Positions 1 to 64,000 of a stretch of 64,000 bases of DNA are shown here, piece after piece. Within the stretch, counting starts at the first letter, position 1. Each line of letters opens with the position of its first letter. The stretch comes from Planctomycetaceae bacterium. Its GTDB lineage: Bacteria; Planctomycetota; Planctomycetia; Pirellulales; Pirellulaceae. A model generated the notes under the pieces. The model did not search any database and had not been told where the DNA came from. It worked only from the letters and a program-made list of their open reading frames with translations. The translations under genes were made by a program, and so were the position numbers. The stretch covers positions 188,355 through 252,354 of the forward strand of contig PBNZ01000031.1 of assembly GCA_002723275.1 (NCBI GenBank). Direction: 5' to 3'.

Positions 1-960
1 ACCGAATTCCATAATATGGGAACCACCTGTAGCTCGCTGTTGATCTTGCCGCAGGGAGCCTTAGTCGCCCATGTCGGTGACAGTCGAATCTATCGGCTCC
101 GCGCAAATCAGTTGCAACAACTGACATTCGATCACAGCCTGCTTTGGGAGGTGCGAGCTACCGGGAAGATTCGTGATTCCGATGCTGCAATCAATATTCC
201 CAAAAATGTCATTACCCGATCCTTGGGGCCACAGCCGAATGTTCAGGTCGATCTGGAAGGCCCCTTCGAGATTCAAGAACATGACGTCTTTCTCATCTGC
301 AGTGATGGACTTACGGGGAAGGTGAGTGACCAGGAGTTGGGGCTGATTCTGAATCTGTTGCCACCGCAGGAAGCCGTCTCCCTGTTCGTCGATCTGGCGA
401 ATGTACGTGGCGGTCCCGACAACATTACCGCAACGGTGATCAAGATCACTGGCCCCGGCGCAGTGACACGACACCGTCGGAGTGAGCCTCTTGTGGTAGG
501 GGCAGATATGACGCCTCCACCTGAGGTCCACGTTGGGGTCTGGGTTGCGATGGCGATTTGTTGGTTGGTCGCAGCGGGACTCGCCGTGTCGGGCTATTAT
601 CTGTTGGCCTTGCTCCTTTTTCTGGGAGGGGCAACGGCCATACCGTTTGCCCTTTGGCCGCGCGGAGGAAAGCAAGGCGGCGTTCCATTGACCGGTGGAC
701 GACGTCTGGGCCGCGGCCCTTATGTCACTGCTGATTGTGCGATCACAAAGGATTCAGCTGAGCAACTGCGGCAAAGTGTCGTGCAAAGCTTGCGTTTGTA
801 CCGAGATGCGACACTGGCCAATCATAGTCGAGTCGAGGCGTGTCTGACCGAAGCGAAAGAACGAATTGAACAGGGAAAATTCCAGGAGGCGTTCCGAATG
901 TTGGCGGTTGCCGTGAACGCCTTTGCCGATGCCATTCGTCGACCTAACGAGAAAAAGTAG
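1..960 (+). CDS. PP2C-type Ser/Thr protein phosphatase, 5' truncated by window edge
   Basis: The reading frame is open from base 1, so the true start lies upstream; the first in-frame ATG (16) falls inside the PP2C fold at a MGTT motif. Family motifs follow in order: VAHVGDSRIYRL, LTFDHSL, ITRSLG, the metal-binding CSDGLT and GGPDNIT. These are typical of bacterial PPM phosphatases that reverse Hanks-type Ser/Thr kinases. After the catalytic domain there are two hydrophobic segments (about residues 174-212 counted from base 16), then a soluble tail of about 100 residues, so the enzyme is probably membrane-anchored. The N-terminal metal-binding motif is outside the window. A cognate kinase may lie upstream. 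Family assignment is secure; the substrate is unknown. Confidence 0.9.
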   Translation, partial: TEFHNMGTTCSSLLILPQGALVAHVGDSRIYRLRANQLQQLTFDHSLLWEVRATGKIRDSDAAINIPKNVITRSLGPQPNVQVDLEGPFEIQEHDVFLICSDGLTGKVSDQELGLILNLLPPQEAVSLFVDLANVRGGPDNITATVIKITGPGAVTRHRRSEPLVVGADMTPPPEVHVGVWVAMAICWLVAAGLAVSGYYLLALLLFLGGATAIPFALWPRGGKQGGVPLTGGRRLGRGPYVTADCAITKDSAEQLRQSVVQSLRLYRDATLANHSRVEACLTEAKERIEQGKFQEAFRMLAVAVNAFADAIRRPNEKK

Positions 961-974
961 GCGGCGATGCGTCT

Positions 975-2075
975 CTAGGTGGCTCGAACGTACGTGGCAG
1001 AGCCCGCGGAGATCGTGTCGGACGGAGCAGTTCCTCCACCACTCGTTTGCTGCAGTCGATTCAATATTCGATGGACGCGCAAGGTTGGCAGAATGTGATT
1101 TGAGGCAAAACGCACATCCCGCTTCAAACGCTGCCACAGATATCTGGGACGAGCATGGTAGGTGAAGTCGTTGTAACGGCGTAGGCTCGCGATTGTGTTC
1201 CCGTAACTCGCGGAACTAACCTCACACTTGGGCTCGCTCTTCTCAAAGACATATCGCAATGCCTTTCCGTGTCGCTCGGTCAGACGAGCGACCGTCTTAA
1301 AACCGGCTGCCTCGGCCATCGCCACCAACGTGTCAGGTGTAAAGTTGTAGATGTGTGCGTAATGAAAGAGTTTTCGTGGAGCTGCATGTGGCTCCGCCAG
1401 GTTCGGACATTCGACGTATAGGCGACCGTCAGGACGCAGGAGATGGCGGATGTGTTCCAGTGCTTTCTTCGGTGAGTTGAAATGCTCGATCACATGCACC
1501 AAAAGGATGAAGTCGTATTGTGGAGTTGGAGACATGTCGAAGAGCGACAGACATTTGACATTGGCTCTCAACACATCTTGCGAATATTTTTGGAAACCCT
1601 GACCGGGCTCGATCCCTTCTGCTTGAAACCCGTCGGCCTCAAACGATTTGACATTGAATCCAATCCCAGCCCCAACCTCAAACACCCGGCTTCCTTGCCG
1701 GACATAAGGGCGAAGAAGGTTTAGCAGCCATTGTGCCCCTTCCCAGGCCCGCAAAATGCGATGTGAGGATGGGGTGTGTTCGCCGTGATAATCATTGCGG
1801 TAGTCGTGAGCATAATATTGCTCGACGTCTGCGTCGCTCGGAATCGACTCATGCGAGACCAGGCCACAGCTTCGACAGGCAACGGTTGATAGAGGATCTG
1901 ACCGGCGATCGATACGACTCACGATGTCAAATTCATGACCCGAACAGAGTTCACAAGGTTGGCTGCGTGATGATCTCTCGATTTGGATCGATCGGCTCAT
2001 AATGCGCTCCATCAGTAGCGGGTGCGATCTTCGACTTGAGGTCAGTGTTAGCGAATCTTCCGTTGTATCGCTCAT
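975..2075 (-). CDS. class I SAM-dependent methyltransferase with N-terminal zinc-binding motif
   Basis: 366 residues. The N-terminal part has two CxxC pairs (about C41/C44 and C67/C70), followed by a Rossmann methyltransferase domain with motif I FEVGAGIGFN near residue 140, an acidic strand ending GIEPG, and the LLVHVIEH and LLRPDGRLYVE segments. This is the architecture of the type 11/12 methyltransferases often found near surface polysaccharide or natural-product genes. The tail beyond about residue 290 is basic and unassigned. The gene is convergent with the phosphatase, 14 nt away. The ATG at 2075 has a weak ribosome-binding site, and a start at 2012 is possible. The substrate cannot be inferred. 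Confidence 0.85.
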   Translation of the reverse strand: MSDTTEDSLTLTSSRRSHPLLMERIMSRSIQIERSSRSQPCELCSGHEFDIVSRIDRRSDPLSTVACRSCGLVSHESIPSDADVEQYYAHDYRNDYHGEHTPSSHRILRAWEGAQWLLNLLRPYVRQGSRVFEVGAGIGFNVKSFEADGFQAEGIEPGQGFQKYSQDVLRANVKCLSLFDMSPTPQYDFILLVHVIEHFNSPKKALEHIRHLLRPDGRLYVECPNLAEPHAAPRKLFHYAHIYNFTPDTLVAMAEAAGFKTVARLTERHGKALRYVFEKSEPKCEVSSASYGNTIASLRRYNDFTYHARPRYLWQRLKRDVRFASNHILPTLRVHRILNRLQQTSGGGTAPSDTISAGSATYVRAT

Positions 2076-2244
2076 GATGTCGGCGAACTCTAAACAACGA
2101 ATGCGATGGCGTCAACGTGATGATGTGCTAGCGAATGGCTACTATCACCGTCGTGCCATCGCGAGGTAGTTTGTCATTTCGGGATCTTGGGGATCCTGGT
2201 ACAGTCCCGACCAAACGATTCGAAAAAGTGGGCTGGGGATATTC

Positions 2245-3435
2245 ATGCGTCGCATCACTCGCTACGTCGTCACAGAACTCCTTCTGGTGTTCTTGCTGAC
2301 GCTCACGGCGATCACACTACTGTTGATCCTGGCGGGAGTCGCCAAGGAAGGGTTGCGAGAAGGGTTAGGGCTTGGCCCGATCATGCGCATGATTCCTTAC
2401 GTCGTGCCTCTGGCATTGCAAGTGTCGGTGCCAGCGACGATTCTGATGGCGGTTTCGAGTGTGTTTGGCCGCATGTCGGCTGACAACGAAGTCGTCGCGT
2501 TGAAATCGCTCGGCATTTCGCCGATGAACATTCTTTTGCCGGCTCTGGTGCTTGCCTTTTGTGTGAGTCTGGTGGCAGTCTGGATCAACGATATTGCGGT
2601 TTCTTGGGGTCGCAAAGGCATTTATCAGGTGGTCGTCGAGTCCGTTGAAGAAGTTGCCTACAACATGTTGCGCACTCAGCGTTCATACAGCACGCGACTT
2701 TTTTCCATTAACGTCCAAGACGTACTCGATCGTCGTTTGATCAGTCCGATGATTGAGATTCAATCGTCCAAAGGATCGGATTCGATTAGCATCAACGCGA
2801 CAGAAGCGGAGCTGATTAGTGATACAGAAAAAAGTACTTTGAGTATTTTGTTGACGAACGGGACAATCGATGTTGGCGAAGAATTGTCGATGGCTTTTCC
2901 CGACAAGTACGAACAGGTCATTCCACTCTTGGAGGCAACACGAAAAAGCAACAAGGGAGATAGTCCGTCGGTGGTTCCGTTGCGAGCGATTCCCCATGAA
3001 ATTAGAACGCAGGAGGCGACAACCGAGAAATACGAAAGAAGGGGGGCGACCTCTGCTGCTTTTCAGATGATGACCGGGGATTTCGCTCAGTTAACCGATG
3101 ATCAGAGTTGGCGAAAAACTCGTAATTTGATCGATGGATCACGAGATCGATTGAATCGACTTCGACTCGAACCTTGGCGTCGTTGGGCTAATGGATTTAG
3201 TTGTTTCTTTTTTGTGTTGCTTGGTGCACCGCTCGCAATCCGGATGCGTACGACGAATTTCTTTACGACTTTCGCCGCCTGTTTTTTGCCGATTCTATTG
3301 ATCTATTATCCGTTGCTTGCTTTCGCCGTGGATCGTTGTAAGGACGGAGTTGTGCCGCCCTATGTCGTTTGGCTCGGCAACTTTGTCTTGATGATTGCCG
3401 GCATTCTTATGATCCGGAAAGTGATAAGATATTAG
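2245..3435 (+). CDS. LptF/LptG-family (YjgP/YjgQ) permease
   Basis: 396 residues with the LptF/LptG layout: three transmembrane helices at the N-terminus (about 10-30, 55-80, 95-125), a periplasmic domain of about 180 residues, and three helices at the C-terminus (about 310-395). The segments around VPATILMAVSSVFGRMSADNEVVALKSLGIS match the coupling region of this family, where a conserved cytoplasmic helix contacts the LptB ATPase. In Gram-negative bacteria the pair extracts lipopolysaccharide from the inner membrane, which fits a planctomycete with an outer membrane. It is a single copy here, without its partner. A GGGG stretch precedes the ATG. Whether it is LptF or LptG cannot be decided. 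Confidence 0.85.
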   Translation: MRRITRYVVTELLLVFLLTLTAITLLLILAGVAKEGLREGLGLGPIMRMIPYVVPLALQVSVPATILMAVSSVFGRMSADNEVVALKSLGISPMNILLPALVLAFCVSLVAVWINDIAVSWGRKGIYQVVVESVEEVAYNMLRTQRSYSTRLFSINVQDVLDRRLISPMIEIQSSKGSDSISINATEAELISDTEKSTLSILLTNGTIDVGEELSMAFPDKYEQVIPLLEATRKSNKGDSPSVVPLRAIPHEIRTQEATTEKYERRGATSAAFQMMTGDFAQLTDDQSWRKTRNLIDGSRDRLNRLRLEPWRRWANGFSCFFFVLLGAPLAIRMRTTNFFTTFAACFLPILLIYYPLLAFAVDRCKDGVVPPYVVWLGNFVLMIAGILMIRKVIRY

Positions 3436-3548
3436 CGACGCCGACGCTGGCCTTCGTCTCGTTGTCGCGAGTCCGACGGTCGTGTGGGCAACTGTGACCG
3501 TTCGCAGGTCTCTCGATTCGGTGCGATTGCGAAGGAAATGAGAGCCGG

Positions 3549-5396
3549 ATGCAGCCAAGAAAAGACGACTACTGTTACCTGACAATGATGTCCGGACCCC
3601 GGATGGGGACGAATTATCTGCTTGAGAGCGGACAACCCAACCTGATTGGGAGAGGACCGGATTGCGAAGTCGTGCTCATGGATCCGGTTTGCTCGCGAGT
3701 ACATGCTGTGCTTGAACGATGCGAGGATGGTTGGCACTTGCGAGATGAGGATAGCCGAAACGGGTCTTACGTCGACGATGAAAAAATTAAGGACGCGCTA
3801 CTGAAAGATGGGAGTCGACTCAAGTTCGGTTCGACCGAGTTTAGCTTCCACCTTTCAGATGAACCTCCAACTCGAACCGCGATGCGGCGAATCGAGCATT
3901 CCGAGACAGTCGTTAAAGAAGCTCAGGTTAATGCACTGGATTCGAGTGAGATTCTATTGTCGGCCTTGGAGAATGCCGAATTCGCACATGATCTGCTGAT
4001 TATCTATCAGCTCAGTGTCAAACTGCTTGGTTACCACGATCCGGACTCCGTCATTCGGACCTCTTTGGACTTGTTGCATGAACGCACCAAGGCAGCTGTT
4101 GTCGGTTTTCTCTGGTCAACTGATGAAGGTGTCTTACGCCCCAAATTGGTACTGCCTCAGGACGACCAGGTTGTGACTCTCAGTCGTGATCTGACCGACG
4201 TTGTCTGTGAGCAGGGACGAGCGGTCTGGATTTCGAATCAGACGTCTGATACCAGCGGTTCGGTGCAAAAATACTCCGACGCGATTTGTGTGCCGCTCGT
4301 CAAAGACGAGACGACTCTCGGAGTCTTGCACGTTTACCTGAAAAAAGGACGCTTTCGACAGGCTGATTTTGACTTTGCTTTATCGGTGGCCAGCTTAATG
4401 TCAGTGGCTCTCGTTCGAACTCGCAGAGATGTTGCATTGGCAGCTGATCATGCTCGCTTAGTGATTAATTCAGCTGCGTATGATGAACTGATTGGCAACT
4501 GCGATGCGATGCGGGAGCTCAAATCGCAAATCGAAAAGATCGCTCAGGCCTCGGGGTGTGTATTGGTGCGCGGTGAAAGTGGCTGTGGCAAGGAATTGGT
4601 AGCCAGGGCAGTCCATCGTGCGGGAGCGCGATCGGATCGTCCGCTACTCTCCGTCAATTGTGCCGCGATTCCTGATTCCCTGCTGGAAAGTCAATTGTTC
4701 GGACATCGAAAGGGAGCCTTTACGAGTGCGGATGAAGATCAACTCGGCTGGTTCCAAAAAGCTGATACCGGTTCGTTGTTCTTGGATGAGATCGGTGAAT
4801 TACCGCTCGAGGGTCAGGCTAAGCTGCTGCGGATTCTTGAGGGACATCCGTTCCAGCCGGTGGGCGGAACCGAAGATATTTCGGTCGATGTCCGCGTTAT
4901 CGCCGCGACGAATCGTGACTTGAAGCAACTCGTCGCGCAGAAAAAATTTCGGGAAGATCTCTATTATCGGCTGTCTGTATTCGAATTAGAGATTCCGCCG
5001 CTACGCGATCGCGGCGCAGACATCGAAACACTCATCAATTACTTCTTCGACCACTTTCGAAAGCTCCATGGGCGACCTCACCTGCAATTGGAACCGGCCG
5101 CCAAGCGACGTTTGCTCGACTATGATTGGCCCGGTAATGTGCGCCAGTTGCGAAATGTGATTGACAGTGCCATTGTCCTGGCAGCAGGCGACGAAATTCG
5201 AGCCGAAGATCTGGGGATTCAATCGGTCGAGTTCTCTGAGCAACCGACTTCACTCAGGATTGCGGATTGGGAGAAAAAGCTTATTCAGGATGCCCTAAAG
5301 AGAACCTCCGGAAAGGTTCCAGAGGCAGCCAAATTGCTCGGCATCGGTCGTGCGACTTTGTATCGCAAGATCGAGGAGTACGAGATCCAGAGATGA
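3549..5396 (+). CDS. FHA-GAF-AAA+ sigma-54-dependent transcriptional activator
   Basis: 615 residues. An N-terminal FHA domain (about 17-100; LIGRGPDCEVVL and SRVHA) can bind phosphothreonine. A GAF-like sensor follows (about 140-290), then an AAA+ domain (about 310-540) with Walker A GESGCGKE near 342, Walker B LFLDEIGE near 411, and a C-terminal Fis-type helix-turn-helix (about 585-615, KVPEAAKLLGIGRATLYRK). The loop that touches sigma-54 reads GAFTSA instead of GAFTGA. The architecture suggests activation by Ser/Thr phosphorylation, matching the presence of a PP2C phosphatase 2.6 kb upstream. Targets are unknown; no response-regulator receiver domain is present. Confidence 0.93.
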   Translation: MQPRKDDYCYLTMMSGPRMGTNYLLESGQPNLIGRGPDCEVVLMDPVCSRVHAVLERCEDGWHLRDEDSRNGSYVDDEKIKDALLKDGSRLKFGSTEFSFHLSDEPPTRTAMRRIEHSETVVKEAQVNALDSSEILLSALENAEFAHDLLIIYQLSVKLLGYHDPDSVIRTSLDLLHERTKAAVVGFLWSTDEGVLRPKLVLPQDDQVVTLSRDLTDVVCEQGRAVWISNQTSDTSGSVQKYSDAICVPLVKDETTLGVLHVYLKKGRFRQADFDFALSVASLMSVALVRTRRDVALAADHARLVINSAAYDELIGNCDAMRELKSQIEKIAQASGCVLVRGESGCGKELVARAVHRAGARSDRPLLSVNCAAIPDSLLESQLFGHRKGAFTSADEDQLGWFQKADTGSLFLDEIGELPLEGQAKLLRILEGHPFQPVGGTEDISVDVRVIAATNRDLKQLVAQKKFREDLYYRLSVFELEIPPLRDRGADIETLINYFFDHFRKLHGRPHLQLEPAAKRRLLDYDWPGNVRQLRNVIDSAIVLAAGDEIRAEDLGIQSVEFSEQPTSLRIADWEKKLIQDALKRTSGKVPEAAKLLGIGRATLYRKIEEYEIQR

Positions 5397-5540
5397 TCTA
5401 AGCTGTGGCTTGATCTGCTGTTGTAGCAAAGAATCAATTTGCATTTTGGACCCACAGATAACTCAGGAAGCTTTGATGACTTCCAAGTCAGGGTCGAAAT
5501 CGGCAGTGTCAAGGGGAACTTAACGACCTGCGGAAGTAGC

Positions 5541-6140
5541 TTACATCTGTCGCACGACGCCGACGACGATACCGAGGACGCGAGCGTCGCGGACGAAGAT
5601 CGGTTCCATGCTTGAGTTGGCGGGTTGTAGTCGAATTCGATTCTTCTCAGGCCACCAGTATTTCAGCGTCGCCTCGCCGTCGTCGGTTTGAGCGACCACC
5701 ATCTGACCCGGACTGGCCACCTTCTGTTTCTTGATGACGACGAAATCGCCATCGGCGATTTGTGCTTCGATCATGGAGTCGCCACTGACCTCGAGCACGA
5801 ATTGATTCTTCTGGGCGAACATCTCACCGAAATCAATGCAATTCTCTTGTTCAATGGCTTCGTGCATGACGCCGGCCGCGACCCGTCCGACCAGTGGGAG
5901 ACCGGACTGTTCTTCTTCTCGTGAAGCCAATTGAATGGCTCGCGACATGTTGGGCTCACGCGTGATCAGCCCTTTTTTCTCGAGAGCTCGGAGATGGCAC
6001 ATCACCCCATTCGGTGACTTAATCTTGAATTTCTCACCGATTTCACGAACCGTCGGACCGTAACCACGGTTTTGAATCTTGTCCCGAATGAAGTCGTAAA
6101 CAGAACGTTGTCGCTTTGTAAGTTGGTCCAGTTGGGACAT
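5541..6140 (-). CDS. lexA: LexA repressor
   Basis: 199 residues, the usual LexA length. An N-terminal winged helix (about 1-65, RQRSVYDFIRDKI, GPTVREIGEKF) is followed by the S24 autopeptidase domain. The scissile Ala-Gly is A89-G90 (GRVAAGV), the catalytic serine is S122 (VSGDSMIE) and the general-base lysine is K160 (ATLKYW), so self-cleavage should be intact. This is the SOS-response repressor, inactivated by RecA filaments. The gene stands alone, divergent from sppA. A sigma-70-like promoter with two TGTACA boxes lies just upstream and would fit autoregulation. Confidence 0.97.
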   Translation of the reverse strand: MSQLDQLTKRQRSVYDFIRDKIQNRGYGPTVREIGEKFKIKSPNGVMCHLRALEKKGLITREPNMSRAIQLASREEEQSGLPLVGRVAAGVMHEAIEQENCIDFGEMFAQKNQFVLEVSGDSMIEAQIADGDFVVIKKQKVASPGQMVVAQTDDGEATLKYWWPEKNRIRLQPANSSMEPIFVRDARVLGIVVGVVRQM

Positions 6141-6190
6141 GAAATGGGCTCACTGCCATAGTTGAAAATACAAGCTCATCGCCTGAATCA

Positions 6191-6218
6191 AGTATAATAT
6201 ACGCGTGTACAGAGTCAA
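6191..6218 (-). promoter_or_regulatory. predicted sigma-70-type promoter of lexA
   Basis: On the minus strand the -35 box is TTGACT (6213-6218) and the -10 box is TATACT (6191-6196), separated by 16 nt. Transcription would start near 6184, giving a leader of about 44 nt before the lexA ATG at 6140. The match to consensus is strong, and the position agrees with the TGTACA boxes that flank and overlap it. Confidence 0.7.
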
Positions 6219-6232
6219 TAGCATTTGTACAC
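6205..6232. promoter_or_regulatory. pair of TGTACA palindromes, candidate LexA operators
   Basis: Two identical 6-bp palindromes, TGTACA at 6206-6211 and 6226-6231, start exactly 20 bp apart, about two helical turns. They extend to GTGTACA and TGTACAC, an overall inverted repeat. One copy lies in the spacer of the lexA promoter and the other just upstream of its -35 box, so a bound protein would block transcription. LexA is known to repress its own gene in many bacteria. The boxes could also affect the divergent sppA. Assignment to LexA is inferred from position only. Confidence 0.5.
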
Positions 6233-6378
6233 TATCTTGGTGGCTGGGGTTTCGCCATCGAAACGCACTTGTCGGCGAACTTTTTCGACCGACTCGCTAA
6301 ACTATGGCAGACAAAAGAGTCCATACTTTCATCAAGCGGATACGACTTTCGTTGAGGCCCTTTTTGCAGGAGATTGCC

Positions 6379-8238
6379 ATGCGGTTGGATAGCTTGTCGG
6401 TAACCATGTTTGTGATGCTGGTGCTTTTGTCGGCATCGACCCAGAGCATCGGGCAGGAACAAGGATCTGCCAAGACAGACAAGCAGGAATCATCGGAACA
6501 GCAATCGTCCGATTCCAAGAAAGCGGCCACGGAGGAAACGAAGAAGGCAAAGCCACCCGAGATCCCAACCGTGGTTAGTCTGGCTTTGCAGGGAGGGATG
6601 AGTGAGACTGCTATGGCTCCCGGCCTCTTTGGTGAACTGCAGAGTAATTTGCGGGCGATGATCGATCGGCTCGATCGAGCGGCAACCGATGAAAAGGTTG
6701 CTGCAGTCGTTTTGCGAATTCGAAATCCGTCGATCGGTCGTGGGAAAATCCACGAATTACGCCAAGCAATCTTAAGACTCAAGAAGTCCGGCAAGCCCGT
6801 TTATGCCTCGCTTGAGTCTGCGCAGACCGCCGACTATCTACTCGCCTGTGCCTGTGATCATATTGTCATGCCCGAATCTGGCATGTTGCTGATTCCCGGT
6901 GTGCGGATGGAGGTCACCTATTACAAACAACTTCTCGATAAGCTTGGTGTGCGAGCCGATATGTTGCGAGTCGGTGATTTCAAGGGAGCGGCAGAGCCGA
7001 TGACTCGCGACAAGATGAGCGACTCGCTGCGGCAACAGTACGATCTTTTGGTTGACGATTTTTACGATCAACTGATCGACGGCATCGCCATGGATCGTGA
7101 TTTGAATCGAGATCAGGTCAAAGGATTTGTTGATCAGGCTCTGTTTACTCCACAGGAGGCACTGCAGGCGGGGTTGATTGATCAGGTGGCCTATCAGGAT
7201 GAATACCGTCAGGAACTCAAAAAGACGCTTAAGGCTGAGAAAATGCGGATTGTGACCGATTATGGTCGCAAAAAGGTGGATACTGATTTCTCAGGCATGA
7301 TGGGCATGGTCAAAATGATGGAGTTATTGACCGGCGGCTCATCGAGTGAGCGACGATCCAAGAAACAAAAAGTTGCCGTGGTTTACGCGGTTGGAACGAT
7401 CACCACCGGAAGCAGCCAGGTGGATATCCTCGGAGGGCAGACGATGGGGAGTGAAACCATCGTGAATTCCCTGCGAGCTGCCGAGAGTGATGATTCTGTG
7501 GTCGCGGTTGTCTTGCGAGTTGATAGCCCAGGAGGTTCTGCCTTGGCGAGCGATCTGATCTGGAGGCAGATTAAGACGATGGAGAAGCCTGTCATCGCCA
7601 GCATGGGAGATGTTGCGGCTAGCGGCGGCTATTACATTTCGATGGGCTGTCGCAAGATCGTTGCGGAACCTGGGACTTTGACTGGTTCGATCGGGGTCGT
7701 TGGCGGCAAAATGGCCATCTCCGGAGCAATGTCTCGAGTGGGCGTCACCACCGACGTTGTCAGTCGTGGAAAAAACAATGGCATCTTCACGGGGCTGGAT
7801 GGCTTTACCGAATCGGAGCGAGCTGCCTTCCAGGGCATGATGGAGGAGACCTATCGGCAATTCACGGCGAAGGCTGCGGCTGGAAGAAATATGGACGTTG
7901 CCAAACTGCTGAAACTGGCGGGGGGACGTGTCTGGTCCGGACGACAGGCACAACAAAAAGGGCTCGTTGATCAGCTGGGAACCTTGGACGATGCCATCGC
8001 CATCGCTCGCCAGGCTGCAGGTATTGAGGCCGATACCGAGACCGAACTGTTGATTTTGCCAAAGCCCCGATCCTTCCTGGAACAGCTTCTGGAGGGGCCG
8101 AGTGTGACGACCCAGGTTGGGTTCGCGAGTCCGATGAAGGAGCTTGCAGGGCCCTGGCTGGCTGATTTGGCTTTGATGCAAAGGCTGTTTGCGGAGCCGG
8201 TTCTCTGCTGGATGCCTTATCGCATCGAAATTAAATAA
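6379..8238 (+). CDS. sppA: signal peptide peptidase SppA, 67K type
   Basis: 619 residues from the ATG at 6379, chosen because AGGAG at 6367-6371 precedes it at good spacing; an upstream in-frame ATG at 6304 lacks this. The chosen start gives a signal peptide or membrane anchor (MFVMLVLLSAS). Two tandem S49 ClpP-fold domains follow. The catalytic lysine is about K202 in GDFKGAAEP and the serine about S415 in AASGGYYIS, matching the Lys/Ser dyad of the large SppA enzymes, which degrade cleaved signal peptides in the membrane. The linker at about 30-70 is rich in Glu, Lys and Ser. The gene is divergent from lexA. Confidence 0.92.
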   Translation: MRLDSLSVTMFVMLVLLSASTQSIGQEQGSAKTDKQESSEQQSSDSKKAATEETKKAKPPEIPTVVSLALQGGMSETAMAPGLFGELQSNLRAMIDRLDRAATDEKVAAVVLRIRNPSIGRGKIHELRQAILRLKKSGKPVYASLESAQTADYLLACACDHIVMPESGMLLIPGVRMEVTYYKQLLDKLGVRADMLRVGDFKGAAEPMTRDKMSDSLRQQYDLLVDDFYDQLIDGIAMDRDLNRDQVKGFVDQALFTPQEALQAGLIDQVAYQDEYRQELKKTLKAEKMRIVTDYGRKKVDTDFSGMMGMVKMMELLTGGSSSERRSKKQKVAVVYAVGTITTGSSQVDILGGQTMGSETIVNSLRAAESDDSVVAVVLRVDSPGGSALASDLIWRQIKTMEKPVIASMGDVAASGGYYISMGCRKIVAEPGTLTGSIGVVGGKMAISGAMSRVGVTTDVVSRGKNNGIFTGLDGFTESERAAFQGMMEETYRQFTAKAAAGRNMDVAKLLKLAGGRVWSGRQAQQKGLVDQLGTLDDAIAIARQAAGIEADTETELLILPKPRSFLEQLLEGPSVTTQVGFASPMKELAGPWLADLALMQRLFAEPVLCWMPYRIEIK

Positions 8239-8294
8239 ACATTTTAGAGATGGCGACCGAGAGGACGCAGCGGAAAAAGAGGGCGCGGCTGTTG

Positions 8295-9440
8295 TTACTC
8301 GCTCTGGGTAAGCACGAGATTGTCGCGATGGACGATTTCATCATAGAGGCAATGGCCGAGCGTCTTCTGGATGTGCTCACTGCGGATTCCCTTGATTCGT
8401 TGTAATTCAGGCTCGCTGTAATTCGTCAGGCCGCGAGCCATTTCTTGACCAGCTTCATCGCAGATAGAAACCACGTCGCCTTTCTCGAATCGACCGTGAA
8501 CCTTCAGAATCCCGATGGCTAACAAACTGCGTCCTTGGCGGACGACGGCTTCGCACGCTCCAGCGTCGAGGGTCAGCTGCCCTTGAGGATTTGCGGAGAA
8601 TCCGATCCAACGCTTCCAGGGACTTACCGTTTTGCCTGCTGCCAGAAATGCCGTTCCCACCTCTTCTCCGTCCGCAATGCGACGCAAGATGTCAGGAGTA
8701 TGTCCGTTGGCCAGGATCACATTCTCGCCTGCGAGCGTGGCCATCTTCGCAGCTTGCAGTTTGCTCGCCATTCCGCCCTTACCGAGGCCGCCCGTTGTCG
8801 TTTGGGCATAGGACAGGATGCGGTCGTCAATGGTCGTGACTGTCGAGATCAAGGAGGTTCCAGCTTGATTTGGGGGACCGTCGTAAAGACCGTCAACATC
8901 CGAAAGGATCACCAGAAGGGGGGCCTGGATGAGATTCGTCACCAATGCCGCAAGTCGATCATTGTCACCAAATGTCGTCATGAGTTCATCGACGGCGACC
9001 GTGTCGTTTTCGTTGACAATCGGGATTGTGGCGAGGTCGAGCAATGAAAGGAGCGTATTTCTTACGTTGAGGTAACTCGTGCGGTGGTGGAGATCGCCAG
9101 CGGTCAGCAAGACCTGGGCCGCATGGTGACCGTGCCGATGGAAGGTGAGGTCGTACGCCTCGATCAGCTTGGTCTGGCCAATGGCAGCGATTGCCTGCAA
9201 TTGCGAAAGGTCAGTCGGCCGCTGCTGCAGGCCCATGGTGGACATGCCAGCTCCGACCGCGCCGCTGCTGATAACAAGCACTTTGCGGCCGCTTTCAACA
9301 ATCCAATTGATCTGATCGGCTAAACTCGCGATCCGGTCTTCATTGAGGCGACCGTTATCGTGAGTCAAAACGCGCGTTCCTACCTTGACAACGATGGGCG
9401 TGGCGGCGGCGGTGATTTCTTGGCGAATCAGATCGGACAT
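8295..9440 (-). CDS. proB: glutamate 5-kinase with C-terminal PUA domain
   Basis: The protein phosphorylates L-glutamate to gamma-glutamyl phosphate, the first step of proline synthesis. It has an N-terminal amino-acid-kinase domain (VVKVGTRVL, ISSGAVGAG, VNENDTVAVDE, FGDNDRLAALV, GGLGKGGMASKL) and a C-terminal PUA domain (about 280-370), as in the typical full-length enzyme. I place the start at 9440 (MSDLIRQ, 381 residues) because the 43 residues upstream in the same frame do not resemble the family; the ribosome-binding site is weak. It is convergent with sppA. The next pathway gene, proA, is not adjacent. Confidence 0.95.
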   Translation of the reverse strand: MSDLIRQEITAAATPIVVKVGTRVLTHDNGRLNEDRIASLADQINWIVESGRKVLVISSGAVGAGMSTMGLQQRPTDLSQLQAIAAIGQTKLIEAYDLTFHRHGHHAAQVLLTAGDLHHRTSYLNVRNTLLSLLDLATIPIVNENDTVAVDELMTTFGDNDRLAALVTNLIQAPLLVILSDVDGLYDGPPNQAGTSLISTVTTIDDRILSYAQTTTGGLGKGGMASKLQAAKMATLAGENVILANGHTPDILRRIADGEEVGTAFLAAGKTVSPWKRWIGFSANPQGQLTLDAGACEAVVRQGRSLLAIGILKVHGRFEKGDVVSICDEAGQEMARGLTNYSEPELQRIKGIRSEHIQKTLGHCLYDEIVHRDNLVLTQSE

Positions 9441-9669
9441 GATACAGCTCGACGGGAATACCTTATCGCGACAGGCTACCGTGAAAGGGCTGTGACCACA
9501 ACATGGACTCATCCACTGGTTGGGTTGGCCGCCACCGTTTGGAAAGATGAGACGAAGGAAAGGACGCAATCCGTTTCGAATATCTTCGGTCCGGCCGATT
9601 GTAGATATTTCGGATGGCTAAGACCAAAGAAAATAACAGTGGTGTCATATTTCGCGCGTTTCAGGATTT

Positions 9670-11169
9670 CTATACGCTGGTCTCATCTTGAGATTGGAGT
9701 CTTTCGACCTGTGCTCGATCGCCTCTCTCTTCTTCGAGCTCTTTAAGATAGTTTTCTTCCGGATTTCCAGTGATGTAGCAGCCAGAGAATACCGAATCCT
9801 CATACTGTTTGATGGTGTTGTTGCCTTCAATCCCACAAAGAACGAGATCCTTGAGGTCCTGATAAACGAGCCAATCAGCACCGATTTCAGCAGAAATCTC
9901 ATCAACCTCTCGGCCGTGGGCAATCAACTCCGTCGCGGCGGGCATATCGATTCCGTACATATTTGGGTATCGAACTGGAGGAGCGGCAGAAGCATAATAG
10001 ACTTGTTTAGCTCCGGCTTCCCGAGCCATCCGAATGATTTCACTCGAGGTTGTGCCGCGCACGATTGAATCATCAACCAAAAGCACGTTCTTATCGCGAA
10101 ACTCAAGAGGAATGGGGTTCAGCTTCTGTCGGACCGATTTCTTTCGGTTCTCTTGCCCCGGCATAATAAAGGTACGCCCAATGTATCGATTTTTGATGAA
10201 GCCTTCTCGGTATTTTACGCCGAGATGAAAAGCCACTTGAATGGCTGCCGTTCGGCTTGTATCGGGTACCGGAATGACTGCGTCTATATTGTGCTCAGGA
10301 CGAAGTTTTAAGATTTTCTTGGCAAGAAAATCGCCCATTCGCAGTCGAGTTTTGTAAACCGAAATTCCTTCGATGATCGAATCAGGCCTCGCGAAATATA
10401 CAAATTCGAATAGGCATGGCGAGAGTTGTGTTTTCGCTGCACACTGTTGTCGGCTGAGTTTTCGGTTTGATGTTTCAACGACGACCGCTTCGCCCGGATC
10501 AAGATCGCCAAGCCGTTCGACTCCCAAAGCATCGAAGGCCACGGACTCTGAGGCAAATACATACTCCGCACCCGCGGCAGTATGACGAACTCCCATGACT
10601 AGTGGTCGGATCCCGTGTGGATCACGAAATGCCACAATCCCGAAATTTGGGATTACAGCGACGACGGCGTATGCCCCTTCGCAACGTTCGTGAAGAGTTT
10701 TAATTGCTTCGAAAATATGGTTCGGAGTGAGTTTTCCCAGATCTTGTTGTGCGAGTTCGTGGGCTAAAACATTGAGTAAAATTTCGGAGTCTGAGTTGGT
10801 ATTCAAGTGTCTGCGGTTTTTTGCCGACAGTTCGCGTTTTAGTGCGTGTGGGTTGGTCAGGTTCCCGTTGTGAGCCAGTGCGATGCCGAAGGGTGAGTTC
10901 ACGTACAGAGGTTGTGCTTCATGGGAGCTGGGGGTGCCAGCCGTAGGATAACGCACGTGACCGATGCCTACATGACCGATTAATTCTCGCATGTCATGTG
11001 CTTGAAAGACATCTTTCGCTAGACCATTGTTCTTGCGTAGATAGATCCGCTCCCCATCCGTTGTGGCGATACCTGCAGCGTCTTGACCACGGTGTTGTAG
11101 AACGGTGAGTGCGTCATAAATCCGAACGTTGACCGGCTCGACGCCGGCAATTGCAATGATTCCACACAC
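9670..11169 (-). CDS. purF: amidophosphoribosyltransferase
   Basis: First committed enzyme of purine synthesis: it makes phosphoribosylamine from PRPP and glutamine. I assign a GTG start at 11169, immediately before the catalytic cysteine (GTG-Cys-Gly-Ile-Ile). CTCCTT at 11180-11185 reads AAGGAG on the coding strand at a suitable distance, and removal of Met would expose the N-terminal cysteine nucleophile. The frame extends to an ATG at 11259, but that start would bury the nucleophile under 30 residues. Domains: Ntn glutaminase (about 1-230, LQHRGQDAAG, GHVRYPTAG, LAHNGNL) and phosphoribosyltransferase (PRPP loop VLLVDDSIVRGTTS). 499 residues, acidic tail. Confidence 0.95.
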   Translation of the reverse strand: MCGIIAIAGVEPVNVRIYDALTVLQHRGQDAAGIATTDGERIYLRKNNGLAKDVFQAHDMRELIGHVGIGHVRYPTAGTPSSHEAQPLYVNSPFGIALAHNGNLTNPHALKRELSAKNRRHLNTNSDSEILLNVLAHELAQQDLGKLTPNHIFEAIKTLHERCEGAYAVVAVIPNFGIVAFRDPHGIRPLVMGVRHTAAGAEYVFASESVAFDALGVERLGDLDPGEAVVVETSNRKLSRQQCAAKTQLSPCLFEFVYFARPDSIIEGISVYKTRLRMGDFLAKKILKLRPEHNIDAVIPVPDTSRTAAIQVAFHLGVKYREGFIKNRYIGRTFIMPGQENRKKSVRQKLNPIPLEFRDKNVLLVDDSIVRGTTSSEIIRMAREAGAKQVYYASAAPPVRYPNMYGIDMPAATELIAHGREVDEISAEIGADWLVYQDLKDLVLCGIEGNNTIKQYEDSVFSGCYITGNPEENYLKELEEERGDRAQVERLQSQDETSV

Positions 11170-11572
11170 AGTCTCGACACTCCTTACGATAGTCTCTCGC
11201 CCTTTGGGAGCAATGCAGCACCTTGACTGAACTTTTATCAGATTTTGCCCATCATGCACACCTGCGAGTGTGTGATTTTTTGTTTTACGTTAGGAGTCGC
11301 TTGTAGGGATTGGCGGAACCATGCAACGAGAAAATGAGTTGAGAAATTACTTTGCTGGCCAGTATGAGTGAACGCCTGTATCCACCGTTTCTGTTTCGTA
11401 GAAGTGAGAGCACCGGCCGGATATGGTTTGTTCTACTCTGTTGTAGCCACGCCGGGTCGTCAATCAGTAATAGAGCTTTTGAATGCCATACCGCAATGAA
11501 AACGCAGTCTGTTTTGAACTGCGTTTTCTGTTGGCGAGATCAAACCTAGGAGATGAATGAGTGTTACCGAAC
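11170..11572. other. 403-nt intergenic region between purF and trmB
   Basis: No convincing coding sequence. It carries the trmB terminator hairpin at 11498-11528 and must hold the purF promoter and leader. I could not identify a known purine riboswitch fold by eye. Confidence 0.5.
11498..11528 (-). terminator. hairpin terminator downstream of trmB
   Basis: A perfect 11-bp stem, GAAAACGCAGT (11498-11508) with ACTGCGTTTTC (11518-11528), and a 9-nt loop. It sits 45 nt after the trmB stop. The 3' arm ends in four T residues on either strand, so it may act in both directions. No longer T tract follows. Confidence 0.65.
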
Positions 11573-12217
11573 TTAATCCACCTTGAGGAATTGTGAACGA
11601 TAGACCGGCAAGTCGTGAAGTCGCATGCGACGTTCGAAATGAGTTCGATAATCCAGGTCGTGAGACGATGGCGATTCTGCGACCGCGATCGGCCCCTCAA
11701 ATGGCAATCGTTGCTTGAGCAATTCTAAAGCTTCATCGAAGTACTCCTGAACATCCGTCCAGAAGTGAAGGTAGCCGCCCGGCTTGAGAATTCGATGGAC
11801 ATCCCGCAAAAACGACTCATTCATGATGCGACGTTTACGGTGTCGTTTTTTCCACCAAGGGTCGGGGAAATAGACATGGGCTGCGTCTGCCATTTCAGCA
11901 GCCAGATGTTCACGGAGAAACTCTTCTGCATTTCCATGAATCATCAGCCCGTTCTCGCAGCCTGATTTCGCGAGGCGAGCAGCAGCGAATCTCGCGTACT
12001 TCCCCGCGATTTCGATGCCCACAAAGTCGCGGTCGGCATGGTCACGCGTCGCTGTCGACATGAACAGGCCTTTGCCACAGCCGATCTCGATCTCGATTGC
12101 TGCTTCGCGCCCGAAAAATTCAGTCGCAGAGAAGGGCGGTGTTAAATCTTTCAACTCGCGGAAATGACCCGAAAGATCTAGCTCCGGATCGGTTTTTCGA
12201 AGTGCTCGTCTGCCCAT
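11573..12217 (-). CDS. trmB: tRNA (guanine-N7-)-methyltransferase
   Basis: 214 residues. SAM-binding motif IEIGCGKGLF (about 41-50) and the hallmark segment VYFPDPWWKKRHRKRR (about 114-130) identify the TrmB family, which methylates G46 in the variable loop of tRNAs. The C-terminal HFWTD segment also matches. The gene is 31 nt downstream of the dehydratase gene, in the same direction, and probably the last gene of a unit that begins with the small basic gene at 12906-13004. A hairpin terminator follows. Confidence 0.95.
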   Translation of the reverse strand: MGRRALRKTDPELDLSGHFRELKDLTPPFSATEFFGREAAIEIEIGCGKGLFMSTATRDHADRDFVGIEIAGKYARFAAARLAKSGCENGLMIHGNAEEFLREHLAAEMADAAHVYFPDPWWKKRHRKRRIMNESFLRDVHRILKPGGYLHFWTDVQEYFDEALELLKQRLPFEGPIAVAESPSSHDLDYRTHFERRMRLHDLPVYRSQFLKVD

Positions 12218-12248
12218 GGCGATGCTGTTTGAAGATCGATTCGAAGAT

Positions 12249-12776
12249 TCATTCCGATTCGCGGTTTCGAATCGCTGATTCTAGGGCGGCAATCGGAAGA
12301 GGTATTCCTTTGATCTTTCCACCCACGACGATGCGATCCTTCACGAAGCCCTGGAATTCACAAACAATCATGCGACCACGGCGAGCCTTGATGAGTTCCG
12401 TCATGATGTAGAGGCGATCGCCAGGAAGTACCGGGTCTCGAAAACGTACATCTTCCAGACCGCCAAAGCCAACCATCTCGCTTCCCAGCAGATCATGTTT
12501 CTGCGTGTAGTACGATGCGAGCTGAGCTGCTGCTTCGCACATGATTACGCCGGGCATCAATGGCATGCCTGGCATGTGTCCGCGTACCCAAAATTCATCC
12601 TCGGACGTGTCTCGGTAACCGATGCAGCGATGATGGTCCGTGTTCTCATGGACAATCGCCGTCAACTGCTCCATCTCGAAACGCTGGGGATTGAAACTTC
12701 GTATCGTTTCTATATCAGAGATGACCGTTGTCAGGTCGATGCCTGTAAGATCGAATAGAAAACCCTTGGAATTCAC
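12249..12776 (-). CDS. FabZ-like (3R)-hydroxyacyl-ACP dehydratase, hotdog fold
   Basis: The hotdog dehydratase signature is clear: catalytic histidine in RGHMPGMPLMPGV and the acidic residue in MCEAAAQLA, followed by the DVRFRDPVLPGD strand pair. FabZ-type enzymes remove water from hydroxyacyl-ACP in fatty-acid elongation. I choose a GTG start at 12776, because CCCCTC at 12783-12788 reads GAGGGG on the coding strand 6 nt away; this gives 175 residues, close to FabZ plus a short N-terminal part. An ATG at 12875 would add 33 residues without a ribosome-binding site. The N-terminal part is longer and less conserved than in E. coli FabZ, so another acyl substrate is possible. Confidence 0.85.
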   Translation of the reverse strand: MNSKGFLFDLTGIDLTTVISDIETIRSFNPQRFEMEQLTAIVHENTDHHRCIGYRDTSEDEFWVRGHMPGMPLMPGVIMCEAAAQLASYYTQKHDLLGSEMVGFGGLEDVRFRDPVLPGDRLYIMTELIKARRGRMIVCEFQGFVKDRIVVGGKIKGIPLPIAALESAIRNRESE

Positions 12777-12905
12777 TTCGGTCCCCTCTGTATCCGAGAG
12801 TGTGTTCGTATCCGAGCAACCTACGGTCTCAGCCAATGGCCTCGGGGCCGACTGAGTTGCAGGTCGCAGGGGCATGACGCGTGGTCTACGATCCTTGGCA
12901 AGGAA

Positions 12906-13004
12906 CTATGTTTTGATCGATTTTCGCTTGGACTTGCGCGCCTTCGCATTGGCGGGGCGTTTGCCGTGATTAGCCTTCTTAAGCTTGCGCCGTGGCTTCG
13001 TCAT
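12906..13004 (-). CDS. 32-residue basic protein, bL37-like candidate ribosomal protein
   Basis: ATG at 13002-13004, TAG at 12906-12908; AGGAG lies 8 nt upstream, the best ribosome-binding site in this cluster. The product is 32 residues, with 16 Lys/Arg and no acidic residue. It contains KKANHGKRPAN (residues 9-19). From memory, this closely matches the C-terminal part of bL37, a 24-residue protein seen in mycobacterial 50S subunits that ends in KANHGKRPN plus one residue. The gene precedes the FabZ-like and trmB genes in the same direction. It is too short for common gene callers. That it is a real gene seems likely; its ribosomal role is inferred from the motif. Confidence 0.7.
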   Translation of the reverse strand: MTKPRRKLKKANHGKRPANAKARKSKRKSIKT

Positions 13005-13077
13005 TTACGAATCTCCTACGAATATCTTGCAACTTGAGGGAATCTCGGAGGATACCATTTCGACGTCCCATTGAGAA

Positions 13078-13097
13078 GCCCGAGCCGTCCCTCGGGC
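13078..13097. other. GC-rich hairpin between the MMPL gene and the small basic gene
   Basis: GCCCGAG (13078-13084) and CTCGGGC (13091-13097) form a 7-bp stem with a 6-nt loop, extendable with a small bulge (AGAA/TTCT). No T tract follows on either strand. It may terminate or attenuate transcription from the MMPL gene. Confidence 0.35.
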
Positions 13098-13162
13098 TCT
13101 TCTCCAGACGACGCCCAACGGGCCTGAAATGATACCGTGCAAAGGCTTTGCGTCGATTTTTG

Positions 13163-15664
13163 TCAGCTCGTTGAGCCAAAATGACGTGATTCGCGGGGCA
13201 GCAGACGCCTGAGGACAGAAATTATCGAAGGTAGCATGACGACCGAGGTCAGCAGGCAGCAACTGATCCCCAGCGTTGCGACCCTTCCGAGTGAGCGGAG
13301 TCCCTCGTGTTGGGCCAACATCAAGCTCCCGAACCCAATCATCGACGTTAGTGAAGTCATGATGATGCCGTTGGTGGTCGCGGCTCCCAGCGACAATCGC
13401 CGGTGACTCTTCTCACGATCGTGTACCACATGAATCCCATCATCAATCCCGATGCCGATGATGAGTGGAATGATGATGATATTCGCTGGATTCAAAGGGA
13501 TCTGAAGCCATCCCATCAGGCCGAACAGCTGAATCATGGATAAGAGCATCGGGGCCGCTGCGAATAACACGAGGCTGGGCTTGCGCAGATCCCACCAAAG
13601 AACCAAAAACACAGCGAGTGTTGAAAAGACTGCCGCGTTCAGATAGCTCCTCTGCATCTGACGGGAGCCGTAGTAATTCTGGAGAGGTTGTCCCGTTACG
13701 GAGGGGTCAATACTTTCGACATCCTTCACGAAGGCAGCCAATTCGGCTGGATTCCAGACATCACCGCGAGCATAAACACGTTGTAAATGTTGTCTTTCAT
13801 GGCCGATAAACCGAGCTCGCACACCTGCTGGAAGATCCGCCAGACTCGGTGGCTCGGAAGATGCCATGCTTTGCAACCGTTTTAGTTGTTTCCAGGTATC
13901 TGTTACCAACGCCGTTCGAATGAAGTTAACCTGTGGCGATTCAAACTGACGAAACAGGTTAGGGGGCACTTGGCTCACGCTAACGGGAAGAACGGCAGGT
14001 GGATTCTTGGGAAGGGACTCCAACCGTTTTCCGAGATCTTGGATCTTCCTTTGGTCTTCCGTGGAGAGCGTCGGCGTTAATGCCAGTAAATCTTCGACTC
14101 GTTCGACGCTGTCCAACGCTTCAAATGCCTGTCGCCGTGCGATCAGTTCCGAACGATTTGCCGCGATTGAAACTGCAAACCAAACGCTTCGGTCGGTCTC
14201 GGTCAGCAGACGATGTTCCCAGGCTACACTGTCGAGGCCGTCCGCCTGTAGATTTAGCAGGTTATGGTCGTATTGGAGACGAACAAGGCCCATGGCCAGC
14301 AGGACGGTGATTCCGAGGCCCCAGAGAGTTGTGTGTTGAGGCTGGCTCCAACAAGGTCGAAGGATTCCGTACCAAAAATACTGAGTTCCTCTTCGAGTCA
14401 GTCGAGGATTTCGCCGATCGAGCTGCAGGAACGCGGGCAGGACCAACAGTGTCGAGATGACGCACAGGAGGATGCCTCCGCCTGCGATGAGTCCGAGTTC
14501 AGCGACACCGCGGAATTCAGCCAAAGCGGTTGCGAAAAAAGCGAGAGAGGTGGTCACGCCACCCGCGAGAATCGCCGGACCGACGCCGGCTGCGGTCTTC
14601 CGGATTGTCGTCGCTGTATCTTCTTGGCTTCTGCGATTGGCCAAATAGCGAGCCACATAGTGAATGGAAAAGTCGATCCCTAAGCCGATCAGAATGACGC
14701 CAAATGAGATGCTGAGGATATTCAGGTGTCCCACCAACAGCGTCAGATAACCGCAGGTCCACATAATACCGATTAGCAATGACGCGATCGCAAAAGCCGG
14801 AAATCGCAGGTCACCGAATCCGGCCCAAAACAACAATCCAACCAGCCCCAGCGTCACCATGCTCGCAATCGACATGTCATGCTGACTTGTCGACATTTCG
14901 TCATATTCGATGACCGGAAGACCGGTCACGCCGATGCGAATTAGCGGGTGTTTTTCGGCAGCGTCCGACACAATTTGACGTAGCTCTCGGATCGGCTTGT
15001 CACCCTGAGCGAACTCCTGATCCGATTGAACCAGTTGGAGTGCGACAATTCCCATTGAGTCGTTGTCATTGAGGACATATTCCGGGATGCCGTCCGACAC
15101 TTCACGATAGATGGATTCAATCGGCCATGGGGATTGGTAGGTACCGTCATCGGTCGTGGTTTTCGCGAGTAGATTCCACTGCGATGGGGTTAGCGTTGTT
15201 TGTTGCGCTGAATCAAGCACGTTCAGCATGAGTTGGCTGATTTCATCAATTTTCGCAAGCTGATCCGGCTGGAGAAAATGCAGCCCCTTGGTTAGCAACG
15301 GAGTACGATCGAATCGAGCGTGGATGTTCTCGAAAAGGGCCGGCTGAGCATTTAGCTTTGCGTCCAATTCATCAATCACTGGAGTGATTGTTTCCGCAGT
15401 TCCTTCGACCATCAGGATCACATCGTCGGCGGCTGCAAATGTCTTGCGGTATTTCAGCCAGTCCTGTTGGAATTTGCTGTTAGGATTCACCAGGTCAGTA
15501 CGGTTGGTGCGCAATTCCAGACGATCGACTGTGAACCACACGCAAGCCATGGCCGCGAAGGTGGCCACGGCGATCACCTTCAGTGGTCGCCGAATCGCGT
15601 ATCCCGTCAGGCGGGCGATGAGAATGGATTGCAGCTTGTGCGGTTGCTGCATTGGGCCACCCAA
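13163..15664 (-). CDS. MMPL/RND-family transporter, HpnN-like
   Basis: 833 residues with the duplicated RND layout: one N-terminal helix (about 28-46), a large periplasmic loop (about 50-255), a bundle of helices (about 260-420, IGLGIDFSIHYVARY), a second helix and periplasmic loop (about 450-690), and a final bundle (about 690-825, IGIGIDDGIHVVHD). The acidic residues in GLGIDF and GIGIDD are typical proton-relay positions. The family exports lipids; the closest named relative I can suggest is HpnN, the hopanoid transporter, which would fit the triterpene cyclase at 41.4-43.2 kb, although the two are not linked. It starts 6 nt after trpD ends and so is co-transcribed with it. Confidence 0.8.
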   Translation of the reverse strand: MGGPMQQPHKLQSILIARLTGYAIRRPLKVIAVATFAAMACVWFTVDRLELRTNRTDLVNPNSKFQQDWLKYRKTFAAADDVILMVEGTAETITPVIDELDAKLNAQPALFENIHARFDRTPLLTKGLHFLQPDQLAKIDEISQLMLNVLDSAQQTTLTPSQWNLLAKTTTDDGTYQSPWPIESIYREVSDGIPEYVLNDNDSMGIVALQLVQSDQEFAQGDKPIRELRQIVSDAAEKHPLIRIGVTGLPVIEYDEMSTSQHDMSIASMVTLGLVGLLFWAGFGDLRFPAFAIASLLIGIMWTCGYLTLLVGHLNILSISFGVILIGLGIDFSIHYVARYLANRRSQEDTATTIRKTAAGVGPAILAGGVTTSLAFFATALAEFRGVAELGLIAGGGILLCVISTLLVLPAFLQLDRRNPRLTRRGTQYFWYGILRPCWSQPQHTTLWGLGITVLLAMGLVRLQYDHNLLNLQADGLDSVAWEHRLLTETDRSVWFAVSIAANRSELIARRQAFEALDSVERVEDLLALTPTLSTEDQRKIQDLGKRLESLPKNPPAVLPVSVSQVPPNLFRQFESPQVNFIRTALVTDTWKQLKRLQSMASSEPPSLADLPAGVRARFIGHERQHLQRVYARGDVWNPAELAAFVKDVESIDPSVTGQPLQNYYGSRQMQRSYLNAAVFSTLAVFLVLWWDLRKPSLVLFAAAPMLLSMIQLFGLMGWLQIPLNPANIIIIPLIIGIGIDDGIHVVHDREKSHRRLSLGAATTNGIIMTSLTSMIGFGSLMLAQHEGLRSLGRVATLGISCCLLTSVVMLPSIISVLRRLLPRESRHFGSTS

Positions 15665-15670
15665 TGCCGA

Positions 15671-16684
15671 TCAAGCGTGGCTTAGTTTTGCCAGTTGCTG
15701 AAGTGTCTCCATCGCCGCGCCGTCGTCGATCGCCGCGGCTACCTTCTGAGTACAAACCTCCAGATCACTGTCGACCTCTGCCGTCCAAAGCGCCGCCGCC
15801 GCATTCAAGATGACGATATCGCGAGAGGGACCACGCGATCCGTTCAGGATCGCTCGGATGACCTCTGCACTCTCAGGCGGCGATTCTACCAGCATGGAAG
15901 ATTTGTCGACTTCCGTCGCCAATCCAAATTGTTCGGGAGTCCAGCTGAATTCGTTTGCCTCGTCGCCGCGGATTTCTGAACAATGAGTCGTTCCTGACAA
16001 GGTTACCTCGTCGAGGCCGTCTTCCCCGCAAACAACGATGGACCGAGTCGTTCCTAGCCGACGCAACGCATGGGCCAACAGGGGGCGCAGTTCGGGGCGC
16101 CCGACACCAAGAAGCTGATAACCCGCATTGGCTGGATTACAGAGCGGTCCCAGGAGATTAAAAATCGTCCGAATGCCGAGCTGGCGGCGGACGGCTCCAA
16201 CATGACGCATCGACTGATGCATCAACGGGGCAAAACAGAAGCAGATGCCTGACTCGTCCAGGCAACGCTCAGCCTGTTCCACAGACGCTTCAATGTTGAC
16301 GCCCAGTTCAGCCAAGACGTCTGCTGAACCGGTTTTGCTGGTCATGCTCCGGTTGCCATGCTTGGCGACCGGAACGCCGGCTGCTGCCGTGACGATCGCG
16401 GCAGCGGTACTGATATTAAAAGTGCCTGAGGCATCTCCGCCCGTGCCACAGGTGTCCAAGAGCAGGGAGTGTTTCGAGCGGAGCGGTGTCATATTTCGCC
16501 GAAGTGCTTCCGCAGCACCGGCGACTTCGTCCACCGTTTCTCCTTTTTGATGCAGAGCGGTCAACAGCAATGCGATTTGCTCGTCTTGCCAGTTTCCTTG
16601 CATGATCTCGTTAATGGCAGTCGCCATTTCTTCCATGGCGAGGTCTTCACCGCCTGCGACTCGGCCGAGGATTTCACTTGTCAT
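15671..16684 (-). CDS. trpD: anthranilate phosphoribosyltransferase
   Basis: 337 residues from the ATG at 16684, supported by AGGA about 7 nt upstream; a start at 16720 would add 12 residues. Motifs include DTCGTGGDASGTFNIST (PRPP/phosphate loop), KHGNRSMTSKTGSADVLAELG, and LGPLCNPA. The enzyme joins anthranilate and PRPP in tryptophan synthesis. No other trp gene is close, so the pathway is scattered, as is frequent in planctomycetes. It is the first gene of a pair with the MMPL transporter. Confidence 0.95.
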   Translation of the reverse strand: MTSEILGRVAGGEDLAMEEMATAINEIMQGNWQDEQIALLLTALHQKGETVDEVAGAAEALRRNMTPLRSKHSLLLDTCGTGGDASGTFNISTAAAIVTAAAGVPVAKHGNRSMTSKTGSADVLAELGVNIEASVEQAERCLDESGICFCFAPLMHQSMRHVGAVRRQLGIRTIFNLLGPLCNPANAGYQLLGVGRPELRPLLAHALRRLGTTRSIVVCGEDGLDEVTLSGTTHCSEIRGDEANEFSWTPEQFGLATEVDKSSMLVESPPESAEVIRAILNGSRGPSRDIVILNAAAALWTAEVDSDLEVCTQKVAAAIDDGAAMETLQQLAKLSHA

Positions 16685-16934
16685 GGGGATTCCTGTGAAG
16701 TTAATGCGTTTTGGATCCAAGGAAGAAGGCTTCCCTGGAGGATTCTAGCAGTAGCACCCTCAACACACTACGCTGATCGGGCTCAGAGCTCCCCCTGTTT
16801 GGATTCTGAGGCTGTTAAGTTGAACTTCTTGTAAAGTACTTTCCAGTCAGCCACAGGACAGTCTTGTTGCTCTGTGTACCGAAATTTACAATGACCGCTT
16901 CTCAAGTCCAGTCTTCAGCGAGTTTCTAAGATCT

Positions 16935-17879
16935 ATGACTCGGCGTGTGATTATCGATTGTGATCCTGGCATTGACGATTCGATTGCGCTCTGCCTTGCG
17001 CTCTTTGACCCAAGAATTGAAGTGGTTGCTGTCACGGCGACTGTGGGTAATGTGGACGCCCATCAAGCGAGCCGCAATGTGCAGACGATCATTGAAATGC
17101 TCGATCCGCCTCGCTGGCCGAGAATGGGCATGGCTCGCTCAGACGAAGACGTTTCGATCACGATCGCGCGTGAATTGCACGGAACCGATGGCCTGGGTAA
17201 TCTTGGCGTTCAGATCTCGGAATTGCACCATCAGCATCCGTCCGACAAAGTGATCGCTGACGCCGTGCGTAACGAGCCGGGCGAATTGACGATTATTGCC
17301 CTCGGGCCGCTGACAAACATTGCTCGAGCTCTTAATCGTGACCCCGATCTCTCCACGATGATTGATCAAATCGTGATGACGGGGGGATCGGTCCAGGGAA
17401 TCGGAAATGTTTCGGCCGCTGCCGAATTCAATTGTTTTATGGATCCAGAATCGGCTCGAGCCGTTTTTCGGTCACCCATTACGAAAACGTTGGTTCCCCT
17501 GGATGTGACTCGGGAGCTGATCTTTCCCTTCGATCTGGTGAGTCGTCTACCCAGTCAGACAAGTCGTGCCGGTGGATTCTTACATCACGTTGTGCCCTAT
17601 GCCTTTCGGGCTTATCGACAGCACTTGGGACTCGAAGGTATTTACATCCATGATGCGGTTGCATTGATGGCCGCTCTTCAACCGGAACTTTTCCGAACCG
17701 AGGAGATGGCGGGCGATGTGGAAACCCAGGGAGAGCTCACGCGAGGCATGACAATCTTCGATCAACGTGAGCACCGTGATTGGCGCATCAACATGGATGT
17801 TGTCGTCGATCTCGACGTGATCGAGGTCCAAGCCGCGATTGAACGCGGCTTGAAATACGCTGGTCAACAGTCGGTCTAG
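16935..17879 (+). CDS. nucleoside hydrolase (IunH/RihA family)
   Basis: 314 residues. The calcium-binding N-terminal motif DCDPGIDDSIAL (about 8-19) is intact, followed by ELHGTDGLGNL, the TIIALGPLTNIA segment, VMTGGSVQGIGNVSAAAEFNCFMDPESA and the C-terminal HDAVAL motif with its metal ligand Asp. The family cleaves the N-glycosidic bond of nucleosides for salvage, with substrate choice set by few residues, so inosine/uridine preference cannot be told. Its 3' end overlaps the convergent protease gene by 4 nt. Confidence 0.93.
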   Translation: MTRRVIIDCDPGIDDSIALCLALFDPRIEVVAVTATVGNVDAHQASRNVQTIIEMLDPPRWPRMGMARSDEDVSITIARELHGTDGLGNLGVQISELHHQHPSDKVIADAVRNEPGELTIIALGPLTNIARALNRDPDLSTMIDQIVMTGGSVQGIGNVSAAAEFNCFMDPESARAVFRSPITKTLVPLDVTRELIFPFDLVSRLPSQTSRAGGFLHHVVPYAFRAYRQHLGLEGIYIHDAVALMAALQPELFRTEEMAGDVETQGELTRGMTIFDQREHRDWRINMDVVVDLDVIEVQAAIERGLKYAGQQSV

Positions 17880-19051
17880 CGATTCGCGGATTCAAAGTGA
17901 CGTCGATTCGCCACTTTAACCGTGAGTTGGACGAGTTTTTCGTTACGCACGACATCGATCTCGACCGTCTCATTGATGGGAGTCAGACTGACTAGGTTCA
18001 CGAGATGATCGTCATCTTCGACCAGAATACCGTCGTAAGTCGTGATCAGATCATTAATTCGTAGGTTTGCAAAAAACGCTGGGGAACGGGGAGTGACCCC
18101 TTTGACGAGCGCGCCTCGCAGTCGGTCGAGTCCCAAGCGAGTTGCCTTTTCCATCGTGTATTCGCTGTCCAGCTGTACGCCCAGATAAGCGTGGCTAACT
18201 TCACCGTGAACGATGAGCTGCTGAGCTACAAACATGACAAGCTTGATGGGAATGGCAAAGCTGACTCCCTCGTTTCCGCCTGAATTACTGGCGATCGCAG
18301 TGTTGATTCCAATCACTTCCCCTCGCATGTTCAGCAAGGGACCGCCACTGTTGCCCGGATTGATCGCGGCATCTGTCTGCAGGAAATCCTGGAGACGCAC
18401 GGCTTCGCTGCCAAGTTCGAGGTCTCGTCGTCCTTTTGCGCTGATGATCCCGTGGGTAACCGAGTGACTGAGACCAAAAGGACTGCCAACGGCCACGACG
18501 AATTCGCCAATCTCTAATTCGTCGCTGTTGCCAAGATGAGCGGCGGGGAGATTATCGCCACGAATGCGGATCACCGCGACGTCCGTATCCGGATCAGTCC
18601 ACGTCTTCAAAGGTTGCAGAAAACGACCATCATTAAGCCGGACTTTGATGTTCTCGAGCGAGGTTTGGGCAATCACGTGTCGATTTGTGATCACAAAATA
18701 CTCGTGATTCAGCTCAATGATGATTCCCGAGCCCGCTTCTTCGATTGTGGGTTGCGATCCGAAACGTCCATCAAAGGCTTCTGTGCGATAAGATTCGAGG
18801 TGGACGACGGTTGGCTTCGCGAGTCGCACTACTTTCTTCAACAGATCCGCGTGCTGCCGGAAGAGATCGTAATCGGCCTGAATTTCGGCGTAGAGTTGAT
18901 CTCGACGAGTTACCGGACGGTCAACCGCGTTGCCTGGCTGGCTACGCGGTTTGAGCGCGACGGTTTGAGCATTCGAATACGATGCGAGAAGTCCAATTTG
19001 GAGTATGGTTGTCGAAAATACAACCAACGAAAAGTAATGAAATTCGCGCAT
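17876..19051 (-). CDS. HtrA/DegP-like trypsin-type serine protease with PDZ domain
   Basis: 391 residues from the ATG at 19051, chosen because GGAGG lies 10 nt upstream; an ATG at 19069 overlaps that site. A signal peptide (about 1-29, ends SNAQ) sends it to the periplasm. The S1C protease domain has the triad His125 (ITNRHVI), Asp157 (DTDVAVI) and Ser235 (NPGNSGGPL). One PDZ domain follows (about 285-375). A coiled region precedes the protease domain. Members degrade or refold damaged envelope proteins. It is convergent with the nucleoside hydrolase. Confidence 0.93.
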   Translation of the reverse strand: MREFHYFSLVVFSTTILQIGLLASYSNAQTVALKPRSQPGNAVDRPVTRRDQLYAEIQADYDLFRQHADLLKKVVRLAKPTVVHLESYRTEAFDGRFGSQPTIEEAGSGIIIELNHEYFVITNRHVIAQTSLENIKVRLNDGRFLQPLKTWTDPDTDVAVIRIRGDNLPAAHLGNSDELEIGEFVVAVGSPFGLSHSVTHGIISAKGRRDLELGSEAVRLQDFLQTDAAINPGNSGGPLLNMRGEVIGINTAIASNSGGNEGVSFAIPIKLVMFVAQQLIVHGEVSHAYLGVQLDSEYTMEKATRLGLDRLRGALVKGVTPRSPAFFANLRINDLITTYDGILVEDDDHLVNLVSLTPINETVEIDVVRNEKLVQLTVKVANRRHFESANR

Positions 19052-19108
19052 CTTGCCGCAAACCTCCATGTCCGACGGCTGGGTCCTAGAACAGACGGGT
19101 TTTATGAA

Positions 19109-19543
19109 TCAAGTCATGTCCATCTCGAAATCGACCACCGGGTCGTCGCCCGAATCAAGGATGTTTCCAAGATTCGCACTGTTCGAGATCTCGCCCGTCT
19201 TTTCCAGTTCAGTCTGGCATTCGATGCATAAGGTGGCATAGGGAAGCGCCTGCAAGCGAATGATGGGGATATTCGCTGCACAGCCTTCGCATCTTCCGTA
19301 CGTACCATTACGCATCTTCTCGAGTGCCGCTTCAATGTTACCTAGCTCTCGACTTTCGACTTCAGCGAGTTGAGAGTTGATTTCATCTTGAGCAGAGTCG
19401 AGTGCGAAATCGACTACGTCACCAGAAGTTTGCTCTTTCAACTCCTTCAGCAGGCTTAAGTCTCCTGCGAGTGCTTTGCGGAGCGCGTCTCGCCGAGTGA
19501 TGAGCGCTTCGTGAAGATTCTTAATTGCGTCTTTGCGTGCCAT
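19109..19543 (-). CDS. DksA/TraR-type C4 zinc-finger protein
   Basis: 144 residues. A helical N-terminal hairpin (about 1-80) is followed by a C4 zinc finger: CEGC, 17 residues, then CIEC (RCEGCAANIP, LCIECQ). This is the DksA/TraR fold, whose members bind the RNA polymerase secondary channel and work with ppGpp. The tail after the zinc finger is longer and more acidic than in E. coli DksA. The coiled-coil tip should carry the DxxDxA motif of DksA; DFALDSAQDE at about 46-55 is similar but not identical, so the mode of action is uncertain. AAGG precedes the ATG. Confidence 0.85.
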   Translation of the reverse strand: MARKDAIKNLHEALITRRDALRKALAGDLSLLKELKEQTSGDVVDFALDSAQDEINSQLAEVESRELGNIEAALEKMRNGTYGRCEGCAANIPIIRLQALPYATLCIECQTELEKTGEISNSANLGNILDSGDDPVVDFEMDMT

Positions 19544-20522
19544 TTCTCAACCTTTGCCCGTCCGATATTTGGCATCGCTGAAAGGTTTGCCCCCCTTCAG
19601 TTTGCCTCTCGAACTGCCCTCTCGTTACCTCGTTCCGAAGTGTAAAAACTGCTGCCTGTAGGTCGTCCTCTAACCTGAGTGGCAACCCAACTATAGTGCG
19701 CTCGCCGCCGAAGGGGTGTTTGAAAAAAAGGGGTGATTCTTCAGCCACTTTTTAACTTGCACCAGCTTGGCAGTAACGTCTTATTGATTCAGGTCTTAGG
19801 GCGAAAACATACGTCAAAAAATGGCTTCCGGTGAAAAGTATCGAAACCTTTGTCGACACTTGGCTGGTTTAACTCACCTCGACAGCAACGCCTTCGTGTC
19901 CAACCGGCTTAACCTTTTCGAATTCGCCATCTTTCGTCCGCTTTCGGATAATCGACAAAACCGAAAGCCACATGTAGGCTTTTTGACGATCAGATGGAAA
20001 TTGTCGTTGGTTCACATCCCAAAACGGGGGGAGTGACCACGCCATCTTATTCTCCAAAGTCTTGCTGGTCAGGGTTTTGACGGCAGCTTTGCAGCGACCT
20101 CAATCCTCTAACTTGTTTCGCGATTTTCACCGGCAACTTCCGCCGCAGTTTTGCAACTAATTTGAGGGATTTTTGGATAGCGGCAGGATTGGGCTGAACC
20201 TTCTGCCTCCTTCGTCCGAAGAGGACCGGTTTGAAGAAGCTCCCGCAACCGTGGTCCACGCGAAGCATGAACCGAAGGAGGGGCACTTGTTCCAGACCGT
20301 CAAGAAAAAGGTAGTTAGCCTGGAAAGGCAGGGAATTGGGTGGACCGTGCGTTCGAGCCAACGGCAAAAGAAATGCTGTGATTCGTGCAACAAATCGACG
20401 CCTGTCCGATTAGAAAGGCGCCACGCCCTATGTCGAGCGATGGGACGGATTGGGCGGAGAGTAATTCGATGAACAGCCGGTCAGGGCAAATGAACCGGCT
20501 CTCAAACGGGACGCATCAAAAA
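19544..20522. other. 979-nt gene-poor gap
   Basis: Several short frames overlap on both strands (for example 20047-20367 minus and 20173-20472 plus), but none shows a family motif or ribosome-binding site that I trust. I looked for RNase P RNA, SRP RNA, tmRNA and tRNA cores and did not find them. A 7-bp hairpin, AGCCGGT/ACCGGCT, at 20475-20500 could end the isomerase transcript. The region may contain an unrecognised RNA or a decayed gene. Confidence 0.5.
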
Positions 20523-21536
20523 TTAAAATCCGCGTGCGTCGCGAACATCCTGGAAGTCCCGAATGTGGTAGTCGACCGCTGTGTAGTCGAGCACTTTACA
20601 GAGTCCTCGTAAGGCAACACCCATCCCGTCAGGACCACTGAAGCCGCCAAATTGACCGCCGCCCTTGACGTGCGGTTCCAAGTCAAGGAAGACGCCCGGA
20701 ATACCACGTCTCTTCAGTTTTCTTTCCAGTTTGGGAATGTGGTCGCGGAAATCTCGCAAGATGGCTTCGTGAGCACTGTCGCCTAAATCGGCAGGGACAA
20801 AATGTCGCAGCGCTTCTTCATCCACATGTTTTTTGCGCTGCGTGGGCTTTGGATCGCGGTAATCCTTGATGTGCATCCAACCCATGCCTGGCTTCATCGC
20901 CAAGTATTGTTGGAAGACTTCACCCGCATCGTAGCCTTGAGTGATAATATTGCCCGCGTCAAAAATCAGGACGAGAGCCGTATGATTCACCTTGCGGTGA
21001 ATTTCGGCCAAGATCTCTCCCGTTTGTCCCACAAGATTCGCTTCGATTTCCAAACCAAAGGTGAGATCGTTGCGGTGACAGGTCTCTGCAATTTGACCCA
21101 ACTGATCAATTACCTGTGGCAAGTGATCATAAGGGTCGCTGTTTCGTGGATGGTAAAACGAAAAACCTCGAATCAGCTTGGTCTCCAAAGCGTGTGCAAT
21201 ATCACAAACCTTTTTGACATCTCGGCTCAAATATTTCTTGAAGGGAACGTAGGTGTTCTTGGACCCGTCCTTAACGTCCAGCAATTTCACCTTTCCGATT
21301 GGAGAGCCAATCGAGGAGACGTTCAGCCCATATTCGTGCTGCAGGTGACGAACCTTGTTGATCTCACTTTTCGTCAGCTTCATCACGTTCTTGACGCCGT
21401 TTCCGACATCGATGAAACGGATGCTGTAATACTGCAAGCCAATTGCCGCAAAAGCGGAGAATTGTTGTTCGGCCGTTTTTTGGTTTGCGGCTTCGTCAGC
21501 AAAGCCGGACAGGATGACTTGGGGGTTGCTCGACAT
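20523..21536 (-). CDS. sugar phosphate isomerase/epimerase-like TIM-barrel protein
   Basis: 337 residues of the xylose isomerase-like TIM barrel (AP endonuclease 2 superfamily). Consistent segments are ILSGFADEA at the start, GLNVSSIGSPIG, a glutamate strand LTFGLEIEAN, LIFDAGNIITQGYDA and WMHIKDYR, which hold the usual Glu, Asp, His and metal-binding positions. AGGA lies 5 nt before the ATG. Planctomycetes carry many paralogues acting on unusual sugars, so the substrate is unknown. It stands alone between the gap and queF. Confidence 0.85.
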   Translation of the reverse strand: MSSNPQVILSGFADEAANQKTAEQQFSAFAAIGLQYYSIRFIDVGNGVKNVMKLTKSEINKVRHLQHEYGLNVSSIGSPIGKVKLLDVKDGSKNTYVPFKKYLSRDVKKVCDIAHALETKLIRGFSFYHPRNSDPYDHLPQVIDQLGQIAETCHRNDLTFGLEIEANLVGQTGEILAEIHRKVNHTALVLIFDAGNIITQGYDAGEVFQQYLAMKPGMGWMHIKDYRDPKPTQRKKHVDEEALRHFVPADLGDSAHEAILRDFRDHIPKLERKLKRRGIPGVFLDLEPHVKGGGQFGGFSGPDGMGVALRGLCKVLDYTAVDYHIRDFQDVRDARGF

Positions 21537-21643
21537 GAATTCCTACTCGCGACAGCACACAATGGGGCAGAAGCAAAACATTTTCTTCTCGCGATTCTCG
21601 CCTGACAAGGGGATGTCCACGGGCCAGAATGCGTGGCCCACGG

Positions 21644-22003
21644 TCAGGACGTCGACTCGTAGGTTGCCGTGATGGTCGCCGTAATTCCCCCGCGTGCGTT
21701 GAAATCTGCGGTCAGCGTCATTCGTCGAGGCTGCAGGGTGGCCACCAAATCGTCGAGAATCCGATTTGTCACATTCTCGTAGAAAATGCCCTCATTACGA
21801 AATCTCTGCAAATACATCTTCAAACTCTTCAATTCAACGCAGAGTTTGTCGGGAACATAGTTGATCGTGATCGTTCCGAAATCGGGTTGGCCCGTCTTCG
21901 GGCAAACGGAGGTGAATTCGGGGCATACGATCTCAATTACGTAATCTCGCTGTGGAAACGAGTTATCAAACGGCTCGAGCATCGAGCGGAAGTCTTTAGG
22001 CAT
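21644..22003 (-). CDS. queF: preQ0 reductase, QueF type I
   Basis: 120 residues from the ATG at 22003 (AAGGAG at 22012-22017 on the coding strand). The catalytic cysteine lies in [13 protein letters not shown] and the substrate-binding segment [15 protein letters not shown] is complete, which identifies the short QueF nitrile reductase that converts 7-cyano-7-deazaguanine to preQ1 with NADPH in queuosine synthesis. In-frame ATGs at 22054 and 22033 would give a longer N-terminus without added conservation. The gene is divergent from queE with a short shared promoter region. Confidence 0.95.
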
Positions 22004-22082
22004 AGATGGTTCTCCTTTGCGCAACGCCTGCATTTTGTCATGATGAGGGGGCACATGCCAAGGGGCCCATCAAGGTAGGCGG

Positions 22083-22769
22083 ATGCGCATCGCTGAGATA
22101 TATCAATCGATCCAAGGTGAGGGGGGTCTGACCGGGACCTACAGCGTTTTCGTGCGCACGAGTGGCTGTAATCTTCGCTGTGGCTACTGCGATACGCCCT
22201 ATGCCTCGTGGAATCCCGAAGGAGATGACTATTCAGTTGATGAGATCATTGAGGAAATGGGGCGTTTTGAGCTAGAGCATGTCGTACTGACTGGCGGCGA
22301 ACCCATGTTGTTTGCCGAGTTGGTACCGCTGTGTGAGCGGCTGCGAGCACAGAGGAAGCACATCACGATCGAGACGGCCGGCACTCTTTACCTGCCTCTG
22401 GAATGCGATCTGATGTCCATCAGCCCCAAGCTCTCGAATTCCGCGCCGTCTTCCGAGGAATACCCTCGATGGCATCAACGTCATGAGGCCTCTCGCTATG
22501 TTCCCAGTACGATTCGGCGATTGATTCAAGATTATGAATATCAATTCAAGTTCGTGATCGCTGATCCTGCCGACATTGTCGAGCTCGAGGAATATTTGGC
22601 TGAATTTCCTGAAATTGACCGAGATCGAGTTTTGCTCATGCCGGAAGGCTGTGATCCGAACCGTTTGCAGGAAATTCAGCGTTGGTTGGACGAGGATTGT
22701 CAGCGACTTGGCTTCACCGTCTGCCCCCGTCGCCAGATCGAATGGTTCGGATCCGTGCGTGGAACCTAG
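22083..22769 (+). CDS. queE: 7-carboxy-7-deazaguanine synthase
   Basis: 228 residues. The radical SAM cysteine motif is CNLRCGYCDT (CX3CX2C) near residue 30, followed by the LTGGEPML glycine-rich segment. The N-terminal IAEIYQSIQGEGGLTGTYSVFVR is characteristic of QueE. The enzyme contracts CPH4 to CDG in the pathway to preQ0 and queuosine. It faces queF, which acts later in the same pathway. AAGGTAGG lies just upstream of the ATG. Confidence 0.95.
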   Translation: MRIAEIYQSIQGEGGLTGTYSVFVRTSGCNLRCGYCDTPYASWNPEGDDYSVDEIIEEMGRFELEHVVLTGGEPMLFAELVPLCERLRAQRKHITIETAGTLYLPLECDLMSISPKLSNSAPSSEEYPRWHQRHEASRYVPSTIRRLIQDYEYQFKFVIADPADIVELEEYLAEFPEIDRDRVLLMPEGCDPNRLQEIQRWLDEDCQRLGFTVCPRRQIEWFGSVRGT

Positions 22770-22982
22770 AGGTTGGTGGCATGCCTGAGTCGTATCTTCC
22801 CTGAATCCCGCATCCTCTTGCTACTGGGATCGAACAAACTTTGCTTGAGAGGCCGGTCCAAGTTATGCTGATGCTCTGAAAAAGGTGGTATTCAGAGTGC
22901 TTCGGCCAAGCGATGCTCGTGCCATTAGCTCAGGTTGACTGCCTTATCCGAACAGATCGCGAACACCGGTTGAGAACTCGAA

Positions 22983-24362
22983 ATGTTAGATTTTGAAGGT
23001 CAAGGAAAAGCCTACACCTGTTCCGGAACGACCCGTCGAGATTTTTTGAAGGTCGGAAGCTTGGGGGCGATCGGTCTTTCGTTGCCGCAATACCTGTGGG
23101 CCAAGGAACACGGTGCTGTGGACCAGGCTGCTGACGATCAATCATGCATCATGATCTTCAACCTGGGAGCTCCTAGCCAACTCGACACATTTGACATGAA
23201 ACCTGACGCCCCTGCGGAGGTTCGCGGCCCCTTCAAGCCGATTCGCACGGCCTCTTCCGAGATCGAGATTTCGGAGATTTTCCCGCAGCATGCGAAAGTC
23301 GCCAATCACTTCTCTCTCGTTCGCAGCTGCTATCACACTTCGGCAGCCGTTCATGACGCGGGTTGGCAGATGATGCAGACCGGACGTCAGTTTACGGGCG
23401 GGGTCGAAACGCCACACGCTGGTGCCGTTGTGAGTTATCTACATGGTCGAAGAACCGATTTGCCTCCGTTTGTCGTACTGCCCGAATTAATGGGGCGGGG
23501 CGGTGGAAACTTGCCGAACGGACAGGCCGGTGGATTCCTGGGCAAGTCGCATGATCCCTTTGCCCTCATGGCCGATCCCTCAAAGCCGAACTTTAAGGTC
23601 CCAGATCTATTGCCGCCTCCTGAAATCGGAACGGTGAGACTAGAGCGTCGACGCCGTATGCGGCAGATCGTTGACCAAACGGTCGATTACTTTGAGCAAA
23701 GCGATGATGCGCGTCTGCTCGATTCAAATTTCCAGGCCGCCTATCGACTGATGACCAGTCAGCAGGCAAGAGATGCCTTCGACCTGTCGAAGGAACCCAA
23801 GAAGGTCCGCGAACGTTACGGTCAGAACCGGTTCGGCCAATGTTGTTTGTTGGCTCGGCGACTTGTTGAGGCCGGAGTTCGATTTGTGACGATCAACACA
23901 TTCCTGACCGTGTTTGATGAGATCACCTGGGATATTCACGGGTCCAAACCCTTCACGTCGATTGAAGGCATGCGTGACATTGTCGCCCCCATGTACGATC
24001 AGGCTTACAGCGCGTTGATCGAAGATCTGGTCGATCGAGGTATGTTGGATAGCACCATGGTCGCATGTTTGGCGGAATTCGGTCGAACTCCCAAGGTTAA
24101 TCCGGCCGGCGGCCGTGATCACTGGCCACAATGCTTTACCGTGAGTTTTGCCGGAGGCGGGGTCCAGGGTGGTCGTGTGGTTGGAGCAAGTGATCCCATT
24201 GGTGGGATTCCTGCCGAAAGACCGACTCAGCCGGGAGAAGTCGTCGCAACCATCTTTCGGGGGTTAGGTTTGGATCCGACGGGCCATCTGCCAGGGCCTG
24301 CCGGGCGTCCTTTCCCACTGGTCGATTTTGGTTATGGACCGATTGAGGAGTTATTCGCGTGA
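22983..24362 (+). CDS. DUF1501 (sulfatase-like) protein with Tat signal
   Basis: 459 residues. The N-terminus carries a twin-arginine motif (TTRRDFLKVGSLGAIGLSLPQ), so the protein is exported folded. The rest matches DUF1501, a family abundant in planctomycetes and related in fold to alkaline phosphatase/sulfatase enzymes: FNLGAPSQLDTFDMKP, the HDAGWQMMQTGR region, WDIHG, and LAEFGRTPKVN with GGRDHWP near the C-terminus. The function is unknown. It overlaps the next gene (TGATG), so the two are translationally coupled. Confidence 0.92.
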   Translation: MLDFEGQGKAYTCSGTTRRDFLKVGSLGAIGLSLPQYLWAKEHGAVDQAADDQSCIMIFNLGAPSQLDTFDMKPDAPAEVRGPFKPIRTASSEIEISEIFPQHAKVANHFSLVRSCYHTSAAVHDAGWQMMQTGRQFTGGVETPHAGAVVSYLHGRRTDLPPFVVLPELMGRGGGNLPNGQAGGFLGKSHDPFALMADPSKPNFKVPDLLPPPEIGTVRLERRRRMRQIVDQTVDYFEQSDDARLLDSNFQAAYRLMTSQQARDAFDLSKEPKKVRERYGQNRFGQCCLLARRLVEAGVRFVTINTFLTVFDEITWDIHGSKPFTSIEGMRDIVAPMYDQAYSALIEDLVDRGMLDSTMVACLAEFGRTPKVNPAGGRDHWPQCFTVSFAGGGVQGGRVVGASDPIGGIPAERPTQPGEVVATIFRGLGLDPTGHLPGPAGRPFPLVDFGYGPIEELFA

Positions 24363-26851
24363 TGAAGACTCACCTCTCCACCGTTTTTGCCTCCTCGATG
24401 TTCCTTGTGTTGGCGTCACTCGCGCAGGCCGAATCTGGCTTGAGCATTTTGCCTCAGCGCGAGATCGTCTTGCATGGCCGGGATGCAGTGCAGCAGCTTG
24501 TTGTCGAAGATCGTGTCGACGGCCAATTCACTGGCGATGTTACGGACGAAGTGGAATGGCAATCCAGTGATCCATCCGTCGTCAAGGTTGAGGATGGAAT
24601 GTTGGCGCCTGTCAGCGACGGACACGCAACGATTCTGGCGATTCGAAACAATCAGACCGTCGAGAAGCAAATTCGCGTTCATGGTTCCGACGAAACGTCA
24701 AATTGGGAATTCGCGAGACACGTCGTTCCCGTGCTTTCACGAGCCGGCTGTAACACGGGGGCCTGCCATGGAGCATTGGCGGGCAAGGGTAACTTTCGAT
24801 TGTCGCTACGTGGTTATTTTCCCGCCGGTGACTACCACGAAATGACTCGTGCTGCACGAGGACGCCGAATTGAATTGTCGGATCCGGGACGCAGCCTGGT
24901 CGTTGCCAAGCCAGCGGGAATGATTCGCCACAAGGGAGGTTTGCTGCTCACACCCGGCTCGCGAGACTATCAGGTCCTCGTCGATTGGATCTCCAGTGGA
25001 GCGGTCGGTCCTACAGAGCAAGATGCGAAGCTCGAATCCGTTACGGTCGAACCCGAGCTTATTCGGCTGCAGCCTGGCGATGAGCAACAGTTGATTGTGA
25101 CGGCAACCTATTCTGACGGCCGGGTTGAGGATGTAACTACCTGGGCCACGTTCTCATCGTCCGACGAGACGGTCTTAAACGTCGATGAATCTGGACTTAT
25201 CAACGTCATCGGCCGTGGTGATGGAGCGGTCGTTGTCTGGTTTTCCAGTCAGTTAACCTTGTCGCGAATCGCCGTTCCCTTTGATCATCAAGTGCCGCAG
25301 AAAGTCTACGAAGTTGCCGAGCGGAATAATTTTGTTGATGAGTTGGTTTTAGCGAAACTTGAAGCACTCAATCTGCGACCGTCGCCACGAACAAACGATA
25401 AAGAATTCTTGCGCAGAGTTTACCTGGATGTCATCGGGACGCTGCCGACCACGGAAGAGGTCACTGCCTTTCTCGACGATTTCAACTCTGACAAACGCAC
25501 GCAGGTGATTGATGATTTACTGGCTCGATCTGAATTCGTCGATTACTGGACGCACCGGTGGTCGGATCTCTTACTGGTGAATGGTCGACGTTTGCGACCG
25601 CAAGCTGTCAAAGCCTATTACGGCTGGATTCGTGACCACGTTGCCAACAATACCCCCTGGGACGAAATGGTGACGGAGATCATTACCGCGCGGGGAAGCA
25701 GTGTGGAAAATGGTGCTACAAACTTTTACGCGTTGCACCAGGATCCAGAAAATATGACAGAGAATGTGAGCCAAGCGTTCCTCGGGCTCTCCATCGGTTG
25801 TGCAAAGTGTCATAACCATCCGCTCGAAAAATGGACGAATGATCAATATTATTCGATGGCTAACTTCTTTGCTCGTGTCAAAGCCAAAGGGTGGGGCGGG
25901 GATGCTCGTAGCGGAGATGGTGTTCGCACGATTTTCGCGGCAACCTCTGGAGATTTGATTCAACCGCTGACCGGCGTTGCGCACCCGCCAACTCCGCTCG
26001 ATGGTGAACCGCTGTCCCTGGATGCCTCCGGAGATCGTCGCGAGTATTTGGCCGAATGGATGACTTCGCCCGATAATCCCTACTTCAGTCGAGCGATTGC
26101 GAATCGAGTCTGGGCGGCCTTGCTCGGAAAAGGATTAGTGGAACCGGTTGACGATCTACGCGTCTCAAACCCTGCTCGGAATGAAGCCTTACTGGATGCA
26201 CTTAGCGAACATCTGGTTGAACAAGATTTTAATCTGAAAAGCCTGATGCGGGTCATTTTGAATTCGGAGACTTACCAACGATCAAGCCAGCCGTTGCCCG
26301 ACAACTTGGAAGACCGGCATTATTTCAGCCGTTACTATCCCCGTCGGTTGTCGGCAGAAATCTTGCTTGATGCCATTGCCCAGGTGACTCAGGTGCCAAC
26401 CAAGTTTACGCAAATTGGTTATGACGGAAATGATTTTGAGAAGACTGAAGCCTATCCGCCGGGAACTCGGGCGATTCAGTTGGCCGACTCTGCCGTGGTC
26501 TCAAATTTCTTGAAGACTTTCGGGCGTAACGAACGCGACATTACCTGTGAATGCGAACGTTCCGACACGCCCAGTATGGTTCAAGTCTTGCATATCAGTA
26601 ACGGTGTCACGATCAACGAGCGGTTGAGAGATCCGCAGAGTTGCGTCCAAAATGCAATCGCCGAAGAGCTGCCGGTTGCAGAGGTGATCCAGCAGGCCTT
26701 CTTGGCCACGCTCGCCAGGCATCCGACAGAGTCTGAGTTGGATCAGCTCAGCCAGGTGATCCAGCAGACACCCCCCGATGAACGAGTGACTGCCCTCGAA
26801 GATCTGTATTGGGGCATCATGAGTACCCGTGAGTTTTTATTCAATCATTGA
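24362..26851 (+). CDS. PSD1 (DUF1549/DUF1553) protein with Big2 domain
   Basis: 829 residues from the ATG at 24362 (a GTG at 24359 is in frame). A signal peptide (about 1-24) leads to a Big2/Ig-like domain, a cytochrome-like segment with GCNTGACHG, a second Big2 domain (about 220-310), then DUF1549 (FVDELVLAKLEALNLRPSP, RRVYLDVIGTLPT) and DUF1553 (YFSRAIANRVWAALLGKGLVEPVDDLR). CAKCHNHPLEKW lies between the two DUFs, a CxxCH haem-binding candidate. This is one of the most expanded extracellular families of planctomycetes, of unknown function, nearly always next to DUF1501. Confidence 0.92.
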   Translation: MKTHLSTVFASSMFLVLASLAQAESGLSILPQREIVLHGRDAVQQLVVEDRVDGQFTGDVTDEVEWQSSDPSVVKVEDGMLAPVSDGHATILAIRNNQTVEKQIRVHGSDETSNWEFARHVVPVLSRAGCNTGACHGALAGKGNFRLSLRGYFPAGDYHEMTRAARGRRIELSDPGRSLVVAKPAGMIRHKGGLLLTPGSRDYQVLVDWISSGAVGPTEQDAKLESVTVEPELIRLQPGDEQQLIVTATYSDGRVEDVTTWATFSSSDETVLNVDESGLINVIGRGDGAVVVWFSSQLTLSRIAVPFDHQVPQKVYEVAERNNFVDELVLAKLEALNLRPSPRTNDKEFLRRVYLDVIGTLPTTEEVTAFLDDFNSDKRTQVIDDLLARSEFVDYWTHRWSDLLLVNGRRLRPQAVKAYYGWIRDHVANNTPWDEMVTEIITARGSSVENGATNFYALHQDPENMTENVSQAFLGLSIGCAKCHNHPLEKWTNDQYYSMANFFARVKAKGWGGDARSGDGVRTIFAATSGDLIQPLTGVAHPPTPLDGEPLSLDASGDRREYLAEWMTSPDNPYFSRAIANRVWAALLGKGLVEPVDDLRVSNPARNEALLDALSEHLVEQDFNLKSLMRVILNSETYQRSSQPLPDNLEDRHYFSRYYPRRLSAEILLDAIAQVTQVPTKFTQIGYDGNDFEKTEAYPPGTRAIQLADSAVVSNFLKTFGRNERDITCECERSDTPSMVQVLHISNGVTINERLRDPQSCVQNAIAEELPVAEVIQQAFLATLARHPTESELDQLSQVIQQTPPDERVTALEDLYWGIMSTREFLFNH

Positions 26852-26909
26852 TTTCGAGATAGATAGCTTGAAATGACGGTATCCTCCGTCGCTCGTTTGG
26901 GAGCCTGTC

Positions 26910-29699
26910 ATGCGTCTTTGCGGCCTGATTTTTTTGTTCGTATTCTGCGGCTCGTTGATTCAAGTGGCGGCGGAAGAATTGCCGAGCTGGCGACAGGATG
27001 TTGGAGGGATCGTCGAACGTTATTGTGCGGGTTGTCACAACCAGGATGATGCCGAGGGAGATCTCGCTTTCGAGTCCTACGCAGATCTCGTCATCGATCG
27101 TGATGGTAAGTCGTTGGTGCGACCAGGCGATGTTGATGGCAGCCTTTTGATGGGTGTCATTACCGGCAGTATCGAGCCTAAAATGCCGCCGGAAGACGAA
27201 GCCCAACCGACAGATGAGGAGATTGCCCTGTTGAAGGCTTGGATTCAACGAGGAGCTCCCGAAGGAAAGACGAACTCCGCCGCTGAGAAAAATAATGTGC
27301 CCACGCTGCGTACGCCTCGCCTGGCACCTAGCTTGACACCCAAGCCGATTACCTCGCTGGCCTACTCGCCTGACGGAAGATGGTTGGCGATCGGTCGCTT
27401 TCAATCGGTGGATCTGGTGACCGCCGCAGACCAAAGGTTCGTTCGAAAACTTGATGAACATCCAGGCAAGGTCAATGACATCCGTTTCTCAGCGGATGGA
27501 CGGTATCTGATCACGGCGACAGGGATTGGTGGTGTCTTCGGTGAGGCACAAATCTGGGAGGTGCGGACAGGGCGTCTACTACGTCGGTTAGGTGAGCACC
27601 GTGACGTTCTGTATGCGGCAGCGATCTCCGATGATTCCAAGATTGTTGCGACCGCAGGTTATGATCGCTTGATTCGGATCTGGGATCTCGCCTCCGGAAA
27701 AAGGCTCCATGAATTAGAAGGTCATAATGGGCCCGTCTACGATTTGGATTTCTCACCAGACGGTAAGCTTCTTGCGAGTGCCAGTGCTGACGCGACGATT
27801 AAAGTCTGGGATGTTGCAACCGGACAACGATTCGACACGCTGAATCAGCCGTCAAAGGAACAGTATTCGGTCGATATCAGTCCTGATGGCCGCTTTATCA
27901 CTGCCGCAGGAGAAGATAATCGCATTCGTCAGTGGCGACTTGTCTCAGTGGATAAACCTCAAATCAATCCTCTGTTAGTCGCTCGATTCGCTCATGAACA
28001 AGCGATCGGTCGTGTTCGCTATACCCAAGATGGTCAACAGATTGTCAGCCTTTCAGATGACCGTCGAATGAAGGTTTGGGATGCGGCCACGCTCACCCAA
28101 CAACAGGTGGTCGATATCGGTGGCGAAGTCGCTCAGGCCGTTGCTTTACAAACGGATTCACGACAAGTTGCCATTGGCCGCATGGATGGCGCCATTCTTG
28201 TGGAATCGTTGAAGGTTGCATCGGGGAGTTCTCCACGATCCGAGTCGCAGGCGAGGCATGCCTCCACACCACATGATCTCACCTCTCAAGAAGTGAATTC
28301 CATACAAGAGCAGGAGCCGAATGATCAGCCAAGTGATGCGGCGCTCCTGCAGATTCCCGCTCAGGTTTCCGGCCATATCTGGAAGGAAGACGCAACTACT
28401 GATCTGGATTTGTTCCGCTTCTCCGCGAAGCAAGGGCAGTCGTTTGTGCTCGAAACCATAGCTGCTCGCGACAAGTCGCCTCTCGATTCGAAGATCCGTG
28501 TGCTGGATACTGATGGGAATCTGGTTCCTCGGGTGCTGTTACGAGCCGTACGCGATTCCTATTTCACGTTTCGAGGCAAGAATTCGAGTGCCACGGGAGA
28601 CTTCCGACTCCACAATTGGGAAGAGATGGGACTCAATCAATATCTCTATGCTGCCGGTGAGGTGGTGAAGCTTTACCATTATCCGCGCGGACCTGATTCC
28701 GGCTTCAACGTTTATCCGAATTTTGGGAAGCGACACACCTATTTTGATACCACATCTGTTACCCATGCACTGCACGCACCGTGCTACATTGTCGAACCGC
28801 ATCAACCGGGACAAGAATTACCGCCGAATGGTCTGCCTACGTTTCTGGTGAGTTATGAGAATGATGATGAAAGTCGAGGCAAGTTCGGAAATGATTCATA
28901 TCTGATCTTCACTGCTCCCGCTGATGGTGAATACCTGGTTCAAGTCGAAGATGTCCGAGGGCAACAGGCTTCCGATTATCAGTACCAACTCTCCATTCGG
29001 CCTCCGCGACCCGACTTCAAAATCTCTGTCAGTGGTGCGAACCCTAGTGTGCCTCGTGGAGCTGGAAGGAAATTTGGCTTCGATGTCGAACGTCTGGATG
29101 GTTTTGAAGGTGAGATCATCGTGGAAGTGGATGGATTGCCACCAGGCTTTTCGGTGAGCCAACCGATTGTGATCGAAGCAGAACATCTGCGTGCTTGGGG
29201 AACCATAACGGCTTCAGCCGATGCCCAGGTGGACGAGGAAACTGCCAAGCAATCTCGTGTGAGAGCGACCGCCGTGATTGATGGCAAGAAGGTAACTCGC
29301 GATGTGGGAACGTTGGGCGAAATTAAACTGGCTGATGCTCCCCAACTCGACGTCCATTTTTCGTCCGCGGGGGAAACGACTGATTTACCCATCATCGAAA
29401 TTGAAGCCGGAACGACGACCACCGCTCATATTCGTATTGAGCGAAAGGGACACAATGGACGAGTCGGGTTTGGCAAAGAGGAGGCTGTTGTTAATGCACC
29501 GCATGGTGTTTACGTCAACAATACCGGCCTCAATGGTGTTCTGATTACCGAATCTCAGAATGAGCGGACAATCTTTATCACGGCCGAGCCCTGGGTAGAA
29601 GATTGCGAACGGCTTGTTTTTGTTCAGGCCGACGCTGGCGGAAGTCCCACCTCAAAACCGGTGCTGCTACGAGTTATCGGTCGCCAAACATCCGAATAA
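26910..29699 (+). CDS. exported cytochrome-like / WD40 / PPC-like protein
   Basis: 929 residues. A signal peptide is followed by a planctomycete cytochrome c-like domain with one CxxCH (CAGCHNQ, about residue 41). Then come WD40 repeats (about 140-430; IRIWDLASGK, IKVWDVATGQ, MKVWDAATL) forming a beta-propeller, a bacterial pre-peptidase-like (PPC) segment (about 470-560), and Ig-like C-terminal domains. It follows the PSD1 gene by 58 nt in the same direction. The three genes probably form a periplasmic or surface complex. The function is unknown; polysaccharide handling is often proposed for this set. Confidence 0.85.
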   Translation: MRLCGLIFLFVFCGSLIQVAAEELPSWRQDVGGIVERYCAGCHNQDDAEGDLAFESYADLVIDRDGKSLVRPGDVDGSLLMGVITGSIEPKMPPEDEAQPTDEEIALLKAWIQRGAPEGKTNSAAEKNNVPTLRTPRLAPSLTPKPITSLAYSPDGRWLAIGRFQSVDLVTAADQRFVRKLDEHPGKVNDIRFSADGRYLITATGIGGVFGEAQIWEVRTGRLLRRLGEHRDVLYAAAISDDSKIVATAGYDRLIRIWDLASGKRLHELEGHNGPVYDLDFSPDGKLLASASADATIKVWDVATGQRFDTLNQPSKEQYSVDISPDGRFITAAGEDNRIRQWRLVSVDKPQINPLLVARFAHEQAIGRVRYTQDGQQIVSLSDDRRMKVWDAATLTQQQVVDIGGEVAQAVALQTDSRQVAIGRMDGAILVESLKVASGSSPRSESQARHASTPHDLTSQEVNSIQEQEPNDQPSDAALLQIPAQVSGHIWKEDATTDLDLFRFSAKQGQSFVLETIAARDKSPLDSKIRVLDTDGNLVPRVLLRAVRDSYFTFRGKNSSATGDFRLHNWEEMGLNQYLYAAGEVVKLYHYPRGPDSGFNVYPNFGKRHTYFDTTSVTHALHAPCYIVEPHQPGQELPPNGLPTFLVSYENDDESRGKFGNDSYLIFTAPADGEYLVQVEDVRGQQASDYQYQLSIRPPRPDFKISVSGANPSVPRGAGRKFGFDVERLDGFEGEIIVEVDGLPPGFSVSQPIVIEAEHLRAWGTITASADAQVDEETAKQSRVRATAVIDGKKVTRDVGTLGEIKLADAPQLDVHFSSAGETTDLPIIEIEAGTTTTAHIRIERKGHNGRVGFGKEEAVVNAPHGVYVNNTGLNGVLITESQNERTIFITAEPWVEDCERLVFVQADAGGSPTSKPVLLRVIGRQTSE

Positions 29700-29719
29700 G
29701 CGTGCCGTGACGGCGGACG

Positions 29720-30100
29720 TCAAGCGTTGCTGGACGCATCCAGAGCGTCTGGCGAGTCAGAATCCAACAGAGCCGTAATCTCAGCGACGGCCGTCGTCAG
29801 CGAGTGAACAGCCATCTTGAAATTCGTGTGCTCGGAAATCTCAGGCTGAATTTCTTGGAAAAGCTCAGTGGCTTTCCTGAGTCGACGTAGCTTCTTTTTT
29901 GCCTGCTTGATGTAGTCCTCAGCGTCGCCCGCATTCAACGGGCCACCGAGCGCCAGCATATAGTCATAGAGTCCCCGGTGGACATCGCAGAGTTCTTCGT
30001 CTTCTTCAGCTTCTTCGCTGTGCTTCAGAAAAGCTCGTACCATCCAGACGTGGCTCAGCAACGCATCCACCCGTTGCATGGTTTCGGCGGGAAGCCCCAT
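29720..30100 (-). CDS. small helical hypothetical protein
   Basis: 126 residues, all helical in appearance, with acidic and Lys-rich heptad-like stretches (HSEEAEEDEELCD, KQAKKKLRRLRKATELF). GAGGG lies 7 nt before the ATG, and the gene starts 3 nt after the stop of the membrane protein gene upstream, so they are coupled. No domain is recognised. It could be a cytoplasmic partner of that membrane protein. Confidence 0.7.
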   Translation of the reverse strand: MGLPAETMQRVDALLSHVWMVRAFLKHSEEAEEDEELCDVHRGLYDYMLALGGPLNAGDAEDYIKQAKKKLRRLRKATELFQEIQPEISEHTNFKMAVHSLTTAVAEITALLDSDSPDALDASSNA

Positions 30101-30103
30101 TTA

Positions 30104-30697
30104 TTAACCCTCGTTAGATGATTCCGATTGCGCGTCCTCGTCCGACTTCTTGGGCTCAGGTTCAGCTGCAGGCTCTGCCTTGGCTTCCACCGCGGCCGGT
30201 GGTGTCTTGCTTTGCGGATTGCCCTTGGGTGCAAAGATAAGCACCATCGCGGCACCCACTGCAACCATAATGACACCCGCCAGGAAGAACGCACCCCGTG
30301 TTCCCAATTCCTTCAAGGAAATGTTTTCGAAGTACATCGAGACGAACACATTGATGATCGGGGCACCCCCAAAGACCAAAGGCATCACATAGATCGGCTT
30401 GCCGCCGCTCGTGAGTGCGAGAATGATACCGAGTGCACCCAACGCTCCGGCCGTGCCCGCAACCATGCTCCATGTGATTCCTGAAAAGTGCCAGCCCGAT
30501 GCCAGTTTGCCTTGGCTACCGAGAATGATCATCGGCACAATGATTGCCACGATGAAGTAGGCGGCGCCAACACAGATTAATGGCTTGAGCCGGTCTCCAT
30601 CGAGAGCATGTTGACCTTTATGAAGGACGGTTCCGTAAGAGCCCCAACAGAGAACTGTTAAAGCGATTCCGGGTAATGCGAAAAGCACCTCTTTCAT
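30104..30697 (-). CDS. DMT/EamA-like small membrane protein
   Basis: 197 residues. Five to six hydrophobic helices fill positions 1-165; the rest is a soluble tail rich in Ala, Pro, Lys and Glu. Segments such as ITWSMVAGTAGALGALGIILAL and MPLVFGGAPIINVFVSMYF resemble half of a drug/metabolite transporter (glucose/ribose-porter or YdcZ-type), so it may dimerise. GGGAG is 8 nt before the ATG. It lies upstream of and coupled to the helical protein gene. The substrate is unknown. Confidence 0.75.
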   Translation of the reverse strand: MKEVLFALPGIALTVLCWGSYGTVLHKGQHALDGDRLKPLICVGAAYFIVAIIVPMIILGSQGKLASGWHFSGITWSMVAGTAGALGALGIILALTSGGKPIYVMPLVFGGAPIINVFVSMYFENISLKELGTRGAFFLAGVIMVAVGAAMVLIFAPKGNPQSKTPPAAVEAKAEPAAEPEPKKSDEDAQSESSNEG

Positions 30698-30779
30698 AGA
30701 GCAGATCTCCCTAAGTTGTGTGTCGTTCTGCGTAGTCTACCACGCACCATCCAACAGCCCAACCGACGATCGGATCGGC

Positions 30780-33700
30780 TTATTCGTCACGGAGGGCTTC
30801 CAGAGTCGGCTGCGTCATGACTCGATTGACAGCCAGCCCTCCAGTTCCCAGGCCTACCAGCAGAATCGTTCCCAAGACTCCCACCAAGGTGCTCCAGGGA
30901 GGACTCGCTCCACCGGTCCAGCCATGTGGAAGTACCGCCAAAAGTGCCGCGAATAAACCGATTCCCAGCCCACCGAGCAAGAGGATCAGATGTTCGCCGA
31001 CAACCACCTTCGCGAGTCGACTGCGAGCAAAACCGATGGCCCGTAAGGTTGCCAGTTCATGCCGTCGCTCAAAGACATTTCTCAACTGGACCGCCGCCAG
31101 ACCAAAGGTACCCAGGAGCAGTCCCAGCCCACCGAGACTTTGGAAGGTGGAAAGGTAGGTGTTTTGGACCGCCAATAAATCAGTCAATAGCACCAGGGTA
31201 TCAACCGATGTCCAGCCTTGATCGGAGTACGTTGATCCCAGGATTTCGGCGGTTTGCTCCGACTCTCCGACGGGGGAATGTACCAGGAAGTAACGGTATC
31301 CACTGACATTCGGAAACAGCCGGTTCAGTTGTTCTTCGCTGACAATTAACGATCCTTGCAGCACCGTATTTGAGAGAAGGCCGACCACTTCAAAGGTGAC
31401 CGGTGTTGCGTCTCCATAGTCAATTTCAAATTGCTCACCCACGCCTCCGTAAAGATGGAGACTGTACATCGCAGTGTTTTTGTCCAGCACGACGGGGACA
31501 ACTCCGTCTGGCAATGCACGTTGGAGGAGATGCCAAGGATTGGACTCAGTCGCTTCGTCGGTAGCGGCTGTGGCTCCCCAGCCGAAGCCACGCTGGCCTG
31601 CGTCGAAACGCGTAATGAACGAGTCTGGACAGCCCAATACGCGGGGGCGTTGCGACTGATAAAGGTTCCGACAGGATGCGTCGTCACCATCTTGTACACG
31701 AAAGCCGAAGATTTCGGTATTCGCCAGCAATGCATGATCGCTGCCTAGGACATCCTCACGAGTCAGGGGATTATTGAGATCATCGAAGATAGGTTGATCC
31801 GTCTGGCCGATCAGCTGAAAGCCGCCGGTTCCAGATGCCGTTGGATTCAGGCGGAAGGCGCTGATTGCGACGATTAGAAAACAAGCCGAAGCCATCAGCC
31901 CAATGGTCAAGGTGCTGCGGCGAGGGTTTCGCGCCAAATTGCGAACAATCAGTTTCCATGTGTCGAAAGTCTCGCTTCGGCTTTCTGATGTTTGCCGACG
32001 TAAAGCTTGTGTCAACCAAACCAGAGCTCCGATCAAGAAGGCCGCTCCGCTTCCGAAAAAAGCACCCGCTTGAGCTTCACCGCCAAGTCTCGTCGCCAGA
32101 ATCGCCAGCACAATTGCGAGCAAGAACAACACCGCCGGCGCATATTGGAAAGTCCGGCGACTTGAGGTTGAAATCTGTCCGTCGGACAGGCGTCCTCCCA
32201 GCAGTTGCCGCACGGTGAATTTTCGCAGTCCGTACAGCGTCAATACAATCGTCAAAAGCGAGGCGAGAATTCCTCCGAAGATTCCCAGGATCAAACTGCC
32301 CGCCCCGACTGTTAATGTCAAAAAGGGGGTCACGATCGCCTGAACCCACCAGGTTGTCAGTCCGATGATCATCAGTTTTGCATACGCGATGCCCAGGATG
32401 CCGCCCAGGAATGCTCCGACCACACTGATGCCGAATGCTTCATATAAAAATAAACGTGTGACGTCTTTTCGCGATAAGCCGACGGCCAGCAAGAGTCCGG
32501 CGTTTGTCGCGCGCTGTTCAATCGCCAGCCGCGAGAGTAAGGAGACGAGCATTACCGCTGACGCGATGATGAAGAAACTGAATCCCAAGAACAATAGATT
32601 GAAAGGAGTCGTTCCACTTGCGGCACGCAGCCCATTGGACTTGACGCTGAGCAAGGCGAAGCCAAACTGCTCCAGCTGTTGATTGATGACCTCTTCCAGG
32701 CGAGTCTCAATGATCGATTCATCCGCCGAAGGCTGATTGATCGGGATCCGGAAGGAGGTTATTTGTCCAAAACGGCTCTGCCAAAGTTTTTGACCCGTTG
32801 CCAAAGAAACAAATGCTTTTGGGGTCGTGCGGTACGCGTCCCAATAATCTTCATCTTTCGGTTTTCGGATTTTTCCATAGTCGAACGGGAAGGGCGGATC
32901 CCATTCGTCGATCGATTGTTGGTCGGTGATGCCCGGCACCGTCGGCGTAAGATCGGGATCCGTCGCGGCACTAGGGGGGCTCACGTATCGCGCTGGCTCT
33001 TCTTCGGTGTAAGGCAAGAGCGGCTCCGTGAGTGGAACGATGCCACGCAACGTGAATAGCTCACTCCGCTCGACAGCCTCACCATGAGTTGATTCTGGCT
33101 CGAAGTAGGAAACCCGAATCTTGTCTCCAGGCTTTACGCCCAGATCCGTGGCGGCCCATGAGTTGAGGACGATGTCTCTGTCGCCCAGGGCAGGCAGTTG
33201 GTTGCCTTCAGCATCCAGTAAGGGCCCGAGATCCTCAATCGAGTTGATCGCTGTGATTGTCGAATAAGGAATGATCTTTTTTTCATCGCTGTCTCTATCG
33301 CGGGCAATCGCGTTCGCCAGATAGGTCATCACCGGCTGGAGCGTGATGTCATTGAACGCGTTGTTGATCGCCTCGTGAGCTTCCTCAGAAAAAACCATTC
33401 GGTCCGTCGAAAGATTGAAATATTCGTAGGCGTTTTTCGAGGAATCTTGATCTTCTTGCCAGTACTTGCGTTCCACTCGCGACAGATTCAAGCCAGCATC
33501 GTCGAGCGTTGGCCGAATCCGTTGCTTAAGCTGTGCCTGATCTTCGAGGGCAGTACCTCGGTCCGCACGTGGACCCGCAAACAGAATTGCGTTGATCTTG
33601 TCAGGGCGATCCAGCGCCTGTTGGATCGTTTCCAGCGGGACATAGGCCGTCAATGGAGTCGCCTGTGTGGCCTGCAGGGAAAATCGCCCGAGACCTTCCG

Positions 33701-34304
33701 CGGGTACGATCGCAATAATTTCCATCTCTGCCAAATTACGCGTTAAATCCGATTTGTCGGCGAGCGTACTGTCTGCTGCAATGGCCTGGTCTTTAGCAAG
33801 TCGGACGATCAATCGATCCCCGATTTGAGCATCCAGCTGATCTGCCAGGGGTTGGTTGATGACAATCTCACGCCCCTCGGGATGATGATCGGGTCTGACC
33901 GGGCTTTCGCTCAGTTCCCAAAACGATTCATCACTACCCACTAAGGTCACCTTCGTGGCACGTCGTAGTCCAGGTCCGCCTGGGACTTCGAGTGTTGTCT
34001 GCGGAAACAGAACCGCAGGATTAGCCTCAAGTCCACCGGGTAGGGGAGCGTCGGTTGATTGCAGGCGAGTCGCGAGTTGTTCTGAAAAGAAGTGGTCTGC
34101 GATCAGGATCTCGCTGATTCGTCCGAGTCTTTCAATCGTCAGTCGCTGAAGACTGCCTCGCACCGAATCTCCGACGATCAAGGCTCCCGTGAGCACTGCC
34201 GTGCCGGTGATGATACCGAGCATAACGGCAAGGTTAACTCGCCAATAATGAAGCAAACTCTTTTGCGCGTATTGCCGATGGCTGAAGCTTTTTGCGATCG
34301 TCAT
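30780..34304 (-). CDS. FtsX-type ABC transporter permease, double-length
   Basis: 1174 residues with two FtsX/MacB-type permease modules. The first helix (about 28-48) is followed by a large periplasmic domain (about 60-590), helices near 600-770, a second periplasmic part (about 800-1010) and helices near 1020-1165. The start resembles the DUF214 class (RVNLAVMLGIITGTAVLTGALIVGDSVRGSL). The C-terminal ELATLRAIGFARSRL segment is the coupling motif that contacts the ATPase. The partner ATPase is the next gene upstream, 21 nt away. The family works with lipoproteins, lipids or toxins; the cargo here is unknown. Confidence 0.88.
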   Translation of the reverse strand: MTIAKSFSHRQYAQKSLLHYWRVNLAVMLGIITGTAVLTGALIVGDSVRGSLQRLTIERLGRISEILIADHFFSEQLATRLQSTDAPLPGGLEANPAVLFPQTTLEVPGGPGLRRATKVTLVGSDESFWELSESPVRPDHHPEGREIVINQPLADQLDAQIGDRLIVRLAKDQAIAADSTLADKSDLTRNLAEMEIIAIVPAEGLGRFSLQATQATPLTAYVPLETIQQALDRPDKINAILFAGPRADRGTALEDQAQLKQRIRPTLDDAGLNLSRVERKYWQEDQDSSKNAYEYFNLSTDRMVFSEEAHEAINNAFNDITLQPVMTYLANAIARDRDSDEKKIIPYSTITAINSIEDLGPLLDAEGNQLPALGDRDIVLNSWAATDLGVKPGDKIRVSYFEPESTHGEAVERSELFTLRGIVPLTEPLLPYTEEEPARYVSPPSAATDPDLTPTVPGITDQQSIDEWDPPFPFDYGKIRKPKDEDYWDAYRTTPKAFVSLATGQKLWQSRFGQITSFRIPINQPSADESIIETRLEEVINQQLEQFGFALLSVKSNGLRAASGTTPFNLLFLGFSFFIIASAVMLVSLLSRLAIEQRATNAGLLLAVGLSRKDVTRLFLYEAFGISVVGAFLGGILGIAYAKLMIIGLTTWWVQAIVTPFLTLTVGAGSLILGIFGGILASLLTIVLTLYGLRKFTVRQLLGGRLSDGQISTSSRRTFQYAPAVLFLLAIVLAILATRLGGEAQAGAFFGSGAAFLIGALVWLTQALRRQTSESRSETFDTWKLIVRNLARNPRRSTLTIGLMASACFLIVAISAFRLNPTASGTGGFQLIGQTDQPIFDDLNNPLTREDVLGSDHALLANTEIFGFRVQDGDDASCRNLYQSQRPRVLGCPDSFITRFDAGQRGFGWGATAATDEATESNPWHLLQRALPDGVVPVVLDKNTAMYSLHLYGGVGEQFEIDYGDATPVTFEVVGLLSNTVLQGSLIVSEEQLNRLFPNVSGYRYFLVHSPVGESEQTAEILGSTYSDQGWTSVDTLVLLTDLLAVQNTYLSTFQSLGGLGLLLGTFGLAAVQLRNVFERRHELATLRAIGFARSRLAKVVVGEHLILLLGGLGIGLFAALLAVLPHGWTGGASPPWSTLVGVLGTILLVGLGTGGLAVNRVMTQPTLEALRDE

Positions 34305-34325
34305 GGGTTTTGAGGGCCTGTGCTG

Positions 34326-35000
34326 CTACTTCAACTGTCCCAGATCCAGTTCGTAGCGCTGCTGCAAGCGATTCGCGAGTGCCGAACTATGGGTTACGAC
34401 GATCATCATTGTTTGAGGTTGTGAATCCTGCTGAATATCTAGCAGTAGATCCGTCACGGATTCAGCGGTACTCCGATCAAGATTCCCGGTCGGTTCGTCT
34501 GCCAAGAGTAGTTTCGGTTCGTGAATCAAAGCTCGTGCGATCGCAACACGTTGCCGCTCACCGCCCGATAATTCCGAGGGTAAATGGTGGCGTCGATCTG
34601 CAAGTCCTACTCGATCCAACAGCTGATGGGCGCGTGTCGTTTGTTCGGTGGAGGGCCGACCGTGTGCCAGAGTTGGAATCAAGATGTTCTCGATAGCCGA
34701 GAGCTGCGGCAGCAAATGATGATCCTGAAATATGAATCCAATCTGCTCGTTTCGAAAAGCCGCGAGGGAAGTCTCCGGTAAATTGAACGGGTTTTGGCCG
34801 TTCATTTGAATCTGCCCCGAGGTTGGTTTTTCGAGCGTCCCAATGATGTACAGCAGGGTGCTCTTGCCGGATCCACTTGGGCCGACAATTCCAAGGTTCT
34901 CCCCCACTGACAGCTCGAAGGAGATGTCGCGCAGGATTGACAACGATTCATCTCGGATCTCGTACGATTTATAGAGCTGTTCGATGAGCAGGTCAGGCAT
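34326..35000 (-). CDS. ABC transporter ATPase, LolD/MacB type
   Basis: 224 residues. Walker A GPSGSGKST (about 39-47), the signature LSGGERQRVAIARAL (about 142-156), Walker B LLLADEPTGNLD (about 162-173) and the switch histidine in VTHSS are intact. The order LADEPTGNLD is typical of the LolD/MacB/FtsE branch. It is immediately upstream of the FtsX-type permease and must energise it. Confidence 0.93.
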   Translation of the reverse strand: MPDLLIEQLYKSYEIRDESLSILRDISFELSVGENLGIVGPSGSGKSTLLYIIGTLEKPTSGQIQMNGQNPFNLPETSLAAFRNEQIGFIFQDHHLLPQLSAIENILIPTLAHGRPSTEQTTRAHQLLDRVGLADRRHHLPSELSGGERQRVAIARALIHEPKLLLADEPTGNLDRSTAESVTDLLLDIQQDSQPQTMMIVVTHSSALANRLQQRYELDLGQLK

Positions 35001-35072
35001 GCGCGTGCTTCACTTGGCAATCTGAGTGACTGATTCGTTCCTCATAGCCTAGCAATTCTTCTATCGTCTTGG

Positions 35073-36020
35073 CTACTGCGAGTCAGATTCGGATCGCTCC
35101 GCCCGCAGCAGAGCGAGGCTTGCCAGGCCATAGAAGGTGTATTCGACATCGCAGGCCATGTCCCATTCTGCACCATGGAATCCGCCATTAGCGTTTTCCA
35201 TGCCCTCAATGTACATTTGGGCCGCCTTCCAATCGAATTCATCGGTCGCGTCCAGGTCGATCAGCGTAAGTGCACCGGTAAAAGTACTTAAAGTGTCGGC
35301 GATAGGAATTCGAGAATTCGCGCGGATGCCGCCCGTATCCACCTGCATTTCGGCTAAGAAATCGATCGTTTCCTCCCGAGTCTCTGGCGAAATGCTGTCC
35401 AGGATTCGAAGAGTGCCGACGGCTGCAGCCGTTGGATTCGTGCCTGCCCGTTTGCTCACACGAATTTCACGAAATCCTCCATCTTCAGCTGCCTGGGATC
35501 GGATGAAGTCGACAACCTTTTGCGGTTCGTGGACGGGGCGTTCAATCAGCTGTCGGCAGAGTAACACTAAGAATGTGTGATAGGTGCTACTGGCCTTGCC
35601 GCCCTGGCCCTTGGCGTATCCACCATCCTCGCACCGAAGTTTTTCGAGTTCTGCAGAGACGGTGTCAGGCCATGTCTGAGGCGCGTCACGAAATACATCT
35701 TCACCGGTCGCTGCTGAGATTAAATTGGCACCATAAATCAAAGAAGAGAAATCGACGATCGATTCCTGTCCGGAGAGACGCTCCCGCAAAAAATTCGCAG
35801 CTTTAGACGATACGTCCCCCTCAAGTAATCCGAGAATCGCCAGGCTACGTAGAGCAAAGCCGGTGTAGTACAGATCGCTTCCACCTTCGCGGCCGGCGAA
35901 ACCGCCGTCCTCGCGCTGGGCAGCCAGCATGAAGTCGCCGTGACGCTGTCGAGTCGCCTCGGGCAATTCCGCAGTCGCGAGAGCTAAGCGTACGGTTAAA
36001 GATTCAAGGTAGGAATACAT
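35073..36020 (-). CDS. prenyltransferase beta-subunit-like alpha/alpha toroid
   Basis: 315 residues built of about six helical repeats with GGF/GGI/GGY motifs (EDGGFAGREGG, EDGGYAKGQGG, EDGGFREI, DTGGIRANS, ANGGFHGAEW). This is the protein prenyltransferase beta/squalene-cyclase toroid, closest to the Rab geranylgeranyltransferase beta chain. In those enzymes Asp, Cys and His bind zinc. Here the region that should hold Asp-Cys reads IADTLSTFTG and the one that should hold His reads CDVEYTFYGLASL, so Cys and His appear replaced. It may not bind zinc in the usual way, or it may have another role. It sits 21 nt downstream of the thioesterase gene. Confidence 0.75.
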   Translation of the reverse strand: MYSYLESLTVRLALATAELPEATRQRHGDFMLAAQREDGGFAGREGGSDLYYTGFALRSLAILGLLEGDVSSKAANFLRERLSGQESIVDFSSLIYGANLISAATGEDVFRDAPQTWPDTVSAELEKLRCEDGGYAKGQGGKASSTYHTFLVLLCRQLIERPVHEPQKVVDFIRSQAAEDGGFREIRVSKRAGTNPTAAAVGTLRILDSISPETREETIDFLAEMQVDTGGIRANSRIPIADTLSTFTGALTLIDLDATDEFDWKAAQMYIEGMENANGGFHGAEWDMACDVEYTFYGLASLALLRAERSESDSQ

Positions 36021-36040
36021 GTTACGAAGTATCGGATTGG

Positions 36041-36466
36041 CTATGCGGCGATTACGAGGCTTTCAAGTTTGGCTCGAATGTCAGACGGGATATCTGCCGA
36101 GGTCCATTTGCCATCGACAAGTTGGCAACAGACGGTCGTGATTGTTCCTACCGCAAGCTCCCGGTCACCCGAATAAAATACGAAGTGATAAGTGACACTG
36201 CGCGTTCCCAGTTTTTCAATCGAGACGTGTACTTCAAGTAGATCTTCAAAGCGTACTGGACTCTTGTAATCGCATTTCGCGGCGACGCGTGGCCAGCTCA
36301 TCGTGATGCCGTCTCGCTTGGCGACGACACTCGTGCCGATGTTCCGCAATGCGGCATGCTCGGCCTCTTCCATCCAAATAAAGAACGTGGAGAAGTGAGC
36401 GACGCCGGCTGCGTCCGTGTCACGGAATTCGACACGCTGCGAATAGACAAAAGGAGAGCTCATCAA
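36041..36466 (-). CDS. YbgC-like acyl-CoA thioesterase (4HBT family)
   Basis: 141 residues, hotdog fold. The motif RVEFRDTDAAGVAHFSTFF contains the catalytic Asp typical of 4-hydroxybenzoyl-CoA thioesterase-like proteins, and the strands KCDYKSPVRFEDLLEVHVSI and TVCCQL fit. These enzymes hydrolyse acyl- or aroyl-CoA. The neighbouring 38.9-kb gene is chorismate-lyase-like, so an aromatic acyl-CoA is an attractive but unproved substrate. AAAGG precedes the ATG. It lies 21 nt upstream of the toroid gene in the same direction. Confidence 0.85.
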   Translation of the reverse strand: MMSSPFVYSQRVEFRDTDAAGVAHFSTFFIWMEEAEHAALRNIGTSVVAKRDGITMSWPRVAAKCDYKSPVRFEDLLEVHVSIEKLGTRSVTYHFVFYSGDRELAVGTITTVCCQLVDGKWTSADIPSDIRAKLESLVIAA

Positions 36467-36509
36467 ATACCTTTACGAGCCTGGTTGGAAAATAGTCTGC
36501 GCAAGACAA

Positions 36510-36535
36510 TGGCTCATCCGATCACGAATGAGCCA
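36510..36535 (-). terminator. hairpin terminator downstream of rpsR
   Basis: TGGCTCAT (36510-36517) and ATGAGCCA (36528-36535) form an 8-bp stem with a 10-nt loop, 33 nt after the rpsR stop. On the minus strand it is followed by TTGTCTTG, moderately T-rich. The leader of the thioesterase gene begins just beyond it. Confidence 0.55.
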
Positions 36536-36567
36536 CCTGCAAAATAGCTTCCGTCACTGAAGGGAAC

Positions 36568-36840
36568 TCAGTCCCCAACGTAGGGAAGCAATCCCATAAA
36601 TCGAGCACGTTTGATCGCTCGAGTCACAGCCCGTTGGCTGACTGCAGAGCAACCGGTCTTGCGGCGAACCACAATTCGACCGTGACGATTTACCAGTTTC
36701 TTCAACAGATCGACGTCCTTGTAATCAACGAACATCGGTCGTGGCCGTTTACCATCGACAAAAATCGGGTCTTTCTTCTTAGCTTTGGTGCGGACTCTCG
36801 ATTTTCGCCGTGAGCGAACGGGACGTTTCTTAAAGGCCAT
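36568..36840 (-). CDS. rpsR: 30S ribosomal protein bS18
   Basis: 90 residues. The C-terminal core [18 protein letters not shown], the [27 protein letters not shown] segment and the basic N-terminus match bS18. Usually rpsR lies between rpsF/ssb and rplI; here it stands alone, with its own terminator, which indicates a separate transcription unit. Confidence 0.97.
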
Positions 36841-36929
36841 GGGTGTTCTTGTCCTAACGAACTACCAGTGGTTTACGGACTGGAATCTGGAAACCCGTAA
36901 GTATATCGGTTTGCCGACGGCACGCAAGT

Positions 36930-36955
36930 GCGTCCTGGCAGTTGAACCAGGACGC
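36930..36955 (-). terminator. hairpin downstream of the SSS symporter gene
   Basis: GCGTCCTGG (36930-36938) and CCAGGACGC (36947-36955) form a perfect 9-bp stem with an 8-nt loop. It lies 78 nt after the symporter stop and just upstream of rpsR. There is no T tract, so it may stabilise the mRNA end rather than act as a classic terminator. Confidence 0.4.
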
Positions 36956-37032
36956 CGAGGGGTGAGGTTCCAATTTGCCGGTAGCACAGAGAGCCATCGG
37001 CAGCTGCTCGGACCCCTCAAGATTTGCCAGAA

Positions 37033-38574
37033 TTAGTCAAAATGCCGCGCCAAAGTCTCTTGGCTCGGCGTAGGTGTAACGAGTGACACGACCACCATGG
37101 CCACCAAAGAGCTGAAGAAAATCACAACAACTGGCATTACTTCGTATTTTCCCAACATGACGGCGTATTCGCCATTAGCCCCGAATTCCGAATCTCGGAA
37201 CAAGTAAAGCCAGCATCCAATGGCGGTCAGGACGCAGGCGTAGGCCCCCCAGGCAGTCAGCCGTTTCCAGTAAAGGGCGGCAACGATCAGCGGAAAGAGG
37301 CTGGCAAACCCGCTGAAACACCAGACTCCCATCGCAAATACGCTCTTATAACCCATCAGGCTGAGCCCGTAAGTGACGACGACGACCAGCACGATAAACG
37401 TGCGGGCCAACCAGACGGATTGTCGATCGCTTAGTCGCTCGTGGCCGATGTAATGCCCCACGATGTCGTTGCTGAAGATGGTGCCCAGGCAGAGGAATTG
37501 ACTGTCGAGCGAAGACATGATCGCAGCCAGAATCCCTGCGGTCAGTAACCCTGCTAAAACGGGCCCTGTTTGACTTTTCACCAGGAAGGGCAGGACGGCA
37601 TTCGGGGTGATCGTCGGAGGTAATTTCAGGGTGGTTGCCCAGATTCCAATGAGAACGCACGGAACCCACACGATCATGATGAAAATGGGATGGCAGACAA
37701 CCGGAACTTTGAAGGAGTTAGCACTCTTGGCTGTCAGCCAATGTTGGAAAAGGTGAGGGAACATACCGACCGACAACGGTACCAGGAGATAGGTAAAAAA
37801 TTTCGTCTGCGACATATGCTCACGGGTGACTTTTTCAAACGGCACCTTGCTCGTCACCGTCTTAAGATTCTCGAGCATACTGTTCTGTTGTCCGAGTGTT
37901 TGTGCGATCACGACAAAGGTTACCAGACCCAGCACCATGAACACGAGTGTCTGGAAGGCGTTCGCCCAGGCGGTGCCACGCATGCCACCGAAGAATACGT
38001 AGACGAGTACGACCGTGCAGATGGCTAACGAACCGAGCCAGGGGGGCACTCCCCCGTGACGGGCGGGGCTAGGGTCACTGAACGCCTCTAGATTGGGGAA
38101 GGCACCTGCGGTCATCGTTTGCACTACCGTTCCTCCTGCCATCACACCGATGAGCAGATAGGGGATGACGAGGCCCACGAGGATTGGGAAGAGCAGGATG
38201 CCGATAAAGTCTGAATCTAGGCGATCACGAAAATATTGGATCTGAGTGGTGTAGCCGTATTTGCGACCGAGCGACCAGAGTTTGACACCGATCAGAAAGA
38301 AGCAGAGTGAGTGGATGATGCCGCTGGATGATGCGAGCATTCCATAGACGCCGATTCCCTCCGTAAATGCCTCTCCTGATGAGCCGACCAGGGCGAAGGC
38401 CGTCATGGTGGTACCAAATAGGGACATCAAGAGTAAGAACGGGCCGATCGAGTGGCTGGCCAGCAGGTAGTCTTTTTTCGTTCCTCGAAACAATCGACTC
38501 GCAAAGACGCCCAAGCAGAGCAGGAGGCTGAGATAGATTGAAATGATAATCAGTTGAGTAAGTCCGTCTCTCAT
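37033..38574 (-). CDS. sodium:solute symporter (SSS family)
   Basis: 513 residues with about 13 hydrophobic helices and SSS signatures: LLASHSIGPFLLLMSLFGTTMTAFALVGSSGEA near residue 40-72, GMRGTAWANAFQTLVFMVLG (about 197-216), and AGILAAIMSSLDSQFLCLGTIFSND (about 342-366). These proteins use sodium to import organic acids, amino acids or sugars. The start overlaps the stop of the small membrane-protein gene by 4 nt (ATGA), a strong sign of coupling. Confidence 0.92.
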   Translation of the reverse strand: MRDGLTQLIIISIYLSLLLCLGVFASRLFRGTKKDYLLASHSIGPFLLLMSLFGTTMTAFALVGSSGEAFTEGIGVYGMLASSSGIIHSLCFFLIGVKLWSLGRKYGYTTQIQYFRDRLDSDFIGILLFPILVGLVIPYLLIGVMAGGTVVQTMTAGAFPNLEAFSDPSPARHGGVPPWLGSLAICTVVLVYVFFGGMRGTAWANAFQTLVFMVLGLVTFVVIAQTLGQQNSMLENLKTVTSKVPFEKVTREHMSQTKFFTYLLVPLSVGMFPHLFQHWLTAKSANSFKVPVVCHPIFIMIVWVPCVLIGIWATTLKLPPTITPNAVLPFLVKSQTGPVLAGLLTAGILAAIMSSLDSQFLCLGTIFSNDIVGHYIGHERLSDRQSVWLARTFIVLVVVVTYGLSLMGYKSVFAMGVWCFSGFASLFPLIVAALYWKRLTAWGAYACVLTAIGCWLYLFRDSEFGANGEYAVMLGKYEVMPVVVIFFSSLVAMVVVSLVTPTPSQETLARHFD

Positions 38575-38801
38575 TTCGAATCTCCTTCCTCGGTCCCTGG
38601 GTTATCGTCGTATTCCAGTTCATGGGGCCAAGCGAAAACCGTTGCCAGGTACCAGACAAAGGCGGCACACAGTGAAATGCCGACGTGCCACATGAGACCA
38701 ATCGGCATAAATCCGAAGATCAGAGTATCGTTTGTCCAAAACCAATTGTCTTGGTGAATGATCAGCAGAATGATCACGAGAGCCCAGATGACATTTTTCA
38801 T
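38571..38801 (-). CDS. small SSS-associated membrane protein (DUF3311-like)
   Basis: 76 residues with two hydrophobic helices (about 4-20 and 38-58) and an acidic tail. Such short two-helix proteins (DUF3311) sit directly before sodium:solute symporters and are thought to be accessory subunits. Here the stop overlaps the symporter start by 4 nt, and the FGFMPIGLMWHVGISLCAAFVWYL segment fits the family. The assignment is from context and size as much as from sequence. Confidence 0.75.
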   Translation of the reverse strand: MKNVIWALVIILLIIHQDNWFWTNDTLIFGFMPIGLMWHVGISLCAAFVWYLATVFAWPHELEYDDNPGTEEGDSK

Positions 38802-38893
38802 CGCGATAGGATCCGTTTTGCTTTGATTACCGGCGACTATGACGAGCCGTAGTCTACTTGATTCGAGAGCCTGAGGCCAGCGAGCAACGCAGC

Positions 38894-39445
38894 TCAGGAA
38901 GGATCGACAGGTGTCACGATTTCCAGCAATTCCACTGCCGGTTCGCCATCACAATAGATCCAGGCGGTGCGACCGTAGGTTGTCGTGCCGACAGGGCAGT
39001 TAAACAGTTGAGCCAGGTCGTCTCCCGCCTCAATTTTGTATAACTGGCAGAGTTCCACGAGACGCAAGACGCCATTCTGAATGAGAACACGACCGAGGGG
39101 CGTTTTTTCTGATTCGATTTCGTTTCGAACTTTCTCGTGCAGGACATCGAATCGCAGCCGAACGATGCCGAACTGGACAACTTTCTGGTCGGTTTGCCGA
39201 TTAAGGAGAATGCGTCGACTGTAGGTGCCTGTCTCGCGTTCGATATTCAGCACTTGAACGTCGACGGACGATTCATGAAAGGCCTCAACCGTGACCGTCA
39301 TGTGCTCGTCGTGATTCAGGAGTCGATCGTAGGGGGCCGGGATACTCTGACTCCGGGCCTCGGCGAAACGACCTAATTTTTCTGGAGCGGCGTAGAAAAT
39401 TCCAATCAACGACTCCAGGTCTGGCGTGGGGGCGTTTACGTTCAA
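38894..39445 (-). CDS. chorismate-lyase-like fold protein (DUF98 type)
   Basis: 183 residues. The features RLLNHDEHMTVTVEAFHESSV, TYSRRILLN, PLGRVLIQNGV and the closing TAWIYCDGEPAVELLEIVTP resemble the chorismate pyruvate-lyase/UTRA fold, where an Arg near PLG and a Glu in the last strand bind the substrate. UbiC-type enzymes make 4-hydroxybenzoate from chorismate; DUF98 relatives serve phenolic lipids. It is 36 nt downstream of the polyprenyl synthase gene, which would supply the isoprenoid tail. Identification is by eye and only moderately certain. Confidence 0.6.
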   Translation of the reverse strand: MNVNAPTPDLESLIGIFYAAPEKLGRFAEARSQSIPAPYDRLLNHDEHMTVTVEAFHESSVDVQVLNIERETGTYSRRILLNRQTDQKVVQFGIVRLRFDVLHEKVRNEIESEKTPLGRVLIQNGVLRLVELCQLYKIEAGDDLAQLFNCPVGTTTYGRTAWIYCDGEPAVELLEIVTPVDPS

Positions 39446-39481
39446 TTTTCGTAGATTGTCTGCGGCTCCGCGGTTGGCGGG

Positions 39482-41410
39482 CTACGAGGCGGCCTGGGTA
39501 AGATCGGTGATCTCCTGGATCGCCGTCGGAGCCGTTGGCTTCGTCCCGCGTTCCAGCACGCTATCGATCAGGTAGTAGAGTAGTCTTCGTAGTTCGTCGG
39601 GTTGGATTTCGTCGGCGATCTTTTCGGCACGATCCTGATGCTTGTCGACAAGGCGATGGGCTTTTTCGAAAACATCAGCTCGTTCGTAAAGTTGCCGAAC
39701 GCGAGCGAGACGCTCGGGCGCCGGCGTTTCTGTATCGCTTGCTAACCGATGCAACTCGGCCTTTTGTTCTTCGCCGTGTGCATCCAAGGCAAGGGCCCAG
39801 AGCAGGGTGGGGCGTCCCTGCAGCGTGTCAGCCCCCGCTTCCATCTTGTTGTTATCATCACCCTCCCAGTCCTTCAGATCGTTGAGGATCTGGAAGGCGA
39901 CGCCCAGGTTGCGAGCGAACAGTTTCAACGGCTCACGGTACGAATCCAGTGAACCGGCCAGACGGGCTCCGGTAAAGAACGCGGCCTCGAAGGCAGGTGC
40001 CGTTTTCAAAGCATAGATGCGCAAGGCGTCCAGCGGTTCTAGAGCCAGATTCTTCGAGTCTCGCCACGCCAGTTCCGCTCCCTGTCCCTCAGCTAGTTTC
40101 AAGTGGCCCTGTGCCAGGCAGTCCAGGATCTCAGAGGCTGTTTCCGCACCCAGGTCGCCCGTTTCACGGCTTACGAGTCGATAGCCAAGGCCGATCAGGT
40201 AATCGCCAACATTAATTGCGGTGGGAATGCCGAACTGACGGTGCATGGTCGCTTCGCCGTAGCGAAACGAATCGTCATCTTCAATGTCGTCATGAACCAA
40301 GGAGGCCTTATGAAACGTTTCAATCGACATGGCCGCACGTTTCACCGCATCCAGTTCAGGTTTGGCTAAATGTTCTGTGCCACCAGCCTCCGTTGCTTGT
40401 CCACCCGTGAGCGCGTCGTAGACGGCGAGCGTGATGAATGGCCGAGAGTATTTGCCTCCCTTGGCAAGGAAGTCGTACGCGATGGTTTCAGTTGCTGCGA
40501 TTGGGTCGATCGCAGAGAGCCCGTCGGTTTGGGTGAGTCTCGGACCTTTTCGAAGTCGAGGTGCTAACCGTTCGAGCTCAGCTTCTGCGAACATGCCCTC
40601 AGCAGCTCGCATCAGGTGCAGATAACTGCGCGTGGTCTCGCCTTTCTCTTCGGAGCGATTGTTGATCATCTCCATGACCCACTCTTCGTCGACCGACGTG
40701 TTGCGACAGTCGCTCGAAAGGAGAGGCACAGCCATACATGGAATGCCGGCCAGCAAGATTTTGTCGATCGCCTTTTCCAGGACGTTCAAACAAGCCACTC
40801 CGACAATCGCGTCGACGTAACCACTGACGATGATCTTCAAGACGATGGGAGATCCCTCGGCAACCAGAACTCGATAGCCCATCTCTTCCGCGACCGTTCG
40901 GAAGTCCGCAATACTGCAAGCTCCACAAGTCTTGCAATCCAGCCCGAATTCATCGTAATCGGCTGGACAGCCCTCCGCATGCTTCAGGCAGTGAGGGAGC
41001 AAGAAGAGTCGTCTTTCCGGTGGGACGTGAGCGACCTGGTCTTCCCAGAAGGCGGTCGAGAGCATGACCATGGTCCAACCCAAAAAGCTCTCGCCGTGTC
41101 CAATCTCCTCAAGTAGCTTTCGTGCCACTTGTTCCATGTCGTCCTTGGTCAAGGGAACTGATTTGTCGAGCCTCGCGGCGACTTCTCGGCAACGCGCGCG
41201 GATCTGCTCCCGTAACTCGCGCGTTTCGGGCACGAGCTTCAAGTGGGAGGTCTTTCGCCGCCGTGACTTCTTTTTTTTCTGCTCGACGTTGCTGTCGTCC
41301 GATGATGCTTGTGGAGCGGGTGCGGTGGCCAAGTTGACGCGTCCTTCTCTGAGTCGATGAACTATATTGAATCTATGTACTGAGTTGAGCTGCTGAGAGC
41401 TTTTGGTCAT
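39482..41410 (-). CDS. DUF116-polyprenyl diphosphate synthase fusion
   Basis: About 642 residues. After a Lys-rich, apparently disordered N-terminus comes a DUF116 domain (about 90-260) with the cysteine cluster LPHCLKHAEGCP, DCKTCGAC and the VVGVAC-like IVGVACLNVLEKA segment. Then comes an isoprenyl synthase domain (about 290-620) with the first aspartate-rich motif HDDIEDDD and a second motif altered to NDLKDWEGDD, where the first Asp is Asn. The synthase chains IPP onto allylic diphosphates; the product length is unknown. The first ATG (41410) overlaps the cyclase gene by 38 nt; a TTG at 41332 with GAAGG upstream is an alternative start. Confidence 0.85.
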   Translation of the reverse strand: MTKSSQQLNSVHRFNIVHRLREGRVNLATAPAPQASSDDSNVEQKKKKSRRRKTSHLKLVPETRELREQIRARCREVAARLDKSVPLTKDDMEQVARKLLEEIGHGESFLGWTMVMLSTAFWEDQVAHVPPERRLFLLPHCLKHAEGCPADYDEFGLDCKTCGACSIADFRTVAEEMGYRVLVAEGSPIVLKIIVSGYVDAIVGVACLNVLEKAIDKILLAGIPCMAVPLLSSDCRNTSVDEEWVMEMINNRSEEKGETTRSYLHLMRAAEGMFAEAELERLAPRLRKGPRLTQTDGLSAIDPIAATETIAYDFLAKGGKYSRPFITLAVYDALTGGQATEAGGTEHLAKPELDAVKRAAMSIETFHKASLVHDDIEDDDSFRYGEATMHRQFGIPTAINVGDYLIGLGYRLVSRETGDLGAETASEILDCLAQGHLKLAEGQGAELAWRDSKNLALEPLDALRIYALKTAPAFEAAFFTGARLAGSLDSYREPLKLFARNLGVAFQILNDLKDWEGDDNNKMEAGADTLQGRPTLLWALALDAHGEEQKAELHRLASDTETPAPERLARVRQLYERADVFEKAHRLVDKHQDRAEKIADEIQPDELRRLLYYLIDSVLERGTKPTAPTAIQEITDLTQAAS

Positions 41411-43229
41411 CCGGTGAACCCAGCATGCGCACCGCGGCGGCAAGCGCCGATGCTGTAAAGGTCAGCGGATACAGCTCTTCATAATACCAAAGCTTGGCAA
41501 AGTAAAAACCAATTGGACTGACATCCCGGTGTCGCTGATGCCCCACCTCGGACAACAGCCATTCTAAACCATTGAAAACTGCAGTCCTAACATTCTGGTC
41601 AGTATGCACACAGGGGAGCAAGGCTTCCAAGGCCAGGGCGGTTTCCTCGATGCTGCTGGATATCTTGCTCTCGCCCTCGTCAACATGGCGGGGGCCGCCT
41701 CCCCACCCACCGTCAAGATTCTGAAGCGCAACCAGAGCCTGCAGGCCTCTCAGGGCCATTGGTTCCTGGGATTTTCCGAAGGCGTGTAGGCCTAATAAGA
41801 CTTTAGCGCTGCCATAAACTGGGTTTTCTTCCTCGGGATGGTCCTGATTTCCGAACCAGAGCGGTACCCAGGTGCCATCGGGCCGCTGAGTTCGCTGGAG
41901 GTAATTGAACCCCCTCCGGACGGCTTGGTCTCGCTCGGATGGCTCAATTAAATGGGACCAGGCCTGTAAGGCGCGGAGGCAGTGTGCCGTCAGATCGGAG
42001 CCACTTCGGTCAAAGGGAAGCTTGCCCCAGCCACGACAGAATGTCGGCCACCCGCCGTCGCGATTTTGCAAATCCAGCAACCACTGAATTCCGTTTCGGG
42101 CTGCCGCCGTGACCTGGCTCCGACGCGCCTGACTGATTTCGGGGTGATCGACCACCTGTTTTAGTGCTAATAAAGCTCCTGGGGTATCGTCCGCGTCCGG
42201 TACGGCACCACTCAGATCCGACCAGCCCCAGCCGCCCGGTTCAGCGCCGGTGTACGGATGAACTTCCTTTTGTTGACAACTTAACAGCCAGTCGATGCAC
42301 GAATCGAGTTCATCCGATTGCAGGCTGCCCGCGCCAATCGCGTTAAGAGCGAGTGATGTATTCCAGGTTGCAAGGTTGGTGTCGATTGGCCATGAACCAT
42401 CGTCTCGGACAGAAGACAGCAAGAAACGAACGCCTTGCTTGACGACGGAATGATCCGCTCGGCCCGTCGCCGCCAGGCTCATCACAACAAAGCTGGTGAG
42501 TGGGATGGCTTCCAGGAAGCCCCCGCTTGCCGGTTGCATTTGTGACAATACTCGCAAAGTTGGGGCGACCGACAGGGAACGAATCAAACGGGTCACAGGA
42601 TTCCAGGGCTTTGCGTTAAAAAAGCGAGCTTGGCCAATCGCCACGAGTGCGGGAACCGCGTAACTGACGACCGGCATTTGCAGGAAACGGTAGAAGGACT
42701 GAGGAAACACGGCCAATTCGAATGGCAGGCTACTCACCTTGCGCCAAGGAACGATTCCCGCCAAAGCGGCGTTTGTCAGGATCGGCACGGCAAACGTTTT
42801 GTCTCGTCCGTATCGTTGACGTAGTCCTCGAATGCCCCCTTGTTTCTCAATGTATTTTTCCGCTCGGTCGAGCAGCCCGTTGGTATCCGCGGGCACCCCC
42901 GTTAATCGAAAGGCTGACAACGCCAGCATCGTCGTAGAAATATTGGAATAATTCTGGTCCGTGTCGCCCCAACCACCGTCTTCGTTCTGTTGTTTCGAAA
43001 GCCATTGCAGACCCTGTACGATCCGTTCGCTCAGCAGAGAGTCGTCTTGTTCGCCGGAATCGCCATCCCAGCGATGTTGACGCTGGACAATCGACAACGC
43101 ACTGATGGCCGTTGCAGTGGAAAGTGCCGACGACGCAAGCTGCCCCACCCAATGATTGCCGTCCCGGGCCGCGAGTAACTCGCGCCGAACTTGACGTTCG
43201 CTTTCGATGAGTCGGGTATGATCGATCAT
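41373..43229 (-). CDS. squalene-hopene cyclase-like class II triterpene cyclase
   Basis: 618 residues. QW-type repeats occur throughout (GGWGDTDQNY, DGSWPIDT, GGWPTFCRGWG, DGTWVPLWFG, GGWGGGPRHV). The catalytic acid motif is DADDT at about residue 346, inside VPDADDTPGALLAL, so protonation-initiated cyclisation is expected. The N-terminus NHWVGQLASSALSTATAISAL differs from classic squalene-hopene cyclase (GxWxGELE...), so the product could be another triterpenoid. The next gene downstream supplies prenyl diphosphates. No hpnC/D/E squalene-synthesis genes are visible here. Confidence 0.85.
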   Translation of the reverse strand: MIDHTRLIESERQVRRELLAARDGNHWVGQLASSALSTATAISALSIVQRQHRWDGDSGEQDDSLLSERIVQGLQWLSKQQNEDGGWGDTDQNYSNISTTMLALSAFRLTGVPADTNGLLDRAEKYIEKQGGIRGLRQRYGRDKTFAVPILTNAALAGIVPWRKVSSLPFELAVFPQSFYRFLQMPVVSYAVPALVAIGQARFFNAKPWNPVTRLIRSLSVAPTLRVLSQMQPASGGFLEAIPLTSFVVMSLAATGRADHSVVKQGVRFLLSSVRDDGSWPIDTNLATWNTSLALNAIGAGSLQSDELDSCIDWLLSCQQKEVHPYTGAEPGGWGWSDLSGAVPDADDTPGALLALKQVVDHPEISQARRSQVTAAARNGIQWLLDLQNRDGGWPTFCRGWGKLPFDRSGSDLTAHCLRALQAWSHLIEPSERDQAVRRGFNYLQRTQRPDGTWVPLWFGNQDHPEEENPVYGSAKVLLGLHAFGKSQEPMALRGLQALVALQNLDGGWGGGPRHVDEGESKISSSIEETALALEALLPCVHTDQNVRTAVFNGLEWLLSEVGHQRHRDVSPIGFYFAKLWYYEELYPLTFTASALAAAVRMLGSPDDQKLSAAQLST

Positions 43230-43563
43230 GGCGGTACCGAGATCAAATCAAGGAGTGGTGTGTCGCCTTCAACGGACGTTGGTTGGCGGTGCAAAGCGTT
43301 TTGTCGTTCAGGTCATGAACTTTCGAGGAACACGACTCGGAAGACCAAGGTGTTGCTGTTTTGAAGGATGGATACGATTGGTTACCAGCTGCCTGTCTAA
43401 TCAAGCAGTTTAAAGGCCCCGCTGGCAGATGTCGAGATCCGGGCCTTGTCTTCCTGTCGAAGTTGAGCGAGCGTGATATAATGGCGACGTATTTGAAAGG
43501 GTTTGCCATTCTTAACGATTGGGTAAACTCGCACCTGATTTTCGAGATTCGGACAACAACTTC
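43230..43563. other. 334-nt divergent intergenic region with promoter
   Basis: Lies between the cyclase (minus) and the radical SAM gene (plus). The extended -10 element at 43474-43482 is the only element I can identify. No credible short gene was found. Confidence 0.5.
43474..43482 (+). promoter_or_regulatory. extended -10 promoter upstream of the radical SAM gene
   Basis: TGATATAAT is a perfect TGnTATAAT extended -10 box. No good -35 box stands 17 nt upstream, which is common for this class. Transcription would start near 43489, about 75 nt before the ATG at 43564. Confidence 0.55.
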
Positions 43564-44817
43564 ATGTATCTCCGCCTCACCAAACGGCTGCTTTTGGAAA
43601 CTGACAAGCGACTTTTGTGGAAGCTTGTGTGGAATATGGGCTTACGAGGGATGCGCTCGGTTCAGAAGCATAAAAAGCGGCTGAAAAAGGGTGAGTTCTA
43701 TCCGCCGTTTATCTATATCTCGATCATCAACAGCTGTAATCTGCGCTGTCAGGGCTGTTGGGTCGATGTGGCCGCCCCCCAACACAAAATTGAATTAGAA
43801 GATCTCGATCGAATCGTTTCTGAGTCGAAGGCGATGGGGAATTCTTTTTTTGGCATTCTCGGTGGCGAGCCGTTTATGCACCGTGAAATGTTGGAATTAT
43901 TCGATCGGCACCCGGATTGTTACTTTCAGGTATTTACCAACGGGCACTATATCACTCAAGAGGTTGCGCAGCGACTGCGACGCGCAGGCAATGTCACGCC
44001 CTTGATCAGTGTTGAAGGCAATGAAATCGTCAGCGATGAACGCCGTGGGCGAATCAACGTCCTGAGCAAGACGATGCAAGGTCTGCAAAATTGTCTCGAT
44101 AACAAATTGATGACGGGTGTTTGTACAAGTCTGTGCCAGACGAATTTCGATCTGCTCACGGAGAAGTGGGTTGATCGTCTGATCGAGATGGGGGTCATGT
44201 ATACCTGGTTCCACATCTATCGTGCCGTCGGACCCGATGCCGCGCCGGAGTTATGTTTGACGCCAGAACAACAGAAGCAGGCCAGGCAATTTGTCGTCGA
44301 TATGCGCGCTTTCAAGCCCATCATCATTATCGATGCCTACTATGACGGTGAAGGGCAGGCTCTCTGTCCCGCCGCGACTGGTTTTACGCACCATATTAGT
44401 CCTTGGGGTGACATTGAACCCTGTCCCGTTATCCAATTGGCAACCGATACAATTCACGAAAGGCGACCGTTGAAGGAGACGTTCCAGGAATCTGAGTTTC
44501 TTCGTGACTTCCGTCAGACAGCTGCTGAATCGACTCGAGGTTGTATCGTTCTTGAGCGTCCCGACCTGCTCGAAGCGCTGGCGGAACGACATGGGGCACG
44601 GGATACGACCGCACGTCAATCCGGTTTTGCTGAACTTGAGGCGATGGAAACTCGCCCGTCCCAATATGATCCGAACTGCGAGATTCCAGAGAAAAGTTGG
44701 GCGTACCGACTGGCCAAACGAATGTGGTTCAACGATTACGGAACGTACACCAAGCATTTTCGCAAGGAGTCGTGGAAGCCAACACGGCCTGATCTAGAAA
44801 CGACGGAAACACCCTGA
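43564..44817 (+). CDS. radical SAM protein with SPASM-like C-terminus
   Basis: About 417 residues from the ATG at 43564 (a TTG at 43519 is also in frame; neither has a good ribosome-binding site). The cluster motif CNLRCQGCW (CX3CX2C) is near residue 60, followed by FFGILGGEPFMH. Later cysteines (ALCPAATGF, IEPCPVIQ, RGCIVLE) could bind an auxiliary Fe-S cluster. It has the general layout of HpnH-type and other SPASM lipid- or peptide-modifying enzymes, but I do not see a specific match to HpnH. It is divergent from the cyclase and precedes the ABC exporter, so a role in lipid modification is likely. Confidence 0.85.
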   Translation: MYLRLTKRLLLETDKRLLWKLVWNMGLRGMRSVQKHKKRLKKGEFYPPFIYISIINSCNLRCQGCWVDVAAPQHKIELEDLDRIVSESKAMGNSFFGILGGEPFMHREMLELFDRHPDCYFQVFTNGHYITQEVAQRLRRAGNVTPLISVEGNEIVSDERRGRINVLSKTMQGLQNCLDNKLMTGVCTSLCQTNFDLLTEKWVDRLIEMGVMYTWFHIYRAVGPDAAPELCLTPEQQKQARQFVVDMRAFKPIIIIDAYYDGEGQALCPAATGFTHHISPWGDIEPCPVIQLATDTIHERRPLKETFQESEFLRDFRQTAAESTRGCIVLERPDLLEALAERHGARDTTARQSGFAELEAMETRPSQYDPNCEIPEKSWAYRLAKRMWFNDYGTYTKHFRKESWKPTRPDLETTETP

Positions 44818-45009
44818 TCCACTGCTGTCGAGCGTTGGCCTGGTAGCACTGCCTTGATAGCAGGCTGCCTCCCTGGATTTGGCTTCGTCTCTTAAGGTTT
44901 GTCCGGAAGCCGTCCGATACTTGCCTCTGGCGAACTGTTTTTGCGCGATTCCCGTGCGCCTATCCTTCCTCGATCGTTTGCCTCTTTTCCTCTGAGTCTT
45001 CACGGTTGC

Positions 45010-46989
45010 ATGTCCAATTTCCTGCGTGTCGTTCGATACAGCTTGCGCTATCGATTCACCTTCGTTGGTGCGGTCGTTTGTGCGCTGGCCGTGGGCGTTC
45101 TGTGGGGGGGGAACATTGGAGCCGTGTTTCCCTTCGTCGAGGTTGTTTTTCGAGGCCAGTCGTTGCAAGAGTGGGTCGATACTGAAATCGTCAAGGCCGA
45201 GGATAATCTCGGCGAGATCGATGAGCAGCTTTCTGCATTAAACCACCATCCCGCTCACGATCCGTCGAAATTGCGTTCGCTAGAGTCGCGACGTGAGGCA
45301 GAAGAAGCCGCCCTGGCAGGCCTCCAACGAGCTCAGCCCTACACTCATCGCTATTTGCCGCAGCAGCCCTTCGCCACGCTGCTGGTCGTTGTTGCTGCGC
45401 TGTTCGTTGGTACTTTGGTCAAAGACTTGTTTCTGGCGTCGAGTACGGTTTTGACGGAACGCATGGCCCAGGCAGGTACGATGCAGCTTCGGAAGCGGCT
45501 CTTCCACCAAACTCTGCGCATCGACCTACAGCGTTTTCATGGGGGAGACTCCGGCCAATTAATGAGTCGGCTCACCTATGATCTGGAGCAAATTACGATC
45601 GGTTTGCGAATGCTCTTTGGACGGACGCTACGCGAGCCGCTGAAGATGATTGCATGTCTGGTGGGTGCCGCGTTTATCTGCTGGCGACTACTGGTGCTGT
45701 CATTGTTATTGGCTCCGGTCGCGATCGTTATTGTTTCCTTCTTGAATCGATCCTTGAAGCGAGCCAATAAGCGAGCTTTGGATGAGATGTCGCAGATCTA
45801 TGCCGTTCTTGGCGATACGCTGCGGGGGATGAAGGTTGTGAAGGCCTACACGATGGAACGCATTGGGCGACGACGTTTCGACCAGGTGTCACGTCGCTTT
45901 TTTCAACGGGCTATGAAAGTTTCCATCTACGATGCGATGGTTCGTCCAACGATCGAAATGATGGGAATTGGTATTATCTGCATCGCTATCCTTGGCGGAG
46001 CCTATCTCGTTTTGAATGAGGAGACTCATCTGCTGGGGATCAAGATCAGTGAACGGCCGTTGTCGATTAGCGCGATGATGCTCTTTTTTGGCCTGTTAGC
46101 TGGTGTGAGTGACCCCGCTCGAAAGCTTTCCGGCGTGATTGGGAAATTACAACGGGCTGCCGCCGCCGCTGATCGCGTTTTTGAGTTACTGGATCGGGAG
46201 CCTGAATTGTCTCGCAGCGAACCCTCGGCACCAAGCATTCGTCATCATCGCGATGTTGTTTTTCGTGATGTTGTCTTTTCCTACCCCGAGGGGCCGACGG
46301 TGCTCGATCAGATCGGTCTACAAATTACAGCAGGTCAAACGGTTGCTGTGGTTGGCCCCAACGGTTGTGGCAAAAGTACTCTCGCCAATCTCTTACTTCG
46401 ATTTCATGATCCCGATAGCGGTGATGTCTTAATCGATGGAGTTCGACTTCCAGAGATGAGACTGAGGGGACTAAGGTCGCAGATCGGTCTAGTCACCCAG
46501 GATGCGGTGTTGTTCAACGATACGATCGAAGCCAATATTCGTTTTGGTCGTCCCGACGCAACTCACGATGAAGTGATCGCAGCGGCTCGTCAGGCGTACG
46601 CTCACGATTTCATCGAAAACCGGCTTGCTCAGGGCTATCAGACGGTCGTTGGGGAAGGCGCTTGTCGACTTTCCGGCGGCCAACGCCAGCGAATTGCCCT
46701 GGCGAGAGCTATCCTCAAAGACCCTGAAATTCTCATTTTGGATGAAGCGACGAGTCAGGTGGACGTGGAAAGCGAAAGGCAGATCCATTCAGCCTTAGCT
46801 AATTTCACACGTCATCGAACTACCCTCATCATCACGCATCGAACCTCAATCCTGGAACTTGCCGACCAGATTGTGATGATGCAAGCAGGACGTATCGTCG
46901 ACCGCGGCAGCTACCGCGAACTGCTATCACGTAATCCTGTCTTTCGTAGTCTGGCGAACGATTCCGAGGACGACCTGCGGGCAGCCTGA
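45010..46989 (+). CDS. MsbA-like ABC exporter (fused membrane and ATPase domains)
   Basis: 659 residues from the ATG at 45010 (MSNFLRV); the frame extends upstream to 44899 without credible coding. Six membrane helices (about 15-370), with a soluble insertion between the first two helices (about 60-120), precede a nucleotide-binding domain with Walker A GPNGCGKST, signature LSGGQRQRIALARAI and Walker B ILILDEATSQVD, all intact. The MsbA/type IV exporter family flips lipids or lipid-linked sugars. It lies between the radical SAM gene and four sulfotransferase genes, so it may move a lipid that they modify. Confidence 0.92.
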   Translation: MSNFLRVVRYSLRYRFTFVGAVVCALAVGVLWGGNIGAVFPFVEVVFRGQSLQEWVDTEIVKAEDNLGEIDEQLSALNHHPAHDPSKLRSLESRREAEEAALAGLQRAQPYTHRYLPQQPFATLLVVVAALFVGTLVKDLFLASSTVLTERMAQAGTMQLRKRLFHQTLRIDLQRFHGGDSGQLMSRLTYDLEQITIGLRMLFGRTLREPLKMIACLVGAAFICWRLLVLSLLLAPVAIVIVSFLNRSLKRANKRALDEMSQIYAVLGDTLRGMKVVKAYTMERIGRRRFDQVSRRFFQRAMKVSIYDAMVRPTIEMMGIGIICIAILGGAYLVLNEETHLLGIKISERPLSISAMMLFFGLLAGVSDPARKLSGVIGKLQRAAAAADRVFELLDREPELSRSEPSAPSIRHHRDVVFRDVVFSYPEGPTVLDQIGLQITAGQTVAVVGPNGCGKSTLANLLLRFHDPDSGDVLIDGVRLPEMRLRGLRSQIGLVTQDAVLFNDTIEANIRFGRPDATHDEVIAAARQAYAHDFIENRLAQGYQTVVGEGACRLSGGQRQRIALARAILKDPEILILDEATSQVDVESERQIHSALANFTRHRTTLIITHRTSILELADQIVMMQAGRIVDRGSYRELLSRNPVFRSLANDSEDDLRAA

Positions 46990-47135
46990 CTTGGAAGCGG
47001 AAATTCTCTGGCTTCTTCTCAAGAGTCAACAGTCTGTCCTAAATGCGCCTCATGAATTTGGCAAAGTTTGCCGATTGGATGGGAAGTACGGCCCATTGGG
47101 GATACTTTTCCAATCACCGATAGCATTGACTGCTT

Positions 47136-47912
47136 ATGTTGCTGTCGTATTCAGACCGCTATTTGTTTGTGCACCTCGCGAAGACGGGCGGAACGAGTGT
47201 TCGCGCCGCACTATCGCGCCGACGGTGGCGAGATCCGCTCTTCTGGAACGCTTATGTCTGTCATCGAATCAGCAGTATTTCGAAGCATCGGATTGGATGC
47301 AAGATTCCGCGGCACGCTCCGGTGATTACAGCGAAGGAAATGCTTCCGCCGTTGTTGTTCAACGAGCTGTTCAAGTTTGCTTTCGTGCGGAATCCCTGGG
47401 ATCGGATGGTGAGTGCCTTTTACCATTTTCAGCGAGAGCGGCAGGACGTTTTGCAGCAGCATCGGATTGTTGACGTCGAGCAATTTATTGATTGGCTGTT
47501 GGATGTACCGTTAGAAGATTCTGTTCGACCAGCGTTGATCGTGGCTTTGCGGCGACCGCAACTAGAATCCCTGGTTGATTTACAGGGCGAAATTATTGTG
47601 GATTTTGTGGGCCGATACGAACACCTCCTTGAAGATTTCGAGCAGATTCGTCAGCGACTTTCGTTGAAATCGATTGACTTGCCGCACAAACGCTGCAGCC
47701 AGCGTCGGCGAGATTACCGTATGTGTTATTCGGATCGGCTGGCTGCACGAGTCGGTGAGCATTTTGCCAGTGATGTGAAGGCTTTCGAGTATGAGTTTGA
47801 TGATCCGTCTGCCGTGTTGTCGCGAGTTGATGGGGCACACGGTCCACAGTGGCGACAGCCGAAGCTGATGCAATCAGGTCGAAAAAAGGGGCATTGGCAT
47901 GTTAAATCGTGA
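47136..47912 (+). CDS. sulfotransferase 1 of 4 (carbohydrate type)
   Basis: 258 residues. The PAPS 5'-phosphosulfate loop is VHLAKTGGTSVRAAL near residue 12-26, and the 3'-phosphate-binding segment is FAFVRNPWDRMVSAFYHF, matching the sulfotransferase family 2 pattern. The C-terminal part includes a second conserved region around YEHLLEDF. It moves sulfate from PAPS to a sugar or lipid hydroxyl. Its stop overlaps the next gene by 14 nt. Confidence 0.85.
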   Translation: MLLSYSDRYLFVHLAKTGGTSVRAALSRRRWRDPLFWNAYVCHRISSISKHRIGCKIPRHAPVITAKEMLPPLLFNELFKFAFVRNPWDRMVSAFYHFQRERQDVLQQHRIVDVEQFIDWLLDVPLEDSVRPALIVALRRPQLESLVDLQGEIIVDFVGRYEHLLEDFEQIRQRLSLKSIDLPHKRCSQRRRDYRMCYSDRLAARVGEHFASDVKAFEYEFDDPSAVLSRVDGAHGPQWRQPKLMQSGRKKGHWHVKS

Positions 47913-48897
47913 GGCAGTATTTGTGAATGGATTCTCGCGTGGTGGTACAACCATGCTGACGAATCTACTTGCATCGCACCCAGAGGTTTGCCTCGTTGGG
48001 GAAACTCATCATGTTTTCAAAGGGCACAATATCACGGACAACGCCTGGCGAGTGATTAATAAATGCCTGTTTCATGATGCACCGATTCTGATGGGCCAGG
48101 GACAAAATTTCTTTAGCCCGCGTCTTGTCCAGCCTCGGAAGCCGCTTAAGGGTTGGTCGCAACGGTTAGTCGATCGCGTGCTATATCGAGAAAAACTTCG
48201 TTCGAATCATCCTGTATTCAATCGATACAAGACAGCTGGTTTGGAATACACCCGAGATGAAATCGCTGAATCGAGACTGTTGTGCAAAAATATCGACGGA
48301 ATGATCTATGGAAATGATGCCTTCGTTGATATGTATCCCGATGCTACCTTCTTTGGACTCGTTCGGAATGGTTTTGCAGTCTGTGAAGGGCATGTGCGAC
48401 GAGGTCGTTCTGCGAAAGAGATTGGTTGGCGTTATCGAGTTCTTGTAAATAAGATGCTCTCGGATTGTGATCGGGTCCCCAGTTATCGGATGATTCGCTT
48501 TGAAGACCTTGTCGATAATCCGATGGGAACCTTGCAAGCTGTTTATGCTCATGCAGGACTGGCTGTCGATCGTGTTCGTGAAATTCGCATGCAGGTGCGA
48601 CGAGTCATGGACTCGCATGGCAATCATCAACTTAAGGGTGACGCTGAATGGGATGTCGTCTGGTTGTCGCCGAGCGAGATGAATGGTTATTTCGATAGCG
48701 ATGTAGATGCGAATCAAATTCGCAGACTCTCCGCTCGGGATCGTGATGATTTCTTGTCGGAGGCAGAAGAGTCGATGGAGCGATTGGGATATTCAATGGA
48801 CCGAGTAGAAGTGCCTCACGAGTCTCATTACTTTTGCGTACCACTTCCTGCCGCCGATTTGAGAGAAGATCAGAGTTCCATTCGGCGTGCAGCGTAA
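47899..48897 (+). CDS. sulfotransferase 2 of 4
   Basis: 332 residues. The P-loop-like PAPS motif FSRGGTTMLTNLLASHPEV (residues 13-31) and the ETHHVF region are typical of the general sulfotransferase (Sulfotransfer_3) family; GLVRNGFAVCEGHVRRG holds the 3'-phosphate-binding Arg-Asn pair. Unlike gene 1 it is of the cytosolic/Stf0-like type, so the acceptor may differ. It overlaps the previous gene, meaning tight coupling. Confidence 0.85.
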   Translation: MLNREAVFVNGFSRGGTTMLTNLLASHPEVCLVGETHHVFKGHNITDNAWRVINKCLFHDAPILMGQGQNFFSPRLVQPRKPLKGWSQRLVDRVLYREKLRSNHPVFNRYKTAGLEYTRDEIAESRLLCKNIDGMIYGNDAFVDMYPDATFFGLVRNGFAVCEGHVRRGRSAKEIGWRYRVLVNKMLSDCDRVPSYRMIRFEDLVDNPMGTLQAVYAHAGLAVDRVREIRMQVRRVMDSHGNHQLKGDAEWDVVWLSPSEMNGYFDSDVDANQIRRLSARDRDDFLSEAEESMERLGYSMDRVEVPHESHYFCVPLPAADLREDQSSIRRAA

Positions 48898-48930
48898 TCT
48901 ACTCATGAAAAACTGTTTCGGGGAAAGCCT

Positions 48931-49770
48931 GTGTTAGCGTTCGTTCATATCCGTAAGACGGGTGGTAGTACTGTCGACATGATTCTGCGGCAGTCCTTCG
49001 GCGCCGGCCATTGCCGGATCCGTCTGGGAAAAGAACGCGCCGCAAACCCGGTGGCCGCCGCCGCTGAGATTCGCCGTTGTCGGTGGATCTACTGGAAAAT
49101 GAAGTGTCTGTCCGGACACGGCATCACTCCACATAGCGATCTCGATTCCATCAGTAAGCAGTTGCGGTTCTTTACCTTTTTGCGGGAGCCCGTGACCCGG
49201 TGTGCCTCCGACTATCAGTTTCGAGTGGTTCGCGGTGGTTTGAAGCAACCCTTCCATGAATGGGTGCGCACGGAATATGCCGGCAATCAACAGACGCTCA
49301 AGATCGCTGGTCGGCCTGACGCGGATGCCGCGATTGAGATTCTGGATTCTAAGGTCGGGTTTGTCGGACTGCTCGAACGATTCGATGAGTCGTTAGTCTT
49401 GTTGCAAAGATGGGCTCAGCCCATGGGGCTCGATATTCGTTATCAAGCGAAGAATGTCTCCGGAAACTCTTCGATCAAAACTCAGTTATTGACGAATCCT
49501 GAGTCGCTCAGTTTGCTTCGTGAAGTCAATCAGGAAGATTTGAAGTTGTATCGTTATGTCAATGAAGAAATTTACCCCAAGCGAGTTTCAAGCTTTGAAG
49601 GTGATCTCGCGAATGCCGTCGAAGATTTTCAACGCACGAATCAGCCGCCAGCAGTTTATCCGCGTCAAATAGGAAGTGTTTTGTTGCGCGAGATGATCTA
49701 TAAACCTCTCGCGCCGCTGCTGAGGAATTCCGAAAACACAACTGTGCCGCAAATGCGTGCAGCGTCCTAA
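48931..49770 (+). CDS. sulfotransferase 3 of 4
   Basis: 279 residues, GTG start. FVHIRKTGGSTVDMILRQSFG (PAPS 5' loop) and FTFLREPVTRCASDYQF (3'-phosphate region) identify a family-2 sulfotransferase, with a more divergent C-terminal half (LKLYRYVNEEIYPKRVSSF). The gene follows number 2 after a 33-nt gap. It is closest in motif style to gene 1, suggesting duplication then divergence. Confidence 0.85.
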   Translation: MLAFVHIRKTGGSTVDMILRQSFGAGHCRIRLGKERAANPVAAAAEIRRCRWIYWKMKCLSGHGITPHSDLDSISKQLRFFTFLREPVTRCASDYQFRVVRGGLKQPFHEWVRTEYAGNQQTLKIAGRPDADAAIEILDSKVGFVGLLERFDESLVLLQRWAQPMGLDIRYQAKNVSGNSSIKTQLLTNPESLSLLREVNQEDLKLYRYVNEEIYPKRVSSFEGDLANAVEDFQRTNQPPAVYPRQIGSVLLREMIYKPLAPLLRNSENTTVPQMRAAS

Positions 49771-49805
49771 AACTGATTTCATAGAATCTAAGGAAGTGTG
49801 TAATC

Positions 49806-50660
49806 ATGACAGTCCGCTTGCGATCAAGTGCTTATCCCTGGACCTTTGTGGAATCGTTGATTGCTGGTGCTCGCTCCCGCGCCATGTTTGCTGATGTGCA
49901 AAAGTACGTCATGTTTATCGGGCAACCCCGCAGTGGAACTTCTTTGATCGGTTCCTTGTTGAATGCTCATCGAAATATGTGGGTCGCCCAAGAACTCAAC
50001 GCGTTGAATTATCTTCGTCGAGGCTACGGACGGAACCAGCTCTACTGGCTGCTTTATATGAGAGATCGCGACTTCAATAAGCGCGGGCGACAGTGGACGG
50101 GCTATGATTACGAAGTCGCTGGCCAATGGCAGGGCCGGTATGAGAAGCTCACGGTGATCGGTGACAAAAAGGCAGGCTTGTCCAGCGAACAGTTCGGGCG
50201 GCAACCCGAGCTGTTGACTCGCTTGCAGGATATCGTGCAGGTGCCGATTCGCATGTTGCATGTTATTCGCAATCCTTTCAACGTGATTACCACCATTCAT
50301 CGTAAACGACGAAATACGTCGCTTGAGCAGGCGGCCGATATGTTCTTTGGCCGGACACGGACCAATTGGGGTTTGATGCAAGATCACCCTGAAATGATCC
50401 TGACCATGCACCTCGAACAATTGATTGCTAGTCCCGAAAAGCATCTCAAGCAGATGTGTGGTTTTCTCGATGTGCCCGCGGATGAAGATTATATCTCCGC
50501 TTGCTCCGAGCTCCTGTTCGAGAAGCCGCGGCAGAGTCAGACTGACGTGAAGTGGTCGAAATCGATGGTGGATTCCGTCACCGATCGCATCCAAGAGTTT
50601 CCGTTCTTGGCCGGCTATGACTTTCTGGAAGCACCGTCCTCGAATCAGGCAGCAGCTTAA
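49806..50660 (+). CDS. sulfotransferase 4 of 4
   Basis: 284 residues. FIGQPRSGTSLIGSLLNAH (PAPS 5' loop, about 38-56) and HVIRNPFNVITTIHRKR (about 155-172) are clear. TVIGDKKAGLSS lies between, where sulfotransferases carry a catalytic base region. It follows gene 3 after 35 nt and is the last of the run. The convergent ABC permease begins 163 nt later. Confidence 0.85.
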   Translation: MTVRLRSSAYPWTFVESLIAGARSRAMFADVQKYVMFIGQPRSGTSLIGSLLNAHRNMWVAQELNALNYLRRGYGRNQLYWLLYMRDRDFNKRGRQWTGYDYEVAGQWQGRYEKLTVIGDKKAGLSSEQFGRQPELLTRLQDIVQVPIRMLHVIRNPFNVITTIHRKRRNTSLEQAADMFFGRTRTNWGLMQDHPEMILTMHLEQLIASPEKHLKQMCGFLDVPADEDYISACSELLFEKPRQSQTDVKWSKSMVDSVTDRIQEFPFLAGYDFLEAPSSNQAAA

Positions 50661-50823
50661 GCGATGATGCCAGGATTCTGAGCCTTTCCGTTCTACGCAG
50701 GCGCTTGGTGTGAACGCGACCTGTGAGCATCGCTGTGCGGCCATCAAGAGTCAGGCCGATCGCAGGCCGGAACGGTTGTTGAAATGCTCGGATTGCTAAA
50801 ACGAGAAATGCTGTGCGCCAGCA

Positions 50824-52260
50824 TTAAGCGTTTTTCGTCGCGGAATCGCTCGCCGGTTTGTTCGGCCCATTCGTCTCACTATTTGGGCTCTCTTGCTGTC
50901 GCATCCTGGATGATGTTTGTGGCACGGAACGAGCCAGGCGGTCTAGTAGGACTGCGCCGAGAATGACCAGGCCGAGGATTACTTTTTGCCAGTAAGCCGT
51001 AACATGCAATAGATTCATGCCGTTGTTGATGACACCAATCAACAACGCTCCGATCAGTGTTCCAACGACCGTGCCACGGCCACCGGTGAGGCTGGTGCCT
51101 CCGACAACAACTGCCGCAATCACGTACAACTCGTACATGATGCCAAAGGTCGGTTCGCCGCTGCGAAATGTCGAGCTCAGCACAACCCCGCCCACGCCTG
51201 CCAAAAGACCCGATAGAATGTAGGTGAACATCAGCACTCGTTTGACGGGGACTCCCGATAACCATGCGGCCTGACGGTTGTCGCCCACTGCATAAACGTA
51301 ACGTCCCAGGACGGTTCTGGACATCACGATATGGGCGATGACGTAGAGTACCAGTGTGAGGCAAACTGCATTTGGGATTTCGATGGCCGAACCACCAAAC
51401 ATCCCAATCTTGATGGCGGCACCACGTCCCAACCATGTGAACGTTTCGGGGACTTCGGGGATGGCATATCCATTGGAACAGATAAACGCCAGGCCGCTGG
51501 CAACGAGCATCATCGCCAACGTGACGATGAAGGGCGGTATGTCGAGACCCACAACCATACCGCCGGAAAAGGCTCCGATGACGCCGCAAGCGCCAATCCC
51601 CACTCCGCAGGCGATGAGTAGCCAGAGAGTTGAAGCTTCGACACCACCGCCATAATCACGGATCAGAAGGGCGGTGATGACGGAACAAAACGCGATTAGA
51701 CTGCCGACCGAGAGGTCGATTCCTCCTGCAATAATCACAAACGTCATGCCGATCGCGATGATGGCGATCACCGAAATCTGATTGAGGACATTGGAGACGT
51801 TCTTGTACTTCAGGAAATTGGGCCACAAACGGCTGCTCGTAACCAGGATTTTCGCATGCTGGTGGAGCGGGTAGTCGGCGGCGAGATCCGCAAACAGCAG
51901 CCAGGAGCCGGTTGCCTGGGTCGCCGCAACCGCCTGCAACGCCCGGTTTTCAGCCTGCAATTGACTGAGCAGTTGGCGTCCCTCACGAGCCGTCGTGGCC
52001 GTGGTTATCTGTTCGATGCCCTGAGCTTTAAGCTCCTTTTCCAACAGGGCGGCATAGCTTCGTTCCGCCTCATTGTCTCGGACTGCAATCAAGACCGTCG
52101 TTTCGCTTGGCGATACTTCGGTCGTCTGATTGATCTGATTGGCAATGCGTTGGGCAGCAGATGCATCGAATGCATCTTGAGGAGTCAGAGTTAACCAACT
52201 GAAAACAATGCACAACAGGACCAGGAAAAAACTGGTGCCGTATTTGAAGATCAGCTGCAT
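50824..52260 (-). CDS. ribose-type (RbsC-like) ABC permease with N-terminal insertion
   Basis: 478 residues, longer than the usual 320-340. The first helix (about 8-26) is followed by about 110 residues of soluble, mostly helical sequence before a typical BPD_transp_2 permease (about 145-450: IAIGMTFVIIAGGIDLSVGSLIAF, VVGGTSLTGGRGTVVGTLIGALLIGVINNGMNLL). The binding protein gene lies 25 nt upstream. The cognate ATPase is not in this window, so it must be elsewhere or shared. Confidence 0.88.
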   Translation of the reverse strand: MQLIFKYGTSFFLVLLCIVFSWLTLTPQDAFDASAAQRIANQINQTTEVSPSETTVLIAVRDNEAERSYAALLEKELKAQGIEQITTATTAREGRQLLSQLQAENRALQAVAATQATGSWLLFADLAADYPLHQHAKILVTSSRLWPNFLKYKNVSNVLNQISVIAIIAIGMTFVIIAGGIDLSVGSLIAFCSVITALLIRDYGGGVEASTLWLLIACGVGIGACGVIGAFSGGMVVGLDIPPFIVTLAMMLVASGLAFICSNGYAIPEVPETFTWLGRGAAIKIGMFGGSAIEIPNAVCLTLVLYVIAHIVMSRTVLGRYVYAVGDNRQAAWLSGVPVKRVLMFTYILSGLLAGVGGVVLSSTFRSGEPTFGIMYELYVIAAVVVGGTSLTGGRGTVVGTLIGALLIGVINNGMNLLHVTAYWQKVILGLVILGAVLLDRLARSVPQTSSRMRQQESPNSETNGPNKPASDSATKNA

Positions 52261-52285
52261 AGGGTCGAATTTCTATTCGTGAAGC

Positions 52286-53263
52286 TTATTGAAGCTCCGG
52301 GTCCTTGAGGCCGTCAGCTTGTCGATATAGGTAGGTTGGAATTAAAATTTCCGACTCAACCTCTTCGCCTTTCGAGTTGGCGACGATCGCGTTGACAATT
52401 TCGACTCCCATTTTGGCAGGGAACTGGATCGGATCTGCGTAGATCTTGCCTTCCTTGATCGCCTGTTTTCCTTCGGGTTGTCCGTCGAAACCGATAATCA
52501 CGATTTGATCAGCTACCCCGGCTTTTTCAAGAGCGGCACGGGCACCGAGTGCCGAGGGATCGTTGATGGCGAAGATACCGGCAAGATTCGGATTGGACTG
52601 TAGGATGTCTTCCGTCGCTTTCCCGCCAATTTCTCGTTTGCCACCACCCTCGAGAGTCGCGACGACATTGATTTTGTTTTCCATCTTCTCGTTGTGTTCG
52701 TTGATTCCATCGAGGAATCCTTGCACTCGAAGCTGACAAGACTCGGCTTGGGCGAAGTGCAATATCGCAACATCACCCCCTTTGCCATCAAAAGCTTCGA
52801 TCATGCCCGTTGCTGCTTCGCGTCCGCCTCCATAATTGTCGGTAGCGATCTGCGAGACGATCTCGACGTCGGGCAATCGGCAGGGAATGTCGACGGTGAA
52901 AACCGGGATCCCTGCGGCGTTCGCTTCTTTGATGATGGGCCCAATCGCATCTGATTTGCACGGGCTGAGTACAATCGCTGAGGCGTTTTGCACGATGAAG
53001 TCTTTGACGTGATTTCCTTGTTTCACAATGTCATCGTCGGCACTCAAGACGACAACGTCATAGTTGTGCTTGGCCGCCTCGACTGTGATGTTGTCGCCGA
53101 TTACCTGGAAGAAAGGATTTTGCAGGGTGAGTAGAGAAACGCCGATCGTTCCGCGTGACTCGCCTTGTCCCGACGGCGTCACATTGGACGTGTCGTCTGA
53201 TGTCGGACTGCAGCCCGCAATGCACAATGCAACGGTTGCGATGGCAATTTGAAACGACTTCAT
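52286..53263 (-). CDS. ABC sugar-type substrate-binding lipoprotein (RbsB-like)
   Basis: 325 residues. A lipoprotein signal (AIATVALCIAGC, lipobox ending at Cys about 18) anchors it to the membrane. The periplasmic-binding fold follows, with VSLLTLQNPFF, VLSADDD, AIVLSPC and GIPVFTVDIPC, typical of the ribose/galactose/allose class. It lies 25 nt upstream of the permease and 36 nt downstream of aroE. The ligand is not known from sequence. Confidence 0.9.
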   Translation of the reverse strand: MKSFQIAIATVALCIAGCSPTSDDTSNVTPSGQGESRGTIGVSLLTLQNPFFQVIGDNITVEAAKHNYDVVVLSADDDIVKQGNHVKDFIVQNASAIVLSPCKSDAIGPIIKEANAAGIPVFTVDIPCRLPDVEIVSQIATDNYGGGREAATGMIEAFDGKGGDVAILHFAQAESCQLRVQGFLDGINEHNEKMENKINVVATLEGGGKREIGGKATEDILQSNPNLAGIFAINDPSALGARAALEKAGVADQIVIIGFDGQPEGKQAIKEGKIYADPIQFPAKMGVEIVNAIVANSKGEEVESEILIPTYLYRQADGLKDPELQ

Positions 53264-53299
53264 TTGTCTAGCTCCTGTCGAGTCGAGGATTAGATCGTT

Positions 53300-54145
53300 T
53301 TAGAGACCCAGGACTTCTATCACTCGGTCGCGCATCACCCTGGGGTCCACATCGCTACCGGTCCAATATTTGATGCTGATGACACCTTGATTGACCAGCA
53401 TTCCAAGTCCGTCGATCACGGTACAGCCTTTTGATTCCGCGTCGTGAATCAGACGAGTTCGAAGTGGGTTCGGGATGACGTCGGCGACGATCATCCGGTT
53501 CGTGAGACTCTCTGTTATCAGTTCAAGTTGGGCGTCTACATCAGGGAAGAGTCCGATCGAAGTGGCGTTCACGACGACGTCGGTATCCGCCGGAATGACA
53601 TAAGGGCCACTCCATTCAACGAACTCAGCCTTGGCTGGAGTTTTTTCGGCGAGCAGCTGAGCAAGTTCTTGTCCCCGTGATTCGCTCCGATTGACGACCG
53701 TGATTTGGGATGCGCCTGCCAGAGCAACTTCGACGCCAATTGCTCTCGCCGCTCCGCCGGCGCCGAACAACACGACCGACTTACCTGTCGGGTTTACTTT
53801 TTCTTCGAGCGACTTCAGGAATCCTTTGCCATCGGTGTTTTCACCAATGTATTCATCCCCACGACGGACAACGCAGTTTACCGCTCCCATGATGGAAGCG
53901 GATTCTCCCAGTCCGTCCAAGTGTTGAATCACTTCGACTTTATGAGGGAGTGAGCAGTTGAATCCCGCAAAGCCCATGGCCCGTGCGCCTCGGACAGCAT
54001 CGGCTAAAGCTGTCGGAGGGACCTCGAAGTTGATGTAACGCCAGTCCAGATCGTGATGACGATAGGCGGCCTCAATCATCTCGACAGTTGGGTTTTCTGC
54101 CGCGGGTTGAGCGAATGAAGCGGTAATCTGCTTGAGGAAATTCAT
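53300..54145 (-). CDS. aroE: shikimate dehydrogenase family protein (AroE-like)
   Basis: 281 residues. The NADP-binding domain (FGAGGAARAIGVEVALAGA, TVVNRSESR) and the substrate lysine in GFNCSLPHK and Asp in GENTDGKGF are conserved, and the C-terminal VIDGLGMLVNQG fits. The N-terminal motif that in typical AroE reads SxSPxxHN is here SFAQPAAEN, so a hydroxyl-binding serine is changed to Ala and the following His to Glu. This enzyme may act on shikimate, quinate or a related ring. It is upstream of a sugar-type transporter pair in the same direction, which is unusual for a biosynthetic aroE. Confidence 0.85.
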   Translation of the reverse strand: MNFLKQITASFAQPAAENPTVEMIEAAYRHHDLDWRYINFEVPPTALADAVRGARAMGFAGFNCSLPHKVEVIQHLDGLGESASIMGAVNCVVRRGDEYIGENTDGKGFLKSLEEKVNPTGKSVVLFGAGGAARAIGVEVALAGASQITVVNRSESRGQELAQLLAEKTPAKAEFVEWSGPYVIPADTDVVVNATSIGLFPDVDAQLELITESLTNRMIVADVIPNPLRTRLIHDAESKGCTVIDGLGMLVNQGVISIKYWTGSDVDPRVMRDRVIEVLGL

Positions 54146-54291
54146 GCGTTAACGGCTCGTTTGCTTTTCGATTCGGAAAAACGTTACGCATGTTGTAGCA
54201 TTGTCGATCGGCTGAATAAAGTGTGGACACGGTGCAGAACAGCAGTTAGAAAGCCGCAAAAGTTAGGCGTGAATGCGAGCCATGACGACTG

Positions 54292-55326
54292 CTATAGATC
54301 CAAATCGTCCAATTCGTCGAGCAAATCGTCAAGAGCGTCTTTGGGGGCCAAGTCCTTGTCCTCCTGGCGTTTCGGAATGCCCTGAGACTTACCCACTGCC
54401 TCTCTGCCGGCAAGCAAAAGTTGCTCATCTCGCTCACGAGCTGCGACGTCGACCGCATCTTCCTTACTATCCGGTGCTCCAAAGAGACGGGAAAGGTCGA
54501 TCTTCAGGCCATCCACGGCGACGGCTGCTCCGGCAATAGCCGGTGTCTTATGCTGAGGGAAAATGATCGCGTTTTCGGGGCAGACTCGACTACACGCCGG
54601 ACATCCTTTGCGGCAATTGTCCGGTTGCTCGACCAGGATTGTTTCCTGACCATTGACCCCGTAAACACCGAAGAGGCAGAAATCGATGCACTCCATGCAA
54701 TTCGTGCAGCGACTGAAGTCAATCACGGGATACCAGCGTCGACTCGTGTCTTCCGTAATCTGATTTGCAGGAGCTACGGCGCCGACTGCTGTATCGTTTT
54801 CTGGATTCAAAAATCGTTTCATCGACTCTTGAGTCGGTTTGCCAGCGAGCCACGATACGAGATCGCTTCCGTCAGCGTGACATTCCTCGCCGATGCGTTG
54901 AACTTCCTTCAGGAATTCTTCCGGATTCTGGCTGGCCCGTAGATCGATACAGTAGATGCGTCGTTGAGGCAGCGCTAACTCGTCAATCACGCGCGGCTTC
55001 TCGTCCTCCTCCGAATTCGGCTCCTCCTGATCTTCATCGTCGCCATAAGTCAGCAGAGATTGTCCTTCCTGACCTGCGATGCCTGCTCGATTGAGCATCC
55101 AATGAGCGGCTCGCGAGTACATCCAAGTCAGGATGATCATGTCACCGTCGAACGCTTTCAGTTTTGAGACGCCCTCACCCTCGGCTTTGAGATCGTAAAG
55201 ATTAGGTGCGACCACGAGTTCGAAACGTGGATCTGCAGCAACCCAAACCGCAACATCAGCTTCAATTTTCCGTTTGACCGGATTGTTACTTGGTCCTTTC
55301 GATATTATGACGGCGATGCTCTTCAT
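54292..55326 (-). CDS. two-cluster 4Fe-4S ferredoxin-like protein with unknown N-terminal domain
   Basis: 344 residues. The N-terminal 190 residues have no recognised domain. Two [4Fe-4S] motifs follow: CTNCMECIDFC (about 217-227) and CRKGCPACSRVCP (about 243-255), of dicluster ferredoxin style but with an extended first loop. The C-terminal tail is rich in Asp and Leu. It is the last gene of a three-gene unit, starting 11 nt after the H-protein-like gene. It is likely an electron carrier for the radical SAM enzyme of that unit. Confidence 0.85.
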   Translation of the reverse strand: MKSIAVIISKGPSNNPVKRKIEADVAVWVAADPRFELVVAPNLYDLKAEGEGVSKLKAFDGDMIILTWMYSRAAHWMLNRAGIAGQEGQSLLTYGDDEDQEEPNSEEDEKPRVIDELALPQRRIYCIDLRASQNPEEFLKEVQRIGEECHADGSDLVSWLAGKPTQESMKRFLNPENDTAVGAVAPANQITEDTSRRWYPVIDFSRCTNCMECIDFCLFGVYGVNGQETILVEQPDNCRKGCPACSRVCPENAIIFPQHKTPAIAGAAVAVDGLKIDLSRLFGAPDSKEDAVDVAARERDEQLLLAGREAVGKSQGIPKRQEDKDLAPKDALDDLLDELDDLDL

Positions 55327-55337
55327 GACAGCGAAAT

Positions 55338-55793
55338 TTAGTGCATTTGACCTTTGATCGTTTTTTGGGTGACCTGCCAGACGGCAGCAAGGTGTTCGAC
55401 ATAAGCCTCCGCGGTGAGTAAGTCGGTCGTTTCACCCGCGAGATCGAATAACCAACCTTCACCATACTTGTCGACGTTAATGTACGAGGGGTCCGAAAGC
55501 AATGCCTCGTTAAATTTCAGCAAAATCCCTGTAATCGGAGCGAATAAATCACTTTCTGCCTTTTTACTCTCGATCGCACCAATTTCTTGTCGGTGACTTA
55601 AGTTCGTGCCAGGGTCGATGTTCCAATCAAGAAAGTAAACATCTTGAAGCAGACGAACTGCGTAGGCGCTGAATCCAAACCGAATACCCTCGTCAGACGG
55701 TTTGCCCCACATATGGTTTTTCGCGTAGAGCAGGTCAGGAGGGAATTCAGCTGTGAACTCACCCATCATAAACGTCAAGACATCAGCGCTCAT
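55338..55793 (-). CDS. GcvH-like lipoyl-carrier protein
   Basis: 151 residues. The lipoyl-attachment region matches glycine cleavage H protein: GAIESKKAESDLFAPITGILLKFNEAL with the modified lysine at about K78, and the closing segment YGEGWLFDL. The start overlaps the upstream radical SAM stop by 4 nt (ATGA). No gcvT or gcvP is near, so it is not part of a glycine cleavage operon. It may instead be a dedicated swinging-arm carrier for the neighbouring radical SAM and ferredoxin proteins. Confidence 0.85.
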   Translation of the reverse strand: MSADVLTFMMGEFTAEFPPDLLYAKNHMWGKPSDEGIRFGFSAYAVRLLQDVYFLDWNIDPGTNLSHRQEIGAIESKKAESDLFAPITGILLKFNEALLSDPSYINVDKYGEGWLFDLAGETTDLLTAEAYVEHLAAVWQVTQKTIKGQMH

Positions 55794-57097
55794 GTGTAGC
55801 GCACACCTCGATGTTCGGCCTCAAAGAAATTCGGCAAAAGACGATCTACCTGAAGGAGCCCGTCACGGTTTAAATCAACACGGTTTTTTGAAATCGCTAG
55901 AAAGCCCTCTTCTTCGTAGGCCTGCCATTGCGGTTCCCAATGTTTCAAGACGTCGATGTCGAACTTTTCCTGGAAATAAGAAGATTCGAGATAACCCTTC
56001 TTCAGTTGAAGAATCATCTCCCGGATCAACGCCTGGTGAACAGTAGGTCGCAACGCTCTTGTGATCGGTAACTCGTTCTTCTCGAGTAACGATTCGATGT
56101 ATCCGTCCCATTCTGGATGGTTCTGATAATGGACACCTGAGAGGTGACCAAAGCTTGCGATTCCCGTGGCGATTAAATCGGAGCCTCGCCAGAGGTTGTC
56201 TCGGTAGCTGAAGTTGACCTTTTGAGGATCCTTGACCATGGTGTAGGCACTGGACACTGCGTAGCCAGCCTTGGCGAGTTCATTGAAGGCATAATTTACC
56301 CAGCGTCGCTTGGTTGGCCAATCAGCGACTGGTGTTTCTATTTGATTTCCAAGGATGTCCTTGGAATAGACCGTGTTGAAAGGAAGCTCCATCTGGTAAA
56401 TCGTGACGCTGTCGGGAGCCATTTCCAACGTTTTTTGAACGCAATCCACCCAGTTGTCTTCTGTTTCGGCAACCATTCCTGCGATGAGATCTATGTTGAT
56501 ATTGGGATAGTCTGCCTCGACAACCCAATCCCACGCGCGGTAGATTTCGCGAGAAAGATGAGCTCGTCCGTTTTCCCTAAGAACTTCATCGCTGAAATTC
56601 TCAACACCAAGGCTAAGTCGAGTTACTCCGAGATCTCGCAAGGCCTTGACTTTTAATTTAGAAAGCGTCCCCGGTTCACATTCAAACGTGACTTCTTCCG
56701 CCCGTTCCCAGTTGATATTGGCCTGTAAACGCTCGACAAGTGAATTCAGTTGATTGATGCTTAGGTAAGAGGGCGTACCACCGCCAAAGTAGACGAATCG
56801 AAAGGGACGACCGCCCATACAGGGAAGTGCACTCACTAACTCGATCTCACGAGATAATGCTGCGAGATAGTTTTCGATTTGTCTCGCTTTTTTATCGGTG
56901 TAAACACGGAAGTAACAAAACTTACACCGTTTGCGACAAAAGGGAATGTGCAGGTATAGCCCGAGCGGAACGTCGCTCGGCGCTGTTAACATTGCCGATT
57001 GAACTTCGCTGACGTGCTCTTCGGTCCATTGAGAAAACGGCGGATAGTTGGAAATAAAGTAACTGCCAACTTCGGTTTTCTTCGAATCAGTCGACAT
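55790..57097 (-). CDS. HemW-like (coproporphyrinogen III oxidase family) radical SAM protein
   Basis: 435 residues from the ATG at 57097, preceded by GGAAA; an ATG at 57121 would add 8 residues. The cluster motif is IPFCRKRCKFCYF (CX3CX2C), near residue 55-65, followed by FVYFGGGTPSYLS and EPGTL. The last Cys is followed by Tyr-Phe, where HemW usually has Asp or Ala-Phe. The HemN/HemW C-terminal domain is present. HemW transfers haem and HemN oxidises porphyrins; the linkage with a lipoyl carrier points to another role. Confidence 0.88.
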   Translation of the reverse strand: MSTDSKKTEVGSYFISNYPPFSQWTEEHVSEVQSAMLTAPSDVPLGLYLHIPFCRKRCKFCYFRVYTDKKARQIENYLAALSREIELVSALPCMGGRPFRFVYFGGGTPSYLSINQLNSLVERLQANINWERAEEVTFECEPGTLSKLKVKALRDLGVTRLSLGVENFSDEVLRENGRAHLSREIYRAWDWVVEADYPNINIDLIAGMVAETEDNWVDCVQKTLEMAPDSVTIYQMELPFNTVYSKDILGNQIETPVADWPTKRRWVNYAFNELAKAGYAVSSAYTMVKDPQKVNFSYRDNLWRGSDLIATGIASFGHLSGVHYQNHPEWDGYIESLLEKNELPITRALRPTVHQALIREMILQLKKGYLESSYFQEKFDIDVLKHWEPQWQAYEEEGFLAISKNRVDLNRDGLLQVDRLLPNFFEAEHRGVRYT

Positions 57098-57168
57098 GAG
57101 GGATTTCCGGCGCGGGCACAAAAATTACATGATCGAGACAATTGTCAGAGGTTTAAGCATTGCCTCAA

Positions 57169-58320
57169 TTACTCTGCCTTACTTCCAAAACAATAAACCA
57201 CACCATCATCATTGGCAATCACGAGGCGATTTTGTGCAACGGCGGGGGAGCTAACGAAGCCACTGCCCGTTTCATATTCCCATTGCTTTTTGCCTTTTGA
57301 CAGGTCCAACGCGTAAAGACGTCCGCTGGATGAGCCAACGAAGGCTCGATCACCGACAATAACAGGAGAGGAGTCGACACGTTGTTTCGTCGGGAACGTC
57401 CAGATCTCTTGACCGTCTTTCGGGTTGATTGCGTAGATGCGTTTGCTGCGACTCCCGTAAACAACAAACTCATCGTTGACGGCGGGCGAACTACGGATGG
57501 GTTGCCAACGTTTGGGGTCCGTATACGTCCAGGCCACCTTGGCAGTCTTCCAATTGACGCTGAACATTTCTCCGTTCTCGTTTCCGAAGTAAACGAAGTC
57601 CCCCTTTGCTGCGGGAGTTACTCCGGTTGGAGCATTGATCGGAACGCTGGCGATGCCTTTGCCTTCTTTAACATCGATGATATGAAGCAAACCGTCGCAT
57701 CCCGCCAGGAACGCTCGCCCATCCACGATCGTGGGTGCACAGCGAATCTGGTCCTGGATCTCATATTTCCAAACCAATTTGCCGCTGACGGCATCAAGGC
57801 AGTAGAGAGTCGCATCTTGTGAGCCGACGAGAACGTTATCTTCAAAAAAGTTGGCACATGCATTGATCTCTGCCTGAGTTTCAAACCGCCAAAGTTCGGC
57901 ACCGGTTTTCGCGTCGACGCAGTGAAACCAACCGTCGTAATCTCCGATGTAAATGCGCCCGTCTCGGACCGCCGGAGATGACGGAAATCCTCCATCAATT
58001 TCGTACTTCCATCGTTCTGTGCCATCACTGAGATTTAATGCGTAGAGGCTGCCATCCAAGTCGCCCAGATAAACGACGCCATCGACAATTGCCGCCGTTC
58101 CCTCAAAGGCACCCTCTGGCACCTCAAAACGCCAGAGAACCTCGGGGCGTTCGGCCAATGGACTGCCAGCCACGCCGTTTGCCAAAGTGTCCCCGCGAAA
58201 GATTGGCCAACCTTTTTGCTTTGAGGTATTCGAGTCGTCAGCAACAGTTTGAGAGTTTGCTTCAAGCAAAAACGGTAACAGGAACAACGCCAGCGCAATA
58301 CGTATACCCGATTTTATCAT
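57169..58320 (-). CDS. exported PQQ-like beta-propeller protein (BamB-like)
   Basis: 383 residues from the ATG at 58320, chosen for the GAAGGAAG site upstream and because it places a signal peptide (about 1-26) at the N-terminus. Eight-blade PQQ repeats follow, each with the GxxYALxxxxGxxxW pattern (for example GSLYALNLSDGTERWKYE, LYCLDAVSGKLVWKYE, IYAINPKDGQEIWTF). The protein is periplasmic or surface-bound and resembles BamB-type or PQQ-binding propellers, common in planctomycetes; no PQQ ligand residues can be claimed. It is a separate unit upstream of the radical SAM cluster. Confidence 0.88.
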   Translation of the reverse strand: MIKSGIRIALALFLLPFLLEANSQTVADDSNTSKQKGWPIFRGDTLANGVAGSPLAERPEVLWRFEVPEGAFEGTAAIVDGVVYLGDLDGSLYALNLSDGTERWKYEIDGGFPSSPAVRDGRIYIGDYDGWFHCVDAKTGAELWRFETQAEINACANFFEDNVLVGSQDATLYCLDAVSGKLVWKYEIQDQIRCAPTIVDGRAFLAGCDGLLHIIDVKEGKGIASVPINAPTGVTPAAKGDFVYFGNENGEMFSVNWKTAKVAWTYTDPKRWQPIRSSPAVNDEFVVYGSRSKRIYAINPKDGQEIWTFPTKQRVDSSPVIVGDRAFVGSSSGRLYALDLSKGKKQWEYETGSGFVSSPAVAQNRLVIANDDGVVYCFGSKAE

Positions 58321-58416
58321 TTCTTCTTCCTTCGACGTGGGGGATACTTGGCGTGTGAGATAGAGACCTGTAGGAGTCTGCATTTTAGCACGTCTTTGCA
58401 GGCTCGCTACGTTAGA

Positions 58417-59577
58417 TCAGCTCGCGTCAAACGCGTTTTGATAGAGAGTGAACAGCTCGGCATCTCCTACTTCACGCGGATTGAAGCTCGCAGTCCACTG
58501 TTTTGCCGCCGATTCCGCGAGGATTGGCAGCTTGTCTCGCGTAACTCCTTGAACTGACAAGTGTTGGGGCAAGGCGGCCTGAGCGATAAGCTCGCTCACA
58601 AAATCGGCGAGTCGGGACGGAGCGGTTGAACTGTCTTCCGTCGAGCCGTCATTCACGGCGATATCGATCAGTTCTTGATACCAAGTGTGACAAAGCTCTC
58701 CGTTAAACCGGATGACATGCGGCAGCATCGTCGCGATCGCTTGACCGTGAACCAGGCCGTATTCGGCCGTCAACGGATTGGCGAGAGCATGAGTGGCACC
58801 CAACATTGAGTTTTCGATCGCAAGACCCGCAAAGCAGGCTCCGAGTTGCATTCCGCCGCGAGCCTCAAGATTGTCCGGCTCTTTCAAAACCCTTGGGAAA
58901 TGGTAGGACAATAAACGCCAGGCTTCGCGACTGAAGGCAAGCGAGACTGAGTTCCGACGTTTCGTGACAAACGTTTCGAGGGCATGGGCTAACGCATCAA
59001 TTCCAGTCAGAGAGGTCACTTGAGCTGGTTGAGTGAGTGTTAACTCAGGATCGAGAATCGCGACGCGGCAAGCCGCTTTTTTGTCACCGCAGGCCATTTT
59101 CACGTGTGTGTCGGCATCCGAAATTAGGGCGAAGGATTGAGCTTCACTGCCGGTGCCGGCGGTGGTGGGAACGGCGATCATCGGCAACATCGGCTTGAGT
59201 GCCTTGCCGACGCCCCAGTAATCCTTCATCTGCCCACCATTGCTCAGGATAAAATTGATGCCTTTGGCGCAGTCCATGGCACTGCCGCCCCCAAATCCGA
59301 CGATCATTTCCGGATCGTAGCGTTGGGCCATGGTGACTCCTGCCTCAACGTCTTTCGTGGTGGGGTTCTCCTGGACCTGATCGAACAGGTAGGCTTCGAT
59401 TCCAGCATCCCGTAACGCCTCGAGACCACGTTCCGTATGTCCGGCTTTGATGACGCCCTCATCACTTACAACGAGAACTCGACGAGCACCGTGTTCTCCG
59501 GCAATGTCACCGAGACGCGCGACCGCTCTCGGCTCGAAGACAATACGCGTTCTCGATTGAAAATCAAACGGAATCAT
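58417..59577 (-). CDS. iron-containing alcohol dehydrogenase
   Basis: 386 residues. The family pattern is complete: glycine-rich GFGGGSAMDCAKG for NAD binding near residue 95-107, VPTTAGTGSEAQSFALIS, and metal ligands Asp and His in TGIDALAHALE, His in GATHALANPL and His in GLVHGQAIA. These enzymes convert an alcohol and an aldehyde with NAD(P). It is the third gene of the cluster after the aldehyde dehydrogenase, 82 nt downstream. Confidence 0.95.
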   Translation of the reverse strand: MIPFDFQSRTRIVFEPRAVARLGDIAGEHGARRVLVVSDEGVIKAGHTERGLEALRDAGIEAYLFDQVQENPTTKDVEAGVTMAQRYDPEMIVGFGGGSAMDCAKGINFILSNGGQMKDYWGVGKALKPMLPMIAVPTTAGTGSEAQSFALISDADTHVKMACGDKKAACRVAILDPELTLTQPAQVTSLTGIDALAHALETFVTKRRNSVSLAFSREAWRLLSYHFPRVLKEPDNLEARGGMQLGACFAGLAIENSMLGATHALANPLTAEYGLVHGQAIATMLPHVIRFNGELCHTWYQELIDIAVNDGSTEDSSTAPSRLADFVSELIAQAALPQHLSVQGVTRDKLPILAESAAKQWTASFNPREVGDAELFTLYQNAFDAS

Positions 59578-59659
59578 GGCCGCATCATCTCTTTTTGGCT
59601 GAGGCTGACTCCGGTCTGACTTGGTGGGACAATCGTGACCGTGCAGTCAGCGAAACTAG

Positions 59660-61099
59660 CTAGGACGTGACGGGCATGCGTTCTTCAGAAACCTGATAGG
59701 CTCGTGAGCGGTACAGGAAGTCAATAATGTTGCCCTCGTGCGGTTGAAGCCAGTTCAACTTGGTGGTCGGGATAGGTCCGATGTTGCAGCGATCAATATT
59801 CGTCGCATCGCTGAGACCGTGGATCAACTGTTCATCATTCGTGATGCCGCTGCAAACGAGTGTTGGCCCGATCTTCTTCAACATCTGATACTGAGGACAC
59901 TCCACGACCGTGGCGAACGGGAACATGAATTCCTTCTTCGCGATTTCTTTCTCGGGAGTTTCACAATGCACGACCATGGGTCGGAGATAGGAGCAGTTTT
60001 CCTGTTCGACAAGTCGCTCACCGAAGGCTGATGTCAGGTCTTCGACGCCGTCTTCCTTTAAGTCTTGTTCGATCATCCCCCAGACGGCCTTGCCCATGCC
60101 CGGAACGGTAAAGGCGGCCAAACCGGCTTCGGGATCGTCGGGAGGAAGTGCCTCGATCGGCCCCAGTTTTTCGGCCAAGGCCTGGGCAATTTCTTTCGTA
60201 TGTCGGGATGCCCATACGCCTGAACAGTTAATGCAACCACGACCACTGTTGATGTGAATGCTTTCGGCAATGACGTCGATATAGTCTTCCCATTGATCGA
60301 CCATGTCGTCACCTAAAATGATCTTGGAAAAGCCCGGGCCGTGAGCTTGCACGCGCGGATTGCCTTCGTAACGCTCGACGGTCGGAGTTCCGCCGAAGAT
60401 CATGGAACGATCGCAGGCGGCCAAGACCGCGGCACCGGCAGCGGCTTCACCTGGGTAAAGCCCAAAGACCTCGCGGGGTACACCTGCTTCAATAAAAGCA
60501 GAAACCATGCGATACGGCGTCCACGGTTCTTGAGGACCCGGTTTGAGCACGAGTCCCAACTGGAGCGGGATCACCGGCAGCCATAACGTGTGGACGCCAG
60601 GTGAGTTCGAGGGAAGGACGGCGGCCAAAACGGGTGCTTGAGCCTGGTAACTCACGACGACTCCACGCGACTCCATGCCCCAGCCTTGCGTGAGGATGTC
60701 CAAATCGAGACCGCGAGTCAAGCAATCTAAAATTCGATCCATGTTGCGGAGCACGAACGAGTTTTTGCCCATGTTGGCTCGACACATGTGTTCCGGAAGA
60801 CCCGTGCTCGCCGACTGCTGATGCACAAAGTCGTCCGGTGACTGAGTTCCGTCTCCCAACGGAAGAGTGGCGCTCTCATAAAGGTCGGCTGCCTGCTTCA
60901 TCATCTCGATCAGGTCACCGCAACTGAATTCACGGAGAATCTCGCGGGCTTTATGAGCCTGTCGCATATCGCGTCGGATAATGCCGTCGTTCGCCTGGCT
61001 GACGCGAGCAATCGGCTCGCCAGTGCTGAAATGCTTGACCTCGTTGATTTCAAGCGATTCGTAGGGTTTTCCCCAACGGAGCACGGGAATGTGAAGCAT
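59660..61099 (-). CDS. aldehyde dehydrogenase-family enzyme, acylating type possible
   Basis: 479 residues from the ATG at 61099, chosen because AAAGGA precedes it; an ATG at 61135 lacks one. The Rossmann segment around LPSNSPGVHTLWLPVI and the catalytic-cysteine region INSGRGCINCSG (Cys in GRGC or INC) place it in the aldehyde dehydrogenase superfamily. The neighbouring PaaK-like ligase suggests an acyl-CoA-reducing role, as in LuxC. It lies between the ligase and the alcohol dehydrogenase and begins just after a terminator. Confidence 0.85.
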   Translation of the reverse strand: MLHIPVLRWGKPYESLEINEVKHFSTGEPIARVSQANDGIIRRDMRQAHKAREILREFSCGDLIEMMKQAADLYESATLPLGDGTQSPDDFVHQQSASTGLPEHMCRANMGKNSFVLRNMDRILDCLTRGLDLDILTQGWGMESRGVVVSYQAQAPVLAAVLPSNSPGVHTLWLPVIPLQLGLVLKPGPQEPWTPYRMVSAFIEAGVPREVFGLYPGEAAAGAAVLAACDRSMIFGGTPTVERYEGNPRVQAHGPGFSKIILGDDMVDQWEDYIDVIAESIHINSGRGCINCSGVWASRHTKEIAQALAEKLGPIEALPPDDPEAGLAAFTVPGMGKAVWGMIEQDLKEDGVEDLTSAFGERLVEQENCSYLRPMVVHCETPEKEIAKKEFMFPFATVVECPQYQMLKKIGPTLVCSGITNDEQLIHGLSDATNIDRCNIGPIPTTKLNWLQPHEGNIIDFLYRSRAYQVSEERMPVTS

Positions 61100-61159
61100 G
61101 ACTGCATCCTTTGATAGGCCCCGAATCGCAAACATGATGCGAAGGGAGCGACTTCTGTG

Positions 61160-61191
61160 AAAAAAGCGCCTTCACGCTGAGAAGACGCTTT
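61160..61191 (-). terminator. intrinsic terminator of the PaaK-like ligase gene
   Basis: On the minus strand an 11-bp stem (61181-61191 with 61163-61173, one G-U pair) and a 7-nt loop are followed by a T run: six consecutive A on the plus strand at 61160-61165, three of them within the stem. It is the clearest intrinsic terminator in the window. It lies 64 nt after the ligase stop and about 61 nt before the aldehyde dehydrogenase ATG, so the two genes are separate units or the structure is conditional. Confidence 0.8.
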
Positions 61192-61254
61192 CCTTTAAAT
61201 TCTTTGGGCGAACTTGAATGAACCAGGTGATACGAATAAGGGGGTCGAATCGCC

Positions 61255-62385
61255 CTAGTACACACCCACCGTGGTTTGCGATGCGACGCCATGGAATGGG
61301 CGAACACCACTGACGCCATCCCATGGGTAAGTTTCAAAGGGTTCCTCTCGCTCACCTTCATCCCGCTCCAGGAAACCCGGTACGAAGAATTCCTTGGTGA
61401 GAGTGGTCAGCTTGACTCGCCCTGTTTCCCCATAGCCGACAACTGAGTTTGGGTCGTCGAAGTCAACGACTTCCGTCACCGCTCGTGGTTGGGGAGCGTA
61501 GTACGATATTTTATAGTCTTCCGCTGCGGTCACTGGCTTGCTACAAGCCAGCCCCATCAGAGTGTTTCCATAAGTGGGTGTCATGTACACCCCACTCTCT
61601 TCTGGCGGACCCCCGAACAGCTCTTCAACGCAGTAACGTGTCCATTGAGGAGTGAATTCCGTTCCGCCTGAAAAGATACCAGTGATGCCAGCCTCTTGAA
61701 TACTCGTGCCACGTTCCTCCAGCGCCAGAGCTAAGGAATCGAGGAGCTTGGGTGTGGCAAATATGCACTTAACGTCGTGGCCGGCGGTCAACACGGTGAT
61801 GGCCTGATCGATGCAGTGTTGCTTGTAGGCTTCCAGATGTTCCATCCAACCCTTTTTGATGAGTTTGACAACCCAGCGGGGATCCAGGTCGATGGCAAAG
61901 CAAATACCGCCGCGGACTTGACACAGGTGTTCGACCGCCAAACGTAAGCGACGGGGGCCCGAGGGGCCAAGCATCAGCCAGTTCGCACCCTTTGGGAAAT
62001 ATTCTTCGGGTAACGTTTCGCTAAATACTTCGTAATCGATCCGGAAATCGTCCATCACGACGCGGCTCTTGGGGATACCCGTCGTCCCGCCCGTTTCGAA
62101 AACATAGGTCGGTTTGTCTTCGAGAGCTTTGGGAATCCAGCGACGCACCGGGCCTCCACGCAACCACTCGTCTTCAAACAATGGAAACTTCTTAATGTCT
62201 TCGTACCCTTTGACTTCGGTCAGCGGGTCGAAATTCAATTCGGCCTTTTTCTCCAACCAGAACGGGCAGCCGGTTGAATCATGAAAATGCCACTGCACGG
62301 TTTCGTACGCATGGGCATCCAGCGCCTCACGGGCTGAGCTGATGAGTGAAGAAAGATCGGACGTCGTGGTATCTGATGCGTTCAT
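61255..62385 (-). CDS. PaaK/LuxE-like adenylate-forming ligase
   Basis: 376 residues from the ATG at 62385 (MNASDTT); the frame extends to 62511 but the added 42 residues lack family resemblance. The ATP/AMP motif is FETGGTTGIPKSRVV (about 96-110), followed by TPTYGNTLMGLA and GYGETGRVKLTTL. This is the phenylacetate-CoA ligase/LuxE branch: it activates a carboxylic acid as acyl-AMP for transfer to CoA or a thiol. With the aldehyde dehydrogenase and alcohol dehydrogenase it could reduce an acid to an alcohol. The substrate is unknown. Confidence 0.85.
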   Translation of the reverse strand: MNASDTTTSDLSSLISSAREALDAHAYETVQWHFHDSTGCPFWLEKKAELNFDPLTEVKGYEDIKKFPLFEDEWLRGGPVRRWIPKALEDKPTYVFETGGTTGIPKSRVVMDDFRIDYEVFSETLPEEYFPKGANWLMLGPSGPRRLRLAVEHLCQVRGGICFAIDLDPRWVVKLIKKGWMEHLEAYKQHCIDQAITVLTAGHDVKCIFATPKLLDSLALALEERGTSIQEAGITGIFSGGTEFTPQWTRYCVEELFGGPPEESGVYMTPTYGNTLMGLACSKPVTAAEDYKISYYAPQPRAVTEVVDFDDPNSVVGYGETGRVKLTTLTKEFFVPGFLERDEGEREEPFETYPWDGVSGVRPFHGVASQTTVGVY

Positions 62386-62513
62386 GGGTAGGTGTCGTCG
62401 CGCAACAGGAAGATTGGGTGGGCCTGGGATCAACGCAAAATACGCTGAACTAACGCAACTAGACCATAGCCAACGCCATACCGCTTGACAACCGGCAGAA
62501 TCCCAATCCATGG

Positions 62514-62538
62514 CACGACGTCAGCCACCGACGTCGTG
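62514..62538. other. 9-bp hairpin downstream of the 62593 gene
   Basis: CACGACGTC (62514-62522) and GACGTCGTG (62530-62538) form a perfect 9-bp stem with a 7-nt loop. It follows the hypothetical gene ending at 62593, without a T tract on the minus strand. It may end that transcript. Confidence 0.4.
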
Positions 62539-62592
62539 AAAAACTCACCAAAGGAGCGAGAAGGCATCCTCGATTCGAAGGCAAAGATTCGC

Positions 62593-63084
62593 CTAGGAGT
62601 CGTCGTCATCCGAATGAGAGTTGCTGCTGAGCTGGGAGAGCACCTGAAGCACGCCGTTGAGATGTGCTAAGCGAGGTCCAAATCGATCGACAAATTCATT
62701 CAGCATGAATTCACCGTCCATCAGACAATCGGCATTATCCGTAATCTCTTCCGTCACGGATTCCAGGAATCGGGTCTGAACTTGACCAAGCGTTTCAGCT
62801 GCCTCTCGGCATCGATCTGCCAAATGCGGGTTGGCTTGCTTCCATTGCCCCAGTTCAGTTGACCGTTGTCGCTGAGCCGTATTCATCTGGTTAATCAGCT
62901 GTTCAAGCAATTCATTTTGCCGATTTTGAGCCGCTACCATCTGAGACAGCATCTGAGGCACAGAACCGCCATTATTGGAGGCTCCCGTCGATGTCGCCGG
63001 CGAAACGTCAATGTGTGTAAACAAAGAAGGAGTTTGTCGCGGATTCTCCGACATAACGTGTGGACCCTCTAGACCGTTGGACAT
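62593..63084 (-). CDS. hypothetical acidic coiled-coil protein
   Basis: 163 residues from the ATG at 63084 (MSNGLEG), with GGAGG about 12 nt upstream; an ATG at 63054 is possible. The region MLSQMVAAQNRQNELLEQLINQMNTAQRQ reads as a coiled coil and the C-terminus ends in Ser and Asp runs. No known domain is seen. It is transcribed divergently from the next gene. Confidence 0.65.
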   Translation of the reverse strand: MSNGLEGPHVMSENPRQTPSLFTHIDVSPATSTGASNNGGSVPQMLSQMVAAQNRQNELLEQLINQMNTAQRQRSTELGQWKQANPHLADRCREAAETLGQVQTRFLESVTEEITDNADCLMDGEFMLNEFVDRFGPRLAHLNGVLQVLSQLSSNSHSDDDDS

Positions 63085-63124
63085 TACTCGTAACAGCCTC
63101 CAGTATAAGCAGGTCTGCGGATGA

Positions 63125-63838
63125 TTGTCCACCAATCTGAAATTGACGTCAGAATCAGCGACTTTTGATGATTTGAAGCCGAGTTTTGGTAGCCTGCAAA
63201 AGCCTGGGAGACCTGATGGCTGCCAGCTGACTCGGTTTCAAGAACCGACTAAAGACTATGCCGTGTTCAGCCCGATCATCACCGGGGAATATCGATGGTC
63301 CAATCTGGGTTTTTTGATGAGTGCTAGCGACTCGCCAAATTTTGGCTTTCTAATGGTCAGTGACCTTGGCGGTGACCTGCTCATCGGGGGATATCTCGTT
63401 TTGAACGCGGTAGGCCGGCCGCTCGAGTTCCACTGCACGGAACCGGTGAAACCAAACCGGGCGCAACAGATTCTTTACGGGGCGACCCTGCGCCCGTACT
63501 TGTACGGTGAACAGATTGGGAAGGCGCTTGTGGACAGCGGCAAGATGTTTCCGGATCTGATCGTTACCAATTCTCGGCACTCCCTGGCCTTGGGCGACCT
63601 GTTGGAGATTCCCGTGGTCTGGTTACCTGGCTGTGATGAGAGTGGTGACGTTTCTGAGTTGTCAGCCGGTTTGATTCGCTTGACGCTAGGGGATGTCGAC
63701 GTCTGGCTTGACGAACGACACAAAGTGGATGCCGAATCCATTCGTTTGCAAGTATTCAATCGTCGAGCCCATTGGGATTTTCAAGAGCCGTTTGAAAGAA
63801 TCGCAGATGCGATAAGCGAGCTGCAGAAGGCGGCTTGA
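63125..63838 (+). CDS. hypothetical protein, conserved-looking core
   Basis: 237 residues if started at the TTG at 63125, which overlaps the neighbour's leader; an ATG at 63317 would give 173. The core from FGFLMVSDLGGDLLIGGYLVLNAVG to RPLEFHCTEPVKP and LYGATLRPYLYGEQIG has regular beta-strand spacing and looks conserved, but I do not recognise the family. It is followed 25 nt later by another gene in the same direction, so they likely form a unit. Confidence 0.65.
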   Translation: MSTNLKLTSESATFDDLKPSFGSLQKPGRPDGCQLTRFQEPTKDYAVFSPIITGEYRWSNLGFLMSASDSPNFGFLMVSDLGGDLLIGGYLVLNAVGRPLEFHCTEPVKPNRAQQILYGATLRPYLYGEQIGKALVDSGKMFPDLIVTNSRHSLALGDLLEIPVVWLPGCDESGDVSELSAGLIRLTLGDVDVWLDERHKVDAESIRLQVFNRRAHWDFQEPFERIADAISELQKAA

Positions 63839-63863
63839 TGATTCGAGGGGAGCAGTCGCCTTG

Positions 63864-64000
63864 ATGTCGGAAACACAGAAGTTTCGAGTCGCTATCAATC
63901 GTAGCGGTTGGAATACCGCATTACAAAGAGATGCTCGGATTTCGATTCGAACTGAGCCGCTGGATGCTGAGCGTCCGCAAACATTGGCGGTAACGTTTGT
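63864..64000 (+). CDS. hypothetical protein, 3' truncated by window edge
   Basis: ATG at 63864, in frame to the end of the window (45 codons visible, beginning MSETQKFRVAINRSGW). GAGGGGAG at 63845-63852 is a good ribosome-binding site. It follows the previous gene by 25 nt. Too little is visible to name a family. Confidence 0.6.
   Translation, partial: MSETQKFRVAINRSGWNTALQRDARISIRTEPLDAERPQTLAVTF

Follow-up and report, generated by a model that had tools for sequence, protein, structure and literature searches.

The window analysed here, the whole stretch of 64,000 nucleotides of DNA from a Planctomycetaceae bacterium, contains on its minus strand a 32-codon gene for a member of the bL37 family, and the product is very probably a structural protein of the planctomycete large ribosomal subunit that occupies the bL37 pocket. 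Its presence on the ribosome we infer from relatives solved on ribosomes, among which the mitoribosomal protein mL102 is unexpected. The gene itself is ordinary; the link to mL102 and the patchy distribution of bL37 are the parts worth a second look.

The gene, its product and its family

The intact 32-codon open reading frame described in an earlier note is present with the minus strand as its coding strand, the start ATG lying at 13004–13002 and the stop TAG at 12908–12906 (Table 1). The plus-strand reading of 12906–13004 is a different frame, and plus-strand searches gave no match. The letters 5' of the ATG are gtAGGAGattcgtaaATG, which contain a good Shine-Dalgarno site 8 nt from the start codon, in agreement with the strong ribosome-binding site claimed in the same note. 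The 32-residue product, MTKPRRKLKKANHGKRPANAKARKSKRKSIKT, is as extremely basic as had been stated, with 15 basic residues (10 K and 5 R), zero acidic residues and a pI of ∼12, and it contains the motif KKANHGKRPAN.

Table 1. Features of the bL37 locus, with positions in the window.
Feature	Position	Strand	Basis or remark
bL37 gene, 32 codons and TAG stop	12906..13004	minus	full-length NCBIfam NF047429 match
Shine-Dalgarno AGGAG, 8 nt ahead of the ATG	13013..13017	minus	direct reading
Core ANHGKRP, codons 11–17, common to mycobacterial bL37 and Tetrahymena mL102	12954..12974	minus	alignment, PDB matches
Basic C-terminal tail, codons 18–32, missing from the 24-residue mycobacterial bL37	12909..12953	minus	AlphaFold2, bL37 chain comparison
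FabA-like (FabZ-type) dehydratase gene, next downstream	12249..12875	minus	syntenic neighbour, outside the ribosomal interpretation
Methyltransf_4 (TrmB-like) gene, second downstream	11573..12217	minus	syntenic neighbour

The product matches the NCBIfam model NF047429 ('ribo_Plancto_bL37', '50S ribosomal protein bL37', an equivalog with a curated cut-off of 40 bits) over residues 1–32 of 32 with 63.4 bits and E 1.8e-17. Nothing in the window protein departs from this annotated family, of which it is an ordinary member, and the NCBI model would give it a name. The identification as bL37 in the earlier note is right, but the NCBI curators arrived at it earlier, and because NCBIfam already has a planctomycete bL37 equivalog, the idea of a planctomycete bL37 is not new. 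The bL37 name of NF047429 probably itself derives from similarity, and among the open-access papers searched none combines 'bL37' with 'planctomycet'. Against the mycobacterial bL37 model NF047428 the window protein scores 20.5 bits, under the curated cut-off of 30 bits, in a match that covers only residues 6–17, the core. Corynebacterium glutamicum, a control for that model, exceeds the cut-off; Caulobacter was rejected as a carrier, its match at E up to 0.1 having gone at 0.01, and is attributed to chance. A Pfam search with the window protein returned no family, and a plasmid search for the gene returned no match.

Conservation and gene neighbourhood

Lack of conservation of the frame in relatives, which would have spoken against the reading in the earlier note, was looked for, and 56 of the 59 other genomes in a set of 60 carry the gene. 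Each of these genomes, and the window's own (57 of 60 in all), has one match over the NF047429 cut-off; the next-best match to the window protein in its own genome is at E 0.63. In the three genomes without bL37, drafts of 290–430 contigs, no match to the window protein is better than E 0.7. Selection by the regular expression ANHG.R[PA], an ATG as start codon and an upper length limit of 60 yielded 170 distinct genes in 204 loci, and 139 of them encode 32 residues (range 29–40). A GGAG, GAGG or AGGA lies upstream of 116 of the 170 genes, against a mean of 19.6 and a maximum of 31 over 200 shuffles. Over all pairs of 139 genes, leaving out the 7 motif codons used for selection, the synonymous share of single-nucleotide codon differences is 82.7% (74,873/90,566), against 23.4% expected, and purifying selection on the frame is strong. 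A short frame of biased composition might have been open by chance, but 57 of 60 genomes carry it, change outside the motif is largely synonymous and Shine-Dalgarno sites are in excess, which refutes that reading, and we give it a practically negligible probability.

Among 28 diverse bL37 sequences, residues A11, N12, H13, G14 and R16 are invariant and P17 is found in at least 90%. Such invariance across classes is unlike antimicrobial peptides, and it bears on the reading that the product is mainly a cationic antimicrobial peptide whose ribosomal kinship is secondary. The composition does resemble that of cationic peptides, and in disk assays described in the available text of PMC10085706 the bL37 of C. 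acnes inhibited the growth of S. epidermidis and S. aureus but not that of E. coli. An MMPL-family transporter gene also lies upstream in the window, on the minus strand, with the bL37 ATG 158 nt after its end; however, such a gene is found upstream in only 3 of the 30 loci of the 60-genome set and 6 of the 73 loci from a scan of genome contigs (80 loci minus 7 dropped in extraction and de-duplication). Moreover, the sequence, as read, lacks the hydrophobic stretch that a signal peptide needs. An antimicrobial peptide is therefore highly unlikely, and a ribosomal protein remains the preferred reading.

Downstream of bL37, 30 nt after its stop, lies the FabA-like gene, which has this position and orientation in 28 of the 30 loci of the 60-genome set (own included) and in 57 of the 73 contig-scan loci, and elsewhere in 8 of 26 loci (L037–L064), 2 of 15 (L090–L104) and none of the 25 that come from other classes. 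The Methyltransf_4 gene is near bL37 in 16 of the 30 loci (1.5 kb flanks, own included), in 55 of the 73 and in 0 of the 25. Synteny fades across the loci while the gene stays, and the peptide is therefore conserved where its neighbourhood is not. That none of the window's five neighbours was found beside bL37 in the 25 other-class loci, and that no ribosomal protein gene lies beside bL37 in the window, can be held in favour of a different function, that of a conserved small RNA-binding protein with the bL37 core acting off the ribosome or transiently on it, for example as an assembly or hibernation factor of the 50S subunit that uses this pocket. The indirect route by which ribosomal residence is reached here also leaves room for such a factor. 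Set against it are the two solved relatives, bL37 and mL102, both modelled as parts of ribosomes, and we consider it improbable beside a structural bL37.

Relatives in solved ribosomes

With the window protein as a single sequence, phmmer against the PDB gives a weak match to mycobacterial bL37 (7kgb, E 0.16). In the profile search of the PDB the best match is instead mL102 of the Tetrahymena thermophila mitoribosome (6z1p chain AQ, residues 62–89, 34.4 bits, E 2e-7), and bL37 chains follow at E 7e-4 (7kgb), 0.003 (7sfr), 0.035 (5o60, of M. smegmatis type), 0.2 (6dzi) and 1.9 (8crx), the last being outranked by an unrelated phospholipase A2 at E 0.85. A short chain that stops at the core limits the bits that mycobacterial bL37 can earn, and the rank order is thus no proof of closer kinship to mL102. 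These sequence and profile searches of PDB chains bear out the earlier statement that a core is held in common with mycobacterial bL37, the match in KANHGKRP being real, and a small size and a highly basic composition are likewise common to the planctomycete protein and to mycobacterial and C. acnes bL37.

The core appears in mL102 (6z1p chain AQ) as RNARPPKKANHGARPCSSVMRRLKKKYF. Over 22 residues, 14 are identical between mL102 and a planctomycete member from family f34 and 11 between mL102 and the window protein, and residues 62–89 of mL102 align with nearly the whole planctomycete peptide. The two differ in that mL102 has 109 residues and a C-terminus that reaches the A-site tRNA; it is described as sitting between the central protuberance and the L7/L12 stalk, in a mitoribosome without 5S rRNA (PMC7326499). 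The bL37 pocket is described as bounded by H39–H42, H72, H89 and the 5S tip (PMC5876184, PMC10085706), and C. acnes bL37 as contacting the 5S rRNA tip (PMC10085706). At the level of these published descriptions, location of mL102 and bL37 pocket agree in words, both being on the same side of the subunit. The available text of the Tetrahymena paper (PMC7326499) has 0 occurrences of 'bL37'. The term 'bL37m' occurs in none of the open-access papers searched. The name mL102 also occurs in two papers on plant mitoribosomes; in plants it denotes another protein.

The layout of the planctomycete protein differs from that of mycobacterial bL37, which has 24 residues, with an N-terminal helix of ∼13 followed by a loop (PMC5876184), and which in its PDB chains ends two residues beyond the core. 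In the planctomycete form 10 residues precede ANHGKRP and 15 follow it, and the predicted helix is C-terminal: AlphaFold2 with 30 sequences places the sole helix of the free peptide, whose bound form may differ, at residues 20–29 (mean pLDDT 71 overall and 81 for residues 21–30). mL102 also continues past the core, and in layout it resembles the planctomycete form more than mycobacterial bL37 does. In the proposed arrangement planctomycete bL37 would bind rRNA in the pocket and stabilise it, tying the 5S rRNA to H89 beside the peptidyl-transferase centre, and the 15-residue basic tail, probably helical, would lie on rRNA beyond the pocket. A broader proposal, which we hold tentatively and rate nearly as probable as its opposite, is that planctomycete bL37 and Tetrahymena mL102 form a single family, that of an ancient ribosomal protein with a core that would fill the pocket beneath the 5S tip and a C-terminal tail, absent in mycobacteria, that would run along H89 towards the A site as in mL102.

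The same pocket is filled in Borrelia burgdorferi by an N-terminal extension of uL30, in a structure paper that compares uL30 with mL63 (PMC10618245, as far as its available text goes). That extension belongs to a different protein, and the profile gave no uL30 chain of the PDB at E up to 10. In the available portions of structure papers of 2017 and 2023, bL37 is treated as actinobacterial or as confined to mycobacteria (PMC5876184, PMC10085706, PMC10618245).

Distribution in the Planctomycetota and the rRNA of the predicted pocket

The earlier note had supposed that bL37 extends beyond the Actinobacteria, and judged by sequence it does, given the NF047429 match and members spread over the Planctomycetota. 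Of 294 genomes sampled across the phylum, 82 have an NF047429 match at E up to 1e-3, and in 50 the match exceeds the cut-off. A broader profile, A1, built from 28 diverse bL37 members, finds 90 at E up to 0.01, of which 83 are clear (E < 1e-6), so that the curated cut-off of NF047429 misses 33 of the 83 clear planctomycete members. In both searches the best 26 or 27 candidates per genome at most were scored, and some absences may therefore be false. One genome (G086) has a divergent but real copy. A core-only match in another (G243, E 4e-4) was rejected, since a stop codon precedes its core by two residues and no small ORF lies in that frame, and G075, G149, G155, G211, G228 and G304 (A1 E 0.003–0.009) were left out of the carrier count.

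In the window's own class bL37 is present in 47 of 52 sampled genomes, and the absences fall in families f23 (3 of 3 genomes, one of them, G322, a single contig), f22 (1 of 1) and f21 (1 of 32). Outside this class it is present in 36 of 242 genomes, in ten families. The scan of genome contigs yielded at least 80 loci, titled planctomycete or only 'bacterium' (L106, L171). Among the matches listed, a bL37 gene also occurs in four records titled Candidatus Kuenenia stuttgartiensis (L122, L138, L139 and L158); L138 is the place of contig G043:C28, from a genome of the window's own order, so that the title looks like that of a mislabelled bin.

With at most 27 candidates scored per genome, bL37 was not clearly found in 211 of the 294 planctomycetes; a 50S subunit in that phylum can thus do without it, a point in favour of a factor acting off the ribosome or transiently on it. 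A search for uL30 (PF00327) found nothing over the cut-off in the 294 planctomycetes, where three weak matches stayed below it, but was positive in 13 of 14 control genomes; loss of uL30 is reported for several bacterial lineages in the available text of PMC3353972. Since most sampled planctomycetes show neither uL30 nor bL37, bL37 does not simply replace uL30.

The tip of the 5S rRNA was measured as the stretch between A[TC]GRTA and the last 7 nt up to TAGG, which we take to be helix IV with its loop; the same stretch in E. coli is 21 nt. It is 15–16 nt in 45 of 46 bL37 carriers and 17 nt in the remaining one, and 10–21 nt among 44 non-carriers, 14 of which have 15–16 nt (families f5, f21, f22, f23, f24, f52, f54 and f82); two non-carriers, G040 and G337, may be assembly gaps. 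The 90 genomes come from the best-scored 5S loci plus some sought again, 218 of the 294 genomes having a 5S match and G040 coming from the 60-genome set; the survey loci are L206–L246, L250–L263, L282–L295 and L306–L326. In G077, G225, G233, G241 and G282, five genomes of one class in 1–2 contigs each, no 5S match appeared among the best 71 of 273–525 candidates, probably a limit of the search. Counted by family, which are not independent units, 12 of 13 carrier and 6 of 26 non-carrier families are wholly at 15–16 nt (Fisher p 7e-5). On a 23S tree of 44 genomes, with tip lengths labelled per family rather than per genome, the non-carrier families f44 (14 nt, one genome) and f42 and f63 (20 nt) are nested among carriers (15–16 nt), and f23 is without bL37 yet has a tip of 15 nt. 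By parsimony the presence of bL37 changes at least four times on this tree, and the Fisher value therefore overstates independence.

Exploratory as it is, and confounded by phylogeny, this pattern agrees with a protein in contact with the tip, whose loss would let the tip vary in length. A tip so constrained in carriers also fits a lasting contact, as expected of a structural bL37 rather than of a factor acting off the ribosome. The tip was one of five rRNA segments examined, and its contact with bL37 had already been named in the literature (PMC10085706). A comparison of the C. acnes and E. coli tips, as given in the available text of that paper, indicates that no fixed tip length accompanies bL37 in general.

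For the 23S rRNA, 60 stretches beside 5S genes were taken, of which 4 without 23S and 12 partial ones were dropped, leaving 18 carriers and 26 non-carriers. Mean mutual information with bL37 presence is 0.059 at 213 pocket positions, in ranges that we assigned to the pocket helices, against 0.077 at 2691 others, and the positions that best separate carriers from non-carriers are mostly in variable segments. Because carriers and non-carriers are largely different clades, this null result is no support for the pocket rather than a refutation of it.

On the sequence evidence, the Planctomycetota are a second holding of bL37, uneven within the phylum and with a likely mitochondrial relative. If planctomycete bL37 and mL102 are indeed one family, bL37 would be no actinobacterial speciality, being scattered over bacteria and mitochondria and repeatedly lost, with the length of the 5S tip freed upon loss. 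Since relatives with and without bL37 exist, the role of the pocket beside the peptidyl-transferase centre becomes testable.
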